Assembly: GCF_900104795.1 (NCBI RefSeq)
Contig: NZ_FNTG01000001.1
Span: forward strand, 4,092,001-4,156,000
Length of the DNA stretch: 64,000 nucleotides
Direction of reading: 5' to 3'
DNA from: Burkholderia sp. WP9
GTDB taxonomy: Bacteria > Pseudomonadota > Gammaproteobacteria > Burkholderiales > Burkholderiaceae
The position numbers were made by a program, and so were the translations under genes. How positions within the stretch are numbered: position 1 is the first letter of the stretch; each line of letters opens with the position of its first letter. Under the pieces are notes generated by a model. That model was not told where the DNA came from and did not search any database. It saw nothing but the letters and a program-made list of their open reading frames with translations. This document shows positions 1-64,000 of this stretch, in pieces.

Positions 1-1
1 G

Positions 2-1198
2 TTATTGCTGTCCGCGGCGCTCGTGATCATTTACTTCCTCCTGAATTACTGGGGCGTCAAACTGTTCGCGCGCGCCAATTCGGCCATCACGATCTTCAAG
101 TTTCTGATTCCCGGCGCGACGATTCTCGGTCTGATGCTGACGGGCTTCCACAAGGAAAACTTCGGCGAAGTGAGCACCTTCGCGCCGTACGGCTGGTCGG
201 CGGTGCTGACCGCCGTGGCGACGAGCGGCATCGTGTTCGCCTTCAACGGTTTCCAGAGCCCGATCAACCTTGCCGGTGAAGCGCGCAATCCCGCCAGGAG
301 CGTGCCGTTCGCGGTGATCGGCTCGATCCTGCTCGCACTGGTGATCTATGTGCTGCTGCAGATCGCGTATATCGGCGCGGTGAACCCGAGCGACGTGGTG
401 AAGGGCTGGAGTCACTTCAACTTCGCGTCGCCGTTCGCCGAGCTCGCGATCGCGCTGAATCTGAACTGGCTGGCAATCCTGCTCTACGTCGATGCATTCG
501 TCAGCCCGAGCGGCACCGGCACGACCTACATGGCGACCACCAGCCGCATGATCTACGCCATGGAGCGCAACAACACGATGCCGAAGATGTTCGGCAACGT
601 ACACCCGTTCTACGGCGTGCCGCGTCAGGCAATGTGGTTCAACCTGCTGGTGTCGTTCATTTTCCTGTTCTTCTTCCGCGGTTGGAGTTCGCTGGCGGCG
701 GTGATTTCGGTCGCCACGGTGATCTCGTACCTGACCGGCCCGATCAGCCTGATGTCCCTGCGCCGCGCGGCGACCGACCTCGAGCGTCCTCTGCATATTC
801 CGGGCATGAAGATCATTGCGCCGTTCGCGTTCGTCTGCGCGTCGCTGATCCTGTACTGGGCGAAGTGGCCGCTGACCGGCGAGATCATTTTGCTGATGGT
901 CGTCGCTCTGCCGGTGTACTTTTACTTTCAGGCGAAGTCGGGCTTTGCCGGCTGGGGGCGTGATCTGAAGGCGGCATGGTGGCTAGTCGCCTATCTGCCG
1001 GTGATGGCGATTCTGTCGCTGATCGGCAGCAAGCAGTTCGGCGGTCATGACCTGATCCCTTACGGCTGGGACATGCTCGTAGTCATCGCGTTTTCGCTGG
1101 TGTTTTACTACTGGGGCGTGAATAGCGGCTATCGCTCGGAATATCTGGACGAGCGCGAGGAGCACGACGAAGTGCTCGAAGGCATGGGTGCGCACTGA
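2..1198 (+). CDS. APC-family amino acid permease (5' part outside window)
   Basis: C-terminal roughly 398 residues of an amino acid-polyamine-organocation transporter; the start codon lies before the window. The protein alternates hydrophobic helices (about nine) with short loops. The conserved APC core segment is visible near residues 75-105 of the visible part: GIVFAFNGFQSP followed by GEARNPAR and a Pro-Phe-Ala helix start, typical of the fifth helix and following loop. It should sit in the inner membrane and import an amino acid by cation symport or exchange; the substrate cannot be read from this part. The hydrophilic C-terminal tail is acidic (EEHDEVLEG). A strong hairpin terminator follows the stop codon. 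Confidence 0.85.
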   Translation, partial: LLLSAALVIIYFLLNYWGVKLFARANSAITIFKFLIPGATILGLMLTGFHKENFGEVSTFAPYGWSAVLTAVATSGIVFAFNGFQSPINLAGEARNPARSVPFAVIGSILLALVIYVLLQIAYIGAVNPSDVVKGWSHFNFASPFAELAIALNLNWLAILLYVDAFVSPSGTGTTYMATTSRMIYAMERNNTMPKMFGNVHPFYGVPRQAMWFNLLVSFIFLFFFRGWSSLAAVISVATVISYLTGPISLMSLRRAATDLERPLHIPGMKIIAPFAFVCASLILYWAKWPLTGEIILLMVVALPVYFYFQAKSGFAGWGRDLKAAWWLVAYLPVMAILSLIGSKQFGGHDLIPYGWDMLVVIAFSLVFYYWGVNSGYRSEYLDEREEHDEVLEGMGAH

Positions 1199-1245
1199 GG
1201 TGCCGCTCTGAGTCTGCTCGCTGGATCGAAGTCGGATCCGCTGTA

Positions 1246-1283
1246 AAAAACCCCCGCCTCGAGCAATTCAGGCGGGGGTTTTT
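1246..1283. terminator. Bidirectional rho-independent terminator
   Basis: A 14-bp perfect inverted repeat (AAAAACCCCCGCCT and its complement) with a 10-nt loop; it ends in T5 on the plus strand and T6 on the minus strand. It lies between the convergent permease and dioxygenase genes and can serve both. Confidence 0.9.
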
Positions 1284-1327
1284 GTTTGCGGCGTTCAGGT
1301 CGTGCTTAACGCAAGGCGGCCAATGGA

Positions 1328-2113
1328 TCAGACGGTGCCGAACACGTAATTCGTCATGGCCAGCGAACGCTGATACGTTCCGAGCGACTGGATGGCCAGC
1401 GAATAATCGTCGTCCGCTGCGCCCAATGCGGCGAAGACCGGCAGCAGATGTTCGTCGGTCGGGTGCATCAGCACCGCATGCGGCGCCTGGCGGCGGTAGT
1501 CGAGCAGCGCGTCGATATCGTGCGCGGCGAGCTTTTCCTCGAACCAGCCGGTGAATTCGGCGACGCGCGGATCGGCGTCTTCGGGGCGCGCGGAGAAATC
1601 GGCGGCGCGCAGATTGTGCGTGATCTGGCCGGAGCCGATCACCATCACGCCGTCGTCTCTCAGCGAACGCAGCGCACGGCCGACGCGGAAGTGGTGCGCC
1701 GGGTCCATGTGCGGCTGGATCGACAATTGGGCGACGGGCACGTCGGCGTGCGGGAACATGAGCAGCATCGGCACCCATGCGCCGTGGTCGAGTCCGTGCG
1801 GCTGGGCGTCCGCGAGGATGCCGTTGTCGTTGAGCAGCACCGCGGCACGGCGCGTGACATCGGGCGCGCCCGGCGCCGGATACTGGATCTCGTACAACTG
1901 ACGCGGAAAGCCATAGAAATCGTGAATGGTTTCCGGCGCCGTCGACGTGCTCACCACTGGCTGCGCCGTGCCCCAATGGGCCGACAGCATCAGCACCGAT
2001 TCCGGACGCGGCAGTTGTGCGCCGAGTACGCCGAATTCGGCGGACGGCAACGACGGGTCGATCGGCAGCGTGGGCGCGCCGTGCGACAGGAAAAGCGAAG
2101 GCAAGCGGTTCAT
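1328..2113 (-). CDS. DODA-type extradiol ring-opening dioxygenase (YgiD/LigB-like)
   Basis: 261 aa, the normal length for the 4,5-DOPA dioxygenase/YgiD family, which splits catechol-type rings with a mononuclear metal. Visible family hallmarks are the N-terminal LFLSHGAP (His11), SAHWG (His46), the DHGAWVP segment (His110) and HPTDEHLLP near residue 217-222, which together supply the metal ligands and the catalytic histidines. No signal peptide, so cytoplasmic. It stands alone, convergent with the permease. The natural substrate is unknown; YgiD homologues accept L-DOPA but many are orphan enzymes. Confidence 0.85.
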   Translation of the reverse strand: MNRLPSLFLSHGAPTLPIDPSLPSAEFGVLGAQLPRPESVLMLSAHWGTAQPVVSTSTAPETIHDFYGFPRQLYEIQYPAPGAPDVTRRAAVLLNDNGILADAQPHGLDHGAWVPMLLMFPHADVPVAQLSIQPHMDPAHHFRVGRALRSLRDDGVMVIGSGQITHNLRAADFSARPEDADPRVAEFTGWFEEKLAAHDIDALLDYRRQAPHAVLMHPTDEHLLPVFAALGAADDDYSLAIQSLGTYQRSLAMTNYVFGTV

Positions 2114-2265
2114 GGCAGCAGCGCCGCCGCTAATGTGCGGCGCAGAGATTGGGTTGCTACCAATATAGGGGTGAACTGCCGTTTGATAAACGGGTAAAAA
2201 CGGAATTGATTGTGTCGCAGGCGTTGTTAATCAGCGCGTGTGCGCAGACTTATTTCGCTGGCGCG

Positions 2266-2865
2266 TTATTCCTGAGCGCCGCGCAGCCCAGCCCACGCGG
2301 GCGACAAGGCCGGCCCGAGCGCGAACAGATCCAGCACGCGCGCCACGGTGTGATCGACCATTTCGTCGATGGAAGCGGGTTGGTTGTAGAAGGCCGGCAA
2401 GGGCGGGAAAATCACGCCGCCCATTTCAGTGACGGCCGTCATATTGCGCAAGTGCGCCAGATTGAACGGCGTCTCGCGCACGAGCAACACGAGGCGGCGG
2501 CGCTCTTTGAGCGTGACATCGGCGGCGCGCGTGATCAGGTTGTCCGAGAAACCGTGGGCAACGCTGGCGAGCGTCTTCATCGAGCAAGGGGCGACGACCA
2601 TGCCGTCGGTGGCAAAGGAACCCGACGCGATGCTCGCGCCGACGTCGCGCACCGAATGGACGACATCCGCGAGCGGATGCACCTCTTCTTTGCTCAACTG
2701 GAGTTCGTGCTGGATGTTGAGCCAGCCCGCGCTCGAAATCAGCAGGTGGCTTTCGACGCCGCCCAGCCGGCGCAGCGTCTCGAGCAGACGGATGCCGTAG
2801 ATGGCACCGGTCGCGCCAGTGATCGCGACGATCAGCCGGCGTGGCGCCGCAGCGCGTGTTTCCAT
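2266..2865 (-). CDS. ubiX: Flavin prenyltransferase UbiX
   Basis: 199 aa. Makes prenylated FMN from FMN and dimethylallyl phosphate, the cofactor of UbiD-type decarboxylases in ubiquinone synthesis. The Rossmann-like start IVAITGATGAIYG, the central APCSMKTLASVAHG and the late ERRRLVLLVRETP segment are diagnostic of the UbiX/Pad1 flavoprotein family. The reading frame stays open upstream of the chosen ATG, but METRAAAPRR places the glycine-rich loop at the usual distance. Last gene of the minus-strand run from hemA; 44 bp separate it from grxD. ubiD is not in this window. Confidence 0.93.
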   Translation of the reverse strand: METRAAAPRRLIVAITGATGAIYGIRLLETLRRLGGVESHLLISSAGWLNIQHELQLSKEEVHPLADVVHSVRDVGASIASGSFATDGMVVAPCSMKTLASVAHGFSDNLITRAADVTLKERRRLVLLVRETPFNLAHLRNMTAVTEMGGVIFPPLPAFYNQPASIDEMVDHTVARVLDLFALGPALSPAWAGLRGAQE

Positions 2866-2909
2866 GGCTCGCGGCGCCTTAGGGATAAAAGCGGGTTGAC
2901 CGGGACCGC

Positions 2910-3221
2910 TCAGGCCGCGGCGAACAGTTGTTGCAGTTCGCCCGATTCGTACATTTCCATCATGATGTCCGAACCGCCGATGAATTCGCCCTTCACATAG
3001 AGCTGCGGAATGGTCGGCCAGTTCGAGAACTGCTTGATGCCCTGGCGGACTTCGTCGTCCTCGAGGACGTTGACGGTCTTGATCTCGCCGACGCCGCACG
3101 CCTTCAGGATCTGGATGGCGCGACCCGAAAAGCCGCACATCGGGAACTGAGCGGTGCCCTTCATGAAGAGAACGACAGCGTTGTCGTCGACGATTTGCTT
3201 GATGCGTTGTTGCGTATCCAT
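2910..3221 (-). CDS. grxD: Monothiol glutaredoxin GrxD (Grx4)
   Basis: 103 aa single-domain monothiol glutaredoxin. The active-site CGFS is at residues 29-32 (MCGFSGRA), with the WPTIPQLYV cis-Pro segment and the GG of FIGGSDI that bind glutathione. CGFS glutaredoxins carry and transfer [2Fe-2S] clusters, often with BolA partners, rather than acting as reductants. The gene lies 117 bp downstream of prmC and just before ubiX in the hemA-led block. Confidence 0.95.
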
Positions 3222-3338
3222 GACTGACCTTGCGGTTCCGTTATGTGTAGGGAATAGGCTGAAATGATAGCGGATTTCGATACAGCCGGCCGAGCGCCGC
3301 GATGCCCGTTCCGCGCTTGTGGATATTGGCGATGCGGG

Positions 3339-4208
3339 TCAACCGGCCAAACGCCCGCCGCTGATCCGCTCGATGCCGGCAAGATCGTGTTCCGAGCGGA
3401 CTTGCGCAAAGCCCTGCGCGGTCAGCAACGCGCGCACGGCTTCGGCCTGATCGTAGCCATGCTCCATCCACAATACGCCGTTGGCCGCGAGCCGTGGGGG
3501 CGCGCCGGCGACGATCGCGCGGATTGCGCTGAGCCCGTCGGCTTCGTCGGTGAGCGCGCCGCGCGGTTCGAAGCGCAGATCGCCTTCATCCAGATGCGGA
3601 TCGCCGCTTGCGATATACGGCGGATTGCTGACGATCACGTCAAAGCGCAAGGTGGCGTCGAGCGAGTCGTACCAGTCGCTTTGCGTCAACACGACAGCGC
3701 CGCCGGGACGCTTCGCGTCGAGTAGGCGCGCGGCGTTGCGCGTGGCCACCGCCAGCGCCTCGGCGGAACGGTCGAGCGCCCAGACCTGCGCGTCCGGCCG
3801 CATCGAGGCGATCGCGACGGCAATCGCGCCGGTGCCGGTGCCAAGATCGAGCACGCGAGGCCGCGGGCTGTTTTCGAGCGACGCCAGCGCGGCCTCGACC
3901 AGCAATTCGGTTTCGGGGCGCGGAATCAGCACGTGCGGCGTCACTTCGAAATCCAGCCCGAAAAATTCCCGTGCGCCGACGAGTTGCGCCACCGGCTCGC
4001 CGGCTGCGCGCCGCGCTTGCAACGCCAGATAACGTTCGACAAACTCGGCGCCCAGCACTTCGTCGCTGCGCGTAATCAGCTGTGTGGGCCGCCAGCCGAG
4101 CACGTGCGTGAGCAGAATCCGCGCTTCGAGCGACGGCAGCGGCGAGGCGCGCAACAGCGCGGCGGGCGTGGCCGGTGCGGCGGGCGTAGCAGGCGTGGCC
4201 GAAGTCAT
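3339..4208 (-). CDS. prmC: Release factor glutamine methyltransferase PrmC (HemK)
   Basis: 289 aa. Methylates the glutamine of the GGQ motif in release factors RF1 and RF2 using S-adenosylmethionine. DLGTGTG at 121-127 is the SAM-binding loop and NPPY at 195-198 is the catalytic motif. Its substrate gene prfA lies 7 bp upstream, so the two are probably translationally coupled. The N-terminus (residues 2-17) is a low-complexity Ala-Thr-Pro stretch not usual in the family; it comes from a GC-rich imperfect repeat at about 4159-4200. No internal ATG offers a better start. Confidence 0.95.
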   Translation of the reverse strand: MTSATPATPAAPATPAALLRASPLPSLEARILLTHVLGWRPTQLITRSDEVLGAEFVERYLALQARRAAGEPVAQLVGAREFFGLDFEVTPHVLIPRPETELLVEAALASLENSPRPRVLDLGTGTGAIAVAIASMRPDAQVWALDRSAEALAVATRNAARLLDAKRPGGAVVLTQSDWYDSLDATLRFDVIVSNPPYIASGDPHLDEGDLRFEPRGALTDEADGLSAIRAIVAGAPPRLAANGVLWMEHGYDQAEAVRALLTAQGFAQVRSEHDLAGIERISGGRLAG

Positions 4209-4215
4209 GCGCGCG

Positions 4216-5298
4216 TCAGTCCGCGTCGCCCAGCGAGGCCAGCAATTCGGCCTGATGCTCGCTGACGAGCGCCGCGATCAGCTCGTCGAGATCGCCGTCC
4301 ATGATCGCGTCGAGGCGGTAGAGCGTCAGATTGATGCGGTGATCCGTCAGACGTCCTTGCGGGAAGTTGTACGTGCGGATCCGCTCCGAGCGGTCGCCCG
4401 AGCCGATCAGGCTCTTGCGCGTGGCGGCTTCCTTCGCCTGCTGTTCGTGCGACTGCTTGTCCTTGATACGCGCGGCCAGCACCTTCAGCGCGCGGTCCTT
4501 GTTCTTGTGCTGCGAACGATCGTCCTGACACTCCACGACGATGCCGGTCGGCAAGTGCGTGACGCGCACCGCGGAATCGGTCTTGTTGATGTGCTGCCCG
4601 CCCGCGCCGGACGCGCGAAACGTGTCGATGCGCAGGTCGGCCGGATTGATCTCGACCTCGCCGATTTCGTCCGCTTCCGGCATCACCGCGACCGTGCATG
4701 CGGAGGTGTGAATGCGGCCCTGGGTTTCGGTCGCCGGCACGCGTTGCACGCGATGGCCGCCGGACTCGAACTTCAGCTTCGAATAGGCGGCCTCGCCGGC
4801 GATCCGCACGATCACTTCCTTGTAGCCGCCCAGATCGGATTCGCTCGCCGACATCATCTCCACTTGCCAGCGGTTGCGCTCGGCAAAGCGCAGGTACATG
4901 CGCAGCAGGTCGCCCGCGAACAGCGCGGATTCATCGCCGCCCGTGCCGGCGCGGATTTCGAGAAAGATGTTGCGATCGTCGTTCGGGTCTTTCGGCAGCA
5001 GCATTTTCTGCAACTCGGCGCCGAGCTTGTCCATGCGCTCGCGGGCCGCGCGAATTTCTTCTTCCGCGAAGTCGCGCATGGACGCATCCGCCAGCAATTC
5101 CTGCGCGGTGGCCGCGTCGTTCATGGCCTGGCGCCACAGCGCGTAGTGCTCGACCACCGGCCCAAGCTCGGCGTGTTCCCGCGTGAGCTTGCGGTATTGG
5201 TCGAGATTCGAGGTGATGTCCTCTCGGCTCAACAGATCGTTCAGTTCGGCCAGACGGGTAGTGAGCTGGTCGAGCTTGCGTTGCATGCTCGTTTTCAT
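4216..5298 (-). CDS. prfA: Peptide chain release factor 1
   Basis: 360 aa, the standard RF1 length when translation starts at MKTSMQRKL (ATG at 5298); an upstream in-frame ATG at 5385 would add a non-conserved tail. RF1 reads UAA and UAG stop codons and triggers peptide release. The anticodon-mimicking PAT tripeptide is at 188-190, followed by the GGQ catalytic motif at 233-235 within [15 protein letters not shown]. Sits between hemA (124 bp upstream) and prmC, which encodes its modifying enzyme. Confidence 0.96.
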
Positions 5299-5422
5299 CG
5301 GACGGGTATCGGAGCGGGCTCCGGTAAGGACGACGACTAGGGGAATGGGCGGATGCCCTTGGGTCGGAAGCACGTCGCGGGCCACTGCGGATGGCCCGGA
5401 CAGCGCGGTGCTGGCTGCGCCG

Positions 5423-6709
5423 CTAACGCTCCGTGGAACCGGAGTGTTTGTAGAAACCGCTCATGAGTTCGATGAGCGTGTCACGGTTTTCGCTGCTCGC
5501 GCGATTGAGCGCGTGCGTGGGCCCGTGGATCAATTTATTGGTGAGCGCTTGCGACAGCGCTTCGAGTACGGCAGCCGGATCGTCGCCGCGAGCGAGCATT
5601 TTCTGCGCGCGTTCCACTTCAGCGCGACGCAGCACGTCGGCCTGCGTGTGCATATGACGGATCACCGGCACGATGCTGCGTGCGTCCAGCCATTGCATGA
5701 AATTCTGCACGCGCGTTTCGATGATGGCTTCGGCCTGTGCGACCGCGGCTTGCCGGGAGGCATTGCCTTCGCGCACGATCGCGCCGAGGTCGTCGACGGT
5801 GTACAGAAATACGTCTTCCAGCTGGCCGACTTCGGGTTCGATATCGCGCGGAACGGCCAGATCGACCATAAAAATTGGCCGATGGCGGCGCGCTTTCACC
5901 GCCCGCTCGACCGCGCCCAAACCGATGATCGGCAAGGTGGACGCGGTGCACGACACGATGATGTCGAACTCATGCATGCGCGAGGGCAGTTCCGCTAGCG
6001 GAATGGCGCGGCCGTTGAAGCGTTCGGCGAGACGCGTACCGCGCTCGGCCGTCCGGTTCGCGACCACGAGTTCGCGCGGCTGCTGCGCGGCGAAGTGCGT
6101 GGCGCACAGCTCGATCATTTCGCCCGCGCCGATGAACAGCACGCGCTGGTTCGAGACCTTGTCGAAAATTCGCTGGGCGAGGCGCACGGCGGCGGCGGCC
6201 ATGGAAACCGACTGCGCGCCGATTTCGGTGGTGCTGCGCACTTCCTTGGCCACGGCGAAGGTGCGCTGAAACAACTGGTTCAGATAGGTGCCGAGCGCGC
6301 CGGCTTCGGACGCGGTGCGCACCGCATCCTTCATTTGTCCGACGATTTGCGTTTCACCCAACACCATTGAATCCAGCCCGGACGCGACGCGGAACGCGTG
6401 GCGCACGGCTTCCGACTGCGGCAGCGCGTAGACGTGCGGCGCGAGTTGGTCGATGGGCAGGTTGTGGTATTTGGATAGCCACTGGATCGCGGCTTCGCGC
6501 GCGGCCTGGTCGTTGGTCGCGCAGTAGAGCTCGGTGCGATTGCAGGTGGACAGAATTGCCGCTTCCGGCGCGGTACTGGCCGACGGGCCGAGCCAGATGC
6601 TCTTGAAGGTGTCCAACGCAGGTTTGATCTGTTCGAGCGGAAACGCCACGCGTTCGCGCAAGGCGACAGGCGCAGTGTGGTGATTGATTCCGATCGTTAG
6701 AAGCTGCAT
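5423..6709 (-). CDS. hemA: Glutamyl-tRNA reductase
   Basis: 428 aa. Reduces glutamyl-tRNA(Glu) to glutamate-1-semialdehyde with NADPH, the first committed step of C5-pathway tetrapyrrole synthesis. The family start GINHHTAP, the catalytic cysteine in STCNRTE (Cys56), [13 protein letters not shown] and the NADPH-binding FIGAGEM are all present. First gene of the minus-strand block with prfA, prmC, grxD and ubiX. A TATAAT box lies 27-32 bp upstream of the ATG; the short leader has no clear Shine-Dalgarno sequence. Confidence 0.96.
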
Positions 6710-6735
6710 TTGGGGGAGCTATGGTTTAGCTGAAT

Positions 6736-6741
6736 ATTATA
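6736..6741 (-). promoter_or_regulatory. Candidate -10 box of the hemA operon
   Basis: On the minus strand this reads TATAAT, a perfect sigma70 -10, in an A/T-rich patch that stands out from the surrounding GC-rich DNA. No good -35 is visible at 16-18 bp. Predicted start site about 20 nt before the hemA ATG. Confidence 0.5.
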
Positions 6742-6772
6742 GCGTTTCCACGATTCTTACATTGTGAGGGTG

Positions 6773-7483
6773 TCATTCGGCCTCCATGACGGCTTCCGGC
6801 GGGATCGCGTCGAGTTGGTAGCCGAAGCCGTACAGCGGCGTCAGGCAATAACCGTGTTCGGGGTGAAGTTGCAGTTTGCTGCGCACCCGCGACGCGTGGG
6901 TGTCGACGGTGCGCGACCTTACGTCGCGGCGGCGTGCCCAGACGTTTTCAAGAATATGCGCCCGCGACACTGGCCGGGACAGATTGCTGAAGAGCAGCAG
7001 CGCAAGGCGGAATTCCTTTGGCGTGAGCGTGACCGTCTGGTTACGGAATGTGACGGCGAACTGCGCCGCGTCGAACGCATATTCGCCGATGATGTCGCGC
7101 CGCCGGTTGGGCGGCCGCCGCAAGCCCGCGCGCCGCAGGAGTGCGTCCACTCGCGCCAGCATCTCCGGGCCGCGGACCGGTTTGGACAGGCAGTCGTCGG
7201 CGCCCGCGTGCAGCGCGGCAACAATCTGGCTTTCGCGCGGGGCCGACATCAGCACGATCACCGGCAAGCCCGGCAGGATGACGCGGGCGCGCGGGATGAC
7301 GTCTTCGGCGGAATGGTCGCCGGCCCAGCTTTCGGTGATGAGAAGGTCGAAGAATTCTTCGTTGGCGCGAGTCAGAAACGGGACGCTCGCGGTGAAGTGC
7401 TGACACAGATGGCCGCCGGCGAAAACCAGCCGGCCAACCAGTTCAGCGTGCCGCAGGTCCGGCTCGATAAGGGCGATTCGCAT
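6773..7483 (-). CDS. OmpR/PhoB-type response regulator with atypical receiver
   Basis: 236 aa: an N-terminal receiver domain (about 1-118) and a C-terminal winged-helix DNA-binding domain (about 140-230; LTPKEFRLALLLF, VDTHASRVRSKL, GYGFxYQL-like end). Aligned to PhoB, the phospho-acceptor Asp is replaced by Glu51 (LLITESW) and the acidic pair reads Glu7-Pro8, while Ser80 and Lys101 (LSKPV) are kept. Such a receiver probably cannot be phosphorylated normally and may be constitutively active or controlled another way. No histidine kinase gene is adjacent. It lies just upstream of hemA in the same direction, with only 63 bp between. Confidence 0.88.
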   Translation of the reverse strand: MRIALIEPDLRHAELVGRLVFAGGHLCQHFTASVPFLTRANEEFFDLLITESWAGDHSAEDVIPRARVILPGLPVIVLMSAPRESQIVAALHAGADDCLSKPVRGPEMLARVDALLRRAGLRRPPNRRRDIIGEYAFDAAQFAVTFRNQTVTLTPKEFRLALLLFSNLSRPVSRAHILENVWARRRDVRSRTVDTHASRVRSKLQLHPEHGYCLTPLYGFGYQLDAIPPEAVMEAE

Positions 7484-7687
7484 GACGCGCTTTCAGCGTG
7501 GCAATGACCGGGGACCAGGCTTTTCCGTAAGGCTTACAGCTTGCCTAACATCACCCCGACCCCTAAACTCAACCGCTATGCGGAAAGCGCCGTGCTGAAC
7601 TTCTATAGTTAATGAGACAAAAATGCTAGCTGTATTGGCCCCTTGCGCCCATGAGACGAATCCGAAACTGCGCGAGGCCTGCTGCTA

Positions 7688-7942
7688 ATGGGGTGGCCTG
7701 GGCTCGTGGTATTGGGGGCGGTGATTGGCCTCGCGGGCTGGTGGTTGCATCCGCTGCGGCGCGCGAGCCGAGCCCGGTGGTGGGTGGCGCTGCTGGCGGG
7801 CGTGCTGGGGGCGGCTGTCGCGCACATGGCCGGCAATGTGATTGGTCTCTTTCATGACGGTGATACGCTCGAATGGCCGGTATGTACCGCCATTGCGTTG
7901 ATCGCCGTTGCCGTGACGGTCGGCTTGCTTTCCCGTCGATGA
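7688..7942 (+). CDS. Small integral membrane protein (three hydrophobic segments)
   Basis: 84 aa, mostly hydrophobic, with three likely transmembrane segments (about 3-20, 31-50 and 64-82) and short Arg-rich or acidic loops (PLRRASRAR; HDGDTLEW). Size and topology resemble the GlsB/YeaQ/YmgE transglycosylase-associated proteins, but the family signature is not clear enough to assign. An in-frame TGA about 40 bp upstream limits the start, and the Shine-Dalgarno sequence is weak. It ends 19 bp before the aminopeptidase, so co-transcription is likely. Confidence 0.65.
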   Translation: MGWPGLVVLGAVIGLAGWWLHPLRRASRARWWVALLAGVLGAAVAHMAGNVIGLFHDGDTLEWPVCTAIALIAVAVTVGLLSRR

Positions 7943-7961
7943 ATATTTGCAGGTGACTCCG

Positions 7962-9776
7962 ATGAATGCCCGACTTCCCGAAACTTCCTCCATTCCCGAA
8001 CGGCTCGCGACTTTGCGCAACGCAATGGCGCGCGAAGGCGTTGCTGCCTACCTGGTGCCGTCCGCCGATCCGCATTTATCCGAATATCTGCCTGGGCGCT
8101 GGCAAGGCCGGCAGTGGCTGTCCGGCTTCACCGGTTCGGCCGGCACGCTGATCGTCACCGCCGACTTCGCCGGCGTCTGGACGGACAGCCGCTATTGGGA
8201 GCAGGCCAATACCCAACTGGCCGGTACCGGCGTTCAGTTGATGAAGATGACCGGCGGCCAGCAGACCGCGCCGCATTTCGAATGGCTCGCGCAGAACGTG
8301 CCGGCAGGCGGCACCGTGGGCGTGGACGGCGCCGTGCTCGGCGTGGCGGCGGCGCGTGCCTTGAACCAGGCGCTGAGCGCGCGCGGTGTGAAACTGCGCA
8401 CCGACGTCGATCTGTTCGACGCGATCTGGCCGCAGCGTCCGTCGCTCCCGGCCGCCGCCGTGTTCGAGCATGCCGCGCCGCACGCGAGCGTCGCCCGCTC
8501 GGAAAAACTCGCGCAGATTCGCCGCGCAATGGCGGACAAAGGCGCGCAGTGGCATTTCATCTCCACCCTCGACGACCTCGCGTGGCTGCTGAATCTGCGT
8601 GGCGCCGACGTCAGCTACAACCCGGTGTTCGTGGCGCACGCGCTGATCGGCGCGGACCACGCATCGCTCTTCGTCGCGGACGGCAAGGTGCCGCAGGCGC
8701 TGGCCGATGCGCTGGCGAAAGACAACATCAGCGTCGAGCCCTATGCCAAGGCTGCGGACGCGCTGGCCGCGCTGCCCGCCGGCAGCACGCTGCTGATCGA
8801 CCCGCGCCGCATCACGTTCGGCTCGCTGCAATCGGTGCCGTCCACGGTCACGGTGGTGGAGGCCGTCAATCCGTCTACCTTCTTCAAGTCGCGCAAGACC
8901 GAGGCGGAAGCCGAGCATGTGCGCGAGACGATGGAGCAGGACGGCGCGGCGCTGGCGGAATTTTTCGCCTGGTTCGAAGGCGCGCTGGGCCGCGAAACGA
9001 TCACCGAACTCACCATCGACGAACAGTTGACGGCGGCCCGGGCGCGCCGTCCGGGCTTCGTGTCGCTGAGCTTCGCGACGATCGCCGGCTTCAACGCGAA
9101 CGGCGCGATGCCGCACTACCGCGCCACCGAGGAATCGCATTCGGTGATCGAGGGCAACGGCCTGCTGCTGATCGATTCCGGCGCGCAGTATCTGAGCGGC
9201 ACGACCGACATCACGCGCGTGGTGCCGATCGGCACCATCAGCGAAGCGCAGCGGCGCGATTTCACGATCGTGCTCAAGGGCACCATGGCGCTTTCGCGCG
9301 CGCAGTTCCCGCGCGGCATCCGTTCGCCGATGCTCGATGCGATCGCCCGCGCGCCGATCTGGGAAGCGGGCGCCGATTACGGCCACGGCACCGGTCACGG
9401 CGTGGGCTACTTCCTGAACGTGCACGAAGGCCCGCAGGTCATTTCGCACTATGCGCCGGCCGAACCGTGGACCGCGATGGAAGAAGGCATGATCACCTCG
9501 GTCGAGCCCGGCATCTATCGTCCGGGCAAGTGGGGCGTGCGCATCGAGAACCTCGTGCTGAACGTGCCTGCCGGCCAGACCGAGTTCGGTGACTTCCTCA
9601 AGTTCGAGACCTTGACGCTGTGCCCGATCGACACACGTTGTCTCGACCTGTCGCTGCTGCGCGAGGACGAACGCGCGTGGCTGAACGCGTATCACGAGAC
9701 GGTCCGCACGCGCCTGTCGCCGCATGTGTCGGGCGAGGCCAAAGCGTGGCTGGAGTTGCGCACGCAGCCCATCTGA
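7962..9776 (+). CDS. Aminopeptidase P family protein (M24B, Xaa-Pro peptidase)
   Basis: 604 aa from the ATG at 7962 (an in-frame TTG exists 15 bp upstream). This is the long, three-domain aminopeptidase P type related to eukaryotic XPNPEP1, which removes N-terminal residues before proline. The C-terminal pita-bread domain keeps the dinuclear metal ligands: LLIDSGAQY and TTDITR (two Asp), GTGHGVG (His), SVEPGIY (Glu) and GVRIENL (Glu). No signal peptide, so cytoplasmic. It follows a small membrane protein and precedes a HAD hydrolase by 30 bp. Confidence 0.92.
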   Translation: MNARLPETSSIPERLATLRNAMAREGVAAYLVPSADPHLSEYLPGRWQGRQWLSGFTGSAGTLIVTADFAGVWTDSRYWEQANTQLAGTGVQLMKMTGGQQTAPHFEWLAQNVPAGGTVGVDGAVLGVAAARALNQALSARGVKLRTDVDLFDAIWPQRPSLPAAAVFEHAAPHASVARSEKLAQIRRAMADKGAQWHFISTLDDLAWLLNLRGADVSYNPVFVAHALIGADHASLFVADGKVPQALADALAKDNISVEPYAKAADALAALPAGSTLLIDPRRITFGSLQSVPSTVTVVEAVNPSTFFKSRKTEAEAEHVRETMEQDGAALAEFFAWFEGALGRETITELTIDEQLTAARARRPGFVSLSFATIAGFNANGAMPHYRATEESHSVIEGNGLLLIDSGAQYLSGTTDITRVVPIGTISEAQRRDFTIVLKGTMALSRAQFPRGIRSPMLDAIARAPIWEAGADYGHGTGHGVGYFLNVHEGPQVISHYAPAEPWTAMEEGMITSVEPGIYRPGKWGVRIENLVLNVPAGQTEFGDFLKFETLTLCPIDTRCLDLSLLREDERAWLNAYHETVRTRLSPHVSGEAKAWLELRTQPI

Positions 9777-9806
9777 TCGCCCAGGAAACCTGCTCACGGA
9801 GCGTGC

Positions 9807-10430
9807 ATGGCCATCAAGGCAGTGGTGTTCGATTTCGGCGGCGTGCTGATCGACTGGAGCCCCGAGTACCTGTATCGGGAACTGATCCCTGACGAAACCG
9901 AACGCCGCTGGTTTCTGACGCACGTCTGTTCGATGGACTGGGTAATCCGTCAGGACGGCGGCCAGCCGATCGTCGAGGCCACCGAGGAACTCGTCGCGAA
10001 ATTTCCCGATCACGAGACGCTGATTCGCGCGTTCTACGAACGCTGGCACGAGATGGTGGCCGGCGTGCTGGACGAGGGCGTGGCGATCATGGAAAAGCTC
10101 GAAGCGGCCGGAGTTCCGCTCTTCGGGTTGACCAACTGGTCGGCGGAGACCTTTCCGTATGCGTGGGAGCATTACCCGGTGTTGCGTCGGTTTCGCGACA
10201 TCGTGGTGTCGGGGCGGGTGCAGTTGGTGAAGCCCGATCCGGCCATCTTCGCGGCCATGCGTGAGCGGATCGAGGCGCAATTGCCGGGCATCGAACCGGC
10301 CGAACTCGTCTTTATCGACGACAATCAGAAGAACGCCGAAGCCGCAACGGCGCTCGGTTGGCACGGCGTGCATCACACCAGCGCCGGGCAAACCGAAGCG
10401 AAACTACGCGAGCTGGGGCTGCCGGTTTGA
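9807..10430 (+). CDS. HAD-superfamily hydrolase, subfamily IA
   Basis: 207 aa. Motif I is VVFDFGGVL (Asp nucleophile; the second Asp is Gly, as in YihX-like sugar phosphatases), motif II is LTNWS, motif III Lys lies in QLVKPDP and motif IV is VFIDDNQKN. These define a complete HAD phosphatase core with a small helical cap. YihX from E. coli, with the same FD-x-G-x-V core, acts on glucose-1-phosphate, but the substrate here is unknown. Probably co-transcribed with the upstream aminopeptidase. Confidence 0.88.
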   Translation: MAIKAVVFDFGGVLIDWSPEYLYRELIPDETERRWFLTHVCSMDWVIRQDGGQPIVEATEELVAKFPDHETLIRAFYERWHEMVAGVLDEGVAIMEKLEAAGVPLFGLTNWSAETFPYAWEHYPVLRRFRDIVVSGRVQLVKPDPAIFAAMRERIEAQLPGIEPAELVFIDDNQKNAEAATALGWHGVHHTSAGQTEAKLRELGLPV

Positions 10431-10525
10431 GGCGGGCGCTGTTCTAGCGGCAAGGCGGCGCGTCAGTTTTCCAGAAGCGCCGCTTCACCCCTGCCTGTGT
10501 CCGCGTTGCGCCCCGGCTGACTGAC

Positions 10526-11647
10526 TTACTGGCCAAGCAGACTCTTCAACGCGTTACCCAGACCTTTCACGGTTTGTCCCGCGCCTTTCGCCACATCCTC
10601 GACGCTCACGCCTAGCGCCTTCGCAAAGCCGGTGGCGATGCGCTGCATCAGGCCTTCCTGCACCGAGAATTTCGGGTCGCGCAAATTCCCATCCAGAACG
10701 AAATGTAGCGTGATATCGCCGTTGTGCGCCTTGAGCGCGGCGACGGCGGCTTTGGTCGGAATCGACATGAAGGTGTCGAGCGGATTGCCGCTGTCGGCGA
10801 GTTGCAGATTGTGGACCGTCAACGTTCCGGGCGCGTGCAGCTGATAGTTGCGCACCGTCGATTCGACGGTCAGGTCGACCGTGCCGCTAGCCACTTGCGC
10901 CTTGGCGCCGGCCTTCTTGATCAGGTACGGATCGAGCATCACGACGTCGACGCCTCGCAGTTTGCTGGTGGTCTGTGAATCCTTGCTGGCGATCTTGATC
11001 CAGCCGCCGAACGACACGCTGCCCGTGTGTGTGGGACCTTTAATCGAACCCGTGACATTGACGCTGGTCGGCTCGGTGAGGGCGGGCAGGCGCAGATTGT
11101 CGACGGTTGCGTTGGCATTGCTGACCGTCACCTTGAACGCCGGTGGACCGACCGTCATGTCGTAGAAGTGGAAGTTGCCCTGTTCGAAACGGATGTGATC
11201 GACCTGCTTTTCGCGAGGAATGGGCACCGTCGCGCCGCTGGCGTCGATTTCGGCTTGGTTCACCGTTTGCCGCAGATTCGGCATCAGGCGAATCGCACCG
11301 TCCTTGGTGCGCAGCACGGCGATATCGAAGCCGCGCACCACCACGCTGCGGACATGCATGCGCCGCGCGATCAGATCGCGAATGTCGGGTGTGAGGGTGA
11401 TTTCGTCCGCTCTGAGCGGATCGCCGGCCGGCCAGCCAGGCGGTGCTTTGAGAAGAACGTTGGTGAGACGGACGGACGTCAGGCCGACGTCGATGGTTTC
11501 GGCGCTGCCCAGTGGCCCGAGCGCCGCGATCACGCGCTCCTTGACCTCGCGTTGCGCGAACTGCAAGGCGCCGACCACGACGACGATTAGCACCAGCAGC
11601 ACGCCGCCTACGGCGACGACCCAGCGCTTGCCTCTCGACATCGTCAT
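10526..11647 (-). CDS. AsmA-like / DUF748 domain protein
   Basis: 373 aa with a single N-terminal membrane anchor (about residues 9-29) followed by a long periplasmic part built of repeated beta-rich segments. The stretch LLKAPPGWPAGDPLRADEITL, the VRSVVVRGFDIAVLR segment and the later SFGGWIKI fit the DUF748/AsmA superfamily, whose members form lipid-transport bridges or influence outer-membrane assembly in Gram-negatives. Specific function unknown. It is convergent with the HAD gene. The upstream 316 bp hold no recognisable gene. Confidence 0.7.
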   Translation of the reverse strand: MTMSRGKRWVVAVGGVLLVLIVVVVGALQFAQREVKERVIAALGPLGSAETIDVGLTSVRLTNVLLKAPPGWPAGDPLRADEITLTPDIRDLIARRMHVRSVVVRGFDIAVLRTKDGAIRLMPNLRQTVNQAEIDASGATVPIPREKQVDHIRFEQGNFHFYDMTVGPPAFKVTVSNANATVDNLRLPALTEPTSVNVTGSIKGPTHTGSVSFGGWIKIASKDSQTTSKLRGVDVVMLDPYLIKKAGAKAQVASGTVDLTVESTVRNYQLHAPGTLTVHNLQLADSGNPLDTFMSIPTKAAVAALKAHNGDITLHFVLDGNLRDPKFSVQEGLMQRIATGFAKALGVSVEDVAKGAGQTVKGLGNALKSLLGQ

Positions 11648-11963
11648 GCTTACCTCCTCGTCACCGCGTTCCGGGCGGTGTGGCAGTGATCGGCCGTTGC
11701 GCTCGTCGGGCGGGCGCGCGCCTGAATTGGATCATCGCGGCGGACCGCACGCGCCCCGCCGCGATGACACGTATCACGCCACGGTACGCAAGCTGTGTGC
11801 CCTGCTGCTCATCTCGGCGACGCCAGGTGTTCGCGGCACCTGCTACGCGGCGCCGCAAAATTCGCCCGCGCGAGCACACGTGGGCACGCGCGCACGCAAG
11901 AGCGCGGCCGTCGAGGCGGCCTGCGCGTCAGCCCAGCCGACGAGCAGGCGGCCCGGTTCGAGC
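11648..11963. other. Intergenic region with no clear gene
   Basis: 316 bp between the 5' end of the DUF748-like gene and the 3' end of ettA. The only open frames are short, Arg-rich and without ribosome binding sites. It presumably holds the promoter of the DUF748-like gene, but I see no convincing hexamers. Confidence 0.4.
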
Positions 11964-13628
11964 TTATCGCGCGATCGGCTTGTAACGCAGACGCTTCGGA
12001 CGCGCACCTTCTTCACCCAGACGCGCGCGCTTGTCGGCTTCGTATTCCTGGTAATTGCCGTCGAAGAACGTGACTTGCGAATCGCCTTCGAACGCGAGAA
12101 TGTGCGTGGCGATCCGGTCGAGGAACCAGCGATCGTGCGAGATCACCAGCACGGAGCCTGCGAACTCGAGCAACGCGTCTTCCAGCGCGCGCAGCGTTTC
12201 GACGTCGAGATCGTTCGACGGTTCGTCGAGCAGCAGCACGTTGCCGCCCGCGATCAGCGTCTTGGCCAGGTGCAGCCGGCCGCGCTCGCCACCCGACAGA
12301 TTGCCGACGATCTTCTGCTGATCGCCGCCCTTGAAGTTGAAGCGCCCGATATACGCACGCGACGGCGTTTCATACTTGCCGACCGTCAGCACGTCCGCAC
12401 CGCCGGAGATTTCCTCAAACACGGTTTTCGAGCCGTCCAGCGCGTCGCGGCTTTGATCCACGTATGCGAGCTTGACGGTCGGGCCTTGCACGATCTCGCC
12501 CGAATCCGGCTGTTCGCGGCCGGTCAGCATGCGGAACAGCGTGGACTTACCCGCGCCGTTCGGCCCGATGATGCCGACGATCGCGCCAGCCGGAATCTTG
12601 AAGCTGACGTTGTCGAGCAGCAGACGGTCGCCATACGACTTGCTGACGTTCTTGAACTCGATCACTTCATTGCCGAGACGATCGCCGACCGGAATGAAGA
12701 TTTCCTGCGTTTCATTGCGCTTCTGATAGTCCTGGCTGTTCAGTTCCTCGAAGCGGGCGATACGCGCCTTCGACTTCGCCTGACGGCCCTTCGGGTTCTG
12801 GCGCACCCACTCCAGTTCCTTCTTGATGGCCTTCTGACGCGCCGATTCCGACGATTCTTCCTGCTTCAGCCGCTCTTCCTTCTGATCGAGCCAGCTGCTG
12901 TAGTTGCCCTTCCAGGGAATGCCGTGGCCGCGGTCGAGTTCGAGAATCCACTCGGCGGCGTTATCGAGGAAGTAGCGATCGTGAGTCACGGCGACCACGG
13001 TGCCCGGGAAGCGCGTGAGGAACTGTTCCAGCCAGTCGACCGATTCCGCGTCCAGGTGGTTGGTCGGCTCATCCAGCAACAGCATGTCCGGCTTTTCGAG
13101 CAGGAGCTTGCACAGCGCGACGCGGCGCTTTTCGCCACCCGAAAGATGCTCGATCTTTGCGTCCCAGGCCGGCAGGCGCAGCGCGTCGGCAGCGATTTCG
13201 ATTTGCTGCTCAGCGCTGCCGTCGGTGGTGGCGAGGATCGCTTCGTACTTCGCCTGTTCGGCGGCGAGCGCGTCGAAGTCGGCGTCAGGTTCGGCGTAGG
13301 CCGCGTAGATTTCGTCCAGTTTCTTTTGCGCGCCGAAGACATCGCCGAGACCTTCCTCGACCGCTTCACGCACCGTCTTGTTCGGATCGAGTTGCGGTTC
13401 CTGCGGCAGATAGCCGATGTTCAGGTTCGGCATCGGCGTGGCTTCGCCTTCGATGTCCTTGTCCACACCGGCCATGATGCGGATCAGCGTCGACTTGCCC
13501 GAGCCGTTCAGGCCGAGCAGGCCGATCTTCGCGCCGGGAAAGAACGACAGCGAGATGTCCTTGAGGATTTGACGCTTGGGCGGCACGATCTTGCCGACCC
13601 GGTTCATGGTGAAAACGTATTGGGCCAT
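11964..13628 (-). CDS. ettA: Energy-dependent translational throttle protein EttA (ABC-F)
   Basis: 554 aa, the EttA length. Two ABC cassettes without membrane domains: Walker [10 protein letters not shown] and signature LSGGEKRRV in the first, GPNGAGKST and LSGGERGRL in the second, with both [11 protein letters not shown] and [11 protein letters not shown]alker B motifs. The linker rich in Lys and Glu ([12 protein letters not shown] region) is the ribosome-contacting P-site tRNA interaction motif. EttA binds the ribosomal E site and gates entry into elongation according to ATP/ADP. The start [18 protein letters not shown] matches the family. A long plus-strand open frame antisense to it is an artefact of GC-rich codons. 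Confidence 0.95.
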
Positions 13629-13861
13629 TTGCTTGCAATAGACGTTGACGACGCCGGCCGCGAGGGGGCGGGCAGTCGTGGGTGGATGGGTAATCGGTGT
13701 TATGGCCGGGCAGAGCGCCCGGCGCCGGCCGGCGCGGCTTGGAGCGTGGCGTCGAACTTCGCGACACCCCGCGCGCGGGCGGGTTCTTCAAATGGCATTG
13801 TACTTCGGCAGGGGCAGGGCACGGCAGTGGGTGTCCGTTCGGCCAGGTCCCGCCCGGATGC

Positions 13862-14158
13862 TCAGAGCCAATCCGCCACGCCGCCGTGGCGCGAACACGT
13901 GCCGCTGCGGTGGCGGCTAAAGCTGTAGGTGCCGTCGCGGCAACGTGCCGTGGCGCCTTCCGGCGCCTTGCCGGATAACAAGCGGGCCGGCGCGTGCACG
14001 GTGTTGCCGTCGCGATTGGTGTAGGTGTTGTGATTGCTGAGGTTCGCTTCGTCCGGCGTCGTGCCCGGCGCAACATACGCGAACGCCGACGAGACGCTAA
14101 ACAGCAGCGCTGCGACTACCGCGCAGGATCGCAAGGTCTTACGGGTCATGCCCATCAT
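13862..14158 (-). CDS. Small secreted protein, DUF3761-like
   Basis: 98 aa with a clear Sec signal peptide (TRKTLRSCAVVAALLFSVSSAFA, cleavage about residue 28). The mature part is about 70 residues, ends in RCRDGTYSFSRHRSGTCSRHGG and holds two cysteines (73 and 88) that could form a disulfide. This Cys-containing GTYS...GTCS..GGV end resembles DUF3761 proteins, whose role is unknown. The start could also be the ATG at 14149. Stands alone between ettA and ugpC. Confidence 0.7.
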   Translation of the reverse strand: MMGMTRKTLRSCAVVAALLFSVSSAFAYVAPGTTPDEANLSNHNTYTNRDGNTVHAPARLLSGKAPEGATARCRDGTYSFSRHRSGTCSRHGGVADWL

Positions 14159-14207
14159 GGTCTTTCGAGTGCTTGTTATTCTGACTGCCCGGGCGATTTA
14201 TCAGGCC

Positions 14208-15296
14208 TCAGTTCGCGCGCTTGCCGCTGGCCGGGTCGAAGAAATGCAGATGTTGCGCGGGCAGCGCCACGTGCAGCGCTTCGCCCGCCGCGGGCCGATG
14301 CGCATGCGGCAAGCGCACCGTGACGTCATGCTTGCCCCAGCGGCCGTGCGCGAGATTGTCCGCGCCGAGCAGTTCGCAGGAATCGACGGTGAGCGTCGCG
14401 TGAGGCGCGTCCGCCTGACCCGGGCTCATGTGTTCCGGACGAATGCCGAGTGTCCACTCGCGCCCTTTGGCGACTTCGCGGCCGATCGACGCCACGCCCG
14501 TCAAAGGCAGCTTTGGACCGTTGCCCGCCACTTCGAAAACGGAGCCGTCGTCCGACACGCGGCCTTCCAGCAGATTCATCCCGGGCGAGCCGATAAAGCT
14601 CGCGACGAACACCGTGGCGGGCCGCTCATAGACTTCGGTCGGCGCGCCGATCTGCTCGGCGTGGCCTTTGTTCATCACGATCACGCGCTGGGCGAGCGTC
14701 ATCGCTTCGATCTGATCGTGCGTCACATACAGGCTCGTGGTGGCGAGCCGCGCATGCAGACGCTGGATTTCGAGCCGCATCTGCACGCGCAGGCGCGCGT
14801 CGAGATTCGACAGCGGTTCGTCGAACAGAAACACCGCCGGCTCGCGCACGATAGCGCGGCCCATCGCGACACGTTGCCGTTGTCCGCCGGACAATTCGCG
14901 GGGCTTGCGTTGCAGTAGCGCTTCGAGTTCGAGAATCTGCGCGGCGGCGTCCACGCGCTGCCTGATCTGCGCCCGGTCCACGCCCGCGATCTTCAGCGCG
15001 TAACCCATGTTCTCGGCCACGCTCATATGCGGATAGAGCGCGTAGTTCTGGAACACCATCGCGATGTTGCGATCTTTCGGTTCGAGCTGGTTGACCACTT
15101 TGCCGGCGATCGAAATACTGCCCTCGGAGATGCGCTCCAGTCCCGCCACCATCCGCAGCAAGGTCGATTTGCCGCAGCCGGACGGGCCGACCATCACGAC
15201 GAACTCGCCGTCGGCGACGTCCACGTCGATGCCGTGCAACACGAACTGTTTGCCGTCGTAGGTTTTTTTCACGCCTTGCAGAGTCAGTGCAGCCAT
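14208..15296 (-). CDS. ugpC: sn-Glycerol-3-phosphate ABC transporter, ATP-binding subunit
   Basis: 362 aa ABC ATPase of the CUT1/MalK class. Walker A GPSGCGKST, signature LSGGQRQRVAMGR, Walker B VFLFDEPLSNLD, and the C-terminal regulatory TOBE/OB region (about 240-360) are present. Drives import of glycerol-3-phosphate and glycerophosphodiesters together with UgpA, UgpE and UgpB. Last gene of the minus-strand ugpBAEC set, 85 bp after ugpE. Confidence 0.93.
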   Translation of the reverse strand: MAALTLQGVKKTYDGKQFVLHGIDVDVADGEFVVMVGPSGCGKSTLLRMVAGLERISEGSISIAGKVVNQLEPKDRNIAMVFQNYALYPHMSVAENMGYALKIAGVDRAQIRQRVDAAAQILELEALLQRKPRELSGGQRQRVAMGRAIVREPAVFLFDEPLSNLDARLRVQMRLEIQRLHARLATTSLYVTHDQIEAMTLAQRVIVMNKGHAEQIGAPTEVYERPATVFVASFIGSPGMNLLEGRVSDDGSVFEVAGNGPKLPLTGVASIGREVAKGREWTLGIRPEHMSPGQADAPHATLTVDSCELLGADNLAHGRWGKHDVTVRLPHAHRPAAGEALHVALPAQHLHFFDPASGKRAN

Positions 15297-15381
15297 GCCG
15301 TTTTAGCCTTTCGTTGCTTGCCGCGCTTCGTGCGGTGTTGTTATTTCAATGCCGGAATAAGCTCGCTCAAACGGGCGCCGC

Positions 15382-16227
15382 TTACTTCTCCGCGTCCACG
15401 AGTCCGCGCACGAACCAGCGCTGCATCGTCAGCACGACGGCGAGCGGTGGCAGCATCGCGAGCAGCGTCGCGGTCATCACGAGATGCCATTCGGTCGCGG
15501 TGTCGCCGGAGGCGATCATGCTTTTTATGCCGACCACGGCCGTGGTCAGCGATTGCTGGCTCGTGATCAGAATCGGCCACAGGTACTGATTCCAGCCGTA
15601 AATGAAGGTGATGACGAAGAGGGCCGCCATGTTCGTTTTCGACAGCGGCAGGACCACGTCCCAGAAAAACCGCATGGCGCCCGCGCCGTCGATGCGCGCC
15701 GCTTCCATCAATTCGTCCGGCAGCGTCATGAAGAACTGGCGGAACAGGAATGTCGCGGTGGCCGAGGCGATCAGCGGCAATGTCAAACCGCTGTACGTAT
15801 TGCTCAGATGCATCGACGACACGACCTGCACGGTCGGAAAGATCCGCACTTCGACCGGCAGCATCAGCGTGATGAAGATCAGCCAGAACGCGAGATTGCG
15901 AAACGGGAAACGGAAGAACACGATCGCGTAAGCGGAGATCATGGAGACCGCAATCTTGCCGATCGAAATCACCAGCGCCATCACGAGGCTGTTGAACAGC
16001 ATGCGGCCGAACGGCGCCGCCGCGTTGCCGCTGCCTTGCGACCAGACCGTCGCGATGTTCTCGAACAGATGCGTGCTCGGCACCAGCGAAAGCGGCACGC
16101 TGAACACCTGTTGCTCGCTCATGGTCGCCGCGCAGAACGCGACGTAGACCGGAAACACCACCAGCACGACGCCGAGAATCAGCACCGCGTGGCAGAAGAG
16201 GTCGAAACCGCGGCGGTTCTCGATCAT
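15382..16227 (-). CDS. ugpE: sn-Glycerol-3-phosphate ABC transporter permease UgpE
   Basis: 281 aa inner-membrane permease with six predicted helices. The EAA loop that docks onto the ATPase reads [22 protein letters not shown]. The start codon overlaps the ugpA stop by 4 bp (ATGA), so translation is coupled. Second permease of the heterodimeric pore of the Ugp importer. Confidence 0.93.
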
Positions 16228-17108
16228 GAGTATTGAACCCTGCGTTCGATAAAGCGGAATTGCACGACCGTCAACGCGACGACGATCCCCATCAGGATCA
16301 CCGACTGCGCGCCGGAACTGCCAATGTCGAGCCCCTGAAAACCTTCGGCGAAGATCTTGTAGATCAGCGTGCGAGTGGATTGCGCGGGGCCGCCGCCGGT
16401 TGCTGCGTCGATCACCGGGAAGGTGTCGAAGAACGCGTAGGTGATGTTGATCACCAGCAGGAAGAAGCTGGTCGGCGACAGCAGCGGCAGTGCGATGCCG
16501 AAAAAGCGCCGCACCGGACCGGCGCCGTCGATCGCCGCCGCTTCGATGAGCGAGCGCGGGATCGCCTGCAAGCCGGCATAGAAGAACAGAAAGTTATAGC
16601 TGACCTGTTTCCAGACGGACGCGAGCACCACGAGGAACATCGCCTGACCTGCGTTCAGCGCGTGATTCCAGACAATGCCGTACTTGGCCAGCGCGTAGGT
16701 GACGAGGCCGATGCTCGGGTTGAACAGAAACGACCACAACACGGCGGCAATCGCGGGCGCGACGGCATACGGCCAGATCAGGAGCGTTTGATAGGTCTTG
16801 GCGCCGCGCGTGACGCGATCGGCGCAGACTGCGAGCAACAGCGAGATCACGAGGCCGGACACCGTGACGAGCGCGCAGAAGATCAGCGTCGTGTAGAACG
16901 ACGACAGGTAGAGCGGATCGGCAAAGAGCTGCTTGAAGTTGGCAAGCCCGACGAACTCGCTCGACGTGCCGAACGCGTCCTGACTTTGCGTGGATTGCCA
17001 CAGCGCCTCACCGGCCGGCCACAGGAAAAACAGCAGCGTGATCGCGAGTTGCGGCGCGACGAGCAGGTATGGCAGCAGGCTGGTGCCGAAGCTGGAGCGC
17101 TTTTCCAT
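16224..17108 (-). CDS. ugpA: sn-Glycerol-3-phosphate ABC transporter permease UgpA
   Basis: 294 aa from [10 protein letters not shown]; an in-frame ATG 30 bp upstream is possible but the chosen start matches UgpA. Inner-membrane permease with six helices and the EAA loop [22 protein letters not shown]. It overlaps ugpE by 4 bp and follows ugpB after a 101-bp gap that contains a short tandem repeat. Confidence 0.92.
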
Positions 17109-17171
17109 CGATGATATCCAAGGTTCTGCGGCAACCACGGGTTCCGGCGCGGGCGCGCCGGAACCTCGTTC

Positions 17172-17219
17172 GCTCAGTTTTCCGCTCAGTTGCCGGCTCA
17201 GTTGCCGGCTCAGTTGCCG
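17172..17219. repeat. 12-bp tandem repeat, four units, covering the ugpB stop codon
   Basis: Four head-to-tail 12-bp units start at 17172, 17184, 17196 and 17208 (GCTCAGTTGCCG; the first unit ends TTTTCC). The ugpB stop codon (complement at 17210-17212) sits in the last unit. Because the unit is a multiple of 3, gain or loss of copies inside the gene would keep the frame. Confidence 0.85.
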
Positions 17220-18535
17220 GCGTTCTCGAAGCGGCGCAGCAGTTCATCGCCACGCGACACGGACGCGTCGAGCGCCTGTTGCGGCGTCTTCTTCTGAGCC
17301 CAAACCTGTTCGAGTTCTTCGTCGATGATCGTGCGGATCTGCGGCATGTTCCCCAGACGCAATCCCTTCGTGTACGGCAGCGGCGGCTTGTTGAGCATCT
17401 GCTTGATGGCGGTGTCGCTGCCCGGATTTTTCTCGTAAAAGCCTTGTTGCTGCGTCAGTTGATAAGCGGCGGTGGTGACCGGTAGATAGCCGGTGTCCTG
17501 ATGCCACTTGGCCGCAACCGGCGCCGACGACAGATACGAGAGGAATTTCGCCACGCCCTTGTAGACGGCCGGATCCTTGCCCGACAGCACCCACAGGCTC
17601 GCGCCACCGATGATCGCGTTCTGCGGCGCGCCCTTCACGCTGGCGTCGTAGGGCATCATGCCGGTTCCGAAGCTGAACTTCGCGTACTTCTTGATCGTGG
17701 CGAGCGACCCCGACGAGTTGGTGATGATCCCGCAGTCGCCGCTATAGAACTTCGACACCGGTTCGTCCTTGCGGCCGACGTAGGTGAAAGTGCCGTCCTT
17801 CTGCATGTTTTGCAGGAACTGGATATGCGCGACCTGCAGCGGCTTGTTGAATTCCAGTTGCGCGTCCGGGCCGTCGAAGCCATTGTTCTTCGTCGCGAAC
17901 GGCGCGCCATGCCAGGCGCTGTAGTTTTCGAGTTGAATCCAGCTCTGCCAGCCCGACGAATAACCGCACGCCATACCCGACGCCTTCAGCTTTTGCGCGT
18001 CGGCCTGCAGTTCCGCCCAGGTTTTCGGCGGCTGGTTCGGATCGAGGCCGGCTTTCTTGAAGGCGTCCTTGTTGTAGTACAGCACCGGCGTCGAACTGTT
18101 GAACGGCATCGAGATCAGCTCGCCCGTTTTCGCGTCGCTGTAATAGCTGGCGATGGTCGGCACGAAGGCCTTTTCATCCAGCGGCACGCCGGCCTGCTTG
18201 AACACTTCGGAGACGGGGATCACGGCCTTCTTCGCCTGCATCATCGTGGCGGTGCCGACTTCGTAGACCTGGAGGATGGCCGGCGCATTGCCGCTGCGAT
18301 AGGCGGCAATGCCGGCGGCGAGGGTCTGGTCGTAAGTGCCTTTGAACACCGGCACGATCTTGTAGTCGCTTTGCGACGCGTTGAACGCGTTGGCAATGTC
18401 GTTCAGCCGTTCGCCCAGCGCGGCTTCCATGCCGTGCCAGAACTGGATTTCAGTTGCGGCGCAGGCCGCCTGAGTGAGGCCGGCGCTCAATACGGCGGCA
18501 ACGGATAGCGAACGGATTAGCGGCTTCAAACTCAT
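17210..18535 (-). CDS. ugpB: sn-Glycerol-3-phosphate-binding periplasmic protein UgpB
   Basis: 441 aa extracellular solute-binding protein. A Sec signal peptide ends around ...[16 protein letters not shown]. The mature start [20 protein letters not shown] and the [15 protein letters not shown] pocket segment are typical of UgpB, which captures glycerol-3-phosphate and glycerophosphodiesters. First gene of ugpBAEC. Phosphate-starvation control is likely by analogy with enteric ugp and two imperfect Pho-box-like sites lie upstream. Its stop codon is inside a 12-bp tandem repeat. Confidence 0.94.
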
Positions 18536-18862
18536 CGATTTGTCTCCAGTGTCGGAACGGGCGCGGATGCGAATCGCGCGATTCTAGTTGTGTTCGATGA
18601 CAGTCCGGCGTCGGCGGCCGGACGGCGCGCACCATTTTTGGCGGTCGCCGAATGCCGCAATTTAACATCGGTGTCACAAAACGGAAACAGCCGGTGTTGA
18701 TATGCCCATTGAGTGGGCGATGAATGCGCGAGTTTGCGTAGGAGCAGGGACTGAGCTCGTTCGCTGGACGCGGCCGTTCGCGTGCGGGCATGATAGACGT
18801 CCGTTGCGCGTGTGCCCGCTTCGTATACGTTACGCCACGGTGGGTATTAATCAGGATTCCAG
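18536..18862. other. Divergent ugpB / GDPD-like intergenic region
   Basis: 327 bp serving as promoter region for ugpBAEC (minus) and the GDPD-like gene (plus). It has two Pho-box-like sequences (18586-18603 and 18673-18690, minus strand) but no clear sigma70 hexamers. No small gene is evident. Confidence 0.4.
18673..18690 (-). promoter_or_regulatory. Possible PhoB box upstream of ugpB
   Basis: On the minus strand this reads CTGTTTCCGTTTTGTGAC, two imperfect CTGTCAT-like half sites separated by 4 nt (5 of 7 matches each). About 140 bp upstream of the ugpB start. A second, weaker site with one perfect CTGTCAT half lies at 18597-18603. The assignment is by consensus only. Confidence 0.3.
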
Positions 18863-19840
18863 ATGCTGAGTTCAGTACGATTGACGGGAGGCAGCTTTAT
18901 TGCAGGCCTTTTACTGGCGGGTTGTTCGCTCACGCCTCCCGTGACGCCGAACAATGCCGTCACGCAGGTGAGCGCGTTGCCGGCGATCATCGCGCATCGC
19001 GGTGGCACGGGCGATGCGCCGGAGAACACGCTCGAAGCGATTCGCCTGTCGATCACGAATCACGCCGACGCGATGTGGCTCACCGTGCAGTTGAGCAAGG
19101 ATGGCGTGCCGGTTCTTTATCGGCCGGGCGATCTGTCGGCGTTGACCGACGCGAAAGGGCCAGTGTCCGCGTATACGGCGGCTCAACTCGCACGCGTGAA
19201 TGCGGGGTGGACGTTCCGCCGCGCGGATGCCTATCCGTATCGCGATCATGCTTTGGGCATTCCGACGCTGCGCGAAGCACTGCGCATCATGCCGGCTGGC
19301 ATGCCGGTGATCCTCGATATGAAGGCGCTGCCCGCCGAACCGCAGACGCTGGCCGTCGCGCGCGTACTCGATGAAGAAAACGCATGGCGGCGCGTGTCGA
19401 TCTATTCGACTGAAGCGGACTATCAACGGAGCTTTGCCGCGTATCCGCAAGCGCGGCTATTCGAATCGCGCGATGCCACGCGTGGGCGGCTCGTGCGAGT
19501 CCTGCTGAATCAGGGTTGTGTGGACGCGCCGGCCGAACACGCGATGAGCGCGTTCGAGTTGCACCGCGCATTGACGGTGGTCGAGAAGTTCACGCTGGGC
19601 GAAGGGCGCTCGGACGTGCAGGCTATGTTATGGACGCCTGCCACGGTCGCGTGCTTCAGGCAGAAGCCGGACGTGCGAATCGTTGCGATCGCCGTGAACG
19701 ATGCGGATGATTACCGCACGACGGCGTGCCTCGGCATCGACGCGGTGCTAGCGGATTCGCCGTCGAACATGACGGCCGTCAGGAACGGTATCGCGTTGCC
19801 GCTGCAGTGTGGGCGCGCCGGCACAAGTGGCGGGCAGTAA
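18863..19840 (+). CDS. GDPD-like lipoprotein, probably catalytically inactive
   Basis: 325 aa lipoprotein: the signal peptide ends in LLLAGC with the lipidated Cys at 21. The domain begins like a glycerophosphodiester phosphodiesterase, with HRGGTGDAPENTLEA (His45, Glu54, Asn55). Aligned to UgpQ and GlpQ, however, the metal-binding Glu-x-Asp is Trp72-Leu-Thr74, the catalytic His-Asp pair is Arg87-Pro88, and the later Glu-x-Lys is Asp-Met-Lys. The fold seems kept but most active-site residues are lost. Divergent from ugpBAEC, it may be a binding or scaffold lipoprotein linked to glycerophosphodiester uptake. Terminator follows at 19844. Confidence 0.8.
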   Translation: MLSSVRLTGGSFIAGLLLAGCSLTPPVTPNNAVTQVSALPAIIAHRGGTGDAPENTLEAIRLSITNHADAMWLTVQLSKDGVPVLYRPGDLSALTDAKGPVSAYTAAQLARVNAGWTFRRADAYPYRDHALGIPTLREALRIMPAGMPVILDMKALPAEPQTLAVARVLDEENAWRRVSIYSTEADYQRSFAAYPQARLFESRDATRGRLVRVLLNQGCVDAPAEHAMSAFELHRALTVVEKFTLGEGRSDVQAMLWTPATVACFRQKPDVRIVAIAVNDADDYRTTACLGIDAVLADSPSNMTAVRNGIALPLQCGRAGTSGGQ

Positions 19841-19843
19841 AGC

Positions 19844-19871
19844 AAAGAGCCCGCTCGAAGCGGGCTCTTTC
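19844..19871. terminator. Rho-independent terminator between GDPD-like gene and ychF
   Basis: Perfect inverted repeat AAAGAGCCCGCT / AGCGGGCTCTTT with a 4-nt loop, starting 3 bp after the plus-strand stop codon. Convergent with ychF, so it may act in both directions. Confidence 0.85.
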
Positions 19872-19953
19872 AATGTCACCGGCTGCGCGGATGGCGGCGT
19901 TCAGGTTTCCACCCGTGGCCGCCTCGCGCTGAAGCCGAGGTTCAAACTCAAAC

Positions 19954-21048
19954 TTACACGTTGAACAGGAAGTTCATCACGTCGCCGTCGTGCACGACGT
20001 ATTCCTTGCCTTCCGCGCGCATCTTGCCGGCTTCCTTCGCGCCTTGTTCACCCTTGTAGGTGATGTAGTCGTTGAACGCGATGGTCTGCGCGCGAATGAA
20101 GCCGCGCTCGAAGTCCGTGTGAATCGCGCCGGCCGCCTGCGGCGCCGTATCGCCGATATGGATCGTCCACGCGCGCACTTCCTTCACACCCGCCGTGAAG
20201 TAGGTCTGCAGGCCCAGCAGCTTGAAGCCGGCGCGGATCACGCGGTTCAGGCCCGGCTCTTCCATGCCCATGTCGGCGAGGAACACTTCCATGTCGGCTT
20301 CGTCGAGGTCGGCGATTTCCGCTTCGATCGCGGCGCACACGGCGACGACCGGCGCGTTTTCCGCAGCCGCGAACTTCGTGACCGCGTCCAGATGCGGGTT
20401 GTTCTCGAAACCGTCTTCCTTCACGTTGGCCACGTACATGGTCGGCTTCGCGGTGATCAGGCAGAACGGCTTGAGCGTGGCTTTTTCTTCGTCAGACAGG
20501 TCGAGCGCACGGACCGGTTTGGCCTGGTCGAGCTGCGCGCGCACTTTTTCCAGCACGGCGGCGTTCTTGATAGCTTCCTTGTCGTTACCCGACTTGGCCG
20601 CCTTCGAATAGCGCGCCAGCGCCTTTTCGACGGTCGCGAGGTCGGCCAGCGCCAGTTCGGTGTTGATCACCTCGATATCCGACAGCGGATCGATCTTGTT
20701 CGCGACGTGAATCACGTTCTCGTCTTCGAAGCAGCGCACCACGTGCGTGATCGCATCCGTTTCGCGGATGTTGGCGAGAAACTGGTTGCCCAGACCTTCG
20801 CCCTTGCTCGCGCCGGCCACCAGACCGGCGATGTCGACGAATTCCACCACGGCCGGCAGGATGCGCTCCGGCTTGACGATTTCAGCGAGCGCCTTCAGAC
20901 GCGCGTCCGGCACTTCGACAATGCCGACGTTCGGCTCGATCGTGCAGAACGGGTAATTTTCGGCGGCGATGCCCGCCTTGGTCAGCGCATTGAACAGGGT
21001 GGACTTGCCGACGTTAGGCAGGCCGACGATGCCGCATTTGAGGCTCAT
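19954..21048 (-). CDS. ychF: Ribosome-binding ATPase YchF
   Basis: 364 aa Obg-family P-loop protein that prefers ATP and binds ribosomes; involved in stress responses. G1 motif GLPNVGKST near residues 8-16, [20 protein letters not shown] (G3 region), a coiled-coil insertion (about 135-200) and the C-terminal TGS domain ending in [16 protein letters not shown] are all in place. Monocistronic as seen here. Confidence 0.96.
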
Positions 21049-21442
21049 GGAAATCCTTCATTGATTCAGTAAGTTGCGTGATGCGCTCGACGCTATATGC
21101 AGGATTCGAGAAGCCTTCGCGTGTGGCGTGGCGGACAAATGCAGCGGAGCGGGACAAGACACCGGATCGGGGCGTTGCTCGACGACCGGGTGCGAGTTTT
21201 CACGGAAAGCGTAATTGTAACCCGTTCGGATCGGCTCACTGCTGCGGCGGACGGAGGGCGGCGCTTGCCGTCCGGGCGGACGCGTGGCGTTCCTGTCTTC
21301 CGAGCGCGAATTCACGCGGCTGCGCGAAGCGGACGCGGCGCTGGCGGCGGACGGTCGTCTGCGAGTATCGGCGCGCTTGTTCGGGCGCAAACGCCGCGCG
21401 CGTCGATCCGTCCCTCGCAACCCCCGCGGCTATAATGCGCGG
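21049..21442. other. Divergent ychF / UbiH-family intergenic region
   Basis: 394 bp without a supportable gene. The plus side ends in a perfect TATAAT (21431-21436) only 7 bp before the UbiH-family start codon. On the minus strand a TTACAATTACG patch near 21208-21225 could hold the ychF -10. Confidence 0.4.
21431..21436 (+). promoter_or_regulatory. TATAAT box directly before a start codon (possible leaderless promoter)
   Basis: Perfect sigma70 -10 hexamer; a start site 7 nt further on would coincide with the ATG at 21443. The 6-nt gap has no Shine-Dalgarno sequence, and no strong -35 is visible. Confidence 0.45.
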
Positions 21443-22615
21443 ATGAATGCACACCACCAGACCTTTGATGCCGCCGTGATCGGCGGCGGGCTCGTCGGCA
21501 AGACCGCGGCGCTGGCGCTGACGCAAGGCGGACTGCGCGTGGCGCTGCTCGCGCAGCCCTGCGCGGCGCTGCCCCACGGCGCCAGCTTCGACTCGCGGGT
21601 CTACGCGCTGTCGTCGAGCTCGCAGGCTCTGCTGGAGCGTTTGCGGGTCTGGCAGGCGCTCGATCTGACGCGGCTCGGGCCGGTCTACGACATGCGCGTC
21701 TACGGTGACGCGCACGCCGAACTGCATTTCTCCGCGTTTCAGGCTTCGGTGCCGCAACTCGCGTGGATCGTCGAGTCGTCGGTGATCGAGCGCGCATTGG
21801 ACGCCGCGCTGCGCTTCCAGCCGAATCTTACCTGGATCGACACGCGCGCCCAGGCGCTGGACTTCACCGCTGACAGCGCCAGCGTCGGCCTCGCCAACGG
21901 CAATGTGCTCGAAGCCGATCTGGTGGTCGGCGCAGACGGCGCGCATTCGTGGGTGCGCGCGCAGATCGGCTCGAAGATGGTCCGGCGCGACTATAAGCAA
22001 ACCGGCGTGGTCGCCAATTTCAAGGCCGAGAAGCCGCACAGCGAAACCGCGTATCAATGGTTCAAGGACGGCGAGATCATCGCGCTCCTGCCCATGCCGG
22101 ACGGCCACGTCTCGCTGGTGTGGTCGGCGCGCACCGAGCACGCAGAGCAACTGGTCGCGCTCGATCCGGCGCAGCTCGCCGCTGAAGTGGAACGCGTGAC
22201 GGGCGGTCAGTTCGGCGCGCTCGACTGCGTGACGCCCGCGCAAGGTTTCCCGCTGGCGCTGCAAACGGTCGACCGGTTGGTGGCGCCACGCGTCGCGCTG
22301 GTCGGCGACGCCGCGCATCTGATCCATCCGCTGGCCGGGCAGGGCATGAACCTCGGCCTGCGCGACGTCGCGGCGCTTGCCGACACCGTCGCCGGCAAGG
22401 AGTCGTTCCGCGATCTCGGCGACATGGTGCTGCTGCGTCGCTACGAACGCGCACGCCGCGAAGACATTCGCGCGTTGATGATCGCCACCGACGGTCTGCA
22501 AAAACTCTTTTCCGTTCCCGGTCCGTTCGCCAAGGCGCTGCGCAATACCGGCATGGCTTTCGTCGGTGCGCAGCCGTTCATCAAACGCTGGCTGGTGTCG
22601 GCCGCGTTGGGCTGA
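21443..22615 (+). CDS. UbiH/UbiF/Coq6-family FAD monooxygenase
   Basis: 390 aa class A flavin hydroxylase of the ubiquinone-synthesis type, which hydroxylates the aromatic ring of polyprenylated intermediates. GGGLVG (FAD Rossmann loop) at the start, VGADGAHS in the middle and GDAAHLIHPLAGQGMNLGLRD (FAD ribityl motif) near 290-310 are present. Which ring position it hydroxylates cannot be read from sequence. An upstream open extension exists but the glycine-rich loop fixes the start at MNAHHQTFDAAVIGGG. dsbC follows 121 bp later. Confidence 0.88.
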   Translation: MNAHHQTFDAAVIGGGLVGKTAALALTQGGLRVALLAQPCAALPHGASFDSRVYALSSSSQALLERLRVWQALDLTRLGPVYDMRVYGDAHAELHFSAFQASVPQLAWIVESSVIERALDAALRFQPNLTWIDTRAQALDFTADSASVGLANGNVLEADLVVGADGAHSWVRAQIGSKMVRRDYKQTGVVANFKAEKPHSETAYQWFKDGEIIALLPMPDGHVSLVWSARTEHAEQLVALDPAQLAAEVERVTGGQFGALDCVTPAQGFPLALQTVDRLVAPRVALVGDAAHLIHPLAGQGMNLGLRDVAALADTVAGKESFRDLGDMVLLRRYERARREDIRALMIATDGLQKLFSVPGPFAKALRNTGMAFVGAQPFIKRWLVSAALG

Positions 22616-22736
22616 CGCGCCCGCTCCGGCATGCCGCTGCCGGCCAGGCAGGTATCATGAACGGATGGACGCCGTTCCGGTCAGACCGGGAACGTCACGA
22701 AACGCGCAATAGCGCGATTGAACCCAGGAATTCAGC

Positions 22737-23462
22737 ATGAAAAAGACTTTCCGCGTGGCGGCCGCCGCGCTTGCAATCGCAGCCGTCACGATCGGCTGCT
22801 CCGCACAGGCCGACCAGACTACCGACAAGCTCAAAGCCACGCTGCAAACGCGCCTCGCGGACGTGACGATCAAGAGCGTGACGAAATCGCCGATCGCCGG
22901 CCTGTACGAAGTGAACCTCGGCTCGCAGATCGTCTATAGCGACGCGAACGGCGACTATCTGATGCTCGGCGACATGGTCGACGCGAAGACCCGTAAAAAT
23001 CTGACCGAAGCGCGCCTCGCGGAAACCAACCGTATCGATTTCGCGAGCCTGCCGTTCGCCAACGCCGTGAAGGTCGTGAAGGGCAACGGCGCGCGCAAGA
23101 TCGCCGTGTTCTCCGACCCGAACTGCCCGTATTGCAAGCAGCTCGAAACCTCGCTGAAGTCGATCGACAACGTGACGATCTATACCTTCCTGTACCCGGT
23201 GCTGTCGCCCGATTCGACCGCGAAGTCGAAGTCGATCTGGTGTTCGACGGACCGTGCGAAGGCATGGGAATCGTGGATGCAGGACCATCAGGCGCCCACC
23301 GCCGCCGGCACCTGCGACACCGCCGCGATCGACAAGAACCTCGCGCTCGGCCACGCCATGAACGTCGACGGCACGCCCACGGTGTTCCTCGCCGACGGCC
23401 GCCGCCTGCCCGGCGCCGTGCCGGCCGACCGGCTGGACAAGGAAATGTCCGCAGTGCGCTGA
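22737..23462 (+). CDS. dsbC: DsbC-type periplasmic disulfide isomerase
   Basis: 241 aa. The signal peptide MKKTFRVAAAALAIAAVT is followed by IGC, so it may be processed as a lipoprotein at Cys20 or by ordinary signal peptidase. The N-terminal part (about 25-90) fits the DsbC dimerisation domain and the thioredoxin domain carries CPYC within FSDPNCPYCKQLE. The later GTPTVFLADGRR is the cis-Pro loop. Rearranges wrong disulfides in the periplasm with DsbD as electron donor. A strong terminator follows. Confidence 0.92.
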   Translation: MKKTFRVAAAALAIAAVTIGCSAQADQTTDKLKATLQTRLADVTIKSVTKSPIAGLYEVNLGSQIVYSDANGDYLMLGDMVDAKTRKNLTEARLAETNRIDFASLPFANAVKVVKGNGARKIAVFSDPNCPYCKQLETSLKSIDNVTIYTFLYPVLSPDSTAKSKSIWCSTDRAKAWESWMQDHQAPTAAGTCDTAAIDKNLALGHAMNVDGTPTVFLADGRRLPGAVPADRLDKEMSAVR

Positions 23463-23482
23463 GCATACGGAACACATCGAAC

Positions 23483-23509
23483 AAAGGAGGCGCGACGTGC
23501 GCCTCCTTT
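23483..23509 (+). terminator. Hairpin terminator after dsbC
   Basis: Perfect 11-bp inverted repeat AAAGGAGGCGC / GCGCCTCCTTT with a 5-nt loop, 20 bp past the dsbC stop. The T-tract is only three long, so termination may be partial. Confidence 0.7.
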
Positions 23510-23556
23510 CGCATCAAGCCCGACTATCCCCGCCTCACCTCTTCTAATCGCCGCCG

Positions 23557-25347
23557 ATGAAGCCGATCCGCTACACCATCGTTCCCAAGCAACCCGCCGC
23601 TCACCTGTTCGAAGTCACCGTGACCGTCGCCGATCCCGATCCGGCCGGTCAGCGTTTCATGCTGCCGGTGTGGATTCCGGGCAGCTACATGGTGCGCGAG
23701 TTCGCCCGCAACATCGTGACGCTGCGTGCTTTCAACGACGCGGGCCGCAAGGTGCGCGTCGAAAAGACCGACAAGCACACCTGGCAGGCCGCGCCGGTCA
23801 AAGGCGCGCTGACGCTGCGCTATGAGGTCTACGCGTGGGATCTGTCGGTGCGCGCCGCGCATCTCGACGATACGACCGGCTTTTTCAACGGCACGAGCGT
23901 GTTTCTCTCGCCGCTCGGTCACGAGGAAGCGCAGTGCGTGGTCGATATCCAGAAGCCGGAAGGCGCGGCGTATCGCAACTGGCGTGTCGCCACCGCGCTG
24001 CCGGAAGCGCGTGGCACGAAGCGTTATGGTTTTGGCGAGTATCGCGCGCAGAACTACGACGAGCTGATCGATCATCCCGTCACGCTGGGCGAATTCGCGC
24101 TCGCGACGTTCAAGGCGCACGGCGTGCCGCACGACGTCGTGATCGCCGGGCGCGTGGTCGGGCTGGACATGGCGCGTCTGTCCGCCGACCTGAAGCGTAT
24201 CTGCGAAGCGCAGATCGCATTGTTCGAGCCCAGGTCGAAGAAAGCGCCGGTGGATCGCTACGTATTCATGACCCAAGCCGTTACGGATGGGTACGGCGGC
24301 CTCGAACACCGCGCTTCGACCGCGCTGATCTGCAATCGCGGCGATTTGCCGGTGGAAGGGCGCGAGGCGCTCACCGAAGGCTACCGGACCTATCTCGGTC
24401 TGTGCAGTCACGAATACTTCCACACCTGGAATGTGAAGCGCATCAAGCCGGCCGTGTTCGCGCCGTACGACCTGAGCGTCGAAAACTACACGTCGCTGCT
24501 GTGGCTGTTCGAGGGCTTCACCTCTTACTACGACGATCTGATCCTCGTGCGCAGCGGCCTGATCACGCAGGACGACTACTTCGGCCTGCTCGGCAAGGTG
24601 GTCGGTGGCGTGCAGCGCGGCAGTGGGCGCCTGAAGCAGAGCGTCGCCGAAAGCTCGTTCGACGCGTGGGTCAAATACTACCGGCAGGACGAGAACGCGC
24701 CGAACGCGATCGTCAGCTACTACACCAAGGGTTCGCTCGTCGCGCTGGCGTTCGATCTGACGATTCGCGCGCAGACCAACAACCGCAAATCGCTCGACGA
24801 CGTGATGCGCTTGCTCTGGCAGCGCTTCGGCCGTGACTTCTATCGCGGCAAACCGGTTGGCGTCGACGAAAGCGAGATCGAGGCGCTTTTCGCGGAAGCG
24901 ACCGGCGCGAAACTCGGTGAGTTGTTCGCCGAAGCCGTGCACGGCACGCACGATCTGCCGCTCGAGACGCTGCTCGCGCCGTTCGGCGTAGCAATCGCGC
25001 CGGAACTCGAAAAGAACGGCAAGCCGTCGCTCGGCGCACGCGTGCGCGGCGGCGCGGATTGCACGCTCGCGGCGGTTCATGACGGCAGCGCCGCGCAAAA
25101 AGCCGGGCTCTCGGCTGGCGACGTGCTGATCGCGCTGGACGGCCTGCGCGTGACCGGCTCGAATCTTGACGGATTGCTCGCGCGCTATCAGCCGGGCGCG
25201 AAAGTCGAGGTTCACGCGTTCCGCCGCGACGAACTGCGCGTCGCGCAAGTCAAGCTGGACGGGCCTGAGGTCGCGCGCTACAAGCTCGCCGTCAGCGACA
25301 AGCGGGCCGCCGCGCGCAAGGCGCGCGAGCGCTGGCTGGAAAGCTGA
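23557..25347 (+). CDS. M61-family metallopeptidase with PDZ domain
   Basis: 596 aa. N-terminal beta domain (about 1-170), a zinc peptidase core with HEYFHTWNVKRIKP (His285, Glu286, His289) and the third ligand Glu319 in LFEGFTSYYDD, and a C-terminal PDZ domain (about 485-570; DGSAAQKAGLSAGDVLIALDG). M61 glycyl aminopeptidases prefer N-terminal Gly or Ala. No signal peptide is visible, so it is probably cytoplasmic. Monocistronic between dsbC and azoR. Confidence 0.92.
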   Translation: MKPIRYTIVPKQPAAHLFEVTVTVADPDPAGQRFMLPVWIPGSYMVREFARNIVTLRAFNDAGRKVRVEKTDKHTWQAAPVKGALTLRYEVYAWDLSVRAAHLDDTTGFFNGTSVFLSPLGHEEAQCVVDIQKPEGAAYRNWRVATALPEARGTKRYGFGEYRAQNYDELIDHPVTLGEFALATFKAHGVPHDVVIAGRVVGLDMARLSADLKRICEAQIALFEPRSKKAPVDRYVFMTQAVTDGYGGLEHRASTALICNRGDLPVEGREALTEGYRTYLGLCSHEYFHTWNVKRIKPAVFAPYDLSVENYTSLLWLFEGFTSYYDDLILVRSGLITQDDYFGLLGKVVGGVQRGSGRLKQSVAESSFDAWVKYYRQDENAPNAIVSYYTKGSLVALAFDLTIRAQTNNRKSLDDVMRLLWQRFGRDFYRGKPVGVDESEIEALFAEATGAKLGELFAEAVHGTHDLPLETLLAPFGVAIAPELEKNGKPSLGARVRGGADCTLAAVHDGSAAQKAGLSAGDVLIALDGLRVTGSNLDGLLARYQPGAKVEVHAFRRDELRVAQVKLDGPEVARYKLAVSDKRAAARKARERWLES

Positions 25348-25382
25348 TCGTCATCCGGGCCGTCCACAATGGCCGGCCGGGC

Positions 25383-25418
25383 GCGGCGGATTGTCCTACC
25401 AGTGCAACAATCCGTCGC
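25383..25418. repeat. 12-bp inverted repeat upstream of azoR
   Basis: GCGGCGGATTGT and ACAATCCGTCGC (one G:T mismatch) flank a 12-nt spacer, 84 bp before the azoR start. It could be an operator for an oxidative-stress or quinone-responsive regulator, or act as a terminator for the M61 gene with the T5 run at 25430-25434. Confidence 0.5.
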
Positions 25419-25501
25419 TGCCGGATGGCTTTTTCCCGGGTCGGTAAAAAAACACAATGGCTCCACTCGCGCAACACAGCGCGCCCCTACTGGAGTCAAC
25501 C

Positions 25502-26098
25502 ATGACCACGATCCTGCAAATCAACTCGGCAGCCCGCTCGCAAGGCGCGAACTCGACGCTGCTCGTCAACGAGCTGACCGCAAAGCTGCAACAATCGAAT
25601 CCGGGCGCGCAAGTCGTCGTCCGCAATCTGCAAGCCGAACCGCTGCCGCATCTGGACGACGCCGTCCTCGGCGCGTTCTTCACGCCGGCTGACCAACGCA
25701 CGGCCGAGCAAGCCGCGATCGCTGCGCGCAGCGAAGCGCTGATCGCCGAACTGCAAGCCGCCGACATCGTCGTGATCGGCGCGCCGATGTACAACTTCGG
25801 CATCTCGTCGCAACTGAAGACGTACTTCGACTTCATCGCACGTGCCGGTATCACGTTCCAGTACACGGCGAATGGTCCGGAAGGTCTCGTGAAGGGCAAG
25901 AAGGTGTACGTCGTGTCGGCACGCGGCGGCAAGTATCTCGGCACGCCGAACGATAGCCAGACGCCGTACCTGAAGAGCTTCCTCGGCTTCCTCGGCATGA
26001 CCGACGTAAACTTCATCTACGCCGAAGGCCTGAACATGGGTCCGGACGCCGCCGGCGCCGCGCTGGCTTCCGCCCGCGAAGCGATCGCCGCTGCGTAA
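25502..26098 (+). CDS. azoR: FMN-dependent NADH:quinone oxidoreductase / azoreductase
   Basis: 198 aa flavodoxin-fold protein. Start [19 protein letters not shown] holds the phosphate-binding loop, [20 protein letters not shown] binds FMN, and [12 protein letters not shown] is the conserved later loop. AzoR reduces quinones and azo compounds by two-electron steps using NADH. The frame is open 45 bp further upstream but this ATG matches the family, and a GGAG lies just before it. A strong terminator follows. Confidence 0.93.
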
Positions 26099-26144
26099 GG
26101 CTGGCCGCGCCGCTTCAAGCTGCGGCGAATAGTGTTCTGGAATG

Positions 26145-26180
26145 AAAAAACGCCACGGGTTCTGAACCCGTGGCGTTTTT
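26145..26180. terminator. Bidirectional rho-independent terminator
   Basis: AAAAACGCCACGGGTT and its perfect complement with a short CTG loop, flanked by A and T runs, between convergent azoR and ung. Confidence 0.92.
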
Positions 26181-26235
26181 GTTTTGTGGCGCCGATGTGT
26201 CGCGGTTGCTTCGTCCCTGTCCGTTGGTGGCGCAT

Positions 26236-27078
26236 TCAGGCGAGCATTTGCGCTTCGTCGGGCAAGCGCCAGTCGATCGGCTCGCGGCCGTGCTGCGCGA
26301 GATATTCGTTGGCCTTGGCAAAATGCCCGCAGCCCAGAAAACCTCGATGCGCCGACAGCGGCGACGGATGCGGCGCCTCCAGCACGTAATGCGACTTGCC
26401 GCCGAGCAGCGCGCGCTTGGCTTGCGCATGCGCGCCCCACAGCATGAACACGAGGCCGTCGTGGCGCATCGCCAGTTCATGGATCAGCGTGTCGGTGCAT
26501 TTTTCCCAGCCGCGTTTTGCGTGGCTGGCGGCTGAATCGCGCTCCACGGTCAGCACCGTGTTCAGCAGCAGCACGCCTTGCTTCGCCCAGGTGTCGAGAC
26601 AGCCGTGACGCGGCGTATCGTGGCCGAGGCTCGCGGCGATTTCCTTGAAGATGTTGCGCAGCGACGGCGGCGTGCGCACGTTCGGCGCCACCGAAAACGC
26701 CAGTCCGTGCGCTTGTGGCGTGCCGCGGTCCTCGCCGTGATATGGATCCTGGCCGAGGATCACCACTTTCACGTCGTCTGGGCTGGTCAGGCGCAGTGCG
26801 CGGAAAACGTCGGCGGGGTAGACGGTTTTGCCAGCGGCGCGCTCACCATCGACGAAACGGCAGAGCGGCGCATACGCATCGCTTTCGATAAACGGCTTGA
26901 GATGCGCGCGCCATGCCGGCGGCAGCGCTTCGAATTGCGCTTCGAGCGTTGGCGGCGGCGCGCTGGCACCGGATTGCTGCGGCGCAGTGGTCGTCATGTC
27001 AGTGGCCGGCTCGGGTGCGGCTTCGCCGAACAGCGAAGCCTGCGTCGGATTGGAACGGGTGCGGGAAGCAGAGGTCAT
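26236..27078 (-). CDS. ung: Uracil-DNA glycosylase, family 1
   Basis: 280 aa from the ATG at 27078 (an upstream in-frame TTG would add 7 residues; a later ATG at residue 28 is also possible). Removes uracil from DNA. Catalytic water-activating GQDPYHG is at 109-115 and the DNA-intercalating loop is [10 protein letters not shown] near the C-terminus. The first about 45 residues are a Pro/Ala/Thr-rich tail not found in E. coli Ung. No adjacent repair genes. Confidence 0.94.
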
Positions 27079-27309
27079 GGCGGGGAAGTGTCGCAGCAAT
27101 CGGCGCGTTGCTCAAGGTGTCGGCGGCGGCGTGTCGTATCTGGTCAGTGTGGGCGCTGGATAGGCGCTCCTGTTCGACGAGATTGCAGGATAGGCGAGCG
27201 TCCGCCTGACACTTGACGTTGCGCTGTCGAGCCGGCAGCCGCCGGGAGGAAGTCCTTCGCGAAAGTCGGGCTCTGTGTCGGCCGGCAGGGATAGCGGCCT
27301 TAACGCGGC

Positions 27310-27936
27310 TCAACCTGCCCGCAATTGATAACCACGCTGGGCCTTGCTGATGTCGTCCGGTGCGAGACCGGCTATCTGCTTGCCCAACTCCGCGGCAAGC
27401 GTGTGGAGCGCGGCTTCGTCACCGGACTTCAGCTCAAGTTCGACTTCCGAGATCGGTGCGCGGCGTGCCTCGCCGTCAACTTCGGCGAACACATCGCCCT
27501 GATCGATCGCCGCTTCGACTTCGGAACCGTCCGCCTGGACGTGCCACAGCGTACGGGTGAAATTCGTGCGGAAGAGTTCGATAAGTTCGGGCGCGGCTTG
27601 ACGCAAAGCGCTCGCGGCGGACGGTTCGTCGCACTCACGCAGCAGCGCGTCGATCTCCAGCTTTTCACCGGCCACCGGTATTTCCCATTCGTGCCGGGTG
27701 TGCATGCCGTTTTCAGACTTGCCGACCGTCTTGAAGGTTTGCAGCCAGCCGTCGGGCGTCTGGCGCAAACGCAGGGCGCTCTTCGAGCTTGCCAGCGTCA
27801 ACTCAGGCGTGTCGAAGTAAATATTCACCAGCTTGATCGGGCCACCCTGCGCCCCGGTGCGCGCAACGAACCACTGCGTCGCCGCTTGCACCTGCGCAGG
27901 CGGCAGCGCCAGCTTGATTTCGCGTTCCATACCCAT
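27310..27936 (-). CDS. CYTH-domain protein (inorganic triphosphatase-like)
   Basis: 208 aa. The CYTH fold is marked by the N-terminal ExExK motif (MEREIKL) and alternating acidic/basic strands: YFDTPELTLASSKSALRLR, HTRHEWEIPV and VEAAIDQGDVFAEVDG. Family members are metal-dependent triphosphatases (YgiF type) or class IV adenylate cyclases. Length and lack of extra domains suggest a triphosphatase. It lies 52 bp after trpC and may be transcribed from the trp promoter. Start MGMEREIKL is chosen; M3 is equally possible. Confidence 0.85.
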   Translation of the reverse strand: MGMEREIKLALPPAQVQAATQWFVARTGAQGGPIKLVNIYFDTPELTLASSKSALRLRQTPDGWLQTFKTVGKSENGMHTRHEWEIPVAGEKLEIDALLRECDEPSAASALRQAAPELIELFRTNFTRTLWHVQADGSEVEAAIDQGDVFAEVDGEARRAPISEVELELKSGDEAALHTLAAELGKQIAGLAPDDISKAQRGYQLRAG

Positions 27937-27988
27937 GACTGCTCCGCTACCTATGCCGCGTGCCCTGCGTCGTGTGTCGACACAGCGC

Positions 27989-28774
27989 TCAGAAAAACAT
28001 TCGTGCAAGTTCCACACCCGGCTCGTCCGCGCGCATGAACGCCTCGCCGACCAGGAAAGTATGCACGTCCATTGCGCGCAGGCGCTCCACATCGACGCGC
28101 GACAGAATGCCCGACTCCGTCACGACGATGCGGTCGTCCGGAATCGCTTCGAGCATGCCGATCGTCGTCTCGATCGACGTCTCGAAGGTGCGCAGGTTGC
28201 GATTGTTGATACCGATGAGCGGTGTTTTCAGCGTGAGCGATTCCATCAGTTCGTTCTCGTCGTGCACTTCCACCAGCACCGCCAGACCCAGCGAATGCGC
28301 GAGCGCTTCGAGGTCCTGCATCTGCGACGTTTCGAGCGCGGCGGCGATCAGCAGGATCGCGTCGGCGCCCATCGCGCGGGCTTCGACGATCTGATACGGA
28401 TCGACGATAAAGTCTTTGCGCAGCACCGGCAGACTGCAGGCCGCGCGCGCTTCCTGCAGATACGCGACGCTGCCCTTGAAGAACTGCACGTCGGTGAGCA
28501 CGGACAGGCAGGCCGCGCCGTGTTTTTCGTACGAACGCGCGATCTCGGCCGGCACGAAGTGCTCGCGCAACACGCCTTTGGACGGGCTCGCTTTCTTGAC
28601 TTCGGCGATCACAGCGGCTAGACCCGCCGCGTGTTTCGCGCGCAATGCGCCGACGAAGTCGCGAATGTCGCGCGTCGACGCTTCGAGGCGCAGCTCTTCG
28701 AGCGGCGCGCTTTGTTCTGCCGCACGGACTTCTTCGCGTTTGACCGCGATGATACGGTCGAGGATGTCGCTCAT
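27989..28774 (-). CDS. trpC: Indole-3-glycerol phosphate synthase
   Basis: 261 aa TIM barrel that closes carboxyphenylaminodeoxyribulose-5-phosphate to indole-3-glycerol phosphate. Catalytic [25 protein letters not shown] and [12 protein letters not shown] motifs are present. Single-function, unlike the enteric TrpC-TrpF fusion. Follows trpD by 18 bp. trpF, trpB and trpA are not in this window. Confidence 0.96.
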
Positions 28775-28792
28775 AAGTGTCTCGCTACGTGA

Positions 28793-29824
28793 TTACTGCT
28801 TGAATTGCTGGGTGAAGCGGACCAGCTCGTCGACTTTCGCCCGCGCCTTGCCGCTCGCGATCGCTTCGCGCGCCAACTGGATGCCGTCTGCAATCGACGA
28901 GGCCACGTTCGCCGAATAGAGCGCCGTGCCCGCGTTCAGCGTGACGATTTCGCGGGCCACGCCCGGTTTATTGTCGAGCGCGTCGAGCAGCATCGCTTTG
29001 GATTCGGTGGCGTCGGCCACTTTCAGGGTGCGGTTCGACACCATCTGCATGCCGAAGTCTTCCGGGTGGATTTCGTACTCGTGGACCTGGCCGTCGCGCA
29101 ACTCGCCGACTTGCGTCGCCGCGCCGAGCGAGACTTCGTCCATGCCGTCCATACCGTACACCACGAGTACGTGCTTCGCGCCGAGGCGCTGCATCACGCG
29201 CACCTGAATGCCGACGAGGTCGCCGTGGAACACGCCCATCAGCTGGTTGGGCGCGCCGGCCGGGTTGGTCAGCGGCCCGAGAATGTTGAAGATGGTCCGC
29301 ACGCCGAGTTCGCGGCGCACCGGCGCGATGTTCTTCATGGCCGGATGGTGGTTCGGCGCGAACATAAAGCCCATGCCGGTTTCCGCAATCGAAGCCGCCA
29401 CCTGTTCCGGCTGCAGATCGATATTCACGCCGAGCGCTTCGAGCACGTCCGCGCTGCCTGACTTGCTCGACACGCCGCGGCCGCCGTGTTTCGCGACCTT
29501 GGCGCCCGCCGCGGCCGACACGAACATGGTTGCCGTGGAGATGTTGAAGGTCTGCGAGCCGTCGCCGCCGGTGCCGACGATATCGACGAAGTTCGAGTTG
29601 TCCGGCACGTCGACGTGCCGGGCGAATTCACGCATCACCGTGGCGGCGGCGGTGATTTCGCCGATGGTCTCTTTTTTGACGCGCAAGCCGGTGATGATCG
29701 CCGCCGCCATCACGGGTGAGAGTTCGCCGCGCATGATGAGCCGCATTAAATGCAGCATTTCGTCGTGGAAAATTTCGCGGTGCTCGATGGTCCGTTGCAG
29801 CGCTTCCTGGGGCGTAATCGTCAT
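28793..29824 (-). CDS. trpD: Anthranilate phosphoribosyltransferase
   Basis: 343 aa from [10 protein letters not shown]. Transfers phosphoribose from PRPP to anthranilate. The PRPP-binding [14 protein letters not shown], the [18 protein letters not shown] loop and the anthranilate-pocket segment [12 protein letters not shown] are visible. An upstream in-frame ATG (29845) would overlap the trpG stop region. 17 bp after trpG; part of trpEGDC. Confidence 0.96.
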
Positions 29825-29841
29825 GATGTCGTCTCTCTTCA

Positions 29842-30444
29842 TCAAGCGTTGCGATTGGCCGTTTGCGCGCCGGCGAGCTTCGACTGCTTCACGAAATTTT
29901 CGAGCAGCGCATGGCCGTGTTCGGACAGAATCGATTCCGGGTGGAACTGCACGCCTTCCACGGCCAGTTCCTTGTGACGCACGCCCATGATCTCGCCGTC
30001 TTCAGTCCATGCCGACACTTCGAGGCAATCGGGCAGCGATTCGCGTTCGATCGCGAGCGAGTGATAGCGGGTCACGACGAAGTGTTTCGGCAGGTCGGCG
30101 AACACGCCTTTGCAGTCGGTTTCGATCGTGCTGACCTTGCCGTGCATGATGGTTTGCGCGCGCACCACGCGCCCGCCGAAAGCCTCGCCGATCGCCTGAT
30201 GGCCGAGACAGACGCCGAGAATCGGCGTCTTGCCGCTGAATTCGCGCAGCACGTCGAGCGTGATGCCGGCGTGTTGCGGATTGCTTGGGCCAGGCGAAAG
30301 GCAGATGCGCTCGGGGTTGAGCTTCGCGATTTCGTCCAGCGTGATTTCGTCGTTCCGATAGGTGTGCACGTCTTCGCCGAGTTCGCCGAAGTATTGCACC
30401 AGGTTGTGGGTGAACGAGTCGTAGTTGTCGATCATGAGCAGCAT
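29842..30444 (-). CDS. trpG: Anthranilate synthase glutamine amidotransferase subunit
   Basis: 200 aa class I amidotransferase that feeds ammonia to TrpE. Catalytic triad: Cys in [15 protein letters not shown], and the His and Glu of VQFHPESIL. The oxyanion segment [11 protein letters not shown] is present. 13 bp after trpE. In many bacteria a TrpG of this type also serves aminodeoxychorismate synthase. Confidence 0.96.
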
Positions 30445-30457
30445 GGTGTGTCTCCGG

Positions 30458-31951
30458 TCAGAAGTCGCTATCGAGGCCGTCTTGAACCTGTTCGGCGGCG
30501 CGCAACACGGCGCGTGCCTTGTTCTCGGTCTCTTGCCATTCGGATTCCGGCACCGAATCCGCGACTACACCCGCTGCCGCCTGCACGTACAGATTGCCGT
30601 TCGCGATCACGCCGGTGCGGATCGTGATGGCCAGATCCATTTCGCCGGTGAACGACAGATAACCGACCGCACCGCCATACAGGCCGCGCTTCACGGGTTC
30701 CAGTTCGTCGATCAGTTCCATTGCGCGGACCTTCGGCGCGCCCGACAGCGTGCCGGCCGGGAAGGTGGCGCGCAGCACGTCGAAATTGGTGGTGCCGGGT
30801 TTCAGCTTGCCTTCGACCGAACTCACGATGTGCTGCACGTGCGAGTACTTTTCGATCACCATCTTGTCGGTGACGACAACCGAGCCGATCTGCGCGATGC
30901 GGCCCACGTCGTTACGCGCGAGGTCGATCAGCATGACGTGTTCGGCGATTTCCTTCGGGTCGTTCAGCAGTTCGGTCGCGAGTTCCGCGTCACGTTCCGG
31001 CGTGTTGCCGCGCGGACGCGTGCCGGCGAGCGGCCGGATCGTCACGATTCGATCCTCGCCGCGCTTTTCCTGGCGCACCAGGATTTCCGGCGATGCACCC
31101 ACCACGTGGAAGTCGCCGAAGTTGTAGTAATACATATACGGCGACGGATTCAGCGAGCGCAGCGCGCGATACAGCGAGAGCGGATTGTCGCGGTACGGCT
31201 TGATCAGGCGCTGGCCGACCTGCACCTGCATCAGTTCGCCGGCCGCGATGTATTCCTTCGCCTTGCGCACGGCCGCCAGATAATCGTCTTTCGCGAACTC
31301 GCGATAGGTCTCGGTACGCACGCTGGCCGAAGTGACCGGCGGCTGCACGGTGGTGCGCAAGCGCTGGCGCAATTCCCGCAGACGCTGTTTGGCTTTGGTG
31401 TACGCCTCGGGTTGCGTCGGGTCGGCGTAGATCACCAGATAGAGCTTGCCCGCGAGGTTGTCGATCACTGCGACTTCTTCGGTCAGCAGCAATTGAATGT
31501 CGGGCAGATTCAGATCGTCTTTCGGCGCCGTGTGCGCGAGCTTTTTCTCGATGTAGCGCACCGCGTCGTAGCCAAAATAGCCAGCCAGACCGCCCGCGAA
31601 ACGCGGCAAACCTGGGCGCTGCGCCACTTTGAAACGGCCCTGGAATTGCTGGATGAATTCGAGCGGATCGCCCTCGTGCGTTTCGACGACCTTGCCGTCG
31701 CGCACCACTTCCGACACGCCGTTACGGGTGCGCAGCAGCGTGCGCGCCGGCAGGCCGATGAACGAGTAGCGGCCGAAACGTTCGCCGCCCACCACCGATT
31801 CCAGCAGGAACGAGTTGGCGCCGTTGCGCTCGCTCTGCGCGAGCTTCAGGTACAGCGAGAGCGGCGTTTCGAGGTCGGCGAGCGCTTCGGCGATCAGCGG
31901 GATGCGGTTGAAACCCTCGTTGGCGAGGGACTGGAATTCGAGTTCGGTCAT
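30458..31951 (-). CDS. trpE: Anthranilate synthase component I
   Basis: 497 aa from [13 protein letters not shown]. Makes anthranilate from chorismate and ammonia. The tryptophan feedback-binding LLES motif is present in [11 protein letters not shown], so allosteric inhibition is expected. The chorismate-binding core has [27 protein letters not shown] and [13 protein letters not shown]. First structural gene of trpEGDC. A leader with a Trp-rich peptide and terminator hairpin lies 230-350 bp upstream. Confidence 0.96.
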
Positions 31952-32182
31952 GTTCCGATCCTGTACGGTGGTCCGGCGGCGTGCGTCGGACAAAGCGGGG
32001 CGTAGCGCGCCCGGTCAGGCGTTCGTTCGACGTTTCGACACGATGATACCGACCGGCGCGAGTTTCCCATCGACGCGTGCAAGGGATTTCAGCGCACAGA
32101 TGTACTTTGCGGGTACACGCAGGCCGAATCAACCGATGCAGCGAAACAAAGTGATGGAAAAAACGCGTGAGCGCAGCGAAGT

Positions 32183-32217
32183 AAAAAACGGTTGCCGAAG
32201 ACGAGCTTCAGCGTACC
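32183..32217 (-). terminator. Candidate trp attenuator terminator
   Basis: On the minus strand: GGU, then GCUGAAG, loop CUCGU, CUUCGGC, then ACC, followed by G and U6 (complement of A6 at 32183-32188). That is a 7-bp stem with one G:U pair, a small internal loop and 3 outer pairs. It starts 10 nt after the stop codon of a Trp-rich leader peptide. The upstream ACCUC at 32224-32228 can pair instead with GAGGU at 32215-32219, which would break the outer part of the terminator. Confidence 0.6.
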
Positions 32218-32227
32218 TCAGGCGAGG

Positions 32228-32302
32228 TTAGCGCGACCAGCGACGCCAGGGCCAGGCTCCCCGGTCGATGCTAATCAGACTCCGTTTTTTATTCAGAAAC
32301 AT
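32228..32302 (-). CDS. Candidate trp operon leader peptide (three Trp codons in 24)
   Basis: 24-aa open frame starting ATG at 32302, ending TAA at 32228, with tryptophan at positions 17, 19 and 22 (GAWPWRRWSR end). Three Trp in 24 residues, placed directly before a terminator-like hairpin and upstream of trpE in the same direction, is what a ribosome-mediated attenuator requires. CGACCGG (complement 32261-32267) can pair with CUGGUCG (complement 32234-32240), enclosing the first two Trp codons like the 1:2 pause hairpin. The ribosome binding site is weak (GAAAAG about 12 nt upstream). It would make transcription of trpEGDC depend on charged tRNA-Trp. Too short to be found by usual gene callers. 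Confidence 0.6.
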   Translation of the reverse strand: MFLNKKRSLISIDRGAWPWRRWSR

Positions 32303-32318
32303 GAGGATGAAGGACTTT

Positions 32319-33035
32319 TCAAGTCGTGGATTGGTGCGCTGCGATCGCCTTGGCGGCGTCGAGCAGCGAATCAACTATACCATCGGATTTTATTGTTTGT
32401 ATAGCTTGGCCGTGGTTGTAACCGTAGGGCACCGTTAGCGTGGCCATGCCCGCTGCGCGGCCTGCCAGCGCATCGTTCTCCGAATCACCGATGGCCACCG
32501 TGGCTTGCGGCTCGATGCCCAGTTGCGCTGCGGCGGTGAGCATGGGCAGCGGATCCGGCTTCTTTTTTGCCAGACTGTCGCCGCCGATCACGACGCTGAA
32601 ATATTGCGCGAGCCCGTACTGCTGCAGCAACTCCACCGCGAACCGATGCGGCTTGTTGGTCACGCAGGCGAGTTTGAGTCCGGCGTCGCGCATGGCCTTC
32701 AGGCCGGCTTCGACGTTGGGATAGAGACGGGTGTGCGTGCCGTTGATCTTCGCGTACTCCTCCTGATAGATCGCGAGCGCCTCGTCGAAGCGCTCTTGCG
32801 CATGCTCCGTTTCGAAGCGCGGCGCCAGCACGCTGCGGATCAGATGCTCCGAACCCTTGCCGACATAACCGACCACTTCCTCGCGCGAAGTCTCCTCGGC
32901 GTCGAGCTGCGCGAGCATGCCGTTCAGGCCGGCGGTGAAGTCGTCGGCGGTATCGATCATCGTGCCGTCGAGGTCGATGATCGCGGCTTGCAGGCGCGGG
33001 CCCGTGAAAGCTGGGGCAGGGAACGGAGTGGTCAT
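32319..33035 (-). CDS. gph: Phosphoglycolate phosphatase
   Basis: 238 aa HAD phosphatase that removes 2-phosphoglycolate. Motif I is IIDLDGTMIDT (residues 19-29), motif II CVTNKPHRF, motif III KKKPDPLP and motif IV AIGDSENDALAGRAAGM. Conserved order rpe-gph-trpE, as in other Burkholderia and Pseudomonas. Its last 25 codons contain three ATA isoleucine codons in an A/T-rich patch, rare for this genome and possibly due to an embedded trp promoter. Confidence 0.94.
   Translation of the reverse strand: MTTPFPAPAFTGPRLQAAIIDLDGTMIDTADDFTAGLNGMLAQLDAEETSREEVVGYVGKGSEHLIRSVLAPRFETEHAQERFDEALAIYQEEYAKINGTHTRLYPNVEAGLKAMRDAGLKLACVTNKPHRFAVELLQQYGLAQYFSVVIGGDSLAKKKPDPLPMLTAAAQLGIEPQATVAIGDSENDALAGRAAGMATLTVPYGYNHGQAIQTIKSDGIVDSLLDAAKAIAAHQSTT
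32374..32405 (-). promoter_or_regulatory. A/T-rich inverted repeat in gph tail, possible trp promoter or operator
   Basis: CTATAC and GTATAG arms (32375-32380, 32399-32404) flank an A/T-rich spacer within the gph reading frame. On the minus strand TATAGT (32379-32374) could be the -10 for the trp leader, placing the start about 65 nt before the leader-peptide ATG. No good -35 is seen. Confidence 0.35.
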
Positions 33036-33060
33036 GTGCGGGCCGGTTATGCGTTGATTC

Positions 33061-33744
33061 TCAGTGCTGGATGTTGGCGAGTGCCGCGCGCATTTTTTCG
33101 ATCACGACCTTGTGGTCCGGCTGGCCGAAAATCGCCGAACCAGCCACGAAGGTATCCGCGCCGGCCGCCGCGATTTCCGCGATGTTGTCGACCTTCACGC
33201 CGCCGTCCACTTCCAGATGAATCTCGCGGCCGGTGCGCTCCGTGTAGGCGTTGATGCGCTGGCGTGCCTCGCGCAGCTTGTTGAGCGCTTCCGGAATGAA
33301 GGATTGGCCGCCGAAGCCCGGATTCACCGACATGATCAGCACGAGATCGACCTTGTCCATTACGTGATCGAGATAATTCAGCGAGGTGGCCGGATTGAAC
33401 ACCAGCCCGGCCTTGCAACCGTGGTCACGGATCAGCGACAGCGTGCGGTCGATGTGGTCCGAGCCTTCCGGGTGAAAGCTGATCAGGTTCGCGCCGGCCT
33501 TGGCGAAGTCCGGCACGATCCGGTCGACCGGACGCACCATCAGATGCACGTCGATCGGCACGTCGACATGCGGGCGGATCGCTTCGCAGACGAGCGGGCC
33601 GATGGTCAGGTTCGGCACGTAATGGTTGTCCATCACGTCGAAGTGAATCCAGTCGGCGCCAGCGGCGACGACATTGCGGACTTCTTCGCCGAGGCGGGCG
33701 AAATCGGCGGACAGAATGCTGGGGGCGATGCGGAATTGCGTCAT
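33061..33744 (-). CDS. rpe: Ribulose-phosphate 3-epimerase
   Basis: 227 aa TIM barrel from [19 protein letters not shown]. Interconverts ribulose-5-phosphate and xylulose-5-phosphate. [13 protein letters not shown] carries metal-binding His and Asp, [15 protein letters not shown] and [12 protein letters not shown] hold the other active-site residues. The frame is open far upstream but the family start is unambiguous. gph follows 25 bp later. Confidence 0.95.
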
Positions 33745-34034
33745 GGCTGGGGGAGGATGCAAGCGGGAAAGCGCCATTTTACCGTTTTGTGCGCGGGCGC
33801 TCCGGTTCGCCGACGCTTTGAGTCCGGCTCCATGTCCGGCCTCGATTCGAGCCGTTACTGTGACAAAACGCCTTAGTAGCCCTTGGCCAAAGGGATTTGT
33901 CCGGTTGCGGGCGTGTCGCGCATCAAGCAGAATGCCAACACCATTAGCGCCGCTTCGCCAATGCGCCCGCAAACCATTGGCGTTCGGGCTTTCCCGCGAT
34001 TTTTCACACCCCGTTTCAGCAGACCGGAATCAGG

Positions 34035-34409
34035 ATGAGCCAGTACGAATTCAGCGTCTCGTCGCAGGTGCAATATCTGCCCGAAGAGTCGGACCCGGAG
34101 CGCCGCCAGTACGCATTCGCGTACACGCTGACTATCCGTAACACGGGCCAGGTGCCCGCGCAGCTGATCGCGCGTCATTGGGTGATAACGGACAGCGACA
34201 AGAATGTGCAGGAAGTGAAGGGCCTCGGCGTGGTCGGCCATCAGCCGTTGCTCAAACCGGGCGAGCATTTCGAGTACACGAGTTGGGCGGTGATCGCCAC
34301 GCCGGTCGGCACCATGCGCGGAGAGTACTTCTGCGTGGCCGAGGACGGCGAGCGTTTCGATGCGCCGGTGCCGGAGTTCATCCTGCGCATGCCGCGCACA
34401 TTGCATTGA
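34035..34409 (+). CDS. apaG: ApaG protein
   Basis: 124 aa single beta-sandwich ApaG/DUF525 domain. ARHWVITDSDKNVQEVKGLGVVGHQPLLKPGEHFEYTS includes the glycine-rich GxGxxG signature. In enterics apaG is linked to apaH and to Co2+ resistance, but its biochemical role is not settled. Divergent from rpe across 290 bp. Confidence 0.93.
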   Translation: MSQYEFSVSSQVQYLPEESDPERRQYAFAYTLTIRNTGQVPAQLIARHWVITDSDKNVQEVKGLGVVGHQPLLKPGEHFEYTSWAVIATPVGTMRGEYFCVAEDGERFDAPVPEFILRMPRTLH

Positions 34410-34454
34410 ACCGGAGGCGCGGCCCGCGGTCTTTAGAAAGCTTAACTTGCGGCT

Positions 34455-34625
34455 TTACTGCGGGTTTTGCTGTTTTTGTTGCTTTTGCTGTTCACTCGCG
34501 TTGGCGCGAGTTGCTTTCTTCTTGCCGGACGACGTCCATACAACGATAAAGACGAGCAGGAAGAGCGCAAAGAGCGATTCCAGCGCGAAGATAAGCATCG
34601 GGTATTCGTCGAACAGATCAGACAT
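34455..34625 (-). CDS. Small single-pass membrane protein, 56 aa
   Basis: 56 aa: a short acidic N-terminus (MSDLFDEYP), one transmembrane helix (about 10-30, MLIFALESLFALFLLVFIVVW) and a basic, Gln-rich tail (KKKATRANASEQQKQQKQQ). The repeated QQK comes from a CTG/TTG-rich stretch near 34465-34492. The composition and start are those of a real small protein, but I do not recognise the family. It is divergent from mltA; its ATG and an alternative mltA ATG overlap in the same CATG. Confidence 0.6.
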   Translation of the reverse strand: MSDLFDEYPMLIFALESLFALFLLVFIVVWTSSGKKKATRANASEQQKQQKQQNPQ

Positions 34626-34653
34626 GGCGGTTTCCATCAAGAACGAACATTGT

Positions 34654-35778
34654 ATGCGTTTTGCCCGCACGGCCGCAGGGTGGCTCGGCGCGCTTTCGGT
34701 TGCGGTATTGCTGGCGTCCTGCGGTGGCAGCGGCGCGGTCCGGCCTTCCGTTTCGCCACCCACGGGTGCCGCGATCATACCCGGTCAGATTGCCGCGACG
34801 CGGCTGACGGCCGTTGCCTGGCAGCAGGTTCCGGGTTGGCAGGACGACTCGTTGATCGGCGCAACCGCTGCATTGCGGCAAAATTGCGCGAGGCTGGCGC
34901 GTCAGCCGAACTGGGCGCGCGCATGTGCCGCGGCCTCGCAACTCGACGACCTCGATGTCACCAGTGCGCGCGCTTTTTTTGAAGCCTATTTCACGCCCTT
35001 TCAGTTAGCGAATACCGACGGCACAGTCGACGGTCTGGTCACCGGTTACTACGAGCCCTTGCTGCGTGGTTCGCGCACGCGACACGGCGTGTATCAGACT
35101 GCGCTGTATCGCTGGCCATCCGGCTATCGCGCGGGCGCACCGCTGCCGGCGCGAGCGCAACTCGAACGCGCGGGGGTGCTCAACGGCAATGAAATCGTGT
35201 GGGTCGACGATCCGATCGAAGCGTTCTTCCTGCAGGTGCAGGGCTCCGGGCGCATCGTGATGGAAGACGGCAGCGTCATGCGTCTAGGCTTTGGCGGCAC
35301 CAATAATCAGCCGTACAAGTCGATTGGACGCTGGCTACTGGATCGCGGCGAACTCACGCCCGCACAGGCAACCATGCAGGGCATCAAGGCGTGGGCGCGA
35401 GCGAATCCCGCCCGCGTCGATGCGCTGCTCGATACGAATCCGCGTTTTGTGTTTTTCCGTGAGATGCCGTCCGGCGAAAACGTGCCGAGCGGCGGCGCGG
35501 ACGGTCCGATTGGCGCACTGGGCGTACCGCTGACGCCTGAGCGGTCGATCGCGGTCGATCCGACGGCGATTCCACTCGGTACGCCGGTGTTTTTGCAGAC
35601 CACGCGTCCGTTGACAAACTTGCCGATGAATCGCCTCGTCTTCGCGCAGGACACGGGTTCCGCGATCAAGGGCGGCGTGCGCGCCGATTACTTCTGGGGC
35701 CTCGGCGACGACGCCGGCGACCTCGCGGGCAAGATGAAGCAGGGCGGCCGGATGTGGTTGTTGCTGCCGAACTCCTGA
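34654..35778 (+). CDS. mltA: Membrane-bound lytic transglycosylase A
   Basis: 374 aa. Lipoprotein signal peptide MRFARTAAGWLGALSVAVLLASC with lipidation at Cys23, so it is attached to the outer membrane and cuts the glycan strands of peptidoglycan. The MltA domain includes GYYEPLLRGSR and the C-terminal 3D-like barrel ends with FAQDTGSAIKGGVRADYFWG, which holds the catalytic Asp. The chosen ATG gives the signal peptide directly; an in-frame ATG at 34624 is less likely. Confidence 0.93.
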   Translation: MRFARTAAGWLGALSVAVLLASCGGSGAVRPSVSPPTGAAIIPGQIAATRLTAVAWQQVPGWQDDSLIGATAALRQNCARLARQPNWARACAAASQLDDLDVTSARAFFEAYFTPFQLANTDGTVDGLVTGYYEPLLRGSRTRHGVYQTALYRWPSGYRAGAPLPARAQLERAGVLNGNEIVWVDDPIEAFFLQVQGSGRIVMEDGSVMRLGFGGTNNQPYKSIGRWLLDRGELTPAQATMQGIKAWARANPARVDALLDTNPRFVFFREMPSGENVPSGGADGPIGALGVPLTPERSIAVDPTAIPLGTPVFLQTTRPLTNLPMNRLVFAQDTGSAIKGGVRADYFWGLGDDAGDLAGKMKQGGRMWLLLPNS

Positions 35779-35789
35779 CCTGAGGCGTG

Positions 35790-35833
35790 AGTAGCGCATG
35801 GCTCGGCGTGGATACGCCGCGTCGCGCGCTACT
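35790..35833. terminator. Compound hairpin between mltA and paaK
   Basis: An 8-bp outer stem AGTAGCGC / GCGCTACT encloses a 5-bp inner stem GGCGT / ACGCC. It lies between convergent genes and is a plausible terminator for either, although no T-run follows. Confidence 0.45.
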
Positions 35834-35870
35834 TCCCGTCTGCTATTTCCCGTTCGGTGGTTCCCGTTTG

Positions 35871-35874
<4 letters not shown>
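35833..35874. repeat. 14-bp periodic TTCCCGT repeats before the paaK stop
   Basis: TTCCCGT occurs at 35833, 35847 and 35861 with exact 14-bp spacing; the 7 bp between copies differ. The last copy runs into the paaK stop codon (complement at 35871). Confidence 0.6.
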
Positions 35875-37175
<1,301 letters not shown>

Positions 37176-37366
37176 TGAATGTCTCCTTGCTGCCTCAATG
37201 CTTGGGTCTGGTGTACGTGCGCTTGTGCGCGAAAACCGGGGCGGGCTGCTGTTTAACGGCGTGGCGCCAGAGAGCGCCACTCGGCCACGAATCTGTTGCG
37301 GGCTTGTCGCAAGTCACTGCGGAGTTGCGGCGAGTTCGGCGAAAGTTTGCCGCGAGTTTGCCGATA

Positions 37367-37828
37367 TCAGTTGCCTGCAGGAATCAGGTTCCCCTTAATC
37401 TGTGCCGATTTGCCGCGAAACATCGCGACGGTTTCCTCGGCGCGATTGGTTACGCGAATGTCGTAAATTCCGGTTCGGCCGCTCAACGTCTGTTCGACGG
37501 CTTCCGCCGTCAGCACGTCGCCGCCTTGCACGGGCCGCAAGAACTCGATCGAGCAGCCCGCTGCGACCGTGTTGATGTTGTACGTGTTGCAGGCGAACGC
37601 GAACGTGGAATCCGCGAGCGTAAAAATGAGGCCGCCGTGGCAAATCTGATGGCCGTTGAGAAAGTCGTCGCGCACGGCCATACGCAGGCGCGCGTATCCA
37701 GGGCGCACTTCGACGATTTCGAGGCCGAGGGCGCGGCTGCACGCATCGTTCTCGTACATCGCGGCCGCGGTAGCGCGGGCGAGTTCGTCCGGCGTCATCT
37801 GGCTGGGATGGTTGGCTCGATTCGACAT
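37367..37828 (-). CDS. paaI: Hydroxyphenylacetyl-CoA thioesterase PaaI
   Basis: 153 aa hotdog thioesterase. HGGLIFTLADSTFAFACNT holds the catalytic Asp helix (HGG...AD). PaaI hydrolyses dead-end CoA thioesters formed when the ring epoxide of the paa pathway rearranges, so it acts as a rescue enzyme. One base after paaG, so translational coupling is likely. Confidence 0.93.
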   Translation of the reverse strand: MSNRANHPSQMTPDELARATAAAMYENDACSRALGLEIVEVRPGYARLRMAVRDDFLNGHQICHGGLIFTLADSTFAFACNTYNINTVAAGCSIEFLRPVQGGDVLTAEAVEQTLSGRTGIYDIRVTNRAEETVAMFRGKSAQIKGNLIPAGN

Positions 37829-37829
37829 G

Positions 37830-38621
37830 TCAACGTCCCTTGAAGCGCGGCGCGCGTTTTTCCACGAAGGCTTGCACACCTTCCGCGTAGTCGTGGGAAG
37901 CACCCAGTTCGCGTTGCAGATTGCGTTCCAGATCGAGTTGCTGGTCGAGTGTTTGCGTCACGCCAGCGCGCATGGCCTGCTTGATTGCGGCAATGGCGCG
38001 CGTGGGTTGCTGCGCGAGTTGGGACGCGAGTTTCGTCGCGGTGTTGGCAAGCTCCGCGTCGTCGACTGCTTGCCAGATCAAACCCCAGCTTTCGGCTTTT
38101 TCCGCGCTGAGTTTGTCGCCGGTAATGGCAAGTCCCATGGCGCGAGCCATGCCGACCCGCTGCGGCAGAAACCACGTGCCGCCCGAGTCCGGCACGAGGC
38201 CGATCTTCACGAACGCCTGAATGAAGCTGGCGGAACGCGCCGCGAGCACGAGGTCGCACGCTAGCGCGAGATTGGCGCCTGCGCCGGCCGCCGTGCCGTT
38301 TACCGCGGCGATCACCGGCAACGGCAATGCTTGCAGGCGGCGAATCAGCGGATTGAAATGTTGTTCGATCAGTTCACCCAGATCGGTCATGGCGCCGGGT
38401 GTGAAGTCGAGATCGGCCAGATCCTGGCCGGCGCAGAAGCCGCGGCCCGCGCCGGTTAGCACAAGCGCGCGGGCACCGGACGCTTCGACGTGGTCGAGCG
38501 CGGCGCTCAGTTCCTGATGCATCGCGCGAGTAAAGCTGTTGAGTTTGTCCGGCCGATTCAGCGTGATGGTGGCGACATGGCATGATGCGTCGATGTCGAG
38601 ACGAATCGCTTCATATGACAT
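37830..38621 (-). CDS. paaG: 1,2-Epoxyphenylacetyl-CoA isomerase PaaG
   Basis: 263 aa crotonase-fold isomerase, the PaaG length. Converts ring-1,2-epoxyphenylacetyl-CoA to the oxepin form and also acts later as a double-bond isomerase. Oxyanion-hole segments are GRGFCAGQDLADLDF and AAVNGTAAGAGANLALACDLVLAA, followed by KIGLVPDSGGTWFLP. 49 bp after the thiolase gene. Start MSYEAIRLDID is chosen over an ATG 15 bp upstream. Confidence 0.93.
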   Translation of the reverse strand: MSYEAIRLDIDASCHVATITLNRPDKLNSFTRAMHQELSAALDHVEASGARALVLTGAGRGFCAGQDLADLDFTPGAMTDLGELIEQHFNPLIRRLQALPLPVIAAVNGTAAGAGANLALACDLVLAARSASFIQAFVKIGLVPDSGGTWFLPQRVGMARAMGLAITGDKLSAEKAESWGLIWQAVDDAELANTATKLASQLAQQPTRAIAAIKQAMRAGVTQTLDQQLDLERNLQRELGASHDYAEGVQAFVEKRAPRFKGR

Positions 38622-38670
38622 TGGGTGTCTCCTCAAAGTCTCTTGGCCGATGGGCGCTGTAGCGTTGGCG

Positions 38671-39873
38671 TTAGAGCCGCTCGATGACCAGGGCGATGCC
38701 CTGGCCTACGCCGATGCACATCGTGCAAAGCGCAAAGCGGCCGTTGATCCGTTCCAGTTGGTACAGCGCGGTCGTGATCAGACGTGCGCCCGATGCGCCC
38801 AGCGGGTGGCCGAGTGCGATAGCGCCGCCGTTCGGATTGACGCGCGGGTCGTCGTCGCGCAGACCGAGTGTGCGCAGAACCGCCAGGCCTTGCGACGCGA
38901 ACGCTTCGTTCAATTCGATCACGTCGAGTTGTTCGAGCGTCATGCCGAGTTGCTTCAGTAGCTTTTGCGTGGCCGGCGCCGGACCGATACCCATGATGCG
39001 CGGCTCGACCCCCGCCGTCGCCATGCCCACCACACGGGCGCGGCGGCGCAGGCCGTATTGATCGGCTGCCTGCTGGTTCGCGAGTAACAACGCGCAGGCG
39101 CCGTCGTTCACGCCCGACGCATTGCCGGCCGTCACGCTGCCGTCCGGACGAACCACACCCTTGAGCTTGCCGAGACTTTCGAGCGAAGTTTCGCGCGGAT
39201 GTTCGTCCAGCAGCACGCGCACAGGGTCGCCTTTTTTCTGCGCGATCTCGACGCCGACGATTTCCTGGGCCAGCGTTCCATCCTGCTGCGCGCGAGCCGC
39301 CTTTTGCTGACTCGCTAACGCAAACGCGTCCTGATCCGCACGGCTCACGCTGAATTCGACAGCAACGTTTTCCGCGGTCTCAGGCATCGAATCGACGCCG
39401 TATTGACGTTTCATCAGCGGATTGATGAAGCGCCAGCCGATCGTCGTGTCGTAAATGTCAGCCTGACGTGAGAACGCGCTAGCAGCCTTGCCCATCACGA
39501 ACGGCGCACGTGTCATGCTTTCGACGCCGCCGGCGATCATCAGGCATGCTTCGCCCGCCTTGATGGCGCGCGCTGCAGTGCCGACCGCGTCCATACCCGA
39601 GCCGCACAGGCGATTGATGGTGGCGCCCGGCGCCTCGGTGGGCAAGCCGGCCAGCAATGCCGACATCCGCGCGACGTTGCGATTGTCTTCGCCGGCCTGG
39701 TTGGCGCAGCCGTAGATCACGTCGTCGAGAGCGCGCCAGTCGACGCCGGGATTGCGTTCGATCAGCGCCTTGATCGGCACCGCGCCGAGGTCGTCGGCAC
39801 GGACATCTTTCAGGGCGCCGCCGTAGCGGCCGATTGGGGTGCGAATCGCATCGCAGATGAAGGCGTCGTTCAT
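38671..39873 (-). CDS. pcaF: 3-Oxoadipyl-CoA thiolase (PcaF/PaaJ)
   Basis: 400 aa thiolase from MNDAFICDAIRTPIGRYGG. Catalytic Cys lies in NRLCGSGMDAV, His in GGAIALGHPLGASGAR, and the second Cys in CTMCIGVGQG. Cuts 3-oxoadipyl-CoA to succinyl-CoA and acetyl-CoA and also the 3-oxo-5,6-dehydrosuberyl-CoA of the paa pathway. Between paaN and paaG, so paaJ is its local role. Confidence 0.93.
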   Translation of the reverse strand: MNDAFICDAIRTPIGRYGGALKDVRADDLGAVPIKALIERNPGVDWRALDDVIYGCANQAGEDNRNVARMSALLAGLPTEAPGATINRLCGSGMDAVGTAARAIKAGEACLMIAGGVESMTRAPFVMGKAASAFSRQADIYDTTIGWRFINPLMKRQYGVDSMPETAENVAVEFSVSRADQDAFALASQQKAARAQQDGTLAQEIVGVEIAQKKGDPVRVLLDEHPRETSLESLGKLKGVVRPDGSVTAGNASGVNDGACALLLANQQAADQYGLRRRARVVGMATAGVEPRIMGIGPAPATQKLLKQLGMTLEQLDVIELNEAFASQGLAVLRTLGLRDDDPRVNPNGGAIALGHPLGASGARLITTALYQLERINGRFALCTMCIGVGQGIALVIERL

Positions 39874-39997
39874 GTGGATTCCTGCCAGGGCAGATCGGCG
39901 AGAGATGCCGATCCGATGTCTCATGTTAGTTGGGGCGCACGGCCCGGTCCATTCGGCCAAACGGTATAGGACGAAGCCGTGCTTTGTCTTATGCCAT

Positions 39998-41698
39998 TCA
40001 GCCAGCTACCGCCGGCGCCGCTTTCGGTTCAACATGAACGCGGCTCTGAACTACGCGGAAGCGATTCGCAACGAAGGCTGCGTCAGCCAGCGCGGCATTG
40101 GCCGCCGGGTTCGCGCCCGTGCCGTGAAAGTCCGAAAAGGCCGCCGACTGATTGACGAACACGCCGCCTGTCAGATTGATCGACAGGGCCACGCCACCGC
40201 GGATCGATGCTTCGTGCGCCTGTTCGAGCGCCGCTTCGTCCGTGCTGTAGACAGAGAGCGTCAATGCGCCATGCTCGGCGGCGATTGCACCGGCGAGGTC
40301 GAGGGACTGCGCAGTGGAGTCTGTCGCGATCACGAAAGAGATCGGGCCGAACCATTCCTTGGTGAATTGCGCGTGGTCGGTCGCGGCATCCAGTTGGACC
40401 ACGAGCGGCGTGCGCACGCGGGCGCCGGCAAAAGCGGGATGCTCGAGCGTCTGGCTCTCGACGAGAACGCGGCCAAGTTTTGCGGCTTCACCCACGCGTT
40501 GGGCTACGCCCTCGTTCTGAATCGCGCCGAGTAGCTCGACCGCGCGGGCCGGGTCGGAGACGAGCTTTTGCACTGCGCCGGCAATGGCTTGCGCGACTTC
40601 GTCAAAGCCGAGCGTGCCTTCCGCGGTGCGGATGCCGCCGCGCGGCACGTAGATGTTTTGCGGCGCGGTGCACATCTGGCCCGAGTACAGGGCGAGCGAG
40701 AAGGCGATGTTGCGGGCAACGGCTTTGATGTCGTCAACAGAGTCGATCACGATCTGGTTCACGCCGGCTTTTTCGGTGTAGACCTGCGCCTGGTGCGCAT
40801 TGCGCTCGAGCCACGTGCCGTTTTGCGTACTGCCCGTGAAGTCGATCAGCTTGATTTCCGGGCGCACGGCCAGCTCCTGGACAAGCGCCCCGTCGTTCGG
40901 TTCGGTGGCCAGCAAGGTGACGACATTCGGATCGAAGCCCGCTTCGCGCAGAACGTCACGCGCAATTCGTACCGTGATAGCGAGCGGCAGAATTGCGCCC
41001 GGGTGCGGCTTGACGATGACCGTGTTGCCCGTGGCCAGATCCGCGAAGAGTCCGGGATAGCCGTTCCACGTCGGGAATGTGCAGCAGCCGAGTACGAGGC
41101 CGGTGCCACGCGGCACGACGGTGTAGCGCTTGTGCATGGCGAGCGGCGGATTCTTGCCTTGCGGCTTTTCCCAGTGGGCGTCGCCGGGAATGCGGCGCAA
41201 TTGGTCCCATGCGTACGCGACGGCTTCGAGCGCACGATCCTGGGCGTGTGGACCACCGGCCTGGAAGGCCATCATGAATGCCTGACCGGTCGTGTGCATC
41301 ACGCTGTAGCCAATCTCGAAGCTGGCGCGATTCACGCGCGCAAGAATTTCGAGGCACACGCCGATCCATGCTTGCGGGCCGGCGGCGCGCCAGTCGCGCT
41401 GGGCAGCGGCAGCCGCCGCGATCAGGGTGGCGGGGTCGGCCTTCGGGTAGCGCACACCGAGCGGGAATCCAAACGGCGAGACTTCGGCCCCGACAGTTTC
41501 GCCCGTCGACGGTTGGTCCAGCTGGAACGTCGCGTTGAGATGCGCTTTGAATGCGGCTTCGCCGTCTGCGTTAGCTGTTTCCCCGTACACTTTCGGACTG
41601 GGCATTTCGACGAACGGGCTCCAGTAGCCGCGCGTTTCAATCGCGGTGAGTGCCTTTTGCAGCGTGTCTTCGTGCTTGGTGAATAGCGGATGTGTCAT
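39998..41698 (-). CDS. paaN: Phenylacetate degradation protein PaaN (aldehyde dehydrogenase type)
   Basis: 566 aa from MTHPLFTKHEDTLQKALTAI. Aldehyde-dehydrogenase fold with catalytic Cys in LYSGQMCTAPQNIYVP and an IDFTGSTQNGTWLE NAD-binding segment. It lacks the C-terminal MaoC-type hydratase domain of E. coli PaaZ, which matches the betaproteobacterial PaaN type. It should oxidise the semialdehyde formed on ring opening; the hydrolase step needs a separate protein. Divergent from paaF. Confidence 0.9.
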   Translation of the reverse strand: MTHPLFTKHEDTLQKALTAIETRGYWSPFVEMPSPKVYGETANADGEAAFKAHLNATFQLDQPSTGETVGAEVSPFGFPLGVRYPKADPATLIAAAAAAQRDWRAAGPQAWIGVCLEILARVNRASFEIGYSVMHTTGQAFMMAFQAGGPHAQDRALEAVAYAWDQLRRIPGDAHWEKPQGKNPPLAMHKRYTVVPRGTGLVLGCCTFPTWNGYPGLFADLATGNTVIVKPHPGAILPLAITVRIARDVLREAGFDPNVVTLLATEPNDGALVQELAVRPEIKLIDFTGSTQNGTWLERNAHQAQVYTEKAGVNQIVIDSVDDIKAVARNIAFSLALYSGQMCTAPQNIYVPRGGIRTAEGTLGFDEVAQAIAGAVQKLVSDPARAVELLGAIQNEGVAQRVGEAAKLGRVLVESQTLEHPAFAGARVRTPLVVQLDAATDHAQFTKEWFGPISFVIATDSTAQSLDLAGAIAAEHGALTLSVYSTDEAALEQAHEASIRGGVALSINLTGGVFVNQSAAFSDFHGTGANPAANAALADAAFVANRFRVVQSRVHVEPKAAPAVAG

Positions 41699-41746
41699 GG
41701 CAGAGGGGCTTGGCTTATACGTTGGGGAAAGCCTGTCGAATAATTG

Positions 41747-41760
41747 ACCGACCGGTTGGT
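41747..41760. promoter_or_regulatory. Palindromic operator-like site between paaN and paaF
   Basis: ACCGACCGGTTGGT, a 14-bp near-perfect palindrome (one mismatched pair), in the 137-bp divergent intergenic region. It overlaps a TTGACC that could be the paaF -35. Such ACCG..CGGT sites are typical of TetR-family regulators; a TetR-type PaaR is the likely candidate in betaproteobacteria. No regulator gene is in the window. Confidence 0.5.
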
Positions 41761-41835
41761 TGGGGAATGTTAGCATTATTAAGATGGCCGCGCGAAGTGT
41801 TTTCGCGCGCGATTTTTCTACCTTAAGGAGGCGGC

Positions 41836-42612
41836 ATGGCTTACGAGAACATTCTGGTTGAGACGCGGGGTCGGGTCGGGTTGGTCACATTGAATCGCCC
41901 GAAGGCGTTGAACGCGCTTAACGATGCGTTGATGGACGAATTGGGCGCCGCGCTGCGCGAGTTCGATGCCGACGACGCGATCGGTGCGATCGTGGTGACG
42001 GGCAGCGAAAAGGCGTTCGCAGCCGGTGCCGACATCGGCATGATGTCCACCTATACCTACATGGATGTCTACAAGGGTGACTACATCACTCGCAACTGGG
42101 AAACGGTTCGCTCCATCCGCAAGCCGATCATTGCGGCGGTGGCCGGCTTCGCGCTCGGCGGTGGCTGCGAATTGGCGATGATGTGCGACATCATTTTTGC
42201 CGCCGACACGGCAAAGTTCGGTCAGCCGGAAATCAAACTGGGCATCATGCCGGGTGCCGGGGGTACACAACGTCTGCCGCGGGCCGTCTCCAAGGCGAAG
42301 GCAATGGATCTCTGCCTGACCGCGCGTTTCATGGATGCCGCCGAAGCCGAGCGCGCTGGTTTGGTATCGCGTGTTATTCCGGCTGCTGCCCTGGTCGACG
42401 AGGCGATAGCAGCGGCTGCCACGATCGCTGAATTCCCGTTGCCAGCCGTGATGATGGTGAAGGAATCTGTCAACCGCGCCTACGAAACAACGCTTGCGGA
42501 AGGCGTGCATTTCGAGCGCCGCCTGTTCCATTCGCTCTTTGCTACTGAAGATCAGAAGGAAGGCATGGCTGCGTTCGTGGAGAAGCGCAAACCGGTTTTC
42601 AAGCATCGTTAA
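41836..42612 (+). CDS. paaF: Enoyl-CoA hydratase PaaF
   Basis: 258 aa crotonase. [11 protein letters not shown] and [19 protein letters not shown] form the oxyanion hole; Glu in [19 protein letters not shown] and the following Glu are the catalytic acids. Hydrates 2,3-dehydroadipyl-CoA in the lower paa pathway. Excellent ribosome binding site AAGGAGG at 41824-41830. Could also serve general beta-oxidation, but the divergent paaN position favours PaaF. Confidence 0.9.
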
Positions 42613-42764
42613 TATGCTTGTCAAAATAACGCTTGCAAGGCGCTGGGCGGCTCGCTAGAATCTCGCTCTTTCGTGCTTCGGACAACGGAGCGCGGGAGGC
42701 GGGAGAGCCAGCAGTGGCAAGGCTTTCAGCGGAGTGGGCGGGTTGGGAAAGTTAGAAAAACCTG

Positions 42765-42793
42765 TTGACGACGTAGTGAAAGTTCTTCATAAT
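42765..42793 (+). promoter_or_regulatory. rRNA operon sigma70 promoter
   Basis: TTGACG at 42765-42770, a 17-bp spacer and CATAAT at 42788-42793. An A/T-rich GAAAGTTAGAAAAA lies immediately upstream, as expected for an UP element. About 300 bp before the 16S gene. Confidence 0.75.
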
Positions 42794-42907
42794 CTCGTTT
42801 CTCTGCTGCTGATGCAGCGACGCAGAACGAAGCGGTGCCGGGTGTTGCGAGGTTGGCGATACGGTGCTGGTTCGGTGGTGAATGCGGACTCGATCTTTAA
42901 AAATTAA

Positions 42908-42934
42908 CAGCCGATAAGTGTGGGCGCTTGATGC
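42908..42934 (+). other. 5' arm of the 16S rRNA processing stalk
   Basis: CAGCCGATAAG and following bases are complementary to CTTATCGGCTG at 44665-44675, beyond the 16S 3' end. Together they can form the double-stranded stalk cut by RNase III. Confidence 0.7.
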
Positions 42935-43096
42935 GCGATGCGAGGTGGATCTTTCGGGATCTGCCGGCAAGCAAAAGTATCAAGTCTCACACAGTAATGA
43001 AAGGAAGGTTTGACTGTCGCAAGATGGTTGGATCATTCGTCAGTACGTTGAGTGAGCGACCGGTTCCTAACGGAACCGAAAAACAGTAACAGGTTT

Positions 43097-44629
<1,533 letters not shown>

Positions 44630-44640
44630 CTCGAGCTAAC

Positions 44641-44675
44641 GCGTCAATGCGTTGAGCGCTCACGCTTATCGGCTG
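44641..44675 (+). other. 3' arm of the 16S rRNA processing stalk
   Basis: Ends CTTATCGGCTG, the reverse complement of the leader segment at 42908-42918; the preceding CGCGTCAATGCG and GAGCGC parts extend the imperfect pairing. Confidence 0.65.
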
Positions 44676-44695
44676 TGAAATTTAGACAGACTCAG

Positions 44696-44772
44696 GGGTC
44701 TGTAGCTCAGTCGGTTAGAGCACCGTCTTGATAAGGCGGGGGTCGATGGTTCGAATCCATCCAGACCCACCA
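44696..44772 (+). tRNA. tRNA-Ile (GAU)
   Basis: 77 nt. Acceptor stem GGGTCTG pairs with CAGACCC, anticodon loop CTTGATAA, GGTTCGAATCC T-arm and encoded CCA. In the 16S-23S spacer. Confidence 0.97.
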
Positions 44773-44840
44773 AAGTCTTGTCTGGTGTGCTGATCGATAA
44801 CCTCTGGGTATCAACAGGTAGAGATTATCTGTGCATGACT

Positions 44841-44916
44841 GGGGGATTAGCTCAGCTGGGAGAGCACCTGCTTTGCAAGCAGGGGGTCGTCGGTTCGATC
44901 CCGTCATCCTCCACCA
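44841..44916 (+). tRNA. tRNA-Ala (UGC)
   Basis: 76 nt. Acceptor stem GGGGGAT pairs with ATCCTCC (one G:U), anticodon loop TTTGCAA, T-arm GGTTCGATCCC and encoded CCA. 68 bp after tRNA-Ile in the rRNA spacer. Confidence 0.97.
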
Positions 44917-45236
44917 ATCCTCAATGCGTAGCGTTCTGTGAGAAAGCAGAGCGTTGTGCATTGGCGATTGAGCCAGTCAGAGTGATACGCGGTTATAGCA
45001 ACTGCGATATCGGCTGTCGTTCTTTAACAATCAGGAAGAAGTAGTAAAGAGATTCACGAAAGATCACTTAGAGATGGGTGATTGAGTAGGTGAATCAGGG
45101 TTGTGATTGTATCAATGTATGAAAAGGTGATCGAAAGATTGCCTTGGAATACGGCGCAACACGAATACTCAACCTGTAGCGATTGTGGCGAGCGTGTGAT
45201 TCCCAGTGGATCACACATGAGACACACCCGTTATAG
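44917..45236 (+). other. tRNA-Ala to 23S spacer with boxA and processing arm
   Basis: 320 bp without a gene. GTTCTTTAACAAT (45019-45031) matches the boxA antitermination site. GACACACCCGTTATAGG from 45221 begins the 23S processing stalk. Confidence 0.75.

Positions 45237-45244
<8 letters not shown>
45221..45244 (+). other. 5' arm of the 23S rRNA processing stalk
   Basis: 24 nt that pair along their full length with 48106-48129, with only two G:U pairs. The stalk includes the first bases of mature 23S. Confidence 0.8.
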
Positions 45245-48105
<2,861 letters not shown>

Positions 48106-48115
<10 letters not shown>

Positions 48116-48129
48116 ATAACAGGTGTGTC
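48106..48129 (+). other. 3' arm of the 23S rRNA processing stalk
   Basis: GCTTGATCC followed by TATAACAGGTGTGTC, complementary to 45221-45244. Confidence 0.8.
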
Positions 48130-48320
48130 TTGCGATGATCGTTAGTGCTTCAGCACTTACGAGCATCCCACCCCCGAAGGGGGCAGGGACGCCACACACG
48201 GTTGAGATCAGTGTTGTGCCAGAAACAACACAACCCCAAGCTTGCCTGGTGAGCATCACCAGAAACTACTTCTTCCAGATTGGTTGGGCTGTCCCCAAAG
48301 ACAGCGCAGCAACAAGTCAT

Positions 48321-48434
48321 GCCTGATGACCATAGCGAGTCGGTCCCACCCCTTCCCATCCCGAACAGGACCGTGAAACGACTCCACGCCGATGATAGTG
48401 CGGATTCCCGTGTGAAAGTAGGTAATCGTCAGGC
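48321..48434 (+). rRNA. 5S ribosomal RNA
   Basis: About 114 nt. GCCTGATGAC pairs with GTCAGGC at the 3' end; loop segments CCCATCCCGAACAGG and CCGATGATAGTG are typical. Closest neighbour of a strong terminator. Confidence 0.95.
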
Positions 48435-48447
48435 TCCCCAGCAGCAT

Positions 48448-48480
48448 CAGAAACCCCACCCCGAAAAGGTGGGGTTTCTG
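48448..48480 (+). terminator. rRNA operon terminator
   Basis: Perfect 13-bp inverted repeat CAGAAACCCCACC / GGTGGGGTTTCTG with a 7-nt loop, 13 bp after 5S. The 3' arm itself holds the T3 run, so the U-tract is short. Confidence 0.85.
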
Positions 48481-48519
48481 CGTTTACGGCCGCCGCCCAG
48501 AGTTACCCCTACAACCTCG

Positions 48520-48545
48520 CGCTTAGACGCCGAAGCGTCTAAGCG
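48520..48545. repeat. Perfect hairpin with UUCG loop on the minus strand
   Basis: CGCTTAGACGC / GCGTCTAAGCG with a 4-nt loop that reads TTCG on the minus strand (C-UUCG-G tetraloop). It lies about 80 bp past the 3' end of the M20 gene. No T-run follows, so it may be a transcript-stabilising hairpin or weak terminator. Confidence 0.75.
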
Positions 48546-48627
48546 GGTTCAAGTGTCGCATTCGTATCCCCAATGCAACGACATAACAGGCGGCGAATTA
48601 ATCGCCACCTTAAACCCCGAGAGATTT

Positions 48628-49824
48628 CTATTTCTCTTGCGCCAAGAACCGCTGGGCAAGTCGCACCCAGTATGTCGAACCGATCGGCAATAACTCGTCG
48701 TTGAAGTCATAGCTCGCGTTATGCAGCATGCACGGACCCGCGCCGTGGCCCGAATCCCGGTGGCCACCGTCGCCATTGCCCAAAAATGCGTAGCAGCCCG
48801 GCTTGGCGAGCAACATGAAGGAAAAATCTTCCGCGCCCATCGTCGGTTCGACCGCATCGTCGACGTTTTCCGCGCCGACAATTTCCTTCATGACCGTCGC
48901 CGCAAAGCGAGCCTCTTCGCGACTGTTGACCGTGGGCGGATAGTTTCGGTGGAATTGAATGTCGACGGAGCAGTCGTAGGCTTCGGCCGTGCTCTCTGCG
49001 ATCTTGCGCATGCGCGCCTCGATAAGATCGAGAGTTTCTGTTGTAAAAGTCCTCACCGTGCCTGCGATCCACGCATTGTTCGGGACGACATTGACGGCGT
49101 CGCCTGCGTGAATCTGTGTGATTGACAGCACTCCGGTGTCGAGCGGCTTCTTATTCCGCGTGATGATGCTCTGCAGTCCATTCGCGATCTGTACCGCTGT
49201 GAAAACAGGATCGCGACCGTTGTGCGGCATAGCCGCGTGCGAGCCTACGCCTGTGATTTCAATACGAAATTCGTTACTCGAAGCCATGATCGGGCCCTCG
49301 GTTACACCGAACTGACCCGCCCTCATGCCCGGCCAGTTATGGATCCCGAACACCGCGTCGACCGGAAACTTTACGAACAGGCCGTCGTCGATCATGGCCT
49401 GCGCGCCTGCGCCGCCCTCCTCGGCGGGCTGAAAGATGAACACGATCGTGCCATCAAATTCGCCATGTTTGACCAGGTGCCGCGCAGCACCGAGCAGCAT
49501 CGCGGTATGCCCATCATGACCGCAGGCGTGCATTTTTCCATCGTTTTTCGACCGATGGTCGAAGCTGTTCAGTTCCTGAATCGGCAGCGCATCCATATCG
49601 GCGCGCAAACCAATGGAGCGTGAGCCGTTGCCGCGTTTCAGTACACCGACCACGCCGGTTTTGCCCAATCCTCTATGCGTTTCGATACCCCACGATTCGA
49701 GCGTTCGCGCGACCAGATCTGCCGTTGCGGTCTCCTCGTAACGCAGTTCCGGATGGGCGTGGATCGTTCGTCGGAGAGTCTGGATTTCGCCGTGAGCGGC
49801 CTGGATTTCTGGGATAAGTTTCAT
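48628..49824 (-). CDS. M20-family amidohydrolase (hippurate hydrolase-like)
   Basis: 398 aa from MKLIPEIQAAHGEIQTLRRTIHAHPEL. Metal ligands are in MHACGHDGHTAMLLGAA, and the family's AEEGGAGAQAMI holds the catalytic Glu; the lid domain is the middle part. M20D enzymes remove acyl groups from amino acids (hippurate, N-acetyl amino acids, IAA conjugates). The frame stays open 300 bp upstream but HAHPELRYEE places the start. Substrate unknown. Confidence 0.9.
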   Translation of the reverse strand: MKLIPEIQAAHGEIQTLRRTIHAHPELRYEETATADLVARTLESWGIETHRGLGKTGVVGVLKRGNGSRSIGLRADMDALPIQELNSFDHRSKNDGKMHACGHDGHTAMLLGAARHLVKHGEFDGTIVFIFQPAEEGGAGAQAMIDDGLFVKFPVDAVFGIHNWPGMRAGQFGVTEGPIMASSNEFRIEITGVGSHAAMPHNGRDPVFTAVQIANGLQSIITRNKKPLDTGVLSITQIHAGDAVNVVPNNAWIAGTVRTFTTETLDLIEARMRKIAESTAEAYDCSVDIQFHRNYPPTVNSREEARFAATVMKEIVGAENVDDAVEPTMGAEDFSFMLLAKPGCYAFLGNGDGGHRDSGHGAGPCMLHNASYDFNDELLPIGSTYWVRLAQRFLAQEK

Positions 49825-50004
49825 GATGGAGTGATGATGCGTGTGTGCTTTGGCTTGCGTGGAATCGCTCGGGGCCACATTGGTCCGGGCACGGTAATAA
49901 TCGATTCTACGCCGAAGGCCTTTTTGGCGGCACGGTGCAAGTCGACAGGCAATTGACATAATAGAATCCCGCATTGCTCTACTGCTCCCTCGAACGGACC
50001 GCCG

Positions 50005-52083
50005 ATGAATGCTCCGACTGAACACGCTCGCGTCGTCTGCCCGCACGACTGCCCCGACACCTGTGCGATGCGCGTGACGGTCGAGGCCGGTCGCGCGATC
50101 AAGGTCTTCGCGGATCCCGAGCACCCTCCTACGCAAGGTGCGCTATGCACGAAGGTCAGCCGCTATGCGGAGCGCGTGCATCATCCGCAGAGATTGACGG
50201 CACCCATGAAGCGCGTCGGCCGGAAGGGCGAAGGCCACTTTGAGCCGATCAGCTGGGACGAGGCGTTCCAGCTCGCTGCTCGCCGCCTCTCGGAGATTGC
50301 GGGCCGCGCGCCCGAAGCGATCCTCCCGTACAGCTACGCCGGCACGATGGGGCTGGTTCAAGGGGACAGCATTGCGCAGCGGTTCTTCCACAAGCTCGGC
50401 GCATCGCAACTGGATCGCACGATTTGCGCGGCCGCCGGCGCGGCCGGGCTGAAGTACACCTATGGCGCGAGCCTTGGCATGCTCACCGAGTTTTTTGACG
50501 AGAGCGAAGTCATCCTGATCTGGGGTTCGAATCCCATCGCGTCGAACCTACATTTCTGGACACGCGCCCAGCAGGCCAAGCGTCGCGGTGCACGGCTGAT
50601 CGCGATCGATCCGTACCGCTCCCTGACGGCTGAAAAATGCCATCAGCACATCGCCCTGAAACCCGGCACCGACGGCGCATTGGCGCTCGGCATGATCAAT
50701 GTGTTGATCACGGAAAATCTGCTCGATCACGAATACATCGCGGCCTATACGTTAGGCTTCGACCAACTTAAGCCCCGTGCGCTCAGCTACTCGCCGTCGC
50801 GTGTTGCCGACATCTGCGGTATTGATGCGAGCGTGATCGTCGATCTTGCGCGACTGTACGGCAGCACGAAAAAAGCTGCGATTCGCATGAACTACGGCCT
50901 GCAACGGGTACGTGGCGGCGGTAACGCCGTGCGCGCGATCGCGTGCCTGCCGTCGCTCACGGGTGCGTGGCGCGAGCGAGCGGGTGGTGCGTTGCTGTCG
51001 TCGGGTGGGTGGGCGCCGGTTGACTCACATGCGTTGCAGCGGCCGGATCTGATGCCGGGTTGGCCGACCAGGACGAGCCGCGTCATCAATATGAACGCAA
51101 TCGGCGACGCGTTGCTGCACAAGGGCGACGCGGCATTCGGCCCGAAAATCGAATCTATCGTCGTCTACAATTCGAACCCCGTGGCGGTCGCGCCGGATTC
51201 CGAGCGGGTCGCCGCAGGTTTCGCGCGCGAAGATCTGTTCACAATCGTCCTCGAACATTTCCAGACCGACACTGCCGACTACGCCGATCTGCTGCTCCCC
51301 GCGACGACCCAACTCGAGCACCTCGACGTCCACAAGTCCTACGGCCATACACACGTAATGGTCAACCTGCCGGCGATCGCCCCGGTCGGCCAAGCGGTTC
51401 CGAACACAGAGATTTTCCGCGGCATCGCGCGTCATATGGGGCTCGAGGAGCCGGCGCTATTCGAGAGCGACGAGACCGTTGCACAGGCGGCGTTCAGCTG
51501 GCAAGACAGAACGCTCGAAGGCGTCGACTGGGAGAGCCTGAAGAAAACTGGCTGGGCCAGGCTGAACCTGCCCGATGCGCCGTTCGCCGAGGGTGGCTTC
51601 CGAACACCGTCCGGCAAATGCGAGTTCTACAGCGAACGCCTCGCACAACAGGGACTCGACCCGCTGCCCGACTATCTGCCGCCGCACGAGTCCGCCGACG
51701 GCGCACCTGAACTTGCCGCCCGATATCCGCTGGCCATGATCTCGCCACCGGCCCGCAACTTCCTGAACAGCACGTTCGTGAACGTCGAAAGCCTGCGTTC
51801 CACCGAAGGCGAACCGCATCTCGACATGCATCCGGCCGACGCGCAATCGCGAGAGATCGTCAATGGCGATCAAGTGCGTATTTTTAACGATCGCGGCTCG
51901 ATGCAGGCGCGCGTCCGCGTTACCGATAAGGCACGCGAGGGGCTCGTGGTCGGCCTGTCGATCTGGTGGAAGAAGCTTGCGCCGGACGGCCGCAATGCCA
52001 ATCAGGTCACCAGCCAGGCGCTCACCGATCTGGGCGGATCGGCAACTTTCTACGACTGCCTGGTCGAAGTCGAGCGCGTCTGA
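50005..52083 (+). CDS. Molybdopterin oxidoreductase (DMSO reductase family)
   Basis: 692 aa. An N-terminal [4Fe-4S] site has Cys12, Cys16, Cys20 (CPHDCPDTC) and Cys48. The molybdopterin-guanine-dinucleotide domain follows (FFDESEVILIWGSNPIASN, ATTQLEHLDVHKSYGHTH) and the C-terminal cap is MHPADAQSREIVNGDQVRIFNDRG. No twin-arginine signal, so cytoplasmic. No iron-sulfur or membrane subunit genes are nearby, so electron partner and substrate are unknown. A fatty acyl-CoA ligase lies downstream on the same strand. Confidence 0.88.
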   Translation: MNAPTEHARVVCPHDCPDTCAMRVTVEAGRAIKVFADPEHPPTQGALCTKVSRYAERVHHPQRLTAPMKRVGRKGEGHFEPISWDEAFQLAARRLSEIAGRAPEAILPYSYAGTMGLVQGDSIAQRFFHKLGASQLDRTICAAAGAAGLKYTYGASLGMLTEFFDESEVILIWGSNPIASNLHFWTRAQQAKRRGARLIAIDPYRSLTAEKCHQHIALKPGTDGALALGMINVLITENLLDHEYIAAYTLGFDQLKPRALSYSPSRVADICGIDASVIVDLARLYGSTKKAAIRMNYGLQRVRGGGNAVRAIACLPSLTGAWRERAGGALLSSGGWAPVDSHALQRPDLMPGWPTRTSRVINMNAIGDALLHKGDAAFGPKIESIVVYNSNPVAVAPDSERVAAGFAREDLFTIVLEHFQTDTADYADLLLPATTQLEHLDVHKSYGHTHVMVNLPAIAPVGQAVPNTEIFRGIARHMGLEEPALFESDETVAQAAFSWQDRTLEGVDWESLKKTGWARLNLPDAPFAEGGFRTPSGKCEFYSERLAQQGLDPLPDYLPPHESADGAPELAARYPLAMISPPARNFLNSTFVNVESLRSTEGEPHLDMHPADAQSREIVNGDQVRIFNDRGSMQARVRVTDKAREGLVVGLSIWWKKLAPDGRNANQVTSQALTDLGGSATFYDCLVEVERV

Positions 52084-52230
52084 ATCACGCTCAATCATCC
52101 CGCGATGCTCGCGTTTTGGAGGTTCGAGGTTGCAGTCTAACCCGGCCGCTTTTCGCGATTAACACCCAGGTGCCCATGCTACGATGCGTTTTTAGCACGA
52201 CCATTCGAAAATAAAAGGAGGAGACGCTGC

Positions 52231-53904
52231 ATGGACAAAATCTGGCTGAAATCTTATCCACCCGGCGTTCCCGCAGAGATTGACCCGACCCGCTATTCGT
52301 CGCTCGGAGAACTGCTGGAAGAAGCCTTCCGCGAACACCGCGCGAAACCGGCGTTCGTCTGCATGGACAAGACGATCAGCTATGGCGAACTCGACGCGCT
52401 TTCGCGCAAGCTGGCAGCCTGGTTCCAGTCGAAGGGCCTTGCCCGCGGTACGCGCATCGCGATCATGATGCCGAACGTGCTGCAATATCCGGTGGCGATT
52501 GCCGCTATCCTGCGCGCGGGCTACGTGGTCGTGAACGTGAACCCGCTTTATACCCCACGCGAATTGGAGCATCAGCTCAAGGACAGCGGCGCGGAAGCGA
52601 TCATTCTGCTCGAGAACTTTGCAGTCACGCTGCAGGCGATCGTACGCAACACCGCGGTCAAGCATGTCGTCGTGGCCGCGATGGGCGATCTGATGGGGAT
52701 CAAGGGCACGCTTGTGAACTTCGTCGTGCGCAAGGTGAAGAAGATGGTGCCGGCATGGAGTCTGCCAGGTCACGTCAAATTCAATACTGCGATCGCGGAG
52801 GGCGGACGCCAGAAATTCAATCCGGTGCAGCAAGGCCCGAACGATGTCGCGTTTCTCCAATATACGGGTGGCACGACAGGCGTGGCCAAGGGTGCGACGC
52901 TACTGCATCGGAATCTGATCGCCAATGTGCTGCAGTCGGAGATCTGGCTCGATCCGGTTCGCGCGAATCGCACGGACATCGATCAGTTCATCACCGTCGT
53001 TGCATTGCCGCTGTATCACGTATTTGCGCTGACGGTTTGCGGGTTGCTGACCATCCGTACCGGCGGCCTCGGCGTGCTGATTCCGAATCCGCGCGACATT
53101 CCGGGCATGATCAAGGCGCTCGAAGGGTATGCGATCACGACAATTCCCGCCGTCAACACGCTGTATAACGCGATGTTGAATAGCCCGGATTTCCATAAGC
53201 TCGATTTTTCGAAGCTGATCGCCGCGAACGGTGGCGGAATGGCGGTGCAGGAGGCCGTTGCCAAGCGCTGGTACGAGCATACGCACACGCCGATCATCGA
53301 AGGATACGGGTTGTCGGAAACGTCGCCGTGCGTGACCTGCAATCCGGTGACCGTCACGGAATACAGCGGGACAATTGGCTTGCCGCTGCCGTCGACGGAA
53401 ATCTCGATTCGTGACGACGAAGGCAACGAAGTGCCGCTCGGCCAGCCGGGCGAAATCTGCATCCGCGGTCCGCAGGTCATGGCGGGTTACTGGAACCGGC
53501 CCGACGAAACGGCGAAAGTGATGACGTCGGATGGCTTCTTCAAATCGGGCGATGTCGGCCTGATGAACGAACGTGGCTTCGTCAAGATCGTCGACCGTAA
53601 GAAGGACATGATTCTCGTGTCGGGTTTCAACGTCTATCCGAACGAAATCGAAGACGTCGTGGCCAAACTGCCGGGTGTGTTCGAAGTCGCCGCGGTCGGT
53701 GTACCGGATCAGCATTCCGGCGAAGCGGTGAAGCTGTTTGTCGTGAAGAAGGACCAGGCGCTCACCGACGCCGACATCTTCGCGTACTGCAAGCAGCAGT
53801 TGACTGGCTACAAGCGGCCTAAGATCGTCGAATTCCGTACTGAATTGCCGAAGAGCAATGTCGGCAAGATTCTGCGCCGCGAGTTGCGCGACGGGCGAGC
53901 ATAA
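52231..53904 (+). CDS. fadD: Long-chain-fatty-acid-CoA ligase
   Basis: 557 aa ANL enzyme. P-loop YTGGTTGVAKGATLLH starts near 211, YGLSETSP follows and the C-terminal SGFNVYPNEIEDVV and SNVGKILRRELRD provide the hinge and catalytic Lys. Activates fatty acids to acyl-CoA for beta-oxidation. Strong ribosome binding site AAAGGAGGAG. A rho-independent terminator lies 67 bp after the stop. Confidence 0.92.
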   Translation: MDKIWLKSYPPGVPAEIDPTRYSSLGELLEEAFREHRAKPAFVCMDKTISYGELDALSRKLAAWFQSKGLARGTRIAIMMPNVLQYPVAIAAILRAGYVVVNVNPLYTPRELEHQLKDSGAEAIILLENFAVTLQAIVRNTAVKHVVVAAMGDLMGIKGTLVNFVVRKVKKMVPAWSLPGHVKFNTAIAEGGRQKFNPVQQGPNDVAFLQYTGGTTGVAKGATLLHRNLIANVLQSEIWLDPVRANRTDIDQFITVVALPLYHVFALTVCGLLTIRTGGLGVLIPNPRDIPGMIKALEGYAITTIPAVNTLYNAMLNSPDFHKLDFSKLIAANGGGMAVQEAVAKRWYEHTHTPIIEGYGLSETSPCVTCNPVTVTEYSGTIGLPLPSTEISIRDDEGNEVPLGQPGEICIRGPQVMAGYWNRPDETAKVMTSDGFFKSGDVGLMNERGFVKIVDRKKDMILVSGFNVYPNEIEDVVAKLPGVFEVAAVGVPDQHSGEAVKLFVVKKDQALTDADIFAYCKQQLTGYKRPKIVEFRTELPKSNVGKILRRELRDGRA

Positions 53905-53970
53905 GCCAGCAGAATCGAGCGCTAATCACGTACGAAGCAGGCACGAAGTGGTGCATTAGCAAAAAAGAGC

Positions 53971-54004
53971 AAAAGCCCGGCAGAGGAAAGTTTGCCGGGC
54001 TTTT
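53971..54004 (+). terminator. fadD terminator
   Basis: AAAAGCCCGGCA / TGCCGGGCTTTT inverted repeat, 10-nt loop, continuing into T6. Confidence 0.9.
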
Positions 54005-54067
54005 TTCCGTTTATGCCACCGCCGTCACCATTTAAAGTCGGCCAATCGGCGATGCGCCGCAAGCCAT

Positions 54068-54093
54068 AAAAAAAGGCGCCCGAAGGCGCCTTT
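54068..54093 (-). terminator. Porin gene terminator
   Basis: On the minus strand AAAGGCGCC, loop TTCG, GGCGCCTTT followed by more T: an extra-stable tetraloop hairpin with a T7 run, 27 bp past the porin stop. Confidence 0.92.
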
Positions 54094-54119
54094 GAGGCAA
54101 ACTGCTTTATTACGACTTA

Positions 54120-55289
54120 TTAGAACTTGTGGCGGATACCGACGCGAGCTGCGAGTTGGTTCTGGTTCGACGAACCCGACAGGCCGTTGATGCCTGCCGT
54201 TGCGTCGACCGTAGCGCCTGCTGCGTTGACCGTGTCGCCCAGAGCGTGTTGGTACACACCGATCACGTACACGTCCGTGCGCTTGGACAGGAAGTAGTCC
54301 ACGCCGATCGCGCCTTGGTGGTACTGAGCACGCGAGTTGCCGTTGATTTCCGCGCCGCGGGTGTAGTCATACGCTGCGCCGACCAACAATGCCGGGGTCA
54401 ACTGATACTTGAAGTTCAGTTCCGCGTTGTTGAACGTAGCCGACTGGCCCTTGAACGGCGATGCGAACGAAGCGCCCAGGTTGCCGAAGCGGATGTTCGA
54501 GTACGTCACGCCGACCGTTGCTGCGCCGAACGTGTATGCGCCGCCTGCACCGATGACCTGGTACGTGTTAGCCGATGCGAAGCCAGCGTAGACCGGCGAG
54601 CTCACAGCAGCGGCCGGTGCTGCAGCCGTACCGCCGTTGTTGAACAGGCCACCCGAAGCTGCCGGGCTGCGTGCGTTCAAATAACCAACGCCGAGAACGA
54701 GGGGACCGTTGTTGTAGCCAGCGCCCAACGACCAGATCTGGTTCGACGTGACGTTGCCAGCAACGCCGCCGAAGCTGTACGTGCCGCCGAACTTCAGGCC
54801 ACCGTAGTCAACGCTCGTGTACTTGACCGTGTTGTTCGTGCGGTATGCGTTGTTGAAGTTGTCGATGTCGCCCGGGTGAGCAGCGATGTAGCCGCCCCAC
54901 TGGTCGCCGGCTTCCAGCGGACCAACGTAGTCGACGACGGAGTCGTACTGACGACCCAGCGTGACCGTACCGAATTGGCTCGACAGGCCGACGTAAGCTT
55001 GACGACCGAACATCAGGCCGCCTTGACCCAGCTTGCCGTTGTTCACGTCAAAGCCGTTTTCCAACACGAAGATTGCCTTCAGACCGCCGCCCAGATCTTC
55101 CGTGCCACGCAGGCCGAAACGCGAGCCTTGCATAACGCCGCTGGACAGGTTGTACAGGTGCTTGCCACCCGAGTTGGTGTTGATGTTGAAGCCTTCGTCA
55201 ATGATACCGTACAGGGTCACGCTGCTCTGAGCATGTGCGACGCCTGCGAATGCGCCCAGTGCTGCGAGAGCGAGAAGCGACTTTTTCAT
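54120..55289 (-). CDS. Gram-negative general porin
   Basis: 389 aa outer-membrane porin of the Burkholderia OpcP/Omp38 class. Signal peptide MKKSLLALAALGAFAGVAHA is followed by the mature start QSSVTLYGIIDEGFN. The eyelet/strand segment SRFGLRGTEDLGGGLKAIFVLENGF and C-terminal ...QLAARVGIRHKF (final Phe needed for Bam recognition) are typical. Forms a trimeric 16-strand barrel for small solutes. The start with SD GGAG and a clear sigma70 promoter are upstream; a hairpin terminator follows. Confidence 0.94.
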   Translation of the reverse strand: MKKSLLALAALGAFAGVAHAQSSVTLYGIIDEGFNINTNSGGKHLYNLSSGVMQGSRFGLRGTEDLGGGLKAIFVLENGFDVNNGKLGQGGLMFGRQAYVGLSSQFGTVTLGRQYDSVVDYVGPLEAGDQWGGYIAAHPGDIDNFNNAYRTNNTVKYTSVDYGGLKFGGTYSFGGVAGNVTSNQIWSLGAGYNNGPLVLGVGYLNARSPAASGGLFNNGGTAAAPAAAVSSPVYAGFASANTYQVIGAGGAYTFGAATVGVTYSNIRFGNLGASFASPFKGQSATFNNAELNFKYQLTPALLVGAAYDYTRGAEINGNSRAQYHQGAIGVDYFLSKRTDVYVIGVYQHALGDTVNAAGATVDATAGINGLSGSSNQNQLAARVGIRHKF

Positions 55290-55336
55290 CGAATGATCTC
55301 CAAGGATTACGAATCTTTTGTACAAGGCAGAATATT

Positions 55337-55365
55337 TATCTAGCGTTGAGGCCTTGCTTGTCCAA
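55337..55365 (-). promoter_or_regulatory. Porin promoter
   Basis: On the minus strand TTGGAC (55365-55360), 17-bp spacer, TAGATA (55342-55337), about 50 bp before the porin start codon. Confidence 0.65.
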
Positions 55366-55380
55366 CTTCGCGAGAAGTTG
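55363..55380. repeat. Inverted repeat overlapping the porin -35
   Basis: CAACTTC / GAAGTTG, perfect 7-bp arms around GCGA. It covers part of the -35 hexamer and could be an operator. Confidence 0.55.
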
Positions 55381-55592
55381 CACGTAATGTAACAAAAGGC
55401 CTACATGGGACAAAGAAAAAGGAGCGGGACAGGAAGCCTCCTGTTTCGTTTACGCAACATGGTCTAAAATCAGAAATTGGCTGCCGGATTCACCCGGTTT
55501 GAAGCTTTTCGCGAAGCCTGTTTTGCGCCGTAAAGCCTTATGGCGCGGACCAGTTGGATCGATGAGGCGGCTGTTGAACGAGGGAGCGCGGA

Positions 55593-56231
55593 ATGTTTCT
55601 GGATGAGTTGATTAGCGAGTTTGATCGGGGTTTACGCTCAATGACCGGTGTGTCGCGAATGAGTCGCCCGCTGCCGGTTCCGCACGAATCCGCGGTGACG
55701 GATGCGGCGCCCGAACTCTCGCCGGCCGAGCGTGCACACTCGGCTGGGTTGATGCGCGTGAACCACGTCGGCGAGGTATGCGCCCAGGCGCTCTATCAGG
55801 CACAGAAACTTGCGACCAAGTCTCCTTCGTTGCGTGTCGTGTTCAATCGCGCTGCGATCGAGGAGGAGGATCATCTCGCTTGGACTTCCAGGCGGCTCGA
55901 AGCCCTCGATTCGCGTCCCAGTCTGCTGAACCCGCTGTGGTATGCCGGCGCGCTGGCAATCGGCCTCGCGGCAGGGCGCATGGGCGACCGTGTCAGCCTC
56001 GGCTTCATGGCCGAAACCGAGCGTCAGGTGGAGCAGCATCTCGATAGCCATCTGGAACAACTGCCGGCAGCCGACCGGGAGTCACGCGCGATCGTCGAGC
56101 AGATGCGCGTGGACGAGGTGGAGCATGGCAAGGCCGCCATGGACGCCGGCGGGGTCGAGTTGCCATTCCCCGCGCGCGCGCTCATGCGCGCCGTGTCGAA
56201 AGTCATGACTCGCACTGCCTATTACATATAA
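55593..56231 (+). CDS. coq7: Demethoxyubiquinone hydroxylase Coq7
   Basis: 212 aa di-iron carboxylate protein that hydroxylates demethoxyubiquinol at C6 in ubiquinone synthesis. Iron ligands occur in [17 protein letters not shown] (Glu of NHVGE), [19 protein letters not shown] and MRVDEVEHG. Membrane-bound by amphipathic helices. Replaces UbiF in many beta- and alphaproteobacteria. Promoter region shared with no other gene; located just before the dcw cluster. Confidence 0.94.
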
Positions 56232-56506
56232 GTTCGCGTCCTCTATTTACGTACCTCCCGAAAGTGGACCGGCGCATCGCGCGCCGTCCATCTGAAGTAC
56301 TCGGCAACGCCATCCCACACTGCCCGATCCCGCTTGACGATCTCTTTCATTCCGCGCCTTTCCCTCGCACTTTTCACGTATCACCTTCACAAGTTGCACT
56401 AGCTCATTCATTTATAACGGTTTTCCGTTTTTATGTCCGACGTGAAGGAGTCGCGCTAAGTCCTTGTTCTAACAAACAAAATTCGTCGGAAAACCGTGTA
56501 TCTCCC
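56232..56506. other. Intergenic region upstream of the mra promoter
   Basis: 275 bp, lower in GC than its surroundings, with no supportable gene. No riboswitch-like structure recognised. Confidence 0.4.
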
Positions 56507-56535
56507 TTGACCCCTGTTTAGCGTTCCTCTAAAGT
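56507..56535 (+). promoter_or_regulatory. mra (dcw cluster) promoter
   Basis: TTGACC at 56507-56512, 17-bp spacer, TAAAGT at 56530-56535. The -10 overlaps the first MraZ-type repeat. Confidence 0.75.
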
Positions 56536-56573
56536 GGGAGACAGTGTGAGAAAGTGTATTTTTGTGTGATCTC
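56534..56573 (+). promoter_or_regulatory. MraZ operator: four 10-bp direct repeats
   Basis: Units begin GTGGGAG, GTGTGAG, GTGTATT and GTGTGAT at 56534, 56544, 56554 and 56564, exactly 10 bp apart. The first contains the TGGGN core of the MraZ site known from E. coli (three TGGGN repeats with 5-nt gaps). Overlap with the -10 and start site fits autorepression by MraZ. Confidence 0.7.
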
Positions 56574-56641
56574 ACAGGCGGTTTCGGGTAGATTTTCACG
56601 AATCGGGCAGCGGGCGCAAACGCGCCACAGGGGAGAGCGAA

Positions 56642-57070
56642 GTGTTCCAAGGGGCGTCGGCGCTGACGCTCGATGCGAAAGGGCGGATGTCTATTCCCTC
56701 TCGGTATCGGGATGCGCTGCAAACACAGGCAGAGGGCCGGGTGACGATCACCAAGCACCCGGACGGCTGCCTGTTGCTCTTTCCGCGCCCGGAGTGGGAA
56801 ATCTTTCGCGACAAGGTCGACAAGCTGCCCATGAACGCGACCTGGTGGAAGCGCATTTTTCTCGGCAATGCAATGGACGTCGATATGGACGGCGCAGGGC
56901 GCGTGCTCGTGTCGCCGGAATTGCGCACGGCCGGCGGTTTGGAAAAAGAAGTGACCTTGCTCGGCATGGGTCGTCACTTCGAGTTATGGGATGCACAAAC
57001 TTATGCCGCGAAGGAACAGGCGGCAATGGCAGAGGGCATGCCCGACGCCCTGAAAGATTTCACGTTCTGA
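56642..57070 (+). CDS. mraZ: Transcriptional regulator MraZ
   Basis: 142 aa, GTG start with GGGGAGAG as ribosome binding site. Two tandem SpoVT/AbrB-like domains, starting [22 protein letters not shown] and [21 protein letters not shown]. Forms ring-shaped oligomers that bind the TGGGN repeats of its own promoter and dampen dcw expression. First gene of the cluster; rsmH follows in 15 bp. Confidence 0.95.
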
Positions 57071-57085
57071 TCGCGGTTTACTTAT

Positions 57086-58039
57086 ATGGCGCCTGCGATG
57101 GGAAATGAATTGCAGCATCGCACGGTGCTGCTGGAAGAAGCGGTTCAAGCGCTGGTCACACGCGCGGACGGCGTGTATGTGGACGGCACGTTCGGGCGCG
57201 GTGGTCATAGCCGGCTGGTGTTGGAGAAGCTGGGTGAGTCGGGGCGTCTGATCGCTTTCGACAAAGACCCGCTCGCCATCGCCACGGCTCAGCAGATCAC
57301 GGATCCGCGCTTTGGCATCGTGCACGAGAGTTTTGCTTCACTGCGCACCGCGATTGCGGAGCGCGGCGTAGGACGGGTGTCGGGCGTTTTGCTGGATCTG
57401 GGCGTGTCGTCGCCGCAAGTCGACGATCCGGAGCGGGGCTTCAGCTTCCGCGCCGACGGCCCGCTCGATATGCGGATGGACCCGACGCGCGGCGAATCGG
57501 CTGCTGACTGGCTGGCGCGGGCCACGGTGCAGGAATTGACGGAGGTGATACGAGATTATGGGGAAGAACGGTTTGCTTTTCAGATTGCAAAGGCGCTTGT
57601 TGCTCGCCGGGCAGAGTCCGACCGTCTTGGGCCTCTCGTCAGCACGGGCGAGCTTGCCCAAATCGTGGCTAACGTCGTCAAAACCCGTGAGAAGGGCAAG
57701 GATCCGGCAACCCGCACCTTTCAAGCTATACGGATTCACATCAATCAAGAGCTTGCGGAGCTGCAAGTCGTTTTAGAAGCAGCGTTGTCGCTGTTGGAGC
57801 AAGGGGGGCGGCTGGTGGTCATCAGCTTTCATTCGCTCGAGGATCGGATCGTCAAGCGATTCATGCAGGCGCACGCCAGTACGCCTGCGGTGGATCGCCG
57901 TCTGCCGATTCGCGCAGTCGATCTGCCGAGCCCTCCGCTCAAGATCATCGGCCGCGTGTTCGCGAGCGACGCTGAAGTCGCCGCGAACCCGCGCGCCCGT
58001 TCTGCCGTGATGCGCGTGGCGGAGCGGATCGCGCCATGA
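57086..58039 (+). CDS. rsmH: 16S rRNA m4C1402 methyltransferase RsmH
   Basis: 317 aa (an ATG 12 bp later is also possible). N4-methylates C1402 of 16S rRNA. SAM-binding [33 protein letters not shown] and [14 protein letters not shown] segments are intact. Overlaps ftsL by 4 bp. Confidence 0.95.
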
Positions 58040-58386
58040 ACCGCCTCAATATCTTCCTGCTGATGATCGTGATGGGCTGCGCCTTGTCTGTCGTCAACGC
58101 GACCAATCAGCAGCGTCAGATCTTTATCCAGTTGCAGCGCGCTCAATCGCAGGAGCGCCAGCTGCAGCAGGACTATTCGCAACTTCAATATCAGCAGAGC
58201 GCGTTGTCGAAAACGTCGCGCATCGAGCAGATCGCCACTGATTCCCTGAAGATGCAATCGGTTACGACCGGCCGTACCCAGTACCTCACGCTCGATCCGG
58301 GCGCGGCAAAGGCTGAAGATGCGCCGATCCCGACTTCCGGCCCAGCCTCGGCGCCGGTGGCGACCCGTCGCGGAGGCGTGCGATGA
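58036..58386 (+). CDS. ftsL: Cell division protein FtsL
   Basis: 116 aa bitopic protein: one N-terminal membrane helix (about 5-22) followed by a Gln-rich coiled coil (about 28-60, [20 protein letters not shown]). It joins FtsB and FtsQ in the divisome and helps activate FtsI-FtsW. 4-bp overlaps with rsmH and ftsI indicate coupled translation. Confidence 0.93.
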
Positions 58387-60248
58387 AAAAATCGTCGGCT
58401 CGCAAGAGCGTGGCTTTCTCGGCCAATCCGATCCTGTCGGTGCGCCTGCCGATGTGGCGCTCCAAGCTCGTCGTGTTCATGCTGTTCATGGCGTTCGTCG
58501 CGCTCACCGCGCGCGCGTTCTGGATTCAGGGCCCGGGCAACGCGTTCTATCAGAAGCAGGGTGAAATCCGCTATCAGCGCCGCCTCGAATTGCCGGCCAC
58601 GCGCGGCAAGATTCTCGATCGCAACGGGCTCGTGCTGGCCACGAGTTTGCCGGTGCGCGCGATCTGGGCTATCCCCGAATCGGTGCCGGACGACCTCGGC
58701 GCCGACAAGCTGACTTCGCTCGGCAAATTGCTCGGCATGACGAACAAGGAGCTGCGCGCCAAGCTGTCGGAGGACAAAACCTTCGTCTATGTGAAGCGCC
58801 AGGTGCCGGTGGACATCGCGGAAAAAGTCACGGGGCTCGACATCCCAGGCATTTACGCGCGCGACGAGTACAAGCGCTTCTATCCGGAAGGCGAGATCAC
58901 GGCCCACCTGATCGGCTTCACCAACGTGGAAGACGAAGGCCAGGAAGGCGTCGAACTCGGCGACCAGAAGCTGCTCGCCGGCATGTCGGGCAGCCGCCGC
59001 GTGATCAAGGACCGCATGGGCCACATCATCGAGGACGTGGACGAGCAGGTCGTGCCGCACAACGGCCAGGACGTGGATCTTTCGATCGACAGCAAGATTC
59101 AGTACATCGCTTATACGAACCTGAAGGCGGCCGTCGAAAAATTCAAGGCGAAGGCCGGCGCGGCGATGGTGATCGACGTGCGTACCGGTGAAGTGCTGGC
59201 GCTCGTGAATTACCCCACGTACAACCCGAACGACCGTTCCCACCTGACCGGCGACCAGTTGCGCAATCGCATCCTGACCGACACGTTCGAGCCCGGCTCG
59301 ATCATGAAGCCGTTCACGGTCTCGCTCGCGCTCGATCTGCACCGCGTCACGCCGACTACACTGGTTGATACAGGCGGCGGCCGCTTCGTGCTCGACGGTG
59401 CGCCGATTACCGACGACAGCGCGTTCGGCGTGCTGACGGTGGGCGGCGTGATCCAGAAGTCGAGCAACATCGGCGCGACGAAGATCGCCATGCAGCTCAA
59501 GCCCGAAGAGATGTGGAACATGTACACCAGCATCGGTCTCGGCCAGGCGCCGAAGGTCGGCTTCCCGGGCGCGGCGGCGGGCCGTCTGCGTCCGTGGAAG
59601 GGCTGGCGCCGTATCGAACAGGCGACCATGTCGTATGGCTACGGTCTGTCGGTGTCGCTGTTCCAGTTGGGCCGCGCTTACACCGCGATTGCGCATGACG
59701 GCGAAATCATGCCGGTATCGATCTTCCGCACGCCTGGCGATCAGCCGGCCACCGGCCCGCAAATCTTCGCGCCGACCACGGCTCGCGAAGTGCGCGCCAT
59801 GCTCGAAACCGTCACGGCGCCGGGCGGCACGTCGCCGGATGCGGCGGTGCCGGGCTATCGCGTCGGCGGCAAGAGCGGTACGGCGTACAAGCACGGCGCG
59901 CACGGTTACGACCACTCCAAGTATCGCGCGTCGTTCGTCGGCATGGCGCCGATGCCGAATCCGCGCATCGTCGTGGCCGTTTCGGTCGACGAGCCGACGG
60001 CGGGAAGCCACTTCGGTGGTCAGGTGTCGGGTCCGGTGTTCTCGGCGATCGTCGGCGATACGTTGCGTTCGTTGAATGTGCCGCCGGACATGCCGGTCAA
60101 GCAGATGGTGGTGTCCGACGACTTGGCCCCGGCCGCGCCGGGCGCGCCCGCCACGCCAGCCACGGCCAAGAAACTTTCCACCAGCGCCGGCGCCAAGAAG
60201 ATGACGATTTCCGCGAACGCGAAAAGCCACCCGGGAGTCGTGCGATGA
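58383..60248 (+). CDS. ftsI: Septal transpeptidase FtsI (PBP3)
   Basis: 621 aa class B penicillin-binding protein. N-terminal membrane helix (about 28-46), dimerisation/pedestal domain, then the transpeptidase with SxxK at Ser306-Lys309 (GSIMK), SxN at 360-362 (SSN) and KSGT at 497-500. Cross-links septal peptidoglycan. The C-terminal about 45 residues are Ala/Pro/Lys-rich and non-conserved. Overlaps murE by 4 bp. Confidence 0.96.
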   Translation: MKKSSARKSVAFSANPILSVRLPMWRSKLVVFMLFMAFVALTARAFWIQGPGNAFYQKQGEIRYQRRLELPATRGKILDRNGLVLATSLPVRAIWAIPESVPDDLGADKLTSLGKLLGMTNKELRAKLSEDKTFVYVKRQVPVDIAEKVTGLDIPGIYARDEYKRFYPEGEITAHLIGFTNVEDEGQEGVELGDQKLLAGMSGSRRVIKDRMGHIIEDVDEQVVPHNGQDVDLSIDSKIQYIAYTNLKAAVEKFKAKAGAAMVIDVRTGEVLALVNYPTYNPNDRSHLTGDQLRNRILTDTFEPGSIMKPFTVSLALDLHRVTPTTLVDTGGGRFVLDGAPITDDSAFGVLTVGGVIQKSSNIGATKIAMQLKPEEMWNMYTSIGLGQAPKVGFPGAAAGRLRPWKGWRRIEQATMSYGYGLSVSLFQLGRAYTAIAHDGEIMPVSIFRTPGDQPATGPQIFAPTTAREVRAMLETVTAPGGTSPDAAVPGYRVGGKSGTAYKHGAHGYDHSKYRASFVGMAPMPNPRIVVAVSVDEPTAGSHFGGQVSGPVFSAIVGDTLRSLNVPPDMPVKQMVVSDDLAPAAPGAPATPATAKKLSTSAGAKKMTISANAKSHPGVVR

Positions 60249-61792
60249 GCGCGCTGCGCGAGAAGCATCCCGAGCAGCGGCAAATCGCCGACGCCCTCAA
60301 CTGGCTGCACGCTCACGTGCAGCCAGGCGCACATCTGCACGCCGACACGCGCTCGCTTGCGGCCGGCGACGCGTTTTTCGCCTACGCAGTGGACGGCGCG
60401 GACAACCGCCCGTTCATCTCGGGTGCGCTCGAACGTGGCGCCGCCGCCGTGCTGGTTCAGCCCGAGGGTTTCAGCGGTGCGATCGATCCGTCGAACACGC
60501 TCGCCGTGCCGGCGTTGAACGAACTCGCGGGTTCGATCGCAAGCGGCTGGTACGACGATCCGAGCGACAGCATGCTGACGGTCGGCGTCACCGGCACGAA
60601 CGGCAAGACGTCGTGCAGCCAGTGGATCTCGGCGGCGTTGACCGCGCTCGGCACGCGTTGCGCGATCATCGGCACGCTCGGCACGGGTCTGCCCGGCCAA
60701 CTGGTGCACACCGGCTTTACGACGCCCGACGCACCGCAACTGCAACGCAGCCTCGCGCAGTTGCGCGACGCGGGCGCGCAGGCGGTCGCCATGGAGGTGT
60801 CATCGCACGCGCTACACCAGGGGCGCGTGAACGGCACGGCGTTCGACATCGCCGTGTTCACGAATCTCACGCAAGACCATCTCGACTACCACGGCACGTT
60901 CGAAGCCTACGAAGCCGCGAAGGCCCGCCTCTTCGCCTGGCCGGAACTGCGCGCGGCCGTGATCAATCGCGACGACGCGGCCGGCCGCCGTTTGCTCGCC
61001 AGCACGCAAGGCCACGCGCGCACGATCGCCTACGGGTTGGGCGACCTGCAAAAAGACGCACCGCAAGCCGACGCATTGCTGCTCGCATCGAATGTGCGCG
61101 CAACCGCAACGGGCACCGCGTTCCATCTGAACACTTCTGACTGGGGCAATGCCGAAGTCGAAGTGCAGACGCTCGGCGCGTTCAACGTGAGCAATCTGCT
61201 CGGCGTGCTGGGCGCGTTGCTTGCCGCCGACGTGCCTTTCGAAGCCGCACTGGCCGAACTGGCGAAGCTCGAATCGGTGAACGGCCGCATGCAGCGTTTG
61301 GGTGGCCGCTTGCAGAACGACGAGCCGCTCGTCGTGATCGATTACGCGCACACGCCGGATGCGCTGGAAAAAACCCTCGAAGCGCTGCGCCCGATGGCAA
61401 CCGCACGCGGCGGCGAACTGATCTGCATGTTCGGCTGCGGCGGCGACCGCGACGCGACCAAGCGTCCGCTGATGGGCGCGATCGCCGAGAAGATCGCCGA
61501 CGGCGTGGTCGTGACCAGCGACAACCCGCGCAGCGAAGATCCGCAATCGATCATCGAGCAGATCGCGGCGGGTATGAAGGACGCGTCGAAGGCGCGCCGT
61601 ATCGAGGACCGCGCAAGCGCGATCCTGCAAGCGATCCGCAGCGCCGCGCGCGAAGACGTCATCGTGCTGGCCGGCAAAGGGCACGAAGCAACACAGGAAA
61701 TCATGGGTAAGAAACGCGCTTTCTCCGATCAGGATCACGCTCGCCTCGCGCTGGCCGCGCGCGCGACGCACGCACGCGGAGGTGGCGAATGA
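60245..61792 (+). CDS. murE: UDP-MurNAc-tripeptide synthetase MurE
   Basis: 515 aa Mur ligase. ATP loop GTNGKTS at about 117-123, and DNPR at 426-429, the motif that selects meso-diaminopimelate, so this is the Gram-negative DAP type. Adds the third residue to the peptidoglycan stem peptide. 4-bp overlaps with ftsI and murF. Confidence 0.96.
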   Translation: MSALREKHPEQRQIADALNWLHAHVQPGAHLHADTRSLAAGDAFFAYAVDGADNRPFISGALERGAAAVLVQPEGFSGAIDPSNTLAVPALNELAGSIASGWYDDPSDSMLTVGVTGTNGKTSCSQWISAALTALGTRCAIIGTLGTGLPGQLVHTGFTTPDAPQLQRSLAQLRDAGAQAVAMEVSSHALHQGRVNGTAFDIAVFTNLTQDHLDYHGTFEAYEAAKARLFAWPELRAAVINRDDAAGRRLLASTQGHARTIAYGLGDLQKDAPQADALLLASNVRATATGTAFHLNTSDWGNAEVEVQTLGAFNVSNLLGVLGALLAADVPFEAALAELAKLESVNGRMQRLGGRLQNDEPLVVIDYAHTPDALEKTLEALRPMATARGGELICMFGCGGDRDATKRPLMGAIAEKIADGVVVTSDNPRSEDPQSIIEQIAAGMKDASKARRIEDRASAILQAIRSAAREDVIVLAGKGHEATQEIMGKKRAFSDQDHARLALAARATHARGGGE

Positions 61793-63201
61793 GCATGTTT
61801 TCGCTGCGTGAAGCCGCCGCGCTGATCCCGGGCGCGACCGTGCTCGGCGACGAGACGGTTGCGTTCGAACGCGTTTGTACCGACAGCCGCAGCGCCGGCC
61901 CCGGCGACCTGTTCGTCGCGATCAAGGGCGATCGTTTCGACGCGCACGACTTCCTGCCGGACGTCGCCGCGCGCAACGTGACGGCAGTTCTTGTCACGCG
62001 TACGCCGCAAGACTGGAATGTGCCGGCGCTCAAAGTCACCGACACGCGCGTGGGTCTCGGCGCGCTCGCGCGCGGTTGGCGCCGCCAGTTCAGCATGCCG
62101 CTCGTCGCGGTGACGGGCAGCAACGGCAAAACCACGGTCAAGGAAATGATCGCGTCGATCTTCGCCGCCGCGGTCGGTGCCGAAGCGCGACTTGCCACCG
62201 CGGGCAACTTCAACAACGACATCGGCTTGCCGCTCACGCTGTTCCGTCTGCACGCCGCGCATCAGCTGGCGGTGGTCGAACTCGGCATGAACCATCCGGG
62301 CGAAACCTCGGAGCTCGCGAAAATCGCCGAGCCGACGGTCGCGGTGGTGAACAACGCGCAGCGCGAGCATCAGGAATTCATGGCGACGGTGGAAGCCGTC
62401 GCGCTCGAACACGCGAGCGTGATTCACGCGTTGTCGCCGGAAGGCGTCGCGGTGTTCCCGGCGGACGACGCCTACGCGAGCATCTGGCGCGTGGCCGCAA
62501 CCGGCAACCGCATCATGGACTTCGCGCTGAATTCCGCCGAGCGCACGACTGAAGCCGCAGTGAAAGGCACGTTCGACGGCAACGTGTTGAGCATCAACAC
62601 GCCGGAAGGCCAAATCGAAGTCACGCTGCAAGTGCTCGGCAACCACAACGCGCACAACGCGCTGGCCGCAACGTCGGCCGCGTTGGCTGCGGGCGTTTCG
62701 CTCGACGCGATCAAGCGCGGTCTCGAATCGTTCGGCGCCGTGAAGGGCCGCCTGCAGGTGAAGCAAGCCGTCCTCGGCACGCTCGCCGGCGCGACCGTGA
62801 TCGACGACACCTACAACGCCAATCCCGATTCGATGCGCGCCGCGATCGACGTGCTCGCCTCCCGCGCCGCGCCGCGCGTGCTGGTGATGGGCGACATGGG
62901 CGAAGTCGGCGACAACGGTCCGGCGTTTCACCGCGAAATCGGCGCTTACGCCAAGGAACGCGGTATCGACGCGCTATACGCCATGGGCGACGCCTCGCGC
63001 GACGCCTGCACCGCGTATGGCGCGAGCGCGCATCACGTCGCCGATGTCGGCACGCTGGTCGCGCAATTGCAGCAGGCCGGTTTCGGTCCTGCCGCAACGC
63101 TTCTCGTGAAAGGCTCGCGCTTCATGCAGATGGAGCGCGTGGTGGACGCCGTAACGAGTCCACAACCCAACGCAGCGGGCAGTACGCCCGCGGCACATTG
63201 A
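61789..63201 (+). CDS. murF: UDP-MurNAc-pentapeptide synthetase MurF
   Basis: 470 aa Mur ligase. ATP loop GSNGKT at 110-115, ELGMNHPGE and DDTYNANPDSM characteristic of MurF. Attaches D-Ala-D-Ala to the tripeptide. mraY follows 17 bp later. Confidence 0.96.
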   Translation: MSMFSLREAAALIPGATVLGDETVAFERVCTDSRSAGPGDLFVAIKGDRFDAHDFLPDVAARNVTAVLVTRTPQDWNVPALKVTDTRVGLGALARGWRRQFSMPLVAVTGSNGKTTVKEMIASIFAAAVGAEARLATAGNFNNDIGLPLTLFRLHAAHQLAVVELGMNHPGETSELAKIAEPTVAVVNNAQREHQEFMATVEAVALEHASVIHALSPEGVAVFPADDAYASIWRVAATGNRIMDFALNSAERTTEAAVKGTFDGNVLSINTPEGQIEVTLQVLGNHNAHNALAATSAALAAGVSLDAIKRGLESFGAVKGRLQVKQAVLGTLAGATVIDDTYNANPDSMRAAIDVLASRAAPRVLVMGDMGEVGDNGPAFHREIGAYAKERGIDALYAMGDASRDACTAYGASAHHVADVGTLVAQLQQAGFGPAATLLVKGSRFMQMERVVDAVTSPQPNAAGSTPAAH

Positions 63202-63218
63202 AATAGAAGGACCGAAGC

Positions 63219-64000
63219 ATGCTACTGGCGCTGGCGCAATGGCTGCAGAATGACGCAAGCTTCTTGCGCGTGTTCAGTTATCTGACTTTCCGTGCGGTGA
63301 TGGCGACCATCACCGCGCTGCTGATCGGGCTCGTCTGCGGCCCGGCGGTGATTCGCAAGCTGACCGCCATGAAGGTCGGTCAGGCCGTTCGTAAAGACGG
63401 TCCGCAAACTCACCTCGTGAAATCCGGCACGCCGACCATGGGCGGTGTGCTGATTCTGCTCGGCATCGCCGTGGCCACGTTGCTGTGGGCCGACCTGACC
63501 AACCGCTTCATCTGGATCGTGATGCTGGTCACGTTCGGTTTCGGTGTGATCGGCTGGGTCGACGATTACCGCAAGGTGGTCTACAAGGATCCGCGCGGCA
63601 TGTCGTCGCGCGAAAAGTATTTCTGGCAGTCGATGATCGGTCTGTTCGCTGCCGTGTATCTCGCATTCAGTGTGTCCGAAGCGAGCAATGTGCGCGTGTT
63701 CGACCTGTTCATGGCATGGGTGAGGAGCGGCCTCTCGATGGGCCTGCCTCCCCACGCCGACCTGATGCTGCCGTTCGTCAAATCGATCAGCTATCCGCTC
63801 GGCGTGTGGGGCTTCATCGTGCTGACGTATCTGGTGATCGTTGGTGCGAGCAACGCGGTCAACCTCACCGACGGTCTCGACGGGCTCGTGATCATGCCCG
63901 TCGTGCTGGTCGGTGCGTCGCTCGGTGTGTTCGCGTATGTGATGGGCAGCTCGGTCTATTCGAAATACCTGCTGTTTCCGCATATCGCCGGTGCGGGCGA
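63219..64000 (+). CDS. mraY: Phospho-MurNAc-pentapeptide translocase MraY (3' end beyond window)
   Basis: First 260 residues of about 389; the window ends inside the gene. Starts [21 protein letters not shown]. Inner-membrane enzyme making lipid I. The catalytic aspartates are visible: Asp115-Asp116 in GWVDDYRKV and Asp218 in [19 protein letters not shown] is the first family signature. About seven membrane helices are within the part shown. Continues the dcw operon after murF. Confidence 0.95.

Follow-up and report, generated by a model that had tools for sequence, protein, structure and literature searches.

Tryptophan locus and leader ORF

The question raised by this locus is what lies between gph and the tryptophan genes trpEGDC, and how it would set the expression of these genes. 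A predicted tryptophan-sensing RNA switch precedes the Paraburkholderia tryptophan genes and is conserved in relatives, and the logic of the switch is that of the known trp attenuators. It very probably attenuates transcription of trpEGDC in response to Trp, by way of a ribosome on the leader, and it contains one further part, a long-range helix. The window (the whole stretch of DNA analysed, 64 kb) contained the leader and the following genes, and the closest named relatives by TrpE were Paraburkholderia and Burkholderia.

32319..33035, minus strand: gph, phosphoglycolate phosphatase, the upstream gene that carries the putative promoter (NCBIfam TIGR01449 and NF009695 above cut-off)
32228..32302, minus strand: trpL leader ORF of 24 codons with Trp17, Trp19 and Trp22, without a Shine-Dalgarno (24 codons in 108/108 sequences)
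30458..31951, minus strand: trpE, the first structural gene, with its ATG at 31951 (NCBIfam TIGR00564 above cut-off)
27989..30444, minus strand: trpG, trpD and trpC (NCBIfam TIGR00566, TIGR01245 and NF001373 above cut-off)

A first-pass annotation had placed a 24-codon frame with Trp at positions 17, 19 and 22 upstream of trpEGDC. The genes gph, trpE, trpG, trpD and trpC were all called by NCBIfam, and the frame was found as described, encoding MFLNKKRSLISIDRGAWPWRRWSR followed by the stop, from ATG at 32302 to TAA at 32228 on the minus strand between gph and trpEGDC. Within the 64-kb window, on both strands, this was the sole ATG-started ORF of 15-40 codons with at least 3 Trp in its last ten codons. 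The window also holds, on the plus strand at 43097-48434, an entire rRNA operon (16S, two tRNAs, 23S and 5S).

Occurrence of the leader

The leader was present in 115/115 genus loci reached through trpE (L001-L035 and L140-L219), some of which represent one strain under two handles. A total of 153 loci yielded a leader; comparison of the ORF plus the 100 nt that follow left 113 different leaders, 108 of them of the window's type and the other five from family f8. The set of 108 was chosen by a motif that includes Trp17 and Trp19, and no genus sequence was lost thereby. Conservation of the Trp codons, a check proposed with the first-pass annotation, was borne out by the distinct sequences (Trp17 and Trp19 in 108/108, Trp22 in 106/108). 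The stop codon was TAA in 102 and TGA in 6 of the 108. The exact 27-nt pattern of the ORF start occurred in 138/144 genus genomes, once per genome save for one genome with two copies on two contigs. A covariance model of the element gave one match at E <= 10 in the 9.02-Mb genome, located at the leader (150 of 5333 candidates scored).

Across the order, 76/103 sampled genomes had, upstream of trpE, an ATG-started ORF 10-40 codons long that carries paired Trp towards its end, and the reverse-strand control for such Trp-rich leader-like ORFs returned 1/103 genomes. The order-wide search with covariance model R1 under stricter filters matched 6/300 genomes at E <= 0.01, of which one was from family f49 and five, counting the genome of the window, were from the window's family; since R1 did not reach f8, that family was examined through trpE. 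No Rfam covariance model, that of the Trp leader family included, matched the leader in the window at gathering, and none matched at E <= 5 for 31900-32450. Pfam and NCBIfam returned 0 families at E <= 10 for the window's leader peptide and three others, which are peptides so short that the HMMER filters may drop them.

Promoter and ribosome entry

32398..32403, minus strand: weak -35-like hexamer TATACA, 18 bp from the -10 and 4/6 to TTGACA (sequence reading only)
32374..32382, minus strand: putative extended -10 promoter element TGGTATAGT inside the gph 3' end, with a predicted start near 32367 (invariant rare codons)

The gph codons for Asp-Gly-Ile-Val read GATGGTATAGT, with Ile as ATA in 108/108 and Gly as GGT in 108/108, while ATA accounted for 2/567 upstream Ile codons of the same loci (a background not trimmed to the gph start). 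These invariant rare gph codons indicate a promoter upstream of the leader, and transcription from upstream of 32302, which the first-pass reading depends on, is thus pointed to by a conserved element inside gph. The extended -10 predicts a transcript start near 32367, about 65 nt 5' of the leader ATG; the exact start base is an estimate. The hexamer TATAGT was located at most 80 nt upstream of the leader in 25/41 f8 leaders. The main text of a B. cenocepacia transcript-start paper contains neither trpE nor tryptophan (PMC4603805).

The first-pass annotation described a modest ribosome binding site before the leader. The comparison revised this to no Shine-Dalgarno, given that only 1/108 sequences has any of five Shine-Dalgarno 4-mers at -18..-4; the same test before trpE in the same loci was positive in 107/107, and in family f8 the 4-mers were found before 0/41 leaders. 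A leaderless start in the window's genus was considered because there is no Shine-Dalgarno and was found unsupported, as the conserved promoter element lies further up. The transcript is accordingly not predicted to begin at the leader ATG, as an RNA of the rnTrpL type does. A short inverted repeat, GACUUGAAAAGUC, lies just 5' of the leader ATG at 32313-32325 on the minus strand, overlapping the gph stop codon; among the rows listed it was present in many Paraburkholderia rows and altered in Burkholderia rows.

Terminator, antiterminator and ribosome position

32224..32228, minus strand: antiterminator 5' arm ACCUC, starting with the last stop-codon base (matched in 108/108; ribosome-mask folding)
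32215..32219, minus strand: antiterminator 3' arm GAGGU, whose GGU doubles as the lower terminator stem (matched in 108/108)
32194..32212, minus strand: upper terminator hairpin GCUGAAG-loop-CUUCGGC (98.4% of cells paired in 36 sequences)
32190..32192, minus strand: ACC, the lower-stem partner of GGU 32217-32215, whose CC is shared with the long-range helix (stem matching and folding)
32183..32188, minus strand: U6, the U run of the intrinsic terminator (5 or 6 U in each of the 108 genus-type sequences)

The hairpin ending in U6 that had been proposed was recovered, with arms GCUGAAG (32212-32206) and CUUCGGC (32200-32194), then AACCG, then U6 at 32188-32183. For this hairpin to adjoin the U tract, GGU (32217-32215) must pair with ACC (32192-32190) as well. 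The 7-bp stem was conserved in 103/108 sequences; four of the remaining five carried near variants and L025 another hairpin. Three pairs of the upper hairpin had changes on both sides in the 36 sequences. The proposed alternative pairing of ACCUC (32228-32224) with GAGGU (32219-32215) is complementary, both arms being located by regular expression in every one of the 108. Folding of 32171-32330 gave z = -2.99, with 2/200 shuffles folding at least as well. A further hairpin around Trp17 and Trp19, also part of the first-pass annotation, appeared in that fold; comparison speaks neither for nor against it, since its sequence hardly varies and covariation therefore gives no information. Immediately 3' of the U tract, at 32171-32182 on the minus strand, stands ACUUCGCUGCGC, which was conserved with small changes in most rows listed, more than the helix requires.

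The effect of ribosome position was modelled in 10 sequences by folding the RNA to the base before U6 with a ribosome masking -15 to +15 nt, in a thermodynamic model that ignores kinetics. In the free RNA the antiterminator had a modelled probability of 0.94-1.00; a ribosome placed at Trp17 left it at 0.81-1.00 and one at Trp19 at 0.97-1.00 (10/10). With the ribosome at Trp22 it was at most 0.35 in 8/9 sequences having this codon, while L016 stayed at 1.00, and with the ribosome at the stop codon it was 0.00 in 10/10. Trp22 is too close to the antiterminator arm to favour it, which fits the loss of Trp22 in L027 and L207. The lower terminator stem with the ribosome at the stop codon had a modelled probability of 0.55-0.91 in 6/10 sequences and 0.00-0.33 in the other 4/10 (L022, L215, L016 and L027, where the stem indexing of L016 may be off). 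The terminator is weak in this model, its lower stem comprising only 2-3 bp and staying below 0.5 at the stop codon in those four sequences. No protector hairpin hiding ACCUC in the untranslated leader (the 1:2 type of E. coli) was seen in the modelled folds (10/10), and read-through is therefore predicted when the leader is not translated; a protector hairpin is not taken as defining for attenuators in general.

The features expected of an attenuator were thus found as follows. A short ORF with clustered Trp codons lies directly before the trp genes, and an intrinsic terminator, recognised by sequence and with a short lower stem, lies between the leader and the first gene. In the modelled folds an exclusive antiterminator is switched by ribosome position, with the terminator side below 0.5 in 4/10. 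The reading of ribosome-mediated attenuation given in the first-pass annotation draws support from the Trp codons, both arms, the terminator, the promoter element and the mask folding, and such attenuation at trpEGDC is well supported as a prediction from sequence.

We infer the Trp response and the order of events as follows. Transcription would begin inside gph, and the ribosome would enter the leader without a Shine-Dalgarno. When Trp-tRNA is scarce, the ribosome would stall at Trp17 or Trp19 and ACCUC would pair with GAGGU; once formed, this pairing would block the lower stem GGU:ACC, and RNA polymerase would read into trpE. When Trp-tRNA is plentiful, the ribosome at the stop codon would cover ACCUC, and the terminator would form beside U6. 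Once the tail has been made, codons 4-7 would pair with CCGUUUUUUR and close the leader end to end.

Long-range helix between leader codons and terminator tail

32282..32293, minus strand: putative long-range helix 5' arm, codons 4-7 AAU AAA AAA CGG, with the last 10 nt as the paired core (covariation)
32182..32191, minus strand: putative long-range helix 3' arm, CCG UUUUUU A at the terminator tail, CCGUUUUUUR (covariation)

The helix between codons 4-7 and the tail is an addition to the first-pass annotation, which had missed a helix with the U tract. It was tested by an unbiased scan of column pairs for changes on the same branches of the trpE tree, using a 102-taxon alignment of 189 columns (119 variable). 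The pair formed by the third base of codon 4 and the base that follows U6 ranked first by p among the 1952 column pairs sharing a change, with 7 and 8 changes of which 6 were shared against 0.44 expected (p 6.9e-6, a Poisson estimate). All six shared changes kept Watson-Crick pairing, by which measure the pair was also first, and 97/102 taxa were paired; the runner-up by Watson-Crick-preserving changes had 3 (p 0.12). On the joint tree of 123 taxa the two positions had 12 and 10 changes, 8 of them on the same branches, with 118 taxa paired (two by wobble) and 5 unpaired.

Among 36 sequences, 91.6% of helix cells were paired, and the helix and upper terminator together were 94.1% paired, compared with 41.5-60.4% when slid by 1-3 columns. 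Six of the twelve helix pairs were invariant, one had changes on both sides, and pair 11:152 was unpaired in 26/36; in the same 36 sequences, further pair types over both helices were not above shuffles (424/500 as high). These results set the working core at 10 bp and leave the genus covariation resting on one pair. Codons 5 and 6 were AAA in 106 and 107 of the 108 sequences, codon 7 was CGG in 108/108 and codon 4 was AAU in 90, while five neighbouring genes favour other codons, namely AAG (36 vs 26), CGC (70 vs 9) and AAC (37 vs 11). When duplex energies of own partners were compared with swapped partners in the window's family, 0/20000 permutations were as good (n=108; the test ignores relatedness). 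In full-length folds the probability of CGG:CCG was at least 0.9 in 8/9 sequences and at most 0.06 in L205.

In family f8, the sample comprised 41 leaders, and 11/52 loci gave none to the pattern. This family rebuilds the helix with other letters. Where A6 and U6 were in register, codon 4 base 3 was paired with the base following U6 in 20/20 leaders (CG 13, TA 6, TG 1). Of the three bases of codon 7, the first forms a pair in 18 of these 20, the second in 9 and the third in 7, and pairs beyond codon 4 base 3 form in only 5 and 3. Several leaders pair a CGU codon 7 with ACG, and L280 pairs CGC with GCG. An A run of at least 5 was found in 29/30 leaders with a U run of at least 5 and in 2/11 without such a U run, the exceptions being two genomes with an A tract and no U run and one with a U run and no A tract.

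Some broken f8 tails were matched by the arm, as with ACAACAAACG and CGUUUGUUGU in L062 and L281, and AUAACAAACG and UGUUUGUUAU, with one wobble, in L057. The runs of 7 in L055, L060, L250 and L258 come from a search spanning 80 nt and may be fortuitous, and the longest runs in L256, L257, L275, L282 and L286 were 6 or less. By wide-stretch duplex energy, only L062 and L281 among the 11 broken-tail leaders ranked their own tail first of 41, whereas L057 ranked its own 20th and L055 35th of 41. For own against swapped partners in f8, 1/20000 permutations were as good with the tail alone (n=29) and 0/20000 with the wider stretch (n=41), both in tests that ignore relatedness.

Comparison of sequences demonstrates the helix, as it does the ORF, the two arms and the promoter element. 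It lies 6-18 nt behind the AUG, within reach of the initiating ribosome. The U tract is inside RNA polymerase during transcription, so the helix probably forms after the decision, the release of the tail from the polymerase being the earliest point at which it could do so. Its most likely job would be to block new ribosomes on the leader once the tail is made, and most likely it would also cover the 3' end of the released RNA. Leader codons of family f15, ACUGAAA(AG), have a complement in a U-rich tail further down (L093, L094 and L106, with runs of 11, 9 and 7, some with wobble), which is another pairing of leader codons with a U run.

Alternative explanations

It is very improbable that the hairpin and U6 are simply the end-of-operon terminator of gph and the small ORF a chance frame. 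The hairpin does stand about 105 nt after the gph stop codon on the same strand, as such a terminator might. A promoter element nevertheless sits between the body of gph and the ORF, and the ORF length, start, Trp17 and Trp19 are invariant in 108 sequences while their surroundings vary. Leader-like ORFs upstream of trpE also far outnumber those of the reverse-strand control across the order. A chance ORF with a plain gph terminator was therefore rejected on the promoter element, the order-wide leaders and the invariant ORF. For the helix, the match of A6 with U6 might be a by-product, given that A-rich codons aid starts that lack a Shine-Dalgarno and intrinsic terminators carry a U tract. Each tract then has a plain reason to exist, and the near-invariance of the two AAA codons and the invariance of six of the twelve pairs suit this explanation. 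It has only a slight probability, since the third base of codon 4 and the base just beyond the U tract change on the same branches with Watson-Crick pairing kept. Codon 7, CGG throughout the 108, also stands opposite mostly CCG, with the combinations CGU/ACG and CGC/GCG in f8 (where codon 7 pairs in under half), and a broken A tract stands opposite some of the broken U tracts.

Other alternatives accept the helix and assign it another job. The helix might be a part of the terminator that draws the U tract from RNA polymerase, so that termination needs codons 4-7 to be free of ribosomes. The upper hairpin alone stops 4-5 nt short of U6 in most sequences, the helix would stack beside it, and the tails of L057, L062 and L281 remain paired despite a broken U run. 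At the point of intrinsic termination, however, CCG and U6 are still inside the RNA-DNA hybrid, and the helix competes with the GG:CC lower stem for CC; this role is considered unlikely. It is also rather doubtful that the released leader is a stable trans-acting RNA whose ends are joined by the helix for stability. In 8/9 folds the helix closes the RNA predicted to result from termination, and rnTrpL of S. meliloti acts in trans (PMC7298713), but that RNA starts at the ATG (PMC7298713) while a 5' UTR of about 65 nt is predicted for the window. The preferred reading remains transcription attenuation, with a helix that would close the leader to new ribosomes after the decision.

Pairing with the trpE ribosome site in other families

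Among 67 other leader-like ORFs of the order, 16 had a Watson-Crick run of at least 8 between their first 36 nt and the stretch to trpE, against 3.4% in the swapped-pair control, and in several of these 16 leaders the target was the trpE Shine-Dalgarno. Two families were sampled further, f26 with 27 leaders in 30 loci examined (L299-L328) of 39 genomes with trpE, and f5 with 22 leaders in 30 loci examined (L329-L358; 7 without a leader and 1 not oriented) of 40 genomes with trpE. In both, codons 3-8 are complementary to the trpE Shine-Dalgarno and the leader ORFs lie close upstream of trpE. In L042, one of the 16 of 67, the start of the leader and the region preceding trpE make up a perfect inverted repeat of 27 bp, which probably stems from a repeated element taken over as a leader.

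In f26 the own duplexes with the last 30 nt before trpE had a mean energy of -16.5 kcal/mol compared with -10.8 permuted (0/20000), and 9/27 leaders ranked their own partner first; a control stretch further up gave no signal (n=10, 3986/5000). In f5 the corresponding energies were -15.9 and -14.0 (0/20000, without a control stretch), with 2/22 ranking their own partner first. With a ribosome at the first Trp codon, the modelled mean unpaired probability of the trpE Shine-Dalgarno in f5 rose from 0.03 to 0.30, with a rise above 0.2 in 14/22 leaders and a fall in none; it was hardly raised with the ribosome at the last Trp codon (0.07) or at the stop (0.05). The modelled effect was smaller in f26, from 0.12 to 0.21 with a rise in 8/27. 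A U run of 6 between the leader and trpE was found in 3/27 f26 and 1/22 f5 leaders.

In translational attenuators of the erm/cat type, a ribosome stalled on the leader ORF frees a Shine-Dalgarno. The findings in f26 and f5 suggest a similar logic, namely Trp-dependent translational attenuation. This is not the mechanism of the window, where the early codons lack own-partner pairing with the trpE ribosome site; such pairing was tried for the window's leader and rejected (own -13.27, permuted -13.36, 4038/5000 as good, n=108). In f8 the own-partner signal for this site was weak (105/5000, n=40).

Burkholderiales Trp leaders may share a docking arm at codons 3-8 that pairs with a downstream element setting trpE expression, a tentative reading that falls a little short of an even call. 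In such a design, the partner would be the terminator tail in the window's family and f8 and the trpE Shine-Dalgarno in f26 and f5, where it would be exposed by a ribosome that stalls at the first Trp codon.

Family f49 was noted for TGCTACACT, an extended -10 that ends 6-9 nt before the leader ATG in 5/7 loci (L065, L066, L069, L074 and L076), a placement that fits a putative leaderless trpL transcript.

Relation to known systems

The E. coli trpL system is alike in that a short ORF carrying control Trp codons precedes the trp genes, that terminator and antiterminator exclude one another, and that the position of the ribosome makes the decision. Leader peptide synthesis in E. coli is reportedly limited by pairing with the distal part of the transcript (Das et al. 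1983). A helix comparable to that of the window was sought in E. coli trpL and rejected, as the longest Watson-Crick run between the leader start and the downstream leader was only 6 nt. The window differs from E. coli trpL in that the competition concerns just the lower 2-3 bp of its terminator and in that no Shine-Dalgarno precedes the leader. It also differs in that the untranslated leader is predicted to read through, whereas the untranslated E. coli leader terminates, I:II and III:IV being formed (PMC1183508). The trpLE(G) system of Sinorhizobium meliloti, with rnTrpL and peTrpL, is alike in its Trp leader before trpE with transcription attenuation (PMC7298713), and differs in that its RNA begins at the leader ATG, while a UTR of about 65 nt is predicted here.

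Among the matches listed in a full-text literature search, no paper had the Burkholderia trp leader as its subject by title or abstract. The comparative genomics of attenuators of amino-acid operons in proteobacteria is, judging by its title, the subject of Vitreschak et al. 2004, which PMC1262725 and PMC1183508 cite, and the Burkholderia trp leader may already be included there. The codon-to-tail helix did not turn up in literature searches, which were made in terms other than the helix itself.

Biological meaning

Attenuation by Trp is a textbook mechanism, yet Rfam, Pfam and NCBIfam are all without a match to its Burkholderiaceae form. As the covarying helix indicates, selection can act on the opening codons of a leader ORF as RNA, beyond their use as a track for the ribosome. 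If the docking-arm design is true, a single arm gated by the ribosome would yield both transcriptional and Trp-dependent translational attenuation as its outputs. The families whose leader masks the trpE start site with the same stretch would form a natural series from translational to transcriptional control under one signal and, if confirmed, would show how attenuators switch output in evolution.
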